Assembly: GCA_011525665.1 (NCBI GenBank)
Contig: WYAU01000086.1
Location: 1 to 36,717, forward strand
Source of the DNA: Candidatus Brocadia sp.
Lineage (GTDB): Bacteria > Planctomycetota > Brocadiia > Brocadiales > Brocadiaceae
Direction: 5' to 3'
DNA: 36,717 bases
The position numbers were made by a program, and so were the translations under genes. Numbering within the stretch: the first letter of the stretch is position 1; each line of letters begins with the position of its first letter. The notes beneath the pieces are model-generated. The model saw only the letters and a program-made list of their open reading frames with translations. It ran no database searches and was not told the DNA's origin. Below, piece by piece: positions 1 through 36,717 of this stretch.

Positions 1-93
1 CTATTGCATCTTTACACCCTGTTTTCACCTTCAACCCTCCTCCTGTTGTGTATAATCTGTTCTTTACAAACATCTTATACCATAAACAACAGG

Positions 94-121
94 GGATTTC
101 TATCTCTTCGGTGAGAAATCC
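94..121. repeat. Inverted repeat downstream of the DegP gene
   Basis: Eight-base arms (GGATTTCT at 94-101 and AGAAATCC at 114-121) enclose a 12-base loop, 46 bases past the DegP stop on the minus strand. There is no T-run on either side, so it is a poor intrinsic terminator. It may instead stabilise the mRNA end or be part of a dispersed repeat. Nothing else is visible in 1-166. Confidence 0.3.
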
Positions 122-166
122 GGGTTAAGGGGGAGAAAGACCATTGACAGCAAAAATATGCACGCT

Positions 167-1669
167 TTATTTTAACGTTACAAAGCCCTTGTTCTTTATA
201 TAAATACTTATCGGCATCTCCTTTTCTAAAAACTCGTCCATGAGCGCCATGAACTCCGGAACAGAATTCACCTCTTTTGTACCGACTTTTGTGATCAGAT
301 CTCCGGGCTTTATACCGGCACGCTCAGCCGGGCTTCCCGCTTCGACGTCGACAACCAGCACGCCGCTCTCACCTGCAAAACCCAGGGATTCTGCAATCGC
401 AGGATTTAAATCGTTAACCACCAACCCGAGGGAAAATGTTGTCGGTTCATCTAATTTCCGGATGGCAATATAAGTCTTTCCTGCAAGATCTGAAGGCTGC
501 CGTTCTACAAGAACCTCCAATGCGTTTTCCATACCGTTCCGGAAGATCTTCACCGTGATCTTTTCGTCTACCTTTGCCCTGCGGATGGCGTGCTGGAGAT
601 CCGTTGTGCCTCCGATTTTTTTCCCGTCTATCTCAGAAATAATGTCGCCCGGTGAAATGCCTGCCTTTGACGCAGGGGTATCACTCCACACCTCTAAAAC
701 GAACGCCCCTTTTTCTGATGATAGGCCAAAACGATGAACAATTTCTTTTTTATCCCGCAAGCCAAGCACTGTGGCCAACTCATCATTAATATCATGGGTT
801 CCAACCCCTAAGTATCCCCTCACGACACTTCCGGTGGCTACGATGTTTTCGACAGTTTCTTTTGCAATACTGGCAGAAATTGCAAATCCCACACCCTGGA
901 AGCCGCCTGAACGAGTCGCAATGGCTGTATTTACCCCGATCAGTTCTCCCCTGAGATTGACAAGAGGTCCCCCGCTATTACCCGGATTAATAGCCGCATC
1001 GGTTTGAAAAAAATCTTCGTAAATAAAAGGCAGTTCGAAGGGTATGACGTGCGTTCTTCCTTTGGCGCTGATTATACCTGCAGAAACTGTTTGCTGGTAT
1101 CCGAATGGGCTGCCGATGGCGATTACCCAGTCTCCCACTTGCACTTCCTCAGAATTGCCAAATTCAAGGGGCAGGAAATCCGCTCCTTCAACTTTAATGA
1201 CTGCAATGTCTGTGTTCGGATCGACACCAACAATCCTGACATTCTTATAAATCTCTCCGTCATGGGTAACCACCGTAATTTCGTCTTCTGAAAAGCCGCT
1301 GATAACGTGATTGTTCGTCAAAATGTAGCCACGCTCATCGATAATAATTCCTGAACCAAGCCCTTTTTTCGGTAAATTTTCCGCATGCGGGTCCTGTTTT
1401 GGCGGAAAATTCTGGGAGGGAGGAAACGGTTCCGCTTCTTTGCCCGGAGTCATGTGTTCCTTTTTCTCTGTGCTCAAACTGACAACCGACGGACTAACGA
1501 GTTGCGCAACTTTTCTGAATGTTTGAATGAGCGGATTGATGACCTTCTCAAGATCCAGGAGTTCTTTCTTTAATCTATCAGTTTCAATATCCTGATAGGC
1601 AAAGAGAGAGTCACTAAAAAAGAAACAGCTTGCCATCCACCACAAAATAAACGTTTTTATATTCTTCAT
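167..1669 (-). CDS. DegP/HtrA (Do) family periplasmic serine protease
   Basis: A 500-residue trypsin-like protease of the envelope that would degrade or refold damaged exported proteins. A signal peptide covers about 1-24 and a short helical linker precedes the protease domain. The catalytic triad is visible: His121 in TNNHV, Asp154 in NTDIAVIKV, Ser232 in GNSGGPL. Two PDZ domains follow (about 280-385 and 410-495), with the usual SPAERAGIKPGDLI-type pattern. The length and domain order are those of DegP/DegQ/MucD, and the family alone does not say which paralogue it is. Its ATG overlaps the stop of the upstream membrane-protein gene (1666-1669), so the two are probably translationally coupled. 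A lipoprotein gene lies further upstream in the same operon. Confidence 0.95.
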   Translation of the reverse strand: MKNIKTFILWWMASCFFFSDSLFAYQDIETDRLKKELLDLEKVINPLIQTFRKVAQLVSPSVVSLSTEKKEHMTPGKEAEPFPPSQNFPPKQDPHAENLPKKGLGSGIIIDERGYILTNNHVISGFSEDEITVVTHDGEIYKNVRIVGVDPNTDIAVIKVEGADFLPLEFGNSEEVQVGDWVIAIGSPFGYQQTVSAGIISAKGRTHVIPFELPFIYEDFFQTDAAINPGNSGGPLVNLRGELIGVNTAIATRSGGFQGVGFAISASIAKETVENIVATGSVVRGYLGVGTHDINDELATVLGLRDKKEIVHRFGLSSEKGAFVLEVWSDTPASKAGISPGDIISEIDGKKIGGTTDLQHAIRRAKVDEKITVKIFRNGMENALEVLVERQPSDLAGKTYIAIRKLDEPTTFSLGLVVNDLNPAIAESLGFAGESGVLVVDVEAGSPAERAGIKPGDLITKVGTKEVNSVPEFMALMDEFLEKEMPISIYIKNKGFVTLK

Positions 1670-1884
1670 GGTTTGCTTGTAGGAGCTTTTAATTTATAGA
1701 CCAGATATCCACTTCCGGCAAAGATACATAAATCTACGAAAAAAGTCAAAATAACCACCTTTTTTGCGAATGCAGGGTTGTTTGTTCTATAAACCCTTGC
1801 AATTGCGTTAAAAGTTATGTAGACGACTAAAATATAGGCGAGACACAAACCTATGATAAAGGGTATTTTTTTTGATGTTTTCAT
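1666..1884 (-). CDS. Small two-helix membrane protein
   Basis: 72 residues. Two hydrophobic segments (about 9-28 and 41-64) are separated by a short polar loop containing RVYRTNNPAFAKK, and a short basic tail follows. I recognise no family. Its last bases overlap the DegP start by ATGA and it starts 31 bases after the lipoprotein gene, so it is most likely the middle gene of a three-gene envelope operon. The ribosome binding site is weak. Function unknown. The context suggests a membrane partner or quality-control accessory for the protease, which is only inference. Confidence 0.6.
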   Translation of the reverse strand: MKTSKKIPFIIGLCLAYILVVYITFNAIARVYRTNNPAFAKKVVILTFFVDLCIFAGSGYLVYKLKAPTSKP

Positions 1885-1915
1885 TGGTGTGGATGATAAT
1901 TGTTAACGCTTCTTT

Positions 1916-2368
1916 TTAGGGAAGCGCTGGAGAGGCGGTCTTCTCTCTATCCGCCCCTCTCATATCGAACTTCATTATTTCTAATCGGTTAGATAACTCA
2001 ATTTCATCCTTTTCAAGGCCGTCTAGCCGCTTGTCCATTTCTTCCCCTGCTGCTTTGAAATCGGCCCCCATGCATTCAATGCGGTTATCTATATTCTTGA
2101 TAACTATTGCCACGTCTTCGATCTTTTGCTGGTTATCTTTACAGGTGGTTTTTGTGACGTCCAGTTCGTTATGGAGTTCATTCCCGTCAGATACTAACAG
2201 TGAAACAGACCTGGACAGATCATCTATCTTTTTTTCCAATGTTTGGCTCGCTTGAGAAAGCTCACCTATTTTCCGATCGATATCCCTCACCTTTTCCTGA
2301 GAAATCGTGCTGCACCCGACTAAAAATATCAGTAATAGCCAAGTATAATTTGTTGTATATCTTCTCAT
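1916..2368 (-). CDS. Coiled-coil lipoprotein
   Basis: 150 residues. The N-terminus has an arginine-rich start, a hydrophobic stretch and a lipobox LVGC, giving lipidation at Cys19. The rest (about 25-140) is almost entirely heptad-like and rich in E, D, K and L, including a run such as LEKKIDDLSRSVSLLV, so it should be one long coiled coil resembling Lpp or YbgF-N type spacers. A single extra cysteine pair around positions 76 and 99 is not a known motif. First gene of the lipoprotein / membrane protein / DegP operon. No specific family recognised. Confidence 0.7.
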   Translation of the reverse strand: MRRYTTNYTWLLLIFLVGCSTISQEKVRDIDRKIGELSQASQTLEKKIDDLSRSVSLLVSDGNELHNELDVTKTTCKDNQQKIEDVAIVIKNIDNRIECMGADFKAAGEEMDKRLDGLEKDEIELSNRLEIMKFDMRGADREKTASPALP

Positions 2369-2396
2369 TTTCTGTAATATAACACAATTATAGTTT

Positions 2397-2425
2397 AATT
2401 AAGGTGTAAACACAAAAACAAATTT
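2397..2425 (-). promoter_or_regulatory. Putative promoter of the lipoprotein-DegP operon
   Basis: On the minus strand a perfect TATAAT (2397-2402) lies 17 bases from TTGTGT (2420-2425). Transcription would start near 2390, about 20 bases before the lipoprotein ATG. The -35 match is only partial. Confidence 0.4.
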
Positions 2426-2486
2426 GTCACACAGGGGAACTTTTTTTATATAAAATATGTTTTTAACAATACAATTGCTCTCCTTT

Positions 2487-2537
2487 TAGCAAGCTGATTT
2501 TTCGCTTTCCTCCTTTTCTTCGAAAGTCAGCTTGCTA
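2487..2537. terminator. Hairpin next to the 104-residue gene
   Basis: Perfect 11-base arms (TAGCAAGCTGA at 2487-2497, TCAGCTTGCTA at 2527-2537) enclose a pyrimidine-rich loop. A T-rich run follows on the plus side (TACTCTTTTTTA). It sits just past the stop of the minus-strand gene at 2547, but the T-run is on the wrong side for that gene. It could stop transcription coming from the left, or be an mRNA 3' structure. Confidence 0.4.
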
Positions 2538-2546
2538 TACTCTTTT

Positions 2547-2861
2547 TTATAAGTAGATATCCAAAAAAGACCCCACAGGTTCTTTGAGTAGAACCGTTTC
2601 TGAACATACAGCCCTTGACCGTTCCAGCATTTGAATATTTTTCCCTGCCAATTCTTTTTTGATGTCATCGGTAGGGAGGTTAGACGCTTCATTTTTTTTC
2701 TGGATATTCCCTGAATTTAACAAATGTATGTTATGAGAATGGTTATTTAAAGCATCTTTTTTAAAATCAAGGTGATTTGTTTTCTTTTGAGTCGTAGGAG
2801 CAGATAATCTTTTAATCTGTTCGAGAAGTTTGGATGCCGAAGGATTTACACTATTTACCAT
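2547..2861 (-). CDS. Small hypothetical protein
   Basis: 104 residues, hydrophilic, with no signal peptide or membrane segment. It is rich in K, N, S and L, with a basic middle around KKTNHLDFKK. The start is supported by a good ribosome site (AGGAG, 8 bases before the ATG). I do not recognise a family. The general look (short, polar, disordered N-terminus, helical second half) resembles small regulators, but no specific assignment is justified. It is a single-gene unit between the DegP operon and ssrA. Confidence 0.55.
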   Translation of the reverse strand: MVNSVNPSASKLLEQIKRLSAPTTQKKTNHLDFKKDALNNHSHNIHLLNSGNIQKKNEASNLPTDDIKKELAGKNIQMLERSRAVCSETVLLKEPVGSFLDIYL

Positions 2862-3322
2862 AGGTCTTTCTCCTGGATGAGTTTATGAAATCAAGAAATA
2901 TACAATATTAATATGCGATAATACGCGATTTTTGTACCTAAATGGGGATTCGGTCATACAAAATTGTTTAATTTATTATTATCATTAAATGATACCCACT
3001 ATATTGAAAAATATTCGTATTTTCAGATAGTTTTCTTATTCTCATAACTACTTTAATATTACAATTTTAGCAATTTTTATCCTTGCATCTATATTTCAAA
3101 AGAAGGATGATTTGCCTGTGGCTTTGTATTTAGAGAAAAAGTACAGATTTCTTATCATTTGTTTAATAAATAACGGTGATAAATCGTAGTATGTACAAAC
3201 GCGTTGTGAAATTCAACCGGGGGTAGGGGTAAAGGATTTGTTGTGTTGTATTTTTACTTTAAAAATGATATAATTAAAAAAATATACGTGGATTATTTGT
3301 ATTTATAACCGTTTAATTATGA
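2862..3322. other. AT-rich intergenic region upstream of ssrA
   Basis: No gene is supported on either strand. The sequence is strongly AT-rich and carries the start region of the small minus-strand gene and, at its right end, the ssrA promoter. Confidence 0.6.
3246..3274 (+). promoter_or_regulatory. Putative ssrA promoter
   Basis: A perfect TATAAT (3269-3274) sits 17 bases after TTGTAT (3246-3251). Transcription would begin near 3281, leaving a leader of about 40 bases that RNase P would remove to make the mature tmRNA 5' end at 3323. Confidence 0.45.
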
Positions 3323-3678
3323 GGGGGCGAAAGGATTCGACCGGGCAGGTTGAAGTATAGGTGGCGTATTGAGGTGGTCAGGCGGCCTCATTAAAAACCT
3401 GGCAAAAAGATTTAAATGCCGAATATCCAATGGCAATGGCTGCTTAATTAACAGCCACGTTTCATTATCCTTACCTGCGGGGGTAATGAAACGACGACTA
3501 GCAGGTTAGTTCAGTCCTTTTGTCAGGTGGGGGCTGAATGAATCCTTAAACCTGGCTGGTTATCAGAAACCCTGTCTATTGGGGTTCCAGATGACGAGAT
3601 GCAAAAAATAGACTATATACGTAGAAGCCTATGCTGAAATGTCCAGGGACGCGGGTTCAATTCCCGCCGCCTCCACCA
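3323..3678 (+). ncRNA. ssrA: Transfer-messenger RNA (tmRNA)
   Basis: Rescues stalled ribosomes by trans-translation. The 5' end has the hallmark GGGGGCGAAAGGATTCGAC. The 3' end has a T-arm (GCGGG-TTCAATT-CCCGC), then CGCCTCC-ACCA with CCA encoded. GGGGGCG (3323-3329) pairs with CGCCTCC over seven base pairs including one G-U. The tag reading frame ends NAEYPMAMAA, with its TAA at 3445-3447, and the terminal MAA fits known tags (ALAA, AVAA). The resume codon cannot be fixed from sequence alone. Several G/C hairpins between 3450 and 3600 fit the pseudoknots. This is the one-piece form of 356 bases, not a permuted two-piece tmRNA. Confidence 0.96.
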
Positions 3679-4514
3679 ATTAAGTTATTTAATGTTAATA
3701 ACTTATGAAATTAAAGTTGTTAAAATAACGACCCCAATGTGTCCCTAAATTCGCGCAAGGATGAGATTTTTATTGAAATGAAAAACGGACGTAGTTAGAA
3801 AATAATGTGAGGGAAATAATTGTTTTAAAGGGTAACGTCATAAGTGACGTTACCCTTTATTTTTGGTAAGTCAAAGAAGCAGGATGTTTTAGAATTGATA
3901 GAAAACCGAAATGTGAGGGGAATTAAACTCGCGGAAATTGACACTGTCTCAAATACTCTTTTTCAGCGTTCTATTGCTTCTTGATCACTATAGTTGCCTC
4001 TTCTGAAAAGTATCAATCCTGGCTCTTCGAACGATTCATAAATTTATCCGTATATCTTAATTTAGGAACCATTTGCCGTTCATGGATTTTTTCCAGTTCG
4101 TATATTTCTTTGCATTTATCTGTTATACTTATGCATATTTTTTCGAATTTTAAATGTTTTTCACAAATTCCAGATATTCTGTATACGGCAGCCGGTATTA
4201 TTTTTATAAGCTCCTATGGAATTCTCCATTTTATTCGCGATTTAGTAACGGTTTATTTTTTGAAAACGTTCGCTGTGAAAAATACCTTTGTGATTGTGTG
4301 CGGCGGTGGCAAGTCATGAATTGCCACTGCAACGCATGATAACTATATCATTGATTATTGCTGCAGAGAAAGGTATAAAACTGAGAAGCATGATTAATAA
4401 GCAACAGAAAAGCAACATACCGGGTATTACGCTATAAAAACTCTTTTTTCCCGGGAGTTTTTTCACAACCCCATTCACCCCTTTACGAAGGGGGGATTGT
4501 GGTTTCGTTACACT
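3679..4514. other. Long gene-poor region between ssrA and rlmN
   Basis: About 830 bases with no convincing gene. It holds the strong hairpin at 3827-3858 and a short frame (3868-3984) whose 38 codons look like a protein N-terminus. It also holds a minus-strand frame (about 4016-4216) open for some 65 codons without a convincing start. A stem-loop of GTGGCAA and TTGCCAC arms lies near 4306-4328, and a weak hairpin with a T-run (4436-4462) precedes rlmN. Plus-strand open frames around 3981-4339 have no ribosome site and implausible composition. I read this as decaying sequence. Confidence 0.5.
3827..3858 (+). terminator. Intrinsic terminator downstream of ssrA
   Basis: Perfect 14-base arms (3827-3840 and 3845-3858, core GGGTAACGTCA) with a TAAG loop, followed by ATTTTT. 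It is 149 bases past the mature tmRNA 3' end and is the first terminator-like structure after it. Confidence 0.75.
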
Positions 4515-5573
4515 ATGGATACGGCAGAAATTCTATCAATTACCAATATGTCGTTACCTGAACTTGAGGCTCTTTGCACCTCAATGGGTAAACCCACGTA
4601 CCGGGCGAAACAAATACTTTCATGGGTTTATGACAAGGGGATAACGACCTTTGACCAGGCATCCAACCTGCCTAAAGATTTCAGGCGGCAGTTTTCAGAG
4701 GAATGCCGGGTCTTTCAAACCAAGGTTGATACCATTGCAAAAACCATAAATAGCACAGAGAAATTTTTAGTTCATTTACTTAATGAAAACGTGATCGAGT
4801 GCGTACTTTTAAGGGAAGGGAAAAGGATTACTGCGTGTGTTTCCACACAGGTAGGCTGTGCAATGGCCTGCCGGTTCTGTGCAAGCGGTTTACTGGGTCT
4901 GGAAAGGAATCTAACCACCGGTGAAATGGTTGAGCAGGTCCTCCATGTCAAAAACCATCTCCTGCCTGACGAACGCCTCACCAATATTGTCTTCATGGGT
5001 ATCGGTGAGCCCCTTATGAACTATGATAACGTTATCAAGGCCGTCAGGATTATGAACGCCGAATGGGGATTAGGAATTGGGGCCCGACACATCACCATCT
5101 CAACTGTGGGCATTATCGATGGTATCCGCCGATTGGCACACGAAGGACTCCAGGTAAATCTGGCAATATCCCTCCACGCACCCAACGATACCATAAGGTC
5201 GAAGATAATCCCATCGAATAAAAAAATCGGTATAAAAAATATTGTTACCGCCGCCAGGGAATATTTTGAAGTTACAAAAAGGGATATCAGTTTTGAATAT
5301 ATCCTGATCAATGGCATAAATGCATCGAAACAAGATGCTGAATCCCTGGCAAGGCTACTCAAAGGTATTCAATGCAATGTTAACGTTCTTCCCGTAAATC
5401 CCGTCGAGGAATTTGACTGGAAACCCCCTTCACAGGAAACAATTGGGGCATTTTGCAGGACGCTGAAAAAACATGGTCTTGTCGTTACACTCCGAAAGAA
5501 AAAGGGTGGCTCTGTTAACGCAGCATGTGGTCAACTCCGTCTGCAAAGGCATAAATTTTTATGGAAAAACTAA
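4515..5573 (+). CDS. rlmN: 23S rRNA (adenine2503-C2)-methyltransferase RlmN
   Basis: Radical SAM enzyme that methylates C2 of A2503 in 23S rRNA, and usually A37 of some tRNAs, by a two-SAM mechanism. 352 residues, the normal family length. The N-terminal helical domain has the RAKQILSWVY pattern. The radical SAM cluster is C115-x3-C119-x2-C122 (CAMACRFC), followed by GLERNLTTGEMVEQV. The methyl-carrying cysteine is Cys338 in the C-terminal NAACGQLR motif. I chose the ATG at 4515 because the family begins shortly before the SLPELEAL segment. An in-frame TTG at 4497 is also possible but lies almost on top of the AGGGGGG purine run. It appears to be a single-gene unit. Confidence 0.96.
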   Translation: MDTAEILSITNMSLPELEALCTSMGKPTYRAKQILSWVYDKGITTFDQASNLPKDFRRQFSEECRVFQTKVDTIAKTINSTEKFLVHLLNENVIECVLLREGKRITACVSTQVGCAMACRFCASGLLGLERNLTTGEMVEQVLHVKNHLLPDERLTNIVFMGIGEPLMNYDNVIKAVRIMNAEWGLGIGARHITISTVGIIDGIRRLAHEGLQVNLAISLHAPNDTIRSKIIPSNKKIGIKNIVTAAREYFEVTKRDISFEYILINGINASKQDAESLARLLKGIQCNVNVLPVNPVEEFDWKPPSQETIGAFCRTLKKHGLVVTLRKKKGGSVNAACGQLRLQRHKFLWKN

Positions 5574-5645
5574 GAATATTTTGTTAAATAAACTTAGTTA
5601 CTTGAAAATTTATTGTGAACGTTTTAAATAAATTGACATATAATA

Positions 5646-5793
5646 GTCATTGCGAACGACAGCGAAGCCGAAGTTGTGAGCCTAAGCGAAGCAAACCCAT
5701 GAGATTTCCCGATTCGGTCGGAATGGCAGTTATGGGAAGATGGCTTCGGGCTAAAGTTTATCCTGACGAACAACGAAGGACCCTGGCAATGAC
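5646..5793. repeat. Dispersed intergenic repeat with terminal inverted repeats
   Basis: 148 bases bounded by GTCATTGC and GCAATGAC. Inside are GCGAACGACAGCGAAGCC and a complementary-style CGAACAACGAAGGACCC, the familiar look of small non-coding dispersed repeats (GTCATTGCGA...AGCGAAG) found in many bacterial genomes. It encodes nothing credible, and an open frame through it is an artefact of composition. It fills the gap between rlmN and tldD. Confidence 0.6.
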
Positions 5794-5830
5794 AACTTTC
5801 TTTTTTGCGTTTACCATTATATAAAGGAGC

Positions 5831-7390
5831 ATGCCCATCGCAAGTCGCATAAAAACCGAACTCATCGACACGTTAAAAGAAACGGTCGCAAAAATTGTTC
5901 AGCAGGCCAGTTCCCTAAAAAATTGCAAGTACGCTGATGTCCGGCTTGGTATACAGGAAACAAAATACGCTCATGCCGAGAACGGCAAGGCCAAGGGAAT
6001 GGGTGAAGATTCTTCCATCTCTTTTGGCATCAGGATGCTTGCGGGCGAAATGAGTGCGTGGGGATTTTATGGTCAGCCTATTGGAGAGACGGAATCCAAT
6101 CCAAAAAGTTTCTCCAAAATAGTCACTCAGGGAATGAACAGGGCGCATGCAAGGGCACTAGCCAACTCAAACAAAAAAGCAGAGTTCAAGGCGATCGCCC
6201 CATCGCTGGCAGAGGTACATCTTGCAAAAATTGATATCCGCCAGGATACTATTGGCGCCGTGTTTGACGAAGATCCGGGAAATGTACCTTTGAAAGAGGT
6301 CCTTGCCCTTTGTACAAAAATTTCCGGTGAGATGCAGGGTATTTGCGAAGACGTGCAATATGCCTCTCTCGATGTCCAAACCGGAATACGGCGGGAGTTG
6401 TTTTGCAGCGCTGAAGGCGCCTGCATTGACCAATCATCCGCTCTTACACAGGGGATGGTGGCTGTTGTGGCGCAAAAAGCCGGGGGTGTTCCCGAGGTGT
6501 GTTACGATTATCTTGGCGATCTCCGTGGGTGGGAAGTTATCAAAGGTAAAAATATTTACATGCAATCACTCAACGATTTTGCGTTACTGCGAACACATGA
6601 AACCCTGGAACTTACGGAGGCAGATTTTCTACCGGCAACAAATGGTCCCGTCGTGGTCGTAACAAACCCACATTTTAACGCTCTGTTAGTCCATGAAATT
6701 GTAGGGCATCCGACCGAGGCCGACAGGGCTCTGAAACTCGAGACGGCCTATGCAGGACGATCCTGGCTATTGAGAGATTTACACGACAACGAATTGGGAA
6801 GGCAGATTGCGTCTCCCCTCGTAAGTGCATATTCAGACCCATCCATACATGGATATGGACATTACCGGTTCGATGCAGAAGGCACACCGGCAAAACGGGT
6901 AAATCTTATTGAAAAAGGGGTATTTAAAGAATTTATGAACGGGCGTGAATATGCTGCGGTACTGAACTGCCCTCCTAATGGTTCTATGAGGGCGACGGAG
7001 CCTGGTAGTGTACCCCTTGTCCGAATGACCAATACCGTATTCGCACAGGGAAATAAACCCCCGGCAGAAATAATTGCCGAAGTAAAAGAGGGATATTTTA
7101 TTGTCAACCACCGCATCCCATCCATTAGCGAATCCAGAGAAAATTTCCGAATTTCCGCACAAAAGGTATATAAGATAGAAAATGGGAAGCTTACAAAATT
7201 GTATCGGCAAGGCGGCATTACATCCGATTCAAAGGATTTTCTCATGAACGTCGATGCCGTGGGCAATGACTTTGCAGTCTTTCCTATCCCCAATTGCGGA
7301 AAAGGGCAACCTATGCAGGTAATGCGCGTTGGAAACGGTGGCCCAACACTGCGTTCAAAGGCACGATTAACAGGACGGCAGGAGTTATGA
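5831..7390 (+). CDS. tldD: Metalloprotease TldD
   Basis: 519 residues, slightly longer than the roughly 480 of E. coli TldD. TldD is the active subunit of the TldD/TldE heterodimer, a zinc protease that cleaves unfolded peptides. The zinc-binding HExxxH motif is visible as HEIVGH at residues 288-293. The C-terminal half carries the family segments GSMRATEPGSVPLVRM and SISESRENFRIS. An AAAGGAG lies just before the ATG with unusually short spacing. The stop overlaps the start of tldE by ATGA, which fits equimolar coupled synthesis. In other bacteria the pair matures ribosomally made peptides and degrades antitoxins. No such substrate gene is seen here. Confidence 0.95.
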   Translation: MPIASRIKTELIDTLKETVAKIVQQASSLKNCKYADVRLGIQETKYAHAENGKAKGMGEDSSISFGIRMLAGEMSAWGFYGQPIGETESNPKSFSKIVTQGMNRAHARALANSNKKAEFKAIAPSLAEVHLAKIDIRQDTIGAVFDEDPGNVPLKEVLALCTKISGEMQGICEDVQYASLDVQTGIRRELFCSAEGACIDQSSALTQGMVAVVAQKAGGVPEVCYDYLGDLRGWEVIKGKNIYMQSLNDFALLRTHETLELTEADFLPATNGPVVVVTNPHFNALLVHEIVGHPTEADRALKLETAYAGRSWLLRDLHDNELGRQIASPLVSAYSDPSIHGYGHYRFDAEGTPAKRVNLIEKGVFKEFMNGREYAAVLNCPPNGSMRATEPGSVPLVRMTNTVFAQGNKPPAEIIAEVKEGYFIVNHRIPSISESRENFRISAQKVYKIENGKLTKLYRQGGITSDSKDFLMNVDAVGNDFAVFPIPNCGKGQPMQVMRVGNGGPTLRSKARLTGRQEL

Positions 7391-8853
7391 TAAGTCTAGA
7401 AGAAATCAGAAGTTGTGTCCGTAACGGAATAGAATTTGTCAAAAGACAGAAGGATGTTATTGATGCAGAGATCTTTGTGTCCTGGAACGAACTGGTGACC
7501 GTGCGGCTCAATTATACATCCGATATCCCTTGCAACGGCGTCCATGAACCTAAATCAACGCAATTTTGCGGTATCGGCTTATTGGCTGTTTTTAAGACAG
7601 GAAAAGAAATCAAGATCGGATTTGGCAGCGTCTCTAATAATATTACCTCAAAAGGCATCACTGAGGCCTTTAGTAAGGCGAAGAAAAATAAAATCCACGA
7701 CCCCGACTTTAAATCTCTTCCGGTACCTATCAGCAAACCAGTGTTAGAAAACTACCACGACCCAGCGGTAATGGAAATGAGTGATGAAGCAATTGTTGAT
7801 TTGGGTTGGCGAGGACTAAAAGGCGCCCTTGCAGAATATAATCAAAAAGGTTTTAACAAAACAATTATTATTGGTGGCGATATTACTATCACAAAAGAAC
7901 GTATGGCCATTGCCAACACAAAAGGTATTGATGATTTCGACGAGTCCACCATACTTACAACCAATATAACTTCTATGATTGAAAAAGAAAGAGTCAAAGG
8001 TACAGGATGGAATACCAGTACCCATTTATCCGGTTTTCACCCTGATGATGCGGGACGCGAATCAGCAGAAAGTGCTATAAGAACAATCGGGGGAGAGAGG
8101 ATACCGTCTGGGACATACAATGTTGTTTTTGGCAGACAGCCCGTAACAGACTTGTTTATAAACCTTGTGATACCGGCTCTAAGTCTCTCTTCCGTAAATA
8201 CATCAGATACCCCGTTTCTGGGAAAATTAGGACAAAGGGTTGCATCTGAATTGTTAACCGTTTATGATGATGGTGCTATAAGGGGCGTTATCGGGAGCAA
8301 AAAAATTTCCTGTGAGGGCATTCCTACCGGAAGAACAGATCTTATCCATAATGGTTTTCTTGCGGGTTTTCTTGCAAACAATTACTTTTCCAAAAAATTA
8401 GCGAATAAATTCGTTTCATTTATGCCGAGAAACGGTTTTCGTTTTGAAAAAGGTGGGAGGAGCCATACCATACAACCCAGGATATGTCCAACGAATATTG
8501 TTATAGAAGGCAGGGAGGAAGTGCCCGGTCAATCTTTATTATCGAAAATTAATGATGGCATTTATATCGGCAGAATTTGGTATACTTACCCCATCAATGG
8601 GCTCGCCGCAGGTGATTTTACAAGTACCATTATTGCTGATTCTTTCATGGTTAAGGGTGGTAGCATTGTTAAGCCTTTAAAACCCAATACAGTAAGGATT
8701 AATAATAATATTACAGATATTTTGAATAAAATCATCGCTATATCAAGCGATAAAAAGGAGACAATTGTTTGGGGTGGCGAAGAGGTTGTTCTTGCGCCGG
8801 AAATCGCAGTTCACGATGTGAGGCTAGACAATATATCTGGTTTTACACTGTGA
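7387..8853 (+). CDS. pmbA: TldE/PmbA, partner subunit of TldD
   Basis: 488 residues from the ATG that overlaps the tldD stop (7387-7390). It is the partner that completes the TldD active-site chamber and lacks its own HExxxH motif, as expected. Family landmarks are GVHEPKSTQFCGIGLLA in the N-terminal half, a DAGRESAESAI region in the middle, and a C-terminal GEEVVLAPEIAVHDVRL stretch. The open frame extends upstream into tldD, but the residues there (from 7294) do not look like the family, so the overlapping ATG is preferred. Confidence 0.93.
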   Translation: MISLEEIRSCVRNGIEFVKRQKDVIDAEIFVSWNELVTVRLNYTSDIPCNGVHEPKSTQFCGIGLLAVFKTGKEIKIGFGSVSNNITSKGITEAFSKAKKNKIHDPDFKSLPVPISKPVLENYHDPAVMEMSDEAIVDLGWRGLKGALAEYNQKGFNKTIIIGGDITITKERMAIANTKGIDDFDESTILTTNITSMIEKERVKGTGWNTSTHLSGFHPDDAGRESAESAIRTIGGERIPSGTYNVVFGRQPVTDLFINLVIPALSLSSVNTSDTPFLGKLGQRVASELLTVYDDGAIRGVIGSKKISCEGIPTGRTDLIHNGFLAGFLANNYFSKKLANKFVSFMPRNGFRFEKGGRSHTIQPRICPTNIVIEGREEVPGQSLLSKINDGIYIGRIWYTYPINGLAAGDFTSTIIADSFMVKGGSIVKPLKPNTVRINNNITDILNKIIAISSDKKETIVWGGEEVVLAPEIAVHDVRLDNISGFTL

Positions 8854-8989
8854 GCGGGTTTTGGGTTTCGAACATTAATTGTTATAATTTTGCAGAAAGG
8901 AGAAATGACGAAAGTACTTTAATTGCGCTAATTTACCATAATTCTTTAATACCTTTAATGAACATATTCATGGGAAAAGGAGAGCAATC

Positions 8990-9178
8990 ATGCGAGCAAA
9001 AGTAGATCCTGATATATGCACTGGCTGTGAACTTTGTGTCCAAACGTGTCCTGAAATCTTTTCTATGCAAGGCGATGTGGCTGTAGCTAAAAATATTGAC
9101 GTGCCTTCAGAGAATGAAGATGCGTGCAGACAGGCAGCTGAGGAGTGCCCTGTAGAAGCAATTATTATTGAAGAATAG
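8990..9178 (+). CDS. Single-cluster [4Fe-4S] ferredoxin
   Basis: 62 residues, an electron carrier of the cytoplasm. Cluster ligands are C10, C13 and C16 (CTGCELC) plus C53 before PVEAI. C20 and C46 sit where single-cluster ferredoxins such as that of Thermotoga maritima form a disulfide. The acidic composition and length match that family. A strong AAAGGAG ribosome site precedes the ATG. The gene stands alone behind tldE (136 bases) and ends in a strong terminator, so its redox partner cannot be inferred from the neighbourhood. Confidence 0.93.
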   Translation: MRAKVDPDICTGCELCVQTCPEIFSMQGDVAVAKNIDVPSENEDACRQAAEECPVEAIIIEE

Positions 9179-9193
9179 AAAACAGTTAAAAAC

Positions 9194-9234
9194 AAAAGAC
9201 CTTAAATATCAAAAACCGATATTTAAGGTCTTTT
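9194..9234. terminator. Bidirectional terminator between ferredoxin and rpmH
   Basis: Seventeen-base perfect arms (9194-9210 and 9218-9234, core AGACCTTAAATATC) with a 7-base loop. An A-run on the left and a T-run on the right make it work in both directions. It ends the ferredoxin transcript and the convergent rpmH transcript. Confidence 0.9.
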
Positions 9235-9245
9235 TATTCCTGCTG

Positions 9246-9383
9246 CTAAACATCGAGGAGTGGCCTCCTGCCAATCCTTCTCCTCCTCTTCAAGATTGCA
9301 CGTCCACCCTTGGTTCTCATCCGCTTTCGAAAACCACACATCCTTTTGTGTTTTATAGAACTCTTTCTGATGTTTATCTTCAT
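9246..9383 (-). CDS. rpmH: 50S ribosomal protein L34
   Basis: 45 residues, extremely basic. The sequence contains KHKRMCGFRKRMRTKGG and KRRRRIGRRPL, which align with the invariant L34 pattern (KRKRTHGFRARMKTKSGR followed by LKRRRAKGR). The ATG at 9383 has a GGGGAGG ribosome site 7-8 bases upstream. A TTGACA-type promoter and the terminator at 9194-9234 frame the gene. It is too short for a usual ORF length cutoff and is overlapped by a longer, meaningless frame (9223-9414). The N-terminus (MKINIRKSSI) departs from the usual MKRTYQPS form. In most bacteria rpmH is followed by rnpA and yidC. Here it stands alone, convergent with the ferredoxin. Confidence 0.93.
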   Translation of the reverse strand: MKINIRKSSIKHKRMCGFRKRMRTKGGRAILKRRRRIGRRPLLDV

Positions 9384-9439
9384 AACCCCATACCTCCCCA
9401 AAATTTTTAGTCAAAAACGCAGAGATGCATAATCTATTT

Positions 9440-9469
9440 AAAATATCATATCTGATAATTTATTGTCAA
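9440..9469 (-). promoter_or_regulatory. Putative rpmH promoter
   Basis: On the minus strand TTGACA (9464-9469) is followed 18 bases later by TATTTT (9440-9445). Transcription would start near 9433, about 50 bases before the L34 ATG. Confidence 0.5.
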
Positions 9470-9546
9470 GATATTTTACAGATCGGCGGATCTTAATTCC
9501 CTGCTTGTATACTTAAATTTAGAATTCTAAAAGTGTTAAAATCGTA

Positions 9547-9575
9547 TTGACATTAATCTTTTGAATTGATAATAT
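9547..9575 (+). promoter_or_regulatory. Near-consensus sigma-70 promoter for the HU gene
   Basis: TTGACA (9547-9552) and TAATAT (9570-9575) are separated by exactly 17 bases. The predicted start near 9582 gives a leader of about 170 bases before the HU ATG. The region between this and the divergent rpmH promoter holds no gene. Confidence 0.7.
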
Positions 9576-9754
9576 GTCCGCAGTTTTTCATAAATATCAT
9601 GCCTTGTTGAAATTAGTTAAGACGAGGAAATAGTTGTTCCCTAATCTCATACTCTAGGGAGAGGGAGGTGATATTTCTCAAAATCCATTCCCATGAATAT
9701 TTTTATCAATATATCGCTTCCACATATCTATCGTTTGAAAAAAGGAGAATTGTA

Positions 9755-10072
9755 ATGCAAACAACGACAAAAAGGGACCTCTGTGAAAAGATTGCGAGAA
9801 GGACTGATAATACCCATATGATCGTAAAAAAAACCATCCAAATGTTTTTAGATGAAATCATTGCAGAGCTTGCACAAGGCAATCGCATCGAACTGCGCGA
9901 TTTCGGAGTTTTTGAAATACGCCAGCGCGCCGCCAGAAAAGCAAGGAATCCAAGGACCGGAGAAGTGGCCTTTGTGCCCGCGAAAAACGTTGTAGTATTT
10001 AAAGTAGGTAAATTGATGAGGGAAAAGGTTGGCAACGCGACACCGACACAAGAGACTGCCCAGGAAATGTAA
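9755..10072 (+). CDS. HU/IHF family DNA-binding protein
   Basis: 105 residues from the ATG at 9755, which has an AAAGGAG ribosome site. It is a nucleoid protein that bends DNA as a dimer. The N-terminal helices (KRDLCEKIARRTDNTHM) and the segment RIELRDFGVFEIRQRAARKARNPRTG-type beta arm are diagnostic, including the GxF and RNPxTG motifs. A short T/Q/E-rich tail (about 12 residues) extends beyond the usual end. The open frame reaches back to a GTG at 9668, but the extra residues are not HU-like. HU versus IHF subunit cannot be decided. The RseC-like gene follows after 18 bases. Confidence 0.93.
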   Translation: MQTTTKRDLCEKIARRTDNTHMIVKKTIQMFLDEIIAELAQGNRIELRDFGVFEIRQRAARKARNPRTGEVAFVPAKNVVVFKVGKLMREKVGNATPTQETAQEM

Positions 10073-10090
10073 AATTTTTATCAATACCGT

Positions 10091-10558
10091 ATGTTCAGAC
10101 AAAAAGAGATTATCGAAAAAGGAATTATAAAATATATCAATGGCAATCATGCAACTGTTGAAATAATAAGACCTGACTCACAGGCATGCAAAAGCTGTGG
10201 TGTTTGTATGGGCATAGAAAATAATCCGAATCTTTTAGAAGTCATTGCGTTTCCTGGCCTGCGTACAGGCCAGCAAGTGACGTTAAAAACAACCGGACAT
10301 TCCCCCTATAGAAGCATGACGCTTCTCCTCATATTGCCTATGGTAAGTTTATTCATTGGCATTTTACTCGGTCAGAGATTTCATGCTATCTGTCCGGCCT
10401 CGCAAAACATCAGAATGGTCGTCTGCGGGTTTTTTTTCTTTATATTGTCAATTATGGCTGTAAGCGTTTATGACAAAAAGACAAGAAACAAAAAATTCGC
10501 ACACCGAAAAATCCTATCCGTTGATACACAAAACAACTACGACCTGATTGCACAATAA
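10091..10558 (+). CDS. RseC/MucC family membrane protein (SoxR-reducing system type)
   Basis: 155 residues. An N-terminal cytoplasmic beta-rich part contains a cysteine cluster ACKSCGVC (about 33-40) typical of the RseC/MucC family. Two membrane helices follow at about 74-97 and 110-132, then a basic cytoplasmic tail. In Gammaproteobacteria RseC works with the Rsx/Rnf complex to keep SoxR reduced, and elsewhere the family often sits by rnf genes. No rnf gene is in this window, so the partner is unknown. It follows HU closely (18 bases) and precedes the kinase gene by 70 bases. Confidence 0.82.
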   Translation: MFRQKEIIEKGIIKYINGNHATVEIIRPDSQACKSCGVCMGIENNPNLLEVIAFPGLRTGQQVTLKTTGHSPYRSMTLLLILPMVSLFIGILLGQRFHAICPASQNIRMVVCGFFFFILSIMAVSVYDKKTRNKKFAHRKILSVDTQNNYDLIAQ

Positions 10559-10628
10559 GTCATTGGTTTTCGGGTAGGAATTTCTCTGGATTCTTTGTCT
10601 GTATAGGCGTTTTCATCAAAAACCGATT

Positions 10629-12479
10629 ATGGAAAACCGATTAGATACAGAGCAAACATCACCGGCGTCCAGCAACACACTGGCAGCATTCCAACGGCAA
10701 TCGTGTGACCTCTATATCGGGAAATTACTGGGAGAGAAATACGAAATACTCGAAAAAGTAGCCATTGGTGGCTGGAGCACTATTTACAAAGCGAAAAGAA
10801 GGCTCCTTTCCCTTGATGATATTGTTGCCATAAAAATATTACACATAAACCTTAGTGATAACCCCCACGATATTAAGAGATTTTATAATGAAGCTGCCAT
10901 GATCCGGGAATTACGCCATCCCAATGCCATCCACCTCTACGATTTTGACAGGGACGCAAACGGCACAATTTACATGGCCATGGAATTTATCCATGGTAAA
11001 AATTTGAAGGAAATTATAAAGAATAACGGTCCGTTTGACGTCGCAAGGATGCTGAATGTTATTTTTCAGGTCTGTGAGGTAATCTCAACTGCACATAAAC
11101 ACCCCGGGAAAATTATCCATCGAGACATTACCCCACAAAATATTATGCTGTCTAAAGCCGGAGAGTTAGAAGATTTTGTAAAAGTTTTGGATTTTGGAAT
11201 AGCGAAACTGCGAACCCATGACAATATATCCCTGACGGGAAGTATTGTCGGCACCCCCCTTTATATGGCACCCGAACAATGGCGGGGTGAATGTGATGAA
11301 AGGACAGATATATATTCCCTGGGAATAATCATGTATGAAATGCTGACGGGAGAGACGCCGTTTCGAGGGGATCAAATCACATTAATGAACAAGCACTTAC
11401 AGGAAAAGCCCCCGCCTTTCCGGAGATTTCATCATGATGTAAAGATCCCAAAATACCTTGAAAATATTATATTGTGTTGTTTAGAAAAAAACAGCGACAA
11501 GAGACCCCAGTCGATAGACGAACTCAAATCATTGTTGTTACAGAAAAAAAAATGTAGTACCGCATTACACCTTGCGCATCACTCCAAAAACCGTTTATTT
11601 ATTATAATTCCCGCCTTTCTGTCAATTCCCCTGGCGCTTTACATATTTCTTTTCCCGAAAGAACACCCGAAAACTACCGCTGTTCTCCACAACGATGTTT
11701 CCTCTAATGTCCCCAGAGAAACAGACAGGCCTCAAAAAAGTACTATTGCGAAAAAAAAGGGGAAGCGGGATAATAATTCAGATATATTTTTAGGTGAAGA
11801 GCCATATGAACATAAGAGGCCGGAGGATGGTGTGAGGGATACAATAACAATCAGGACTCCACATTCCATTCATGCAGGGAATTTGGGTCATATTGCCGAT
11901 GAAAAGAAAACGACGCGTTATAAATATCCAGATACCGTTGTTGACAATATTAAAAGATATGCCATTAATAACACTACGGAAGAGGCGACAAAAGATGAGG
12001 AACCGCAGGAAACGGTAAAAAGAGAAATACAAAGGTGGCTGCAGGAGTACAAAAAGGCATGGGAAAAAGGGGATATTGAGTCGTTAAAAGAGATTGGGCA
12101 TATATCTTCCGAAAAAGAAGAAAACAAACTCCGGCAGCACTACCAGTATGTACGCGATGTAAAAGTTTCCCTCCACAATGAAGTAATTGAGACAACCAAT
12201 GATTACAGCCAGGCAACCGTTAGCTTTGACAGGACGGATGAGTGGACGGATGAACGCGGCAACCGGCACAAAAGAGTTTTGCCCAGAATAACCAAAATCC
12301 TTTGTAAAGAAAATAATGCCTGGAAGATTACCAAAAAGGCCGAGGGCTTGGCAAAGCAAACCCCGATATATAGGAACATTTTGGATAATATTACCACAAA
12401 ATATGATAATTTACGGAATAACGTTACCATAACGTATGACCGTTTGCGGGAACAAATCAATAGCCGTTTTACAAAATAA
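10629..12479 (+). CDS. Membrane-bound Ser/Thr protein kinase with extracytoplasmic NTF2-like domain
   Basis: 616 residues. A Hanks-type kinase domain spans about 38-305. It has glycine-rich loop AIGGWSTIYKA, Lys69 (VAIK), Glu88, catalytic HRDITPQN (Asp166), DFG at 188-190 and APEQWRG. All catalytic residues are present, so it should be active. One membrane helix (322-342) follows. The outside part has a charged linker and then a domain at about 460-575 (QRWLQEYKKAWEKGDIESL onward) resembling the NTF2-like/SnoaL fold. The arrangement suggests sensing of an external ligand and cytoplasmic phosphorylation. The next gene encodes an exported protein with two predicted domains that could be the partner, which is inference. 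Confidence 0.88.
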   Translation: MENRLDTEQTSPASSNTLAAFQRQSCDLYIGKLLGEKYEILEKVAIGGWSTIYKAKRRLLSLDDIVAIKILHINLSDNPHDIKRFYNEAAMIRELRHPNAIHLYDFDRDANGTIYMAMEFIHGKNLKEIIKNNGPFDVARMLNVIFQVCEVISTAHKHPGKIIHRDITPQNIMLSKAGELEDFVKVLDFGIAKLRTHDNISLTGSIVGTPLYMAPEQWRGECDERTDIYSLGIIMYEMLTGETPFRGDQITLMNKHLQEKPPPFRRFHHDVKIPKYLENIILCCLEKNSDKRPQSIDELKSLLLQKKKCSTALHLAHHSKNRLFIIIPAFLSIPLALYIFLFPKEHPKTTAVLHNDVSSNVPRETDRPQKSTIAKKKGKRDNNSDIFLGEEPYEHKRPEDGVRDTITIRTPHSIHAGNLGHIADEKKTTRYKYPDTVVDNIKRYAINNTTEEATKDEEPQETVKREIQRWLQEYKKAWEKGDIESLKEIGHISSEKEENKLRQHYQYVRDVKVSLHNEVIETTNDYSQATVSFDRTDEWTDERGNRHKRVLPRITKILCKENNAWKITKKAEGLAKQTPIYRNILDNITTKYDNLRNNVTITYDRLREQINSRFTK

Positions 12480-12496
12480 AACGAGTCGGTGTTTTC

Positions 12497-13342
12497 ATGG
12501 CGTATAGATATTTTATTCTCCTTGTACCATTCATTTTTCTTCTTATATGTTGCCATACTACCTTTTCGGATAGTATGAGCATTCGTCCTGATTCGCTTGT
12601 GCTGGACATCCAGGACCATGGCGTTATTACGGTGGAAATTCTCAGTAGTCAGGGAAATCCTCTGAATGGCATTATGGTTGTCGCAAAAAGTGACAAGGAA
12701 ATTGTTGCCACAGTTACACCAAATACAGTATCGACAAACTCACAAGGACAACAATCCTTTACGATTAGCGGCATATCCAACGGAATTGCGACAATAACTT
12801 TTATCGCAAATACTTTGTCAAATTCCATACCTCTTACCGTTGTTTCAAATATCGCACCTTGTGCAAAAGCTTCCAGCAGTGGTGGCGGTGTAAGCAACTT
12901 CGGTCCGAAAATGATGAACGACGGCAAAGGAAAGGATGATTGCACGTACCATTGGATAAGGACACGAAATGATGTGGGACAGAAGAAGAATGCCTGGATT
13001 CGGCTTGATTGGAATAAAGCGGTGACTCTCACGAGGATGACTATCCAGACAACGGATTGTAATGAAAGTTGCGGTGAAGATTCAGACGACCCCCTCTATA
13101 TAGATTCGGGCAGAAACCTCGGCAACGGGTTGGTGCAATATTTACATGCAGACGCAATCACGTGGATTACCGATGATGCGTTTGTAAAAGAAATAGGGGA
13201 CGTCGAATATTCGTTCACAAAACCCATAACCACCAAAGCCGTCCGTATCAGAAAAATTTCTCCTTCCGTCGCATGCAAGGGACAGCAATCCAACCCCGTT
13301 GTTTTTGAATGGAAAGCTTACGGAACACCCGCCTGTAAATAA
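12497..13342 (+). CDS. Exported protein with Ig-like (invasin-type) and discoidin-like domains
   Basis: 281 residues. An N-terminal hydrophobic signal ends at CC (18-19) and may be a lipoprotein signal, although the lipobox is not standard. Residues about 25-118 form a bacterial Ig-like domain: VEILSSQGNPLNGIMVVAKS, then TNSQGQQSFTISG, the invasin/Big_1 pattern. Residues about 122-281 look like a galactose-binding or discoidin-like beta sandwich, with WIRLDWNKAVTLTRMTIQTT and KAVRIRKISP, and contain several cysteines likely paired outside the cell. Surface or periplasmic binding role. It begins 17 bases after the kinase gene and is probably co-transcribed with it. Confidence 0.7.
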   Translation: MAYRYFILLVPFIFLLICCHTTFSDSMSIRPDSLVLDIQDHGVITVEILSSQGNPLNGIMVVAKSDKEIVATVTPNTVSTNSQGQQSFTISGISNGIATITFIANTLSNSIPLTVVSNIAPCAKASSSGGGVSNFGPKMMNDGKGKDDCTYHWIRTRNDVGQKKNAWIRLDWNKAVTLTRMTIQTTDCNESCGEDSDDPLYIDSGRNLGNGLVQYLHADAITWITDDAFVKEIGDVEYSFTKPITTKAVRIRKISPSVACKGQQSNPVVFEWKAYGTPACK

Positions 13343-13387
13343 GCATTTCCAGATGGATGATTTCCAAACAACTTCGTGCAAGCTCAT

Positions 13388-13412
13388 CACGGACAAACTC
13401 CGTTTGTCCGTG
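13388..13412. repeat. Perfect GGACAAAC hairpin
   Basis: Eleven-base perfect arms (13388-13398 and 13402-13412, core GGACAAAC/GTTTGTCC) with a TCC loop. It lies between the Ig-like gene and the barrel gene. No T-run follows directly. A related but imperfect element occurs at 18093-18111, so it is probably a small dispersed hairpin. Confidence 0.55.
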
Positions 13413-13524
13413 CCACCCTGTTACTTATTTCTTTTCCAAAAACTTTGTTGACTTTTCACGGGCAATAACTAAGTATTATAGGTATTCGTCCTGTATTCAT
13501 AGTATTTTGGATACACCATATTTC

Positions 13525-14745
13525 ATGCAAACAAGATCCCTATTCATAATACTTGCCACGCTATTCATAGTTGCCTGTTTTACGCCTATCGGTTTAGCCA
13601 AAGGACTATCAGACTTAATAACAACGTTATATGGTGGAAACGGTATTCCTGTGACAAAGGTTTTTGAAAAGGAAAGGGATACGGGTGGGGTAGACGTAGT
13701 TACAACCGTCCAGGTGCCATTAGATTCCATTTTTGAAATTCAGAATCTCAATTTAGTGTTAAATAGCGAAAAAGGAGAGTTTCCCGTAAGTTCAACAAGC
13801 GGTGGCTTTACCTTTCAGTACGATAGCGAACTAGAGGTATTTACAAGGACGACAGATAGCCTTGGACCTATTTTTGCCGAAAGGGCTCCTACCCTCGGAA
13901 AAGGAAAGTTAAATTTCGGTTTTTCTTATACGTATATTGACTTTTCTACATTAGAAGGAAAGGATCTGGACGATCTGAAGACAACCGTGCTGTTGGATGA
14001 AAAGCAAAAAGATAAAAATTTACTTCAGTTGGACTTTGACGTTGATGTGGAAAGTAATTTATTTTCTTTTTACGGTACCTATGGAATAACGGACCGATGG
14101 GACGTCTCCATACTCATCCCTGTGATGCAGATACAGGTCGACGCCAGGAGTACTGCAAAGATAATAAACCGGACACGGGAAAAAGGGGTAACGGGTAAAA
14201 CCCTGGGTTATAGTCTTGACTCCGGAGAAACAATGAGTGATGCAGTTTCCGGCGCCTCCACAGGGCTTGGGGATATTTTCCTGAGAAGCAAGTTTAATCT
14301 GGTTACATCAGCGTGGATAGATTTTTCTACTGCGCTCGATGTGAAGCTGCCGACTGGGGATGAAGACGAACTTTTAGGAACAGGGAGAACCAGCATAAAA
14401 CCATTCCTCGTATTTTCAAAAAACATTAGCCATTTTACACCGCATTTCAACTTAGGGTATGAGTTCAATAGTGGAACTGAAGGGCACGATAGAATCGTGT
14501 ACACCACCGGCACTGATTATGCATTTAGCAGGGGAGATAATCATTTTTCTGTCGCCGTAGATATTATTGGCCGTCATAAAACAGAGGAATCAGATATCGG
14601 CAATAATATCGTAGATTTTTCAACGGGATTTAAGTGGAGTCCACGTATGGGAATGCTTGTTTTTTTTAATATACAAACTCCCCTTAATGATGACGGCCTG
14701 AGAGCCGATTGGATCCCCACGGTAGGATACGAGTTGAATTTTTGA
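13525..14745 (+). CDS. Outer-membrane beta-barrel protein (phenol MetA pathway/transporter-like)
   Basis: 406 residues from the ATG at 13525, which begins a clear signal peptide (about 1-25, ending GLAKG). The remainder alternates short beta strands typical of the PF13557-type porin-like family: LNFGFSYTYIDFSTLEG, DRWDVSILIPVMQIQVDA, GLGDIFLRSKFNLV, DVKLPTGDEDELLGTG, and a last strand ending in an aromatic residue (GYELNF). The name 'phenol degradation' is historical. The likely role is an outer-membrane channel, substrate unknown. The open frame extends upstream to 13357, but that part is unlike a signal peptide. Confidence 0.78.
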   Translation: MQTRSLFIILATLFIVACFTPIGLAKGLSDLITTLYGGNGIPVTKVFEKERDTGGVDVVTTVQVPLDSIFEIQNLNLVLNSEKGEFPVSSTSGGFTFQYDSELEVFTRTTDSLGPIFAERAPTLGKGKLNFGFSYTYIDFSTLEGKDLDDLKTTVLLDEKQKDKNLLQLDFDVDVESNLFSFYGTYGITDRWDVSILIPVMQIQVDARSTAKIINRTREKGVTGKTLGYSLDSGETMSDAVSGASTGLGDIFLRSKFNLVTSAWIDFSTALDVKLPTGDEDELLGTGRTSIKPFLVFSKNISHFTPHFNLGYEFNSGTEGHDRIVYTTGTDYAFSRGDNHFSVAVDIIGRHKTEESDIGNNIVDFSTGFKWSPRMGMLVFFNIQTPLNDDGLRADWIPTVGYELNF

Positions 14746-14757
14746 AAGACCGGGGGG

Positions 14758-15567
14758 TTATTTATCGCAACTCATTAGTTGATTAAGTTTAGACAGGGCC
14801 TTTTTCTCAATCTTCCTAACCCACTCCCGGCTGATATTGAGTTTTCTGCTGACTTCGCGGAGTGTCATGGGCTCTATATCGTCGAACCCATATCTCATTT
14901 TCAGTACCCTCGCCTCCCTTTGATCAATTATCTTAAGCAATCTTCTCACTTCTTTTCTGTCGTGCAATTCAATCAGCTCGTCTTCGGGCATTTTCACATT
15001 TTCATCAGGAATACACTCGCCGAGTTCCATCGAAACATCTTTCTGTAAATCAACCTCGTTTAAAGTAAAGGTATGTCGTACAGCCCTTTCTATCCACCGT
15101 GCCTGTTTCACATCAACATTTAACCCTTGCGCAATTTCATCCCGATCGGGTAATCTCCGGAGGGTATTCGTCAACTTCGATGACATTCTCTTCCACCGGG
15201 AAACCCTTTCCGCCATATAAATGGGAATGTGTACGGTTTTTGAATTATTAATCAAAGCGCGTTGAATAGTCCACTTTATCCACCACGAAGCATATTTGCC
15301 AAACCGTTGTCCCAGCGTGTAGTCAAATCTTTCTACCGCACGGATAAGCCCGATATTTCCTTCACTAACCAGGTCAAGGAGAGGTGTTCCAAAGTAGATG
15401 AACCGTCTGGCAACCTTTATTACCAATGGGAGATACGCCGTCACGATAGCCTCTCGTGCCTTCGCATCTCCTCTTGCAACCTTTTCAAACAACCTTCTTT
15501 CTTCTTCCGGTAAAAGGGGAGAGATTTTTTTTAAATCTTTTACGTAAGCCTGAAATGCAAATTCCAT
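14758..15567 (-). CDS. RNA polymerase sigma factor, sigma-70 family (RpoD-like, short)
   Basis: 269 residues from the ATG at 15567, which has a strong AAGGAGG ribosome site. Region 2 is complete, with DLVSEGNIGLIRAVERFD and the DNA-melting segment KYASWWIKWTIQRAL. Region 3 (MSSKLTNTLRRLPDRDEIA) and region 4 (LKMRYGFDDIEPMTLREV, then ISREWVRKIEKKALSKL) follow. Region 1.1 is missing and region 1.2 is short, so this is a group 2/3 alternative sigma rather than the main housekeeping factor. It is convergent with the barrel gene, leaving 12 bases between the stops. No anti-sigma gene is adjacent. Confidence 0.92.
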   Translation of the reverse strand: MEFAFQAYVKDLKKISPLLPEEERRLFEKVARGDAKAREAIVTAYLPLVIKVARRFIYFGTPLLDLVSEGNIGLIRAVERFDYTLGQRFGKYASWWIKWTIQRALINNSKTVHIPIYMAERVSRWKRMSSKLTNTLRRLPDRDEIAQGLNVDVKQARWIERAVRHTFTLNEVDLQKDVSMELGECIPDENVKMPEDELIELHDRKEVRRLLKIIDQREARVLKMRYGFDDIEPMTLREVSRKLNISREWVRKIEKKALSKLNQLMSCDK

Positions 15568-16110
15568 GCGTTTTCCTCCTTCATTTTTTTCCAATCCGCC
15601 TGGGATTATATCCCCTGACCATCCAGTAAAAATATGCACCTGCAGCAGGCAGAATAAGCGGAAATGCGACCCGTCCCGTTTAATGAATAACCAATATTGA
15701 TTTGATACCTGTGACGGGTATTTCGCAGATGGTATGCCAGTATATTTTTTTTAAAAGATATCCCCTTTATAAAAGTTATAACACCTTTTATTTACTTGTT
15801 TTATAAAAAATCACAACCGCTTTTATTCATTGAAATGTAAAGTGTAATGGACATAACCAATCGTGACATTTTTCAAAGAAGGATGGTTAAAATGCGATCA
15901 GATACCGGCAAAACCAGGGGAAAAGACTGTTACTTTTCGTAACATCTCAAATATGTGACGATTGTATGCAAAATCATAATCTTATGGTCTGATTAGTGCG
16001 TAGGTGTCTGAAAAAGGGGAATTGTATCTATGAGGAAGGATATATAATTCGAAGTATTTACTTATCAGTCTGATTCTATTATGCGATTTTTTCAATGAGG
16101 AAGATGTGTA
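15568..16110. other. Sigma-factor upstream region
   Basis: 543 bases without a supported gene. A TATAAT on the minus strand at 15605-15610, about 37 bases before the sigma ATG, is a possible -10 element with a weak -35. An ACCCGTC/GACGGGT inverted repeat (15669-15675, 15713-15719) and a TGTTAC/GTAACA palindrome (15928-15933, 15939-15944) could be regulatory. The rest shows nothing. Confidence 0.4.
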
Positions 16111-16638
16111 TTAACGCTTTTGCAGTGATTGTAACATCTTAAATATCTCTTCTGGTAAACTCTCTCTATTTTCATAATTTACCGTTATCAGTATGACGTC
16201 CTTGCGTTTTTTTATTTCCTCGGTAAAAACATCGCCATTTTCTTTTATAACGCAGATAAGGGATTTTTCACTATCGAGGATTTTACTTACCACTTCCCTG
16301 AATTTCCGTGAAAAGAGTTCCATTTTTCCGATTTCATCAAGAACAATAAGTGATTTGTGTTTCACCGCCCTCTCTAAAGCGGGTATGGCAACCCTCTCGA
16401 ACGAATCCAGGTCAACATGATACTTGCCAACTCTGTAATTGCTCTTGAAATCAACGTGGGCCAGAACGCCATCTTCTCCGTCCAGGGTGGCGATTCTGAA
16501 ACCCATACGCCTATCCAATTCACGAATTTCTTCTGTATAGAACCCCCCCGCATCCACTCCCAGCAAGGGGATGATCTTTTTAACTACCGATGTCTTCCCT
16601 ACACCAGGTTTTCCTGTCAGGAGAATATGCTTCTTCAT
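16111..16638 (-). CDS. THEP1-type nucleoside-triphosphatase
   Basis: 175 residues. P-loop NTPase of the THEP1 family (cancer-related NTPase in eukaryotes), found widely in archaea and thermophilic bacteria, which hydrolyses NTPs. Walker A is GKPGVGKTS at 9-17, and Walker B is LIVLDEIGKMELFS, with the family's DEIGKME signature. It also carries GGFYTEEIRE, another family landmark. The length matches the family. The ATG at 16638 lacks a strong ribosome site. It lies 107 bases downstream of the DJ-1 gene on the same strand and may share its transcript. The biological role is not known. Confidence 0.92.
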   Translation of the reverse strand: MKKHILLTGKPGVGKTSVVKKIIPLLGVDAGGFYTEEIRELDRRMGFRIATLDGEDGVLAHVDFKSNYRVGKYHVDLDSFERVAIPALERAVKHKSLIVLDEIGKMELFSRKFREVVSKILDSEKSLICVIKENGDVFTEEIKKRKDVILITVNYENRESLPEEIFKMLQSLQKR

Positions 16639-16745
16639 AATCTTTCATGATGCAAGGTTCTTTTAATGTATCCGTCGCTTCATCCTGACCTCCGGTTAAC
16701 TCACTTTTGGTCTGGGTTTGCATTTAAAGCGTCCGATTTACATTC

Positions 16746-17360
16746 TTACTGGCTGAGCGCCTTGACAAGGGTCTCCCCAAATTTTTGCGCTGCGGCTGGG
16801 CCACTGGCAGTAATAATATTTCCATCCCTTTCGACGTCAGCACCGGTATAGTTTGCACCGGCAGCCTGGACATCTTTTACCGTCGAGGAATAGGTAGTGG
16901 CCTTTTTGTTCTTAAGCAAACCTGCCTTTGCAAGGGTTACCGGTGCAATGCAGATAGCCCCTATAATCTTTTTTGTGCTATTTGCATCAATTGCAATCTT
17001 ATGGGCAACCGGATTATCCCAATACTCATCCGCACCGGAACCTCCGACAAAGATGACAGCATCATAATCAGCCACAGTAATATCAGCAAACAGGATGTCT
17101 GGTTTTAGCTTTGCTCCCAGCATACCTTTCGCTTCCTTTAGTGAAGAAGAAGCTACGGTAACCGTCACACCGTTTTTCTCCAAAACTTCCCGGGGTTTTA
17201 ACAACTCCTCGTCCCTGAAATTATTACTGGCAATAATCATTACGACCTTCTTACTCTTTACAGATTGCATAATATCTTCCCCCTTTGCACAGACAATAAA
17301 TATATTTGATATAAGAAAAGACGCAAAGGTCAATATAACCACAAAGGATTTATTTCTCAT
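16746..17360 (-). CDS. Exported DJ-1/PfpI family protein
   Basis: 204 residues with an N-terminal signal sequence (about 1-26, FVVILTFASFLISNIFIVCA), unusual for this normally cytoplasmic family. The DJ-1/PfpI core runs from about 37 to 204: VVMIIASNNFRDEEL, then AVIFVGGSGADEYW and the nucleophile elbow GAICIAPVTLAKAGLL with Cys137. The histidine that follows the cysteine in protease-type members (CHGP) is isoleucine here, so a chaperone, glyoxalase-like or redox-sensing role is more likely than proteolysis. Its start overlaps the stop of the MTH1187 gene (17357-17360). Confidence 0.88.
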   Translation of the reverse strand: MRNKSFVVILTFASFLISNIFIVCAKGEDIMQSVKSKKVVMIIASNNFRDEELLKPREVLEKNGVTVTVASSSLKEAKGMLGAKLKPDILFADITVADYDAVIFVGGSGADEYWDNPVAHKIAIDANSTKKIIGAICIAPVTLAKAGLLKNKKATTYSSTVKDVQAAGANYTGADVERDGNIITASGPAAAQKFGETLVKALSQ

Positions 17361-17665
17361 TTTTTCAGACTCCTTCCCACCTCCCTCTCCACGGTATGCA
17401 CTTTATGTTCGAGCATTTTTCCCTTTTTATCCTTCCGTTCGTCAATCTTTACTGTAGTATACACCCTCTCCGATTCTTCAAGCATCGTGTTGTGACATTT
17501 CTTGATCAGATCAAAGACCCTATCACTTTCCCCCTCTACTACAGTGCCCATGGCATTGAGTTTGTAATCCAATCCGCTTTCGTCAATAATCCTGACAACC
17601 CGGGCAACATGACTGGCCAGGTCTATCCCCTTTCCAATGGGGATCACGCTTATCTCGGCGATCAT
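17357..17665 (-). CDS. MTH1187 family thiamine-binding protein
   Basis: 102 residues from the ATG at 17665, which has a perfect AAAGGAGGTG ribosome site. The family (DUF77, ferredoxin-like fold) forms tetramers, and related YkoF-type proteins bind thiamine. Visible landmarks are the start EISVIPIGKG, the NAMGTVVEGE segment and the C-terminal KVHTVEREVG. The open frame continues upstream to 17842, but those residues do not fit the family. It overlaps the DJ-1 gene by ATGA, which indicates coupled translation. No thiamine biosynthesis gene is adjacent, so the ligand is uncertain. Confidence 0.9.
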   Translation of the reverse strand: MIAEISVIPIGKGIDLASHVARVVRIIDESGLDYKLNAMGTVVEGESDRVFDLIKKCHNTMLEESERVYTTVKIDERKDKKGKMLEHKVHTVEREVGRSLKK

Positions 17666-18184
17666 GCAACACCTCCTTTCCCTTTTAACTTCCGAGGTTT
17701 GGAACATGTGAATCTGGAATTTCGGAATTGTTTCGAATTTCTGACTTTGTTGTGGTGGTTCGGCAAGCCCCGGCGTAAGCCCTCGTCTGGACTTACCATA
17801 CACGTCACAAAACCCTGCGCCTTTCGAAGCGAATGATTTCACGCTTCGGATTCAGCGATTTTTCATGGACGAAAACTGATAAATAAAAATGAGTTGTCGC
17901 CGTGGAATAGAGTGACTCTATAGTATATGAGAAATACCCCAATTTCAAGCATGAAACTAAAGCATTCTAAAATCGTCGGACTTTCGTAATACACTTTAAG
18001 GCAACCAGTTGCTATTCGAGAAATTGAAAACCATCGCTCCACGGAAGGAATAAAGAATTTTTGTTTTGTTTAAGCGGGTTTTGGAGTGGCATGGACAAAC
18101 TTCGCCTGTCCGTTTTTAACTATTAAAACTTGGAATATGGCTCAATCCTTTCTCAAAATTCGCAACACGAAGGCGTACCCCCTC
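17666..18184. other. Gene-free region between ispD and the MTH1187 gene
   Basis: 519 bases with no supported gene on either strand. It contains an ATAGAG-TGA-CTCTAT palindrome (17908-17922) that could be an operator. The GGACAAAC-type hairpin at 18093-18111 lies near the ispD end. Confidence 0.5.
18093..18116 (+). repeat. Imperfect GGACAAAC hairpin with T-run
   Basis: Arms GGACAAAC (18093-18100) and GCCTGTCC (18104-18111) pair at six of eight positions and are followed by GTTTTT. It resembles the perfect element at 13388-13412 and may act as a weak terminator on the plus strand. Confidence 0.35.
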
Positions 18185-18865
18185 TCATGCGAGCAAGGCT
18201 CCGGCTATACGCATATCTTCCGGTGTTGTGATTTTAATGTTTTCGTCTGTGCCCGGCACAATATATACGGGGTCGCCTGCCATTTCTACGATTTGTGCAT
18301 CGTCTGTAAATTCCCTGTCTGTAGCATTAAATTGATTGAATGCTTTTAGGATAAGTTCCCTTTTGAATCCTTGTGGTGTCTGGGCCATCCAGAGATTGTT
18401 TCTTGGAACAGTCCTGCGGATACGTAAATCACTTCCGGTCTCTTTAACCGTGGCCTTCATGGGTGCCGCAAGGATGGCGGCGCCGGATTCCCTCACCTTA
18501 TTAATGACCGCTTCGATATGCTCTCTTCTGACAAGGGGTCTGACAATATCATGGATAAGAACAATTTCAGTATCTGCTCCCGTTTCGCAAAGCCCGTTAT
18601 AGACGCTGTCCTGACGTCTTTTGCCCCCCGCAACGATTTTTTTTACCTTGCACGCATCCAGATCGCCCCGCCACTGGTCACGGAGGGATTGCGTCTCCCC
18701 TTCACCAACAACCAGGACAATTTCACTGATTGAATCAATTTGAGAAAACCTCTCGATCGTGTAAAGGAATATGGGTTTTCCGCGAATCTGCAGGAAGGGT
18801 TTTTTGACAGGCCCGCCCATGCGTAATCCGAGGCCTGCACCGACCAATACGGCAGAAACTTTCAT
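18185..18865 (-). CDS. ispD: 2-C-methyl-D-erythritol 4-phosphate cytidylyltransferase
   Basis: 226 residues. Third enzyme of the MEP isoprenoid pathway, which couples MEP with CTP to give CDP-methylerythritol. The N-terminal nucleotide loop VGAGLGLRMGGPVKKPFL corresponds to the family's AAGxGxRM...KQFL, with Pro in place of the common Gln. Further landmarks are the HDIVRPLV motif, AAPMKATVKE, the substrate-binding TPQGFKRELI, and FTDDAQIVEMAG near the end. The ATG at 18865 starts directly before the first beta strand. An in-frame start 18 bases upstream adds six residues the family does not need. No ispF is attached. Confidence 0.94.
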   Translation of the reverse strand: MKVSAVLVGAGLGLRMGGPVKKPFLQIRGKPIFLYTIERFSQIDSISEIVLVVGEGETQSLRDQWRGDLDACKVKKIVAGGKRRQDSVYNGLCETGADTEIVLIHDIVRPLVRREHIEAVINKVRESGAAILAAPMKATVKETGSDLRIRRTVPRNNLWMAQTPQGFKRELILKAFNQFNATDREFTDDAQIVEMAGDPVYIVPGTDENIKITTPEDMRIAGALLA

Positions 18866-19047
18866 AATTAAGTTCCGGGACAATTTGGCACAAAGATCAC
18901 GCAGTTTTTAAGATTGTCGCCCTCCTCTGCCCTGCGATATGAAAAATTCATTGGTATTTCTTTCAAAAAGCACATTTCCATCTTTTCTCCCGTTTTCCAT
19001 TATCTCCTCTCTTCGTGTCCTTTTGTGCTCCCTCGCCGTGAACCGTT

Positions 19048-20202
19048 TTACATCCTTTCATACGGATAAAAGAGCTTTTTATATTCATCCTGGGCAAAGC
19101 GGTCCGTCATGCCCGCAATATAGTCACAAACAGCCTGATAAAGGCCCGCTACTTCTATCCACTTCTGATATTCAAGGGGGAGCTGTTTGGGATTTTTTAT
19201 AAAGGCCATAAAAAGTTCTTCCAGGAATCGCTTTGCCTTATCCGCCATTCGGGCGACCCGATAGTGCTGATAGACGTTTTTAAAAAGGAATTCCTGTAGT
19301 TTCTTTTTCTGCTCGGAGAGCGAGGGTGAGAAAGACACGATCAGGCCGGGATAGTCCCTGACGTCCTGAACTGCTTTTATGCCTCCTTGTTTTATCCTGG
19401 ATGTGGTGGTTTCAATAAGGTCGGTAACCTCGACGTTAATCAACGTTTTTATCGTTTGCGCGGTCAATATGTCGCGATCGGAGATTGTGTATTTTTGTTT
19501 TACCTTTTTCTGTGTCTCCCGCCATAAGTCAACTGTCTGTAAATCATCATGGGCAATAATGCCTGCCTTTAGGCTGTCATCCAGGTCATGATTGTCATAG
19601 GCAATAGAATCTGCCTTATCCACAATTTGCGCCTCGAGCAGTGGTTGTTCGTTTGTATTATATTCGGCTGTGCCAGTCATATTATTGTAAGGAGACTTGT
19701 GTTTTACAATAGATTCCTTCATTTCCCACGATAAATTCAGTCCGGGGAAATTTGGGTATTTTTGCTCAAGGATATCAACAACGCGGAGTCCGTGAAGGTT
19801 ATGTTCAAATCCGCCGTGTCCCGCCATGAGCTTTTTTAGGGCATCCTCACCCGAATGTCCAAAGGGGGTATGCCCTAAATCGTGCGCTAGTGCGATTGCC
19901 TCTGCTATGTCCTCGTTGAGATTCAAAACACGCGCAATACTCCGTGCAATTTGTGAGACTTCGATGGTATGGGTCAATCGTGTCCGATAATAATCTCCTT
20001 CATGATTCACAAAGACCTGGGTTTTATATTCAAGACGCCGAAAGGCCGTAGAATGGACAATACGATCCCGGTCTCGTTGGTAAATACTGCGATAGTGATG
20101 TTCCTCTTCCGGGTACCTCCTTCCCCGGGAATCCTTGCTCTTCATTGCATAGGAGGCAAGTTCCCGTTCTTCCCGGGATTCGATTTCCTTTCTCGTCAGC
20201 AT
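19048..20202 (-). CDS. dgt: Deoxyguanosinetriphosphate triphosphohydrolase (HD family)
   Basis: 384 residues. HD-domain hydrolase that splits dNTPs into deoxynucleosides and triphosphate, in the shorter dGTPase-like class. Landmarks are the DRDRIVHSTAFRRLEYKTQV segment near the N-terminus, the metal-binding His in RLTHTIEVSQIA, the HD pair in ALAHDLGHTPFGHSGE, and DSIAYDNHDLDD. I chose the ATG at 20202 because the family usually begins MLTRxExExRE. A TTG at 20226, closer to an AAGGGG purine run, would add eight residues. The HIT gene ends 30 bases upstream on the same strand. Confidence 0.94.
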   Translation of the reverse strand: MLTRKEIESREERELASYAMKSKDSRGRRYPEEEHHYRSIYQRDRDRIVHSTAFRRLEYKTQVFVNHEGDYYRTRLTHTIEVSQIARSIARVLNLNEDIAEAIALAHDLGHTPFGHSGEDALKKLMAGHGGFEHNLHGLRVVDILEQKYPNFPGLNLSWEMKESIVKHKSPYNNMTGTAEYNTNEQPLLEAQIVDKADSIAYDNHDLDDSLKAGIIAHDDLQTVDLWRETQKKVKQKYTISDRDILTAQTIKTLINVEVTDLIETTTSRIKQGGIKAVQDVRDYPGLIVSFSPSLSEQKKKLQEFLFKNVYQHYRVARMADKAKRFLEELFMAFIKNPKQLPLEYQKWIEVAGLYQAVCDYIAGMTDRFAQDEYKKLFYPYERM

Positions 20203-20232
20203 TTGGATTGCCTGGGATGACTGCAAAACCCC

Positions 20233-20709
20233 TTATAAACGTTTTTTGAATTCCTTATAAAGGTCTTCCAGGGACTGTGGAATAACCTTCACATCAGAGA
20301 TAATCGGCATAAAGTTTGTATCACCATTCCAGCGAGGCACAATATGGAGATGGAAATGGCCAACAAGCCCCGCCCCGGCAGACTTTCCTATATTAATTCC
20401 CAGGTTAAAACCCTCTGGTTTCATCATCGTCACAAGGAGTTCCTTCATGTCCCGCGCCAATTTCATAATTTCCAGCATCTCGCGATCCGTAAGGTCAGAA
20501 ATATCGGGCTTGTGCATGTTAGGCGTAATCATGAGATGTCCGCTGTTATAAGGATATTTGTTCAGGATACAGAAACACTCCTTACCCCGATAGATAATGA
20601 GATGTTTTTCGTCCTGATTATCCTGAAATGAGTTACAGAGAAAACAACCGTTTTCCTCCTGGTGTTTCTGAATATACGCAATACGCCACGGCGCCCAAAG
20701 GTTTTTCAT
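20233..20709 (-). CDS. HIT family hydrolase (Ap4A phosphorylase/FHIT-like)
   Basis: 158 residues. Nucleotide hydrolase or transferase of the histidine-triad family. The triad is H118-F-H120-L-H122 in GHFHLHIVPRW. The N-terminus MKNLWAPWRIAYI and CFLC (22-25) are typical of the bacterial subgroup related to Ap4A phosphorylases, which often binds zinc. Full length. It sits between the FmdB gene (72 bases upstream) and dgt (30 bases downstream) on the same strand, likely one transcript. Confidence 0.93.
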   Translation of the reverse strand: MKNLWAPWRIAYIQKHQEENGCFLCNSFQDNQDEKHLIIYRGKECFCILNKYPYNSGHLMITPNMHKPDISDLTDREMLEIMKLARDMKELLVTMMKPEGFNLGINIGKSAGAGLVGHFHLHIVPRWNGDTNFMPIISDVKVIPQSLEDLYKEFKKRL

Positions 20710-20781
20710 GGTTTCATACCCCGGATAACACAGTGCAAAAAAAATTTTACAATCATAACGGTAAGATTTAAGGAATCAGGC

Positions 20782-21012
20782 TTACCCACATCCGGCACAG
20801 GTAGAGGCCGTACAACTTCCACAACCACCGGCACCGCCATCAGAGCGGCCACTGCTGCTTCCTCCCACAGATACCCCAAATACCGAAAATATCTTTTGAA
20901 CATTATCACTCTGGCAGGATGGACAAAATAACTTTTTCCGCTCTGACGCGCTCCTGAAATACTCGTCAAATTTCGTGTCGCACTGCTTACACTGGAAGTC
21001 ATATATCGGCAT
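20782..21012 (-). CDS. FmdB family zinc-ribbon protein
   Basis: 76 residues. The N-terminal zinc ribbon has cysteine pairs C8-x2-C11 and C30-x2-C33, with the family start MPIYDFQC and the segment CPSCQSDNVQKIFS. The tail (about 50-76) is rich in Gly, Ser and Cys and ends in CAGCG. These proteins are probably small regulators or metal-binding factors, and no specific target is known. A longer overlapping frame (20706-21029) is a shadow. Part of the LytM - FmdB - HIT - dgt - ispD series on the minus strand. Confidence 0.9.
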   Translation of the reverse strand: MPIYDFQCKQCDTKFDEYFRSASERKKLFCPSCQSDNVQKIFSVFGVSVGGSSSGRSDGGAGGCGSCTASTCAGCG

Positions 21013-21068
21013 TGTGAAATGCTCCTCAACTTTTCACTTCTTCACATAAGATTTCGGTTGTAATTCAT

Positions 21069-21839
21069 TTATGGCAAGTAAGACAGGGGATTCACGGGTT
21101 TGTCTTTTACATAAATCTTGAAATTGACCTCTTGCGTTTTAGCGGTACTCGTCAGATCCGCGGTTGTTATGGGCTGCCCCTGCTCAACATAAGTTCCCTC
21201 TTCCACTACCGGATTATAACAGCATCCGTATATGGTGCGAACGCCGCCGTCGTGTTTAATCACGATGACATGTGTGCCATCATCTGCATCGGTAACAGCC
21301 TCAACAGTACCTTTTTTAGCCGCCACAATCTTTTGCCCCTGTTGCGGCAATATAGAGATACCACAGCCTTTCACTCCATTCCTCGTCTCACCGAATTGTG
21401 ACACAACCTGTCCTTTTACCGGCCAGATAAAACTACGGGAAGATACACCGCCCGCAACGTTACTTCCCGGCGCATCGCCGGAATGTAACGTAAAGGACGG
21501 ATATAATTTTCCGGAGGCCGGAATGACAAGTTTCTGACCCACTTTCAAGTCTCTCGTGTTTTTGATGTGGTTAGCCATTACAATCGCATCGACGGATACG
21601 CCATGGGTTTTTGAAATGCGCCATAAAGTATCCCCCTTTTTTACCACATAGGTCGTCTTTTCCCCTGAAATGACGGACTGACGAGAAGCCGCTTGCCTTC
21701 GACCTTCAATGGCTTTCATCTCGTTCTCCAGAGGCGCCGGCACCTTTTGCATTGTGGTTTGCGAGGCACAGCCCCCGATGAAAAACGTTAAAAATACGGC
21801 ACCTGCGGAAACACCCTGCGAAAAACAGAATTTTTTCAT
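21069..21839 (-). CDS. LysM/LytM lipoprotein, degenerate M23 peptidase (NlpD-like)
   Basis: 256 residues. Lipoprotein signal with lipobox IGGC (Cys24). A LysM peptidoglycan-binding domain spans about 63-107 (TYVVKKGDTLWRISKTHG). A LytM/M23-type domain spans about 137-255. The zinc ligands of active M23 enzymes are lost: HxGxD is GCGIS (158-162), YAH is replaced by YGCC, and HLHF is EVNF (237-240). Such inactive LytM proteins (NlpD, EnvC) activate cell-wall amidases during division. The domain order is that of NlpD, so an amidase-activator role is likely. First gene of the minus-strand series. Confidence 0.88.
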   Translation of the reverse strand: MKKFCFSQGVSAGAVFLTFFIGGCASQTTMQKVPAPLENEMKAIEGRRQAASRQSVISGEKTTYVVKKGDTLWRISKTHGVSVDAIVMANHIKNTRDLKVGQKLVIPASGKLYPSFTLHSGDAPGSNVAGGVSSRSFIWPVKGQVVSQFGETRNGVKGCGISILPQQGQKIVAAKKGTVEAVTDADDGTHVIVIKHDGGVRTIYGCCYNPVVEEGTYVEQGQPITTADLTSTAKTQEVNFKIYVKDKPVNPLSYLP

Positions 21840-22334
21840 AGCGTATGGTAAAGGGGATGTGGTTTTTTCCGCATCTTGCGGGAACTATGATGCGCTTCAG
21901 AGCATACCATTAACACGCCCCACGAAAAAATTGACAACCTGCAGCCTAAATTAAAGACAGGTATTATAACGAGTGAATTTTATCAGCAGTTATACGCAAA
22001 TTCAAGTGATAATAGCAATCTTGCGTTTCCACAGATATTAGTTCAGATATCAGGAACAACCGCAACCAAATTGTTTCCATGTGTGAAGTTTTTGTTATCT
22101 CTCTCGTATGTCATTTCACTGCAATAGTTATGACTGTTATTGCAAAATGATAATGAAACAAATTGTTTACAGTAGAGTTTGTGGAATAATTCAAAAAAAT
22201 TTATTTATCATTTATAAGTTGTTTAAATAAAAAAGGTTGTGGCAGTCCTAACGTTTTTTGTTTTTACAGGCACATTGGTTGCGAATGTTATTACCCGAAA
22301 CGAATGTTTATTAAGCGATAAAGGATTGGAAGAG
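21840..22334. other. Divergent region before the receiver-Cache-PAS-narK operon
   Basis: 495 bases without a supported gene. A TGCAATA (22119-22125) and TATTGCA (22137-22143) inverted repeat could be an operator for the plus-strand operon. A TATAAT on the minus strand near 21965 may serve the lipoprotein gene. Confidence 0.45.
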
Positions 22335-22724
22335 ATGATGACAAAAAGGGTACTGATCGTAGATGACGAGGAAGGATACAGAAAGGTTTTGTCAAATTCC
22401 TTAACAGACCTGGGATATGAGACAAAGGCGGTGAATAACGGCTTCGAGGCCCTGGAAGAGATCAAGAGAAGGAGGTATTCGTTTATATTGCTGGATGTAA
22501 AGATGTCGGGCATGGATGGTATCGAATTATTAGAACAATTGCAGGGGATACGACTCAATTCCCATATCGTGATTATTACCGCTTATACGGGAGATGAGGT
22601 TGTGAAAGAGGCTATTAAGAAGGGAGCAAAAAAGGTGATTACAAAGCCTTTCAGTATTGATGATATTGAAGTATGTCTTAATGAATTTTCCGGATTTGAG
22701 GAGAACAATTTACATAACTCGTGA
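22335..22724 (+). CDS. Stand-alone response-regulator receiver protein
   Basis: 129 residues, a CheY-like receiver domain with no output domain. The phosphorylation site is Asp54 (ILLDVKMSG) with acidic pocket Asp10-Asp11, and Thr82 (IITAYT) and Lys104 (ITKPFS) complete the active site. It should therefore accept phosphate and act by protein contact. The ATG pair at 22335/22338 is preceded by GGAAGAG. An open frame to 22239 adds residues unlike a receiver. First gene of a four-gene operon with the heme Cache protein 25 bases downstream. No histidine kinase is in the operon. Confidence 0.92.
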   Translation: MMTKRVLIVDDEEGYRKVLSNSLTDLGYETKAVNNGFEALEEIKRRRYSFILLDVKMSGMDGIELLEQLQGIRLNSHIVIITAYTGDEVVKEAIKKGAKKVITKPFSIDDIEVCLNEFSGFEENNLHNS

Positions 22725-22749
22725 CATTTAGCTCATTAAGAGGTGAAAG

Positions 22750-24162
22750 ATGGTAAGAAAAATATTTAAGGAACGCATTGTAATTGTCATTCTTGCATTT
22801 GTATTTTTTGGATTGCTTCCCCTTGTTTTGTTTCGCCTGCTTGCCTTTCCGAAGGCAAGCGCCGAGTTGAAGCAAGGGGTTCAAAGGAATCTGTGGGGCA
22901 TTGTAAACAAACAAAAAGATCTTCTCACACTGCTATGGGAGGAAAAAAAATCCCATGCCAGAGCCGTTTCTGACACCATTCAAAGTGAATTGCTCATTCA
23001 CGGCGATGAGGACTTTATAAGTCTGGTAAACGGAGTAAATGAACATGAATATCTGAGATTAAAAACGCAGTTAGAGTGCATGAAAGCGGATTATGGCTAT
23101 AAAGGCGTATTTATTTGTGACGCTGCCGGAATAATCCGGTTAACAACGGACAGTGAAAAATCCATGGCAGGTATGAACATCATGAAAGAAAAGCCTTTCA
23201 GGAATGTTCATGAGACATTATACGATGGCAAAACGTATACTTCAGATGTGATCCATTATTCCCTTCACGATGTAAAAGCCGGTGAAGTGGATGATTCACC
23301 TTCCCTTTTTATGTCCTACCCCATCAAAGGCGAAAACCATGATGTAATCGGCGCTGTTTTGTTATGGATGGATACGTCTTTGCTCAATAAGGTAGTGGGT
23401 AATGTTTTATTAGGAAAAACAGGGGAAGCCTATCTGATAAACGAAGATGGCATTATGGTCACCCAATCAAGATTTTCAGACCATATGAAAAACAATAACG
23501 ATACCTGCAGGACGTGTCATAAGGTCGTTGATCCGGAAACCCATATGCTGACGAAGGGGGTGAAAAGATGCATTACGGAAAAACGGAGTGGATACGACCT
23601 GGAAGGATATATGGACTATGATGGAATAAAAGTCGTTGGGGCATGGAGCTGGCTGAAAGATTTGAACATGGGATTAATTGTTGAGATCGATGCGGACGAA
23701 GCCCTTGGCGCCGTTAACAACATTAATTCAATGGTGAAGTCTTTGATGCTGGTGATAATCATTCCGGCATTTGTTATGGCAATCTTACTGTACAGAAAGC
23801 TCGATACCGGATATATGATTAAAGACCTTTCTTTACCAAAAAAGGCATTACTGGGAGCAACAAGCATCATTGTGGTTGGCTTTGTTATAGCCATTCTGGA
23901 CGGTTACGAATTGAGAAAAGAGCGTGGGTATCTTCGGGAACAAAAATATAAAGTATCGAATCCCCTTAATGTATTGGGCTCTATTGTGACACAGAGGGAT
24001 GAGGATTTCATTAAGAGCAACATTTCTAAATTTAAGGAAAAATTTCCCGTTTTGAAATCTGAAAACATGATGAATACGGGGAGCAAGGAGCAGGAAATCG
24101 TAAAAAGCAATAAAAAACAATTACCGGAAAAAACTGTAGCAACGTGGGAACTGAAACCCTGA
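22750..24162 (+). CDS. Membrane Cache-domain sensor with c-type heme site
   Basis: 470 residues. One N-terminal membrane helix (about 10-33) is followed by a periplasmic double-Cache-like domain (about 40-325: GKTGEAYLINEDGIMVTQSR and DLEGYMDYDGIKVVGAWSW are typical). Two further helices lie at about 331-347 and 367-384, then a charged tail to 470. Inside the Cache domain lies CRTCH (C253, C256, H257), a covalent c-heme motif. No HAMP, kinase or methyl-accepting region follows, so it cannot signal alone. An unrelated function cannot be excluded, but heme-based redox or nitrogen-oxide sensing fits the narK context. AGAGGTG ribosome site. Confidence 0.85.
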   Translation: MVRKIFKERIVIVILAFVFFGLLPLVLFRLLAFPKASAELKQGVQRNLWGIVNKQKDLLTLLWEEKKSHARAVSDTIQSELLIHGDEDFISLVNGVNEHEYLRLKTQLECMKADYGYKGVFICDAAGIIRLTTDSEKSMAGMNIMKEKPFRNVHETLYDGKTYTSDVIHYSLHDVKAGEVDDSPSLFMSYPIKGENHDVIGAVLLWMDTSLLNKVVGNVLLGKTGEAYLINEDGIMVTQSRFSDHMKNNNDTCRTCHKVVDPETHMLTKGVKRCITEKRSGYDLEGYMDYDGIKVVGAWSWLKDLNMGLIVEIDADEALGAVNNINSMVKSLMLVIIIPAFVMAILLYRKLDTGYMIKDLSLPKKALLGATSIIVVGFVIAILDGYELRKERGYLREQKYKVSNPLNVLGSIVTQRDEDFIKSNISKFKEKFPVLKSENMMNTGSKEQEIVKSNKKQLPEKTVATWELKP

Positions 24163-24186
24163 AAAATAAAAGAGGAGGTATGAAGT

Positions 24187-24579
24187 ATGCGTAACACCAC
24201 TGTATCAACAAAAGATAAATCCAATGCGCTTCTCAACGTCCAGGATGCAAAAGGATGGTATGAATACGAGCCTTCGTACGACGGCGTCATTACTCATATC
24301 AATACGACGGGGGCGAGGCTTTTTGGCTTTGCGTCGTCTGACGATGTGATCGGGAGAAAAATCAACGAACTCTATGCACATCCTTTTGACCATGAAAAGA
24401 CTTTGTCCATGCTATTCAGGGATGGACAGGCAATGGGGTTTTACACCCTGATGAAAACGAGAAATGGGAAGTTGTTTTTCATAAAGCAATCGAGTTCTCT
24501 GATCACAGAGGGTTTATACAAATGTCCCTTAAAGGTCAAGAGCGAGTTTGAGCCTGTCGAGTCAGCAATTACCGTATAA
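24187..24579 (+). CDS. Small PAS-domain protein
   Basis: 130 residues, a single PAS-like domain at about 25-115: GWYEYEPSYDGVITHINTTG, ARLFGFASSDDVIGRKINEL, then a YTLMKTRNGKLFFIKQSSS strand pair. There is no attached kinase, cyclase or DNA-binding part, so it must act through partners. It has a strong AGAGGAGG ribosome site. It starts 24 bases after the heme sensor gene and 25 bases before narK, so the stoichiometry is likely coupled. The bound cofactor or ligand cannot be read from the sequence. Confidence 0.82.
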   Translation: MRNTTVSTKDKSNALLNVQDAKGWYEYEPSYDGVITHINTTGARLFGFASSDDVIGRKINELYAHPFDHEKTLSMLFRDGQAMGFYTLMKTRNGKLFFIKQSSSLITEGLYKCPLKVKSEFEPVESAITV

Positions 24580-24604
24580 TATTTACATACTTTTGGAGAT
24601 TGTT

Positions 24605-25816
24605 ATGAATGCATCCATAAACACACCTGCACAAACACCCAATGGAAATACCCGGGTGCTGGTACTTGCGACCCTGGCATTTGCAGTATGCTTTGCGGCC
24701 TGGGCGCTGTTTTCGCCTTTAGCAGTTTATTTCAGGGCAGAGTTTAACTTGTCTTCTACAGCAGTGGGACTGTTGCTCGCAACTCCGGTGTTGCTGGGGT
24801 CAATTGCCAGGGTTCCCATCGGCGTTTTAACAGATAAGTTTGGCGGCCGGCGGGTTTTTAGTATCCTGCTTTTGTTTGGATTTTTCCCCCTTTTTCTCGC
24901 AGGTTTTGCACAGAGTTATGGGTTTTTGCTGGTATGCGGGTTTTTTTTCGGTATTATAGGAACTTCTTTTGCCATTGGAATTCCGCAGGTTTCGCAATGG
25001 TATCCCAAAGAAAAGCAGGGTTTGGCATTGGGGATTTATGGCGTAGGAAATGTCGGCTCGGCCGTTGCCACTTTTGGGGCGCCATTTCTTGCAGAATCTC
25101 TCGGCTGGCATAAGGTCTTTATGATCTATTCGGTACCACTGCTCTTCATGGCATTTGTTTACTGGTTTTTCTCTGAAGATGCACCGAAACCTGCGCATAT
25201 AAAGCCACCCACCTTCGGCGATAAACTGAAAGTATATAAGTCTTCCAACTTGATCTGGATCTTTTGCCTCTTCTATTTCATGACCTTTGGTTTTTTTGTC
25301 ACCTTCTCGTTATGGCTGCCGTCTTACTTTCGGGATTTTTATAAATTAACCCCGGTAAAGGCAGGTAGTTTTACGTCTATCTTTGTATTCGCCACGACTT
25401 TTTCCCGTATACTGGGTGGATATCTTGGTGACCGTATACCCGGAAGACGCATCCTTATCGTCCTTTCCCTGGTGATACTCAGCATCCTGGTATTCCTCAA
25501 CCTGAATGTATCGTTAACAACCTCGCTCTCTGTTTTTTATCTGATGGGTATTTGCCTGGGATTAGGTAACGGCGTTTTGTTTAAGCTGGTAGCTGAATAT
25601 TTCCCGAAGGATACAGGCACCGTTGGTGGAATGGTAGGCGCAGCGGGTGGTCTCGGCGGTTTCTTCCTTCCCATTATATTAGGCACAATTAAGGATTATA
25701 CGAATAATTATTCTTTAGGATTTATCTTCGTATCCCTTATTTGTCTGATATGCCTCTCGTTCATGGAAGAAAAAACGATTACAACGATGCACAAAAAAGC
25801 GGCGAATGTTGCGTAG
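24605..25816 (+). CDS. narK: NarK-type nitrate/nitrite transporter (MFS)
   Basis: 403 residues with about 12 membrane helices. Major-facilitator nitrate/nitrite porter. Both nitrate-signature regions are recognisable: GIYGVGNVGSAVATFGAPF and GLGNGVLFKLVAEYFPKDTG, then VGAAGGLGGFFLP. The MFS loop DKFGGRR follows helix 2. The ATG at 24605 has a GGAG site. The open frame further upstream overlaps the PAS gene. Last gene of the receiver-Cache-PAS-narK operon. In an anammox-like cell it would import nitrite or export nitrate. Direction and substrate preference are not shown by sequence. Confidence 0.93.
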   Translation: MNASINTPAQTPNGNTRVLVLATLAFAVCFAAWALFSPLAVYFRAEFNLSSTAVGLLLATPVLLGSIARVPIGVLTDKFGGRRVFSILLLFGFFPLFLAGFAQSYGFLLVCGFFFGIIGTSFAIGIPQVSQWYPKEKQGLALGIYGVGNVGSAVATFGAPFLAESLGWHKVFMIYSVPLLFMAFVYWFFSEDAPKPAHIKPPTFGDKLKVYKSSNLIWIFCLFYFMTFGFFVTFSLWLPSYFRDFYKLTPVKAGSFTSIFVFATTFSRILGGYLGDRIPGRRILIVLSLVILSILVFLNLNVSLTTSLSVFYLMGICLGLGNGVLFKLVAEYFPKDTGTVGGMVGAAGGLGGFFLPIILGTIKDYTNNYSLGFIFVSLICLICLSFMEEKTITTMHKKAANVA

Positions 25817-25959
25817 GGCGCGGTTCTCAGGACAACAACGATATAAATGTCACGCTTATATGTTCCGAATGTTCTGACCCATCCGGGTTAGGGTTCGATC
25901 TGTATAAATCCAGAATTTAATGTTTATTTCGGGTTTCATAATTGTGGGAAGTTTTTTAA

Positions 25960-26026
25960 CCCCCCATACTTCCCCGTAACCAGCGGATAACTATTATCCT
26001 CTCCGTTTACGGGGAAGTATGGGGGG
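25960..26026. repeat. Long inverted repeat with 20-base perfect arms
   Basis: Arms at 25960-25979 and 26007-26026 (core CCATACTTCCCCGTAA) are perfectly complementary around a 27-base loop. The sequence is C/G-rich at the outside in an AT-rich region, which makes a very stable cruciform or RNA stem. Confidence 0.85.
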
Positions 26027-26086
26027 GGATTCCCGCATATCGTAAGCGGAATATTACTCGTTTCCAAACAGATTTGATGCACAGGT

Positions 26087-26126
26087 AAAAAATCTTTTCC
26101 CCCTGTACAGGGGGAAAAGATTTTTT
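26087..26126. terminator. Perfect 40-base palindrome acting as bidirectional terminator
   Basis: Two 20-base arms meet at GTAC with no spacer. It is flanked by an A-run on the left and eight T on the right, so it terminates in both directions. It is 270 bases past narK, and probably ends that transcript or shields the TDT gene. Confidence 0.8.
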
Positions 26127-26283
26127 TTATAAATAGTGGTTTTGTTCGGCTATCAACTGCCATTTTAGTTTTTTGTTGTGACTATATCATTCTACCGCAT
26201 ATAATATTAATCAAAATTTATGTCGTTACTAATGTACCAATCATATTTATTGGTGAAGACGTTCACGGAATAAAGTTCGTTTT

Positions 26284-27540
26284 ATGGGTATATTGACAAT
26301 AGCAGCCTATTCACTAAATACCCGATGGTTTACAGCCGTCATGGCCACGAGTATGATTGCATCTATAGTTCATTTGTATGGTTATTCGGGAGTTGGGCCA
26401 TACTTTTTTATAGCAAGCCTGGCCATCCTCTTCACGGTGGTTGTTTTTAAGAGTGCACAGACGGTATTATTTTATAAAGACGCCCTGGAAGAAATGATCA
26501 ATCCGGAGAAAACCTTTTATTTCTTTACCATTGTTGGGACTGTAAATTTTGTTGGTATCTGTTTTTCCAGGGTGTTTCATTTCCATACAACGGCTAGTAT
26601 ATGCTGGTATGTTGCCATCGGACTCTGGCTGGGCGTATCGCTCTTTTCGTTTAGCATCTTATTCCTGAACAGGAAATCAGAAGATAGAAAAATCGAAGAT
26701 GTCCTGCACGGGGGGTGGTTTTTTGCCACCGTAGGCGCTCAATCGACGGCCTTGCTGGGAATTATCGTTGCGGAACATGCAACAGGATATGTGCTGTTTA
26801 TCCAGGTATTTTCATTTGCTCTATGGTCGGTGGGTGCGAGTTTATATCTGGTATTTATGGCGCTAATTATTTTAAGACTGATGTTTTACAGGTTTGATAG
26901 CAATGCCGTTCTCTCGCCTTATTGGATGAACATTGGGGCGGCGGCCTTAACGGCAATTACAGGGACGGTTTTTTATCGGCATATACAAGCAGCAGGGGGG
27001 CCTTTTGTTGATTTCCTCCCCTTTTTAAAAGGAATTTCCCTCCTTTTCTGGTCTTTTGGGCTCTGGTGGATGCCGTTCTTGATTATTCTTACCTTGAGAA
27101 AGTTGGTTTACAGCGATGAGTGTCTTTCATTTACCATAGGATACTGGGAGATCGTCTTTGCCCTGGGTTTGTATGCCGACGGCACGATTCACATGGCTGG
27201 CTTATTTGAAGGGCGATACCTTATTGTTATCTCGGTATGTTTTTCTATCGTTTGTATTATCCTTTGGTGCTTTTCATCTGTATTTACTATTGTTCATTTA
27301 GTGAAGTCTTCCCTGTGGGTGCCCGTCAATGATCTGACGATAAATTACGTGATTCCCTATAGCTTTAAACTGCATGGCAGGCTTTTTCAGGTAAAAGAGG
27401 TTGTAAGCGAATGGCTGGATCAAACCATTGAAGGCGTATTAAAGAAACGATATTGCATAATAACCAATACCAATCTTACCTGCGTTATTTCCTACGACAT
27501 GCTGGCGAAAAAATGGTACCTTGATCAGGTTAAGGACTGA
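26284..27540 (+). CDS. TDT/SLAC1-family anion channel-like membrane protein
   Basis: 418 residues with about ten membrane helices. Matches the tellurite-resistance/dicarboxylate transporter (TDT) family that includes TehA and plant SLAC1 anion channels. Landmarks are FATVGAQSTALLG, the Phe/Trp-rich helices and PYWMNIGAAALTAITG. The C-terminal 60 residues (from about 360, KLHGRLFQVKEVVSEWLD on) are an extra soluble tail not typical of TehA. Family members move nitrate, chloride, malate or sulfite, and the nearby narK suggests an inorganic anion. The start has a weak ribosome site. Confidence 0.82.
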   Translation: MGILTIAAYSLNTRWFTAVMATSMIASIVHLYGYSGVGPYFFIASLAILFTVVVFKSAQTVLFYKDALEEMINPEKTFYFFTIVGTVNFVGICFSRVFHFHTTASICWYVAIGLWLGVSLFSFSILFLNRKSEDRKIEDVLHGGWFFATVGAQSTALLGIIVAEHATGYVLFIQVFSFALWSVGASLYLVFMALIILRLMFYRFDSNAVLSPYWMNIGAAALTAITGTVFYRHIQAAGGPFVDFLPFLKGISLLFWSFGLWWMPFLIILTLRKLVYSDECLSFTIGYWEIVFALGLYADGTIHMAGLFEGRYLIVISVCFSIVCIILWCFSSVFTIVHLVKSSLWVPVNDLTINYVIPYSFKLHGRLFQVKEVVSEWLDQTIEGVLKKRYCIITNTNLTCVISYDMLAKKWYLDQVKD

Positions 27541-27676
27541 CAGTTCGCCACCCTTTCCTCTTCTTTATTTTATCCAAAGCCTTTTGCCACTTTCTCAAAA
27601 ATTAGCGGGAGGAAAGGTTTCCTTTGTGAATGGAGAATAATTATAGCTTTGTCGCGCAAGATTTTTGGTAAATAAA

Positions 27677-28552
27677 ATGGATACGTCCATCATAACAAAG
27701 TTTATAGAAACAATAATCCGTGGCAAAAAAGAACATTTTGAGCGTTTTTCCGAAATCTTTTCCGCACGGGGATTTTGGTTGGAATGTGACAGAAATAGGG
27801 GGAATGTATGGTTTTCTGGCGATTCCCATGGAGAGGATGGTGAGTTCCTCGAATTTCTGCAGCACATTGATTATAAAAAGAGATACCATAAACCGCATCA
27901 GGACTCTATTGACAGACACGATAGCGAGGATAGTCCGCAGAACCGGCATCAGTATTTTGACTCTATCGATATACATTCGTTTGATATAAAAAACACGCAC
28001 TATTTGGCCGAACTATTTACCCATGAAATTCCGGTTGATCTTTTTCGTTTAAATTGGGAACGGGATCGGTATGGTAAATTTGATGAATTTAAGGCATGTA
28101 ATCAACTCCCGCCGATACGGGTATATGATCTGGAACCTTTTATTGCCCGGCTGGTAAAATCCCTATCTTCCCTTGGGATATCCACCTGGTCATCCTGCGA
28201 AGGCCATTGGGGTGAACCTGCATATATCGTCTTTGATGGCAGATATCACCGTCTCTGGTTTCAGGTGGTCTTCAATAAATTTATTGCAAGGAAGTTAAAT
28301 CTTGTCTGCACATGGGACTGGCTGGGATGGGACGAGCGCTGTATTATCAGTAACCCAGGTGGAAATTCTCTTGAATTGTATCTTGAAATCCAGGCGGTCG
28401 CGCGGTTATTGTACGATAATAGAATGCTGTTAACAAACAGTAAAAAGCAAGTATGCACCCTTCTTACCAACAAGCACAAAGACATGAATCAGAAAGAACT
28501 GCTGAATACCTTCGGGGGTTATTTTGAAAGGACAATAGCGAAAGGGCTATGA
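27677..28552 (+). CDS. Unrecognised cytoplasmic protein with SCEGHW motif
   Basis: 291 residues from the ATG at 27677. A TTG four codons upstream is also open, and neither has a clear ribosome site. No signal or membrane segment. The N-terminal third has an aromatic and charged segment (RGFWLECDRNRGNVWFSGDS). The middle (about 70-110) is rich in His, Asp and Arg. A conserved-looking core at about 153-195 reads SLGISTWSSCEGHWGEPAYI, with Cys-Glu-Gly-His reminiscent of a metal or catalytic site, followed by an aromatic strand. I do not recognise the family. The stop overlaps a tiny possible frame at 28549. Confidence 0.65.
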   Translation: MDTSIITKFIETIIRGKKEHFERFSEIFSARGFWLECDRNRGNVWFSGDSHGEDGEFLEFLQHIDYKKRYHKPHQDSIDRHDSEDSPQNRHQYFDSIDIHSFDIKNTHYLAELFTHEIPVDLFRLNWERDRYGKFDEFKACNQLPPIRVYDLEPFIARLVKSLSSLGISTWSSCEGHWGEPAYIVFDGRYHRLWFQVVFNKFIARKLNLVCTWDWLGWDERCIISNPGGNSLELYLEIQAVARLLYDNRMLLTNSKKQVCTLLTNKHKDMNQKELLNTFGGYFERTIAKGL

Positions 28553-28725
28553 ATGTAAAAGGAAAAAAGGGTGCACAATCTTTATTTTACTGTTCCCCCA
28601 TCTTTATCATCATTGTGCCTTTTTGTACAACAGGGGGTTGCCGGGTCACCCATGGTCGCTCCTGGGATGTATTACATTTGATATATGTCCTGATGATGAG
28701 AGAACAGGTTGAAAAGAGTGATTAG
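28549..28725 (+). CDS. Possible 58-residue protein overlapping the SCEGHW gene
   Basis: Starts with ATGA overlap on the preceding stop and would encode one hydrophobic segment (IFIIIVPFCTT) and a charged end. No ribosome site beyond the overlap and no family. It may be chance. Confidence 0.25.
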   Translation: MNVKGKKGAQSLFYCSPIFIIIVPFCTTGGCRVTHGRSWDVLHLIYVLMMREQVEKSD

Positions 28726-29060
28726 GCAAATAGGCCTATCGATTCGAACTACAGCCATTCTGTTTGAGCTGGCCTTCGCTCTATCCAGTTTTCAAATTTG
28801 AATCTTGTATATCCCAGGGTTAAAGCGCCGGTCGAAAGATAAAGGGGAGGTAAAAACTTACACAAAGAAGAAGTTTACAATTGCATCTTTCGAAACAAAG
28901 AATCAACATGACGTCAAAACCTGGATTCCCTGGATATAAAGATGGGGGCATGAAAGGGATAAAGTCCGTTACATGAATTCTAACGACCGGCAGTTGACTG
29001 AAAAACCAGAATAGAACCGACAGACATCAGAAAGCATACTTTCGGTATTTATATCGTTTA
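28726..29060. other. Gene-free region before the phosphorylase-like gene
   Basis: 335 bases in which I see no gene or RNA. A TTCAAATTTGAA palindrome lies near 28791. Composition is ordinary. Confidence 0.5.
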
Positions 29061-29768
29061 TTATCGCCTGCAAAATGATTGTATAGTATCAGAGGCGGTT
29101 TGAATCGCATGTTCAATGTGTAATTTATCCTGTAATTCTAGCGGTTCAAAAAAGGATTTTTTACCAATGATATCGGTTGCATACAAAAGGGCTACCGCCT
29201 TTTTTTTCATGTAATTGGCTGCACTAAAAAAGGCCGAGCATTCCATATCGACTACCTCAATACCCTTTTTGCCAAAAAATTCTTTGTAGGACTCTTCGCA
29301 CTTCAGGGAACCAATGCTCATTGCAGTAACCGGATGAATATTGTGCCCCGGCTCGGTGTCCATAAAAGATCGAAACAATTCCTGGTCGGGATAATGGGCA
29401 GTAATGTTGTCCGTGTGCTTTAAGAGAACGTCGGTAAAGCCTTCGAAGGCTTTACATTCACGGGGGCTAACGAGACTTCCGATCGTCAACCGATCGGTCT
29501 CCTGCACCAGTCCGCAGGCGCCAAAATAGACCATTTCCTGGCAAGCCGTTTCTTCAAGATGCAAAACGCAGTCACCGATAAACAAGGCGCCAATACCCGC
29601 CTTAATAAAGGTAAATGTATTGGTATGTGCCGTTGCATAGAGTTTGCCTTTTTTTAATGATCCTATTCCCAGCGCCTTGAGAAGACCTGGTACAAGGAAA
29701 GGAACTATTACACAGGTTTTTTGAATTAATGAGGGTTCTATACCGAACAGGATCTTAAAATTTGACAT
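29061..29768 (-). CDS. Nucleoside phosphorylase-like protein (PNP/UDP family)
   Basis: 235 residues. Cytoplasmic member of the PNP_UDP_1 superfamily, which cleaves nucleosides or related N-glycosides. Visible landmarks are FIKAGIGA at the N-terminal side, VYFGACGLVQETDRLTIGSLV, the MSIGSLKCEE region and the ribose-binding signature VDMECSAFFSAANYM near the C-terminus. The MExSA glutamate is present. The substrate (purine nucleoside, uridine, methylthioadenosine, futalosine) cannot be decided. It is a single gene on the minus strand flanked by long spacers. Confidence 0.85.
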   Translation of the reverse strand: MSNFKILFGIEPSLIQKTCVIVPFLVPGLLKALGIGSLKKGKLYATAHTNTFTFIKAGIGALFIGDCVLHLEETACQEMVYFGACGLVQETDRLTIGSLVSPRECKAFEGFTDVLLKHTDNITAHYPDQELFRSFMDTEPGHNIHPVTAMSIGSLKCEESYKEFFGKKGIEVVDMECSAFFSAANYMKKKAVALLYATDIIGKKSFFEPLELQDKLHIEHAIQTASDTIQSFCRR

Positions 29769-29965
29769 AGATTTTACTATAAAGATTCACCACAAAGACG
29801 CCGGGTGGCAATGGATACGTACGGAGTGATTGGGACAAAAAACTATTTCCGATTTTATTCTATCCGCATGCACCTGTACTTTCTGTGGATATTTTTCTTT
29901 TTGCTTAATAAAATTCGTGTAAATTTGTTTTCATTCGGGACTAATTTTATAGATCATTATATTCC

Positions 29966-29994
29966 TTGACAACAAAAATCGTTTAAGATATAAG
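29966..29994 (+). promoter_or_regulatory. Near-consensus promoter upstream of the Mrr-like remnant
   Basis: TTGACA (29966-29971), a 17-base spacer, and TATAAG (29989-29994). It points at the truncated Mrr-like frame 44 bases downstream, so this promoter seems to have outlived its gene. Confidence 0.55.
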
Positions 29995-30037
29995 ATGTCA
30001 AACTTAATTTCTCCCCCACTCAAATCGATATCATACT

Positions 30038-30190
30038 ATGAAACACAAGGGAAGCGCACTCACGCGGGATTTGTTTAAATGGTTCAGACCTCTTTTGTAC
30101 GCATTAAGACAGTCTGGAGGTTCTGGGAAACCCAAAGAGGTTTCCTCTAAGATTGCAGAAAATCTCAAACTATGGAGCAAAACTTATTGA
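30038..30190 (+). pseudogene. Remnant of an Mrr-type restriction protein, N-terminal domain
   Basis: A 50-codon frame with ATG. Residues such as DLFKWFRPLLYALRQSGGSG and KPKEVSSKIAENLKL match the winged-helix N-terminal domain of Mrr-like restriction enzymes, where the pattern is a Pro-Leu-Leu helix, GGSG, KEV and KIAENL. A stop follows. Shifted frames just after it read IEMFKKSGSE and then RVRNEIKDCL, resembling the next part of the domain, so at least one frameshift is likely. No endonuclease domain is present. A decayed defence gene. Confidence 0.55.
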
Positions 30191-30601
30191 AATGTTTAAA
30201 AAGTCGGGTTCGGAATGAGATAAAAGATTGTTTATGAAGTGGATTTGCCGTTCTTTCAAGCATTTATGGGAAAGGAATCTCAGGAGTAATTCCCGAGATA
30301 AACCGCCTGCTATACAGGTGGGGTGCCGTACCAAATCGTACAAGTATGAAAAAAATTATTCCTGTCATAATACGGTGTCATTTATTAGAAACGTAAAAAT
30401 CGTTTCCTGTTTAAAAGGGGTAATCCAGAAAAACATGGATTCGGAGTTTAACTTGGAATGACAGACTGTTAAGAATTTAAGTTGTCATCTATAGCATCGT
30501 GGTTCGACAGGCTCAGGGTGAACAGGCTTCGAGAAGCGTGTCCTTAATCACCGTTTATCGGAAGCCCATGTTTCTCTCTTTGCCAAGAGAAAAGGGTTGA
30601 G

Positions 30602-31222
30602 ATGAAAAAGATATTAGTTTTGGTCATTTTGTTAAAAGTGCCGTTTATTTTTCCTGTAGCAAGTCATGCCGATTCGCCGATTACCGCTACCGATTTTTAT
30701 AAGGCATATCTGGATGTCAAAATGGTTCAGCGGGCGCACCTGGAAGGAGTAATGGGGGTAGAAATTGCCGGATTTCTCTCATCCCCGGAAAACCCTGTAG
30801 ACGTGAAGGCGGCGGTAATCAATGCCCTTTCGTGGAGATTTGAAGGAAAGAATAATGCAGAGTTGTATACATACTATTTGGGGTTATTGTATCATATGTC
30901 GGTTACCGACCTGAATACTGATTTCCTCAGTGCCGATGAGATATTTTGTCTGGGCTATCTTGTGGCAATGGACGACTATTTTCATCCGGAAAATGCGATA
31001 ATATTGCTCGAAGAGGCGTATCGGTCAGTGAAAGACAGTTTTACCGTATCAATGATATTGGCCTTGGCAAAGGCGCAAGCGGTCTTTGATCTGGACTGGT
31101 GTGAGACATGGAAGATTACAGAAAGTGTTTTAAAGAACACGGATCTCAAACAGGACATGCGGCCTGAGGCGAAGAAAATCATTGTAGATTATATGACTTT
31201 ATACAGGGAGTATTGTGAATAA
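30602..31222 (+). CDS. Exported protein of unknown function
   Basis: 206 residues. Clear signal peptide (about 1-23, ending SHADS). The mature part is mostly helical, with LYTYYLGLLYHMS and AIILLEEAYRSVKDSFTVSM resembling TPR-like helix pairs, but no repeat family is certain. Two cysteines in the helical part and one at the end. AAAGGG ribosome site. It is followed 23 bases later by the hydroxyacid dehydrogenase gene, likely co-transcribed. Function not recognised. Confidence 0.7.
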   Translation: MKKILVLVILLKVPFIFPVASHADSPITATDFYKAYLDVKMVQRAHLEGVMGVEIAGFLSSPENPVDVKAAVINALSWRFEGKNNAELYTYYLGLLYHMSVTDLNTDFLSADEIFCLGYLVAMDDYFHPENAIILLEEAYRSVKDSFTVSMILALAKAQAVFDLDWCETWKITESVLKNTDLKQDMRPEAKKIIVDYMTLYREYCE

Positions 31223-31245
31223 TTTGTCAGTAAAGGAAATTGCAG

Positions 31246-32223
31246 ATGACATTTACTGTGCTTATCACCCGGCAGATTCCTGAAGAAGGGGTGAAAATGC
31301 TCAGGAATGTTTGCCAATCGGTGGAGATAAATCCGCATGATCGTCCGCTGACCTATGACGAGCTTCTGAAATCGGCAAAGGGGAGGGACGCGATACTCAC
31401 GATGCTTTCAGACAGGATCGATGCGCGCTTGATGCTGGAGGCGGCAAATCTGAAGATTGTTGCGAATTATGCCGTGGGATATGACAATATCGATGTTAGG
31501 GCCGCCACCGCAAAGGGCGTTGTCGTAACAAATACGCCCGGCGTGTTGACGGACAGCACGGCCGATATGGCCTGGGCATTGCTTTTTTCCGTAACCCGGA
31601 GGATTGTTGAGGGCGATAAACTTACCCGTGCCGGTAAATTTGCCGGTTGGGCGCCCATGATGCTGCTTGGGGGTGACCTCATGGGAAAAACCCTTGGGAT
31701 TATTGGCGCCGGCAGGATCGGGTCTGCCATGGCCATGCGATCGCGGGGATGGTGTATGAAAGTTCTTTATACGACACAAAACAGGAGAAATGGGGTATTG
31801 GAGGAGATGCTCGGCGCCAGAAGGGTGGATTTAGAAACGTTGCTCAGGGAGTCCGATTTCATTTCCCTTCATACACCGCTTTCTGAGAAGACCAGGCACC
31901 TGATTGGTGCAAAAGAACTCTCGCTGATGAAAAGAACGGCGTATCTTATAAATACCGGACGGGGCGCGGTAATCGATGAAGAGGCCTTGGTGCATGCCTT
32001 AAGAAACAAAGGGATTAAAGGGGCGGGGCTCGACGTCTATGAGGAAGAGCCGAAATTAAAACCGGGACTTGCAGAACTGGATAATGTTGTGCTCGCTCCC
32101 CATCTTGGCAGCGCTACGGTGGAAACGAGGACGAAAATGTCTCTCATGGCTGCCGAGAATATCATCGCCGTATTGCATAAAAAGAAGCCCCCCAATTGTG
32201 TGAATACCGAGGTGTTTACGTAA
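31246..32223 (+). CDS. D-2-hydroxyacid dehydrogenase (glyoxylate/hydroxypyruvate reductase-like)
   Basis: 325 residues. NAD(P)-dependent reductase of the D-isomer family. Rossmann motif GIIGAGRIGSAMAMRSRGW with LGAR and RRVD following. The catalytic Arg/Glu/His set is in NTGRGAVIDEEALVHAL, AGLDVYEEEP and the APHLGSAT histidine segment. N-terminal half TDSTADMAWALLFSVTRR is family-typical. The ATG at 31246 has AAAGGA eight bases upstream. An in-frame TTG six bases earlier is less likely. Closest to glyoxylate reductase/hydroxypyruvate reductase (GyaR/GhrB type). Exact substrate is inference. Confidence 0.92.
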   Translation: MTFTVLITRQIPEEGVKMLRNVCQSVEINPHDRPLTYDELLKSAKGRDAILTMLSDRIDARLMLEAANLKIVANYAVGYDNIDVRAATAKGVVVTNTPGVLTDSTADMAWALLFSVTRRIVEGDKLTRAGKFAGWAPMMLLGGDLMGKTLGIIGAGRIGSAMAMRSRGWCMKVLYTTQNRRNGVLEEMLGARRVDLETLLRESDFISLHTPLSEKTRHLIGAKELSLMKRTAYLINTGRGAVIDEEALVHALRNKGIKGAGLDVYEEEPKLKPGLAELDNVVLAPHLGSATVETRTKMSLMAAENIIAVLHKKKPPNCVNTEVFT

Positions 32224-32305
32224 CGGTGCAACGGAATCAAGAGAAATTAACCATGAAGAACCCGAAGCGCACGAAGAAAAACTTACAAAAAAGAGAGTTT
32301 TTGCT

Positions 32306-32815
32306 GTGATTAAAATACGTAAGGCAAAAGAGCCTGATTCCGAAGCAATTTGGGATATTTTTCATGAAGTAGTTAAGAAGGGCGATACCTTTGCCTTTGC
32401 ACCTGAATCAAACCGGGAAGACTGTAAAACCCTGTGGATGCAACCGGGCATTTGCGTGTATGTAGCAGAGTTCCGCGGGGAAATTGCCGGGACCTATATT
32501 CTGAGGAAAAATCAGCCGGGTTTGGGCTCCCATGTCGCAAATGCGGCTTATATGGTGCATCCTGAGGCACGTGGGCAGGGCGTAGGGAAGGCCATGGGAA
32601 ACCATTCCATAAAACAGGCAAGAAAACTCGGCTTTTCTGCGATACAGTTTAATTTTGTGGTGAGTACAAACCTTGTTGCAATACAATTGTGGCTGAATCT
32701 CGGATTTAAGATCGCTGGCACGGTGCCAAAGGCTTTTAATCACCAAAGACTTGGCCTGGTAGACATTTATATAATGCACAGGTTTCTTAAAAGTCAGACA
32801 CGCGAGCTGTCATAA
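32306..32815 (+). CDS. GNAT family N-acetyltransferase
   Basis: 169 residues. Acetyl-CoA-dependent acetyltransferase fold. The CoA-binding motif is VHPEARGQGVGKAMGNHSI (R/QxxGxG/A). The N-terminal KIRKAKEPDSEAIWDIF helix and the C-terminal LWLNLGFKIAGTVPKAF are typical of the family. Starts at GTG with a weak purine run upstream. It follows the dehydrogenase by 82 bases on the same strand. Substrate unknown. Confidence 0.9.
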   Translation: MIKIRKAKEPDSEAIWDIFHEVVKKGDTFAFAPESNREDCKTLWMQPGICVYVAEFRGEIAGTYILRKNQPGLGSHVANAAYMVHPEARGQGVGKAMGNHSIKQARKLGFSAIQFNFVVSTNLVAIQLWLNLGFKIAGTVPKAFNHQRLGLVDIYIMHRFLKSQTRELS

Positions 32816-32968
32816 GTCCGTAGTCCGTGGCTCAGGAAATGAAGCATGCCGGCGTTATAATTATGAAGGTAGAGGGAGCATTGTTGATGGCTGTCTTGCC
32901 ACACATGACAGCCTGCGGATTTACCGGTTTTCATGAGGGTGATGATGAAGATGCTGAATTATAACCAC

Positions 32969-33006
32969 TCCAATTCCTTCTTCCTGGCAAAGAAGAAGGA
33001 ACTGGA
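32969..33006. terminator. Hairpin between the acetyltransferase and cytochrome genes
   Basis: Fifteen-base arms (32969-32983 and 32992-33006) pair at 14 positions around an 8-base loop. It lies between convergent genes and can end either transcript, although T-runs are short. Confidence 0.5.
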
Positions 33007-33042
33007 ATGATCGTTTGATGCAGCATTGCTGCCTTAAGGGAA

Positions 33043-33594
33043 TTACCCGCCGCTTATCTTCATCCACTCCGGCCATTCAGGCCATTTGGGACGGGCAGTT
33101 TCATGGCAGGTAAAACATGCATTTTTCAGCATTGCGTCAAAGCTCTTGTAGGTATCCACAATATTATGTTTTTTGGATGTCTCTGCAACATCTTTTGCGG
33201 CATCGACAACTGTTCTCAGGTATTTTTCAAAATCCTTTTTTACCGCTTGTACATCCTCCGGGTTCTTGGGATCTTTCCCCGTCTCTTTGAACCACTCTCC
33301 AATTTGTCCACCCTCTGGAAAGAAATTTTTCATTATGGCCTGGCTACTCTCTGCAACCGCGTTAGACTCCTTTATCACTGCTTCATGATCACCATCCATT
33401 ATGGCCTCAAGGATTCTGGATGTATGGGAACTGATTACCCTCATTAGTGACCTGGTAGGTGTGGGCTCTGCCGTATGCTTGGACTCAATATCCTTCGCAG
33501 AAAGTATAGTACATTTCCCCCCATGAGAGATACCTATCGTTGCGATAACAAACATGCAACTTGCAATAATACGCATTAGACCGGTCTTTTTCAT
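33043..33594 (-). CDS. Periplasmic cytochrome c'-like protein
   Basis: 183 residues from the ATG at 33594, which has GGAGACAGGAAA upstream. Signal peptide about 1-25. The mature part is an all-helical bundle (about 50-155), and the single heme site CFTCH is near the C-terminus (C160, C163, H164), the arrangement of cytochromes c' and related c556 proteins. These bind NO or CO at a five-coordinate heme or carry electrons. The tail is Trp-rich (KWPEWPEWMK). Next to the NnrS-like gene on the same strand but separated by a terminator, so it has its own transcript. Confidence 0.85.
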   Translation of the reverse strand: MKKTGLMRIIASCMFVIATIGISHGGKCTILSAKDIESKHTAEPTPTRSLMRVISSHTSRILEAIMDGDHEAVIKESNAVAESSQAIMKNFFPEGGQIGEWFKETGKDPKNPEDVQAVKKDFEKYLRTVVDAAKDVAETSKKHNIVDTYKSFDAMLKNACFTCHETARPKWPEWPEWMKISGG

Positions 33595-33690
33595 TTTCCT
33601 GTCTCCTTTCATAAAAAAGATTTTTATTAAAGTAATATACGATTTACTGCCTTGATGCATAACCGTAAAATACCCGTTAGATGTTTCCAC

Positions 33691-33742
33691 AAAAAAAGCC
33701 TTACTGCAAAAGACATTTTTTAAACATCTTCGGCAGTAAGGC
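33691..33742 (-). terminator. Terminator downstream of the NnrS-like gene
   Basis: Ten-base arms (33698-33707 and 33733-33742, GCCTTACTGC/GCAGTAAGGC) with partial inner pairing. In minus-strand direction seven T follow. Ends the NnrS-like transcript before the cytochrome gene. Confidence 0.75.
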
Positions 33743-33877
33743 TATCTTTAGCTTTTTTAACGGTTTAAACAGCTTGGGCGGTTTAAACGACTTATAAAGA
33801 TCCTTTACTTTGCGTCCCCTGATTGCTCAGGGTTTGCCTTTATCGTAATATGTTTTTTAATAATTCTGGCAGAGTTT

Positions 33878-35626
33878 TTATTTTTTTAAAGAAATTTTAT
33901 CGTTAAGGGCTTTGAGGAATTTGTCAATGTCAACACTGTGCATCTTGGTTGCCATTTCTATACTTGCAACCCGTCCCATCGTGTTCCTCAGAACCGGATT
34001 CGCCATCTGACTAAAGCCAAAGTCGAGAAATACCTGCAAAGTTTCCGGGTATTGATCCACAACATCGAAGACCTTGGTGTCCTTTGTTGCTTCAGTCAAC
34101 TTCGTGGTAGATACTGGCTGTTTGATTTCCTGCGCAGTGTTCATTGTTTTCCATAAATTATAGCCAAAAATGCCCAATGCTGCCAGTTCAAACCAACCGG
34201 ATGTTCCCATAATAGCATAATAAAACAAGGACTTCCCACTGCTCGTACCTACCAATATTTGTGAGAATACCCTGAGAAAGCATCCCGTATTCAAAAGGAT
34301 AAAGGTGACGTTTGATAATTTTAAACTATACATGTCAATTCCTTTAAAAGTCGGAATCATTTTCGATGCATAGCCAATAATCATCATTGTGATGAAGCCC
34401 ACCGTGACGGCGTGATTCAGTGATCCGTGAAATCTTTGTTGTAATTCGGAACCGTGCCCTAAGAATGGGATGATAAGAAGGATAACGGAGGTAACAATGA
34501 GCCAGAGATACGCAGTTCGAATGGTCTTGGCGTAACTCCTGTCCATGACAACATCTTGAAGTTCCTGAGTGGACCTTTCGAAGATGCGAAGACCGTAAAT
34601 GAACGTAAAGAGGGCAAAGGCTATAGGGAATACAATAAATTGCGAAAGGCGAAGCGCAACGACACTGTTATTCGCAAAGATGTGGGTAATAAAATAAATG
34701 GGGACGGATATATTCATCACCCAAAAGGTTACATTGACTGCCTTTTCTCTCACGGGCTTGATGTCAAGGAAGGCAAATACCGTCCTGATATTTATGGCAA
34801 AGATGAACATAAACACAAAACCAAAGAGGTAGAGATGCACAAAAGGACTAAAGACGATCCGGGGAATTTCATGCAGGGCATGCTTATATAAATACACGAT
34901 CATCCCAAAATTTATGAAGGCAGAGATGAGAAACCAGATAATTCCTGCTTTAAAAAATTTGTCAAATATGCCCACCTTTTCCCTGCTGGAAAAGATAGTC
35001 TTTAAGATGATAAAAGCAAAGAGACAAATTGAAATGATCTCCAAAATGGAGGATACAGGAATTAAAAACCTGGCGGCACGGAGTGGTAGGGGCTGCACTA
35101 TAATCCTTAGTAAGAGTCCGGCGATGATGAATCCGTAGCAAATGTTCACCAGGTTCCTGTGCTTGAGCTCTGTATTTTTTACCCGTGGAATAATATAGAG
35201 CGCAAAGCCCATAATACAAAGCCCTACCCATCCAAAGAGCTGTGCATGGCCATGCGCCTGGATGAGTGCATAATAAATTGAATGAAAATTTAACTTAATA
35301 GCAATGTAGCTCAGGAGGATAGCGCCAAACGTCACACCCACGGTAAGGGTTAAAACGATCGCTGCCTTTACAAATACCTCATAAACCTTGTCTTCTTCAA
35401 GCTTCGGAATTTCAATATGCTCCCCACCACCCCTTTCAATTGCCTCATTGAGTTCCTTGACAAGGATATCATAATCCACCTCATGCGCCTTGGCAAAAAA
35501 GGCGATCGGTTCGTTGGGGCCGCGAACCCCACCTGCTATGACAAGGTTATATTTCTTGAATACCGTAAGTGTCTCCGGATGAGACTCAATGAGGTCTTTT
35601 ATTATCGTATTTCTGTTTATCTCCAT
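33878..35626 (-). CDS. NnrS-like polytopic protein with DUF1858 domains at both ends
   Basis: 582 residues. An N-terminal DUF1858-type domain (about 1-65, TIIKDLIESHPETLTVFKKY) is followed by about 12 membrane helices (roughly 80-495). These carry His-rich motifs HGHAQLFGW and HHIFxN-like FITHIFANN typical of the NnrS family, linked to NO stress and denitrification. A second DUF1858-like domain is at the C-terminus (about 518-575, DVVDQYPETLQVFLDF). The N-terminal domain lacks the usual paired cysteine. The fusion and duplication are unusual. Heme or copper binding is plausible from the histidines but not shown. Start at 35626. A TTG at 35644 is also open. Confidence 0.82.
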   Translation of the reverse strand: MEINRNTIIKDLIESHPETLTVFKKYNLVIAGGVRGPNEPIAFFAKAHEVDYDILVKELNEAIERGGGEHIEIPKLEEDKVYEVFVKAAIVLTLTVGVTFGAILLSYIAIKLNFHSIYYALIQAHGHAQLFGWVGLCIMGFALYIIPRVKNTELKHRNLVNICYGFIIAGLLLRIIVQPLPLRAARFLIPVSSILEIISICLFAFIILKTIFSSREKVGIFDKFFKAGIIWFLISAFINFGMIVYLYKHALHEIPRIVFSPFVHLYLFGFVFMFIFAINIRTVFAFLDIKPVREKAVNVTFWVMNISVPIYFITHIFANNSVVALRLSQFIVFPIAFALFTFIYGLRIFERSTQELQDVVMDRSYAKTIRTAYLWLIVTSVILLIIPFLGHGSELQQRFHGSLNHAVTVGFITMMIIGYASKMIPTFKGIDMYSLKLSNVTFILLNTGCFLRVFSQILVGTSSGKSLFYYAIMGTSGWFELAALGIFGYNLWKTMNTAQEIKQPVSTTKLTEATKDTKVFDVVDQYPETLQVFLDFGFSQMANPVLRNTMGRVASIEMATKMHSVDIDKFLKALNDKISLKK

Positions 35627-35710
35627 AACTAGGTATCTTAGCAAACTTTACTGAAAATTTTCAAGAAAATTAAAAATTACTTTTTTTGAATGCCAAGGAG
35701 TCAGCAAGTC

Positions 35711-35725
35711 CTGCCATATTGGCAG
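35711..35725. promoter_or_regulatory. Palindrome upstream of hsp20 (putative activator site)
   Basis: CTGCCA-TAT-TGGCAG, perfect six-base arms with a 3-base centre. It sits about 90 bases upstream of a sigma-54 type promoter, the usual location of an enhancer-binding-protein site. Confidence 0.5.
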
Positions 35726-35815
35726 CGCACATTTCGGGGAGGTAATGATATGAAATTTTTGTAAGTTGTTTTATTCTCGGGGATTATTTGAAATATAATA
35801 AGGCAGACTGTATAT

Positions 35816-35830
35816 CGGCATTTATTTTGC
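35816..35830 (+). promoter_or_regulatory. Sigma-54 type -24/-12 promoter for hsp20
   Basis: CGGCAT-N5-TTGC with exact spacing, matching the TGGCAC-N5-TTGC consensus at all key GG and GC positions. The start would be near 35842, about 50 bases before the hsp20 ATG. Confidence 0.55.
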
Positions 35831-35894
35831 GAAACTACAAAGGCAAATGTATTTTATCCCTTCACATTTTATTTTTTTAAAAGGAGTATAGGGT

Positions 35895-36347
35895 ATGGCA
35901 AAGGATTTGATGAAATGGTCGCAATGGCCAAGTATTTCTTCCATGCAGGAAGAGATGAATCGGATGTTTGACCGGTTTTTCCGGGGAGGAGAGTTATCTG
36001 ACTTTGGCATGGCAGGTACGTGGATACCCCCTGTTGATTTATCGGAAACAGCCGATAAGGTCACGGTGAAAATAGAAATTCCGGGAATAGACCCGAAGGA
36101 TGTGGACATCTCAATCCAAAACGATACACTCATCATAAAGGGTGAAAAGAAGGAAGAAAAAGAGGAAAAGGGGAGAAATTACTACCGGATGGAAAGGCGC
36201 TATGGGAATTTCACGCGTTCCATTGACCTTCCGGCATCCGTGGACACCAATAAGGTAACTGCAGAGTGCAAAAACGGCGTGCTGGAGGTTGTCCTGCAAA
36301 AAAAGGAAGAGGTAAAGCCAAAACAGATTTCGGTAAAAGTAGGTTAA
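35895..36347 (+). CDS. Hsp20/alpha-crystallin small heat shock protein
   Basis: 150 residues. ATP-independent holdase chaperone that binds unfolding proteins as an oligomer. The alpha-crystallin domain (about 42-148) carries VPPVDLSETADKV-like strand pairs (here IPPVDLSETADKVTVKIEIP), the GIDPKDVDISI turn, GEKKEEKEEKGRNYYRMERRYGNF-like linker, and the conserved ending NGVLEVVLQKKEE. The N-terminus MQEEMNRMFDRFF is the typical arm. Strong AAGGAG ribosome site. A sigma-54 type promoter lies upstream. The next in-frame sequence is a recombinase fragment without a start. Confidence 0.95.
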   Translation: MAKDLMKWSQWPSISSMQEEMNRMFDRFFRGGELSDFGMAGTWIPPVDLSETADKVTVKIEIPGIDPKDVDISIQNDTLIIKGEKKEEKEEKGRNYYRMERRYGNFTRSIDLPASVDTNKVTAECKNGVLEVVLQKKEEVKPKQISVKVG

Positions 36348-36717
36348 GGTAGAACAAATATCAGTTTTCCGGAGGGTACCGATGATGAGGAAAATAGATT
36401 GCTTGAAAATTCCCCTCAATGGCGTAGGGGAATAATTGTTTTTGACTTACATACAGGGTTACGTATAGGTGAATTGCTATCACTTCAATGGAGTAGGGTA
36501 AATTTATTCCGTAAGACGATTATAATTCAAGAGTCAAAGAATGGAAAACCGAGAACTATTCCGTTGAATCAAATAGCATACAATATTCTTGCTGAAAAGT
36601 CGAAACTAAGGAATATCAAGCATGACCTTGTGTTTACCAGCAGCGTTGGTACTAAGATTGACAGCGATAATCTCAGAAGGGCCCGTTTGAGAAGGTCTTA
36701 CAGAAGGCTGATATCCA
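36348..36717 (+). pseudogene. Truncated tyrosine recombinase (phage integrase family) fragment
   Basis: Immediately after the hsp20 stop, the same frame reads on without a start codon: DDEENRLLENSPQW, then FDLHTGLRIGELLSLQW, which carries the first catalytic Arg of the tyrosine recombinase family, and KNGKPRTIPLN, the family's second block. Near 36680-36686 the frame breaks: the following FEKVLQKADI, typical of the next helix, continues in another frame. The N-terminal arm-binding and core domains are missing. It runs off the window edge, so the rest, including the second catalytic block, cannot be seen. Confidence 0.8.

What the first reader, a model, noticed from the sequence alone, without database searches (positions are those of the whole stretch)
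22335..25816. Heme-Cache, PAS and receiver proteins in one operon with narK: a possible split nitrogen-oxide sensing module
Seen: four genes on one strand with equal 24-25 base gaps. They encode a stand-alone receiver, a three-helix membrane Cache protein with CRTCH and no kinase, a lone PAS protein and NarK. Known: nitrate-responsive systems usually pair a full histidine kinase with a DNA-binding regulator. Here every module of such a system is separate and the kinase is missing. Inference: the heme sensor reads nitric oxide, oxygen or redox state in the periplasm and passes it to the PAS and receiver proteins, perhaps acting on NarK itself by contact rather than on transcription.
Basis: partly seen in the sequence, partly recalled or inferred. 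Interest (0 to 1): 0.85.

Follow-up and report, generated by a model that had tools for sequence, protein, structure and literature searches.

The report
Kinase-free sensor cassette beside NarK
In anammox bacteria the nitrate/nitrite transporter NarK travels with a conserved set of sensor parts (an outer sensor that often carries a heme motif, a PAS protein and a receiver) that has no kinase and no DNA-binding output, and a similar set built from the same kinds of part accompanies a nitrite channel, which suggests that these parts tune the transporters themselves.

Summary
The window is from Ca. Brocadia. The order receiver – heme-Cache – PAS – NarK is conserved in two anammox families, with a fifth gene (SLAC1 anion channel) after NarK. 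The NarK-type Cache occurs in 32 of 33 NarK-bearing genomes of these families and in 0 of 17 without NarK. A sigma-54-type promoter precedes the receiver gene in 26 of 27 loci, and is absent from a second, receiver-less cassette (Cache-PAS-NarK). The cassette has no kinase or DNA-binding output. A sibling kinase-less module sits in the FocA/HPP nitrite-transport operon with its domains cut differently: Cache is fused to PAS there, and the last membrane helix of the window's Cache protein is a separate gene. The heme motif is specific to NarK-linked Cache proteins but was lost independently at least four times, and PAS and receiver are lost in some species while Cache stays under purifying selection. 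So heme is an optional input; the stable core is Cache with NarK. Most likely the module tunes NarK locally in the membrane. This is inferred: structure prediction failed and no contact was shown. A kinase acting in trans, controlling only transcription, is the main rival.

The parts
22233..22262 (+). terminator-like dyad followed by a T tract, just before the promoter; forms a good hairpin in many relatives, not in family f4
   Evidence: no conserved RNA structure over both families
22268..22283 (+). sigma-54-type promoter AGGCACATTGGTTGCG (GG-N10-GC)
   Evidence: same pattern, mostly 55-120 nt before the receiver, in 26 of 27 loci of two families; RpoN gene in the genome
22335..22724 (+). 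stand-alone receiver (CheY-like), 129 aa, phospho-acceptor Asp and Thr/Lys conserved in the orthologues aligned
22750..24162 (+). Cache membrane protein, 470 aa: helix, double-Cache-like outer domain, two more helices, 80-aa tail; no kinase, no HAMP
   Evidence: last helix homologous to the stand-alone helix-coiled-coil protein of the FocA operon
23506..23520 (+). CRTCH, c-type heme attachment motif
   Evidence: sequence; 30 of 41 orthologues, 0 of 38 other Cache reading frames
24187..24579 (+). lone PAS protein, 130 aa; nearest kin are PAS domains of kinase-less Cache-PAS proteins
24605..25816 (+). NarK-family nitrate/nitrite transporter; both substrate arginines of E. coli NarK conserved (Arg69, Arg268)
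26089..26124 (+). perfect inverted repeat with T run between NarK and SLAC1: intrinsic-terminator-like, so SLAC1 may be a separate transcript here
   Evidence: sequence
26284..27540 (+). SLAC1/TDT-family anion channel, fifth gene of the conserved order
   Evidence: PF03595 122.8 bits; synteny

Best explanation
A kinase-free sensory module wedded to NarK. Shown: conserved order and co-occurrence, a sigma-54-type promoter, no kinase or DNA-binding output in the cassette, and a sibling module at FocA/HPP with the same kinds of domain cut differently. Inferred: the Cache protein sits in the membrane next to NarK, reads a nitrogen oxide or the redox state outside the cytoplasm (with heme in many species, without it in others), and changes NarK transport through its membrane helices; PAS and the receiver, phosphorylated by a kinase elsewhere, add a cytoplasmic input. 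Sigma-54 sets the amount of the module. In anammox cells this would balance nitrate export against nitrite import.
For: NarK-type Cache in 32 of 33 NarK-bearing genomes of two families and 0 of 17 without. Order kept next to NarK in 31 of 33 loci. A second cassette repeats Cache-PAS-NarK without receiver or SLAC1. Where receiver and PAS are lost (L094, L095, L098), Cache next to NarK keeps dN/dS 0.16-0.18. FocA operon: kinase-less Cache-HAMP-PAS3, a stand-alone relative of the window Cache's third helix, a receiver, FocA and HPP, across Brocadiaceae; this re-cutting of the same domains suggests a physical assembly. The NarK PAS is closest to PAS domains of those kinase-less proteins.
Against: No contact shown; AlphaFold model unusable (mean pLDDT 30). 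G040 keeps receiver and NarK without Cache or PAS, and G016 keeps one NarK-SLAC1 with none of them. With three helices the tail should lie outside, leaving a short loop for PAS or receiver; the charges around helix 3 do not settle this. All counts treat related genomes as independent.
Confidence: 0.5

Rival explanations
1. A split two-component system that acts only on transcription: a kinase elsewhere (for example the Cache-PAS kinase paired with an AtoC-like activator in the FocA operon) phosphorylates the receiver, which serves as a phosphate sink or feedback on a sigma-54 activator; Cache and PAS feed that kinase in trans. NarK is just the regulated gene.
For: Sigma-54-type promoter before the receiver; intact phospho-acceptor residues; full Cache kinases with AtoC-like regulators lie beside the FocA module and beside some NarK cassettes.
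Against: Promoter and receiver are absent from the second cassette, which still keeps Cache, PAS and NarK. Kuenenia narK genes did not respond to nitrite or ammonium limitation (PMC7438415). No kinase neighbour is constant at the NarK loci.
Confidence: 0.3
2. The Cache protein is an assembly, stability or sorting partner of NarK (for example deciding which of the several anammox membranes it enters), not a sensor that changes activity.
For: Cache with NarK is the most stable pair; heme is dispensable; anammox cells have several membranes (PMC7438415).
Against: A double-Cache-like domain with linked PAS and receiver are sensory parts; the heme motif is kept in most lineages.
Confidence: 0.13
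3. One reading: the heme Cache is the essential nitric-oxide, oxygen or redox sensor and relays to NarK through PAS and receiver.
For: CxxCH present in 30 of 41 orthologues and in no other Cache protein compared; another heme Cache family binds NO (PMC12889525).
Against: At least 4-5 independent losses of the motif with the module kept; Cache kept without PAS and receiver.
Confidence: 0.07

Closest known systems
sCache_heme (DUF3365/Tll0287, PF11845) NO-binding Cache domains (PMC12889525)
   Same: extracytoplasmic Cache-type domain with a c-type heme motif, tied to nitrogen-oxide biology
   Different: the window protein has no PF11845 match and is double-Cache-like; its CxxCH aligns without gaps to a heme-less loop of sibling Cache proteins (substitution in place, not an inserted cytochrome fragment), and is lost in about a quarter of orthologues instead of being 99% conserved
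KsAmt5 and other Amt-histidine-kinase fusions of Kuenenia (cited in PMC7438415)
   Same: nitrogen-substrate transporter family coupled to signalling in anammox bacteria
   Different: there a transporter-like sensor carries a kinase; here an ordinary NarK has separate sensor proteins and no kinase
GlnK-AmtB (cited in PMC7438415)
   Same: conserved gene pair of a nitrogen transporter and a regulator; model for direct control
   Different: a PII protein that senses inside the cell; here Cache, PAS and receiver, with no contact shown
NarX/NarL and NreABC-narT (from memory)
   Same: nitrate-linked sensors near NarK-type transporters
   Different: those have a histidine kinase and a DNA-binding regulator; none in this cassette
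FocA_2/HPP nitrite-transport operon of Kuenenia (PMC7438415); L010 in this genome
   Same: kinase-less Cache, PAS, helix protein and receiver next to a nitrite transporter
   Different: Cache-HAMP-PAS3 in one chain without CxxCH, helix-coiled-coil as a separate gene, full kinase/AtoC pair adjacent

Membership tests
two-component system | histidine kinase (HisKA and HATPase) in the cassette | tested here: not met
   Pfam and NCBIfam scans of all cassette proteins
two-component system | phosphorylatable receiver | tested here: met
   Response_reg 98.1 bits; acidic pocket, Asp, Thr and Lys conserved in 24 orthologues
two-component system | output domain, usually DNA-binding | tested here: not met
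   129-aa receiver only
sCache_heme (PF11845) | match to the family model | tested here: not met
   no PF11845 hit at E up to 1
sCache_heme (PF11845) | strictly conserved CxxCH | tested here: not met
   30 of 41 orthologues
sCache_heme (PF11845) | covalent heme that binds NO | not testable with these tools
   needs purified protein
dCache_1 (PF02743) | match over the curated cut-off | tested here: inconclusive
   43.9 bits against 45; sibling Cache proteins pass with 53-132 bits
NarK / NNP nitrate-nitrite transporters | family similarity, two substrate arginines, Gly-rich signature | tested here: met
   best PDB hit E. coli NarK; Arg69 and Arg268 align with Arg89 and Arg305; GIYGVGNVG at 143. 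TIGR00886 gives 250 bits, below its cut-off of 311.7
NarK / NNP nitrate-nitrite transporters | direction and substrate of transport | not testable with these tools
   literature proposes nitrate export with nitrite import (PMC7438415)
SLAC1/TDT channels | match over the curated cut-off | tested here: met
   PF03595 122.8 bits, cut-off 27.9
sigma-54 promoter | GG-N10-GC with TTGC at the -12 end, conserved position, RpoN present | tested here: met
sigma-54 promoter | RpoN- and activator-dependent transcription from this site | not testable with these tools
   needs start-site mapping

The most novel reading that the evidence does not exclude
Anammox bacteria control nitrate/nitrite traffic after translation with a kinase-free membrane complex of Cache, PAS, a conserved helix and a receiver that docks on unrelated transporters (NarK of the MFS family and FocA of the FNT family): one regulator type for two transporter folds.
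Probability: 0.35. Interest if true: 0.87.

Novelty: new variant of a known kind. Interest (0 to 1): 0.68.

Why it matters
Anammox bacteria release a large share of the nitrogen gas from the ocean and have many nitrite, nitrate and ammonium transporters whose regulation is poorly known. A conserved sensor set that travels with NarK, and a sibling with FocA/HPP, gives concrete candidates for how substrate entry and nitrate exit are tuned, and a testable case of sensory domains that may act on a transporter without a kinase. The literature searched does not describe it; [quoted passage not shown]

Tried and rejected
AlphaFold2 on six Cache orthologues: mean pLDDT 30, not used for fold or topology. 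PDB sequence search with Cache, PAS and SLAC1: no hit. A riboswitch or attenuator before the receiver: no Rfam match above gathering there, no covarying pairs over both families; the hairpin upstream of the site is good only in part of family f1 and reads as a terminator. A sigma-54 site of the same type at the FocA operon: none found; only a conserved TGGTATATCTTTCGTT before HPP of unclear meaning. A sigma-54 regulon in the genome by the same pattern: no excess over the reversed-pattern control at two mismatches. Cassette outside anammox families: none in 392 genomes of the phylum at E 1e-70 or in the class outside the order at 1e-45. Equal gaps as a sign of design: rejected, gaps vary.

Full report
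WHAT IS THERE. Domain searches give a receiver, a Cache-type protein just under the dCache_1 cut-off, a PAS protein and an MFS transporter. The transporter's best solved relative is E. coli NarK, and both substrate arginines are conserved. The gene after NarK is a SLAC1/TDT anion channel. The window belongs to Ca. Brocadia: contigs of same-genus genomes match named Brocadia records in length and content.

CONSERVATION. I searched all 62 held genomes of the order and read the surroundings of about 55 NarK genes. In families f1 (Brocadiaceae) and f4 (unnamed; probably the Scalindua lineage, inferred) the order receiver-Cache-PAS-NarK-SLAC1 is kept. Of 33 such loci 31 have Cache, 28 an intact PAS and about 25 an intact receiver. 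By genome, the NarK-type Cache is present in 32 of 33 with NarK and 0 of 17 without (Fisher 1.8e-12, relatedness ignored). Family f3 has NarK, sometimes behind a SLAC1-type gene, without the sensory genes, so the sensory part looks like a later addition. It was not found outside these families.

SECOND CASSETTE. The window's genome carries a second Cache-PAS-NarK set, 70-73% identical, without receiver and SLAC1. Similar sets occur in nine other genomes; none of the ten has the receiver or the promoter site, and two have lost PAS.

PROMOTER. AGGCACATTGGTTGCG at 22268-22283 fits the sigma-54 -24/-12 pattern. The same pattern lies before the receiver gene, mostly 55-120 nt upstream, in 26 of 27 loci, and in two loci that have lost the receiver; the background rate predicts 0.0035 per stretch of 66 nt. 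GG, A and TGC are invariant while the DNA downstream has drifted. RpoN is present. An RNA element was tested and not supported. This is sequence evidence only. In Kuenenia the two narK genes did not respond to nitrite or ammonium limitation (PMC7438415).

HEME. CxxCH is in 30 of 41 NarK-linked Cache orthologues and in 0 of 38 other Cache reading frames compared. The stretch TCRTCHKVVDPE aligns without gaps with RCALELKLVNPE of a heme-less sibling, so the motif seems to have arisen in place. On the tree it is ancestral to both families and was lost at least four to five times, for example as CRGSYK next to a close relative with CRGCHK. Heme-less versions are still under purifying selection (dN/dS 0.11-0.18). 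Several species with a heme-less first cassette have a heme-bearing second one (G019, G022, G025, G038). This is not the described sCache_heme family (PF11845), whose CxxCH is 99% conserved (PMC12889525).

THE FOCA SIBLING. In the same genome (L010) and in Brocadiaceae relatives the order is Cache-kinase, AtoC-like sigma-54 activator, HPP, Cache-HAMP-PAS3 without kinase, a helix-coiled-coil protein, a receiver, FocA. Fourteen loci show HPP, the Cache-PAS protein, the helix protein and FocA in that order; two of them lack the receiver. The helix-coiled-coil protein is homologous to the third helix and following residues of the window's Cache protein (hhalign 94.5%, E 8e-8). The NarK PAS is closer to the PAS domains of these kinase-less proteins than to any other PAS in the genome at E 1e-3. 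So two transport systems own the same kinds of part, Cache, PAS, helix and receiver, cut into genes in different ways. In G017 the second NarK cassette runs straight into HPP, Cache-PAS3, helix protein and FocA (L180). Kuenenia's focA_2 and the nearby HPP gene rise under nitrite limitation (PMC7438415). This re-cutting is my main argument that the parts act together physically; it is inference.

HOW IT MAY WORK. Sensory parts without a kinase or output, a transporter as the only constant partner, and a Cache protein kept next to NarK even where PAS and receiver are lost (L094, L095, L098) fit local control of NarK best. Cache would read an outer signal and act through its helices; PAS and a trans-phosphorylated receiver would add an inner signal; sigma-54 would set the dose. 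I give 0.5 to this and 0.3 to a purely transcriptional split two-component system. The topology of the tail is unsettled: three helices put it outside, but the charges around helix 3 are ambiguous. The AlphaFold model was unusable.

LIMITS. Counts ignore relatedness. Several genomes are fragmented. Family names other than Brocadiaceae are inferred. The literature held is open-access only.

Noticed in passing
window 33043-33847 (-): A c-di-GMP-I riboswitch (RF03167, 66.3 bits, gathering 59) lies directly before a gene for a cytochrome c' family protein (PF01322), so c-di-GMP may control a possible NO-binding cytochrome.
   Followed up: partly
window 33878-35644 (-): 588-aa membrane protein with weak NnrS and COX1 matches between two DUF1858 domains, next to the cytochrome c' gene; possibly NO-related.
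   Followed up: no
L010 2792-12831; L161-L175, L180: Kinase-less Cache-HAMP-PAS3, helix-coiled-coil and receiver genes between HPP and FocA, beside a full Cache kinase and AtoC-like activator; conserved in Brocadiaceae.
   Followed up: yes
upstream of HPP in L010, L161-L164, L168, L170, L174, L175: Conserved TGGTATATcTTTCGTT before HPP; resembles half of a sigma-54 site but lacks the GC.
   Followed up: no
L126 8026-10407 (+), also L127-L129: In family f4 the SLAC1 gene after NarK is a tandem fusion of two SLAC1 units in one reading frame.
   Followed up: no
L132, L133, L135, L137, L139: Family f3 genomes carry two NarK-type genes in tandem, without the sensory genes.
   Followed up: no
window 3323-3678 (+): tmRNA gene (RF00023).
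   Followed up: no
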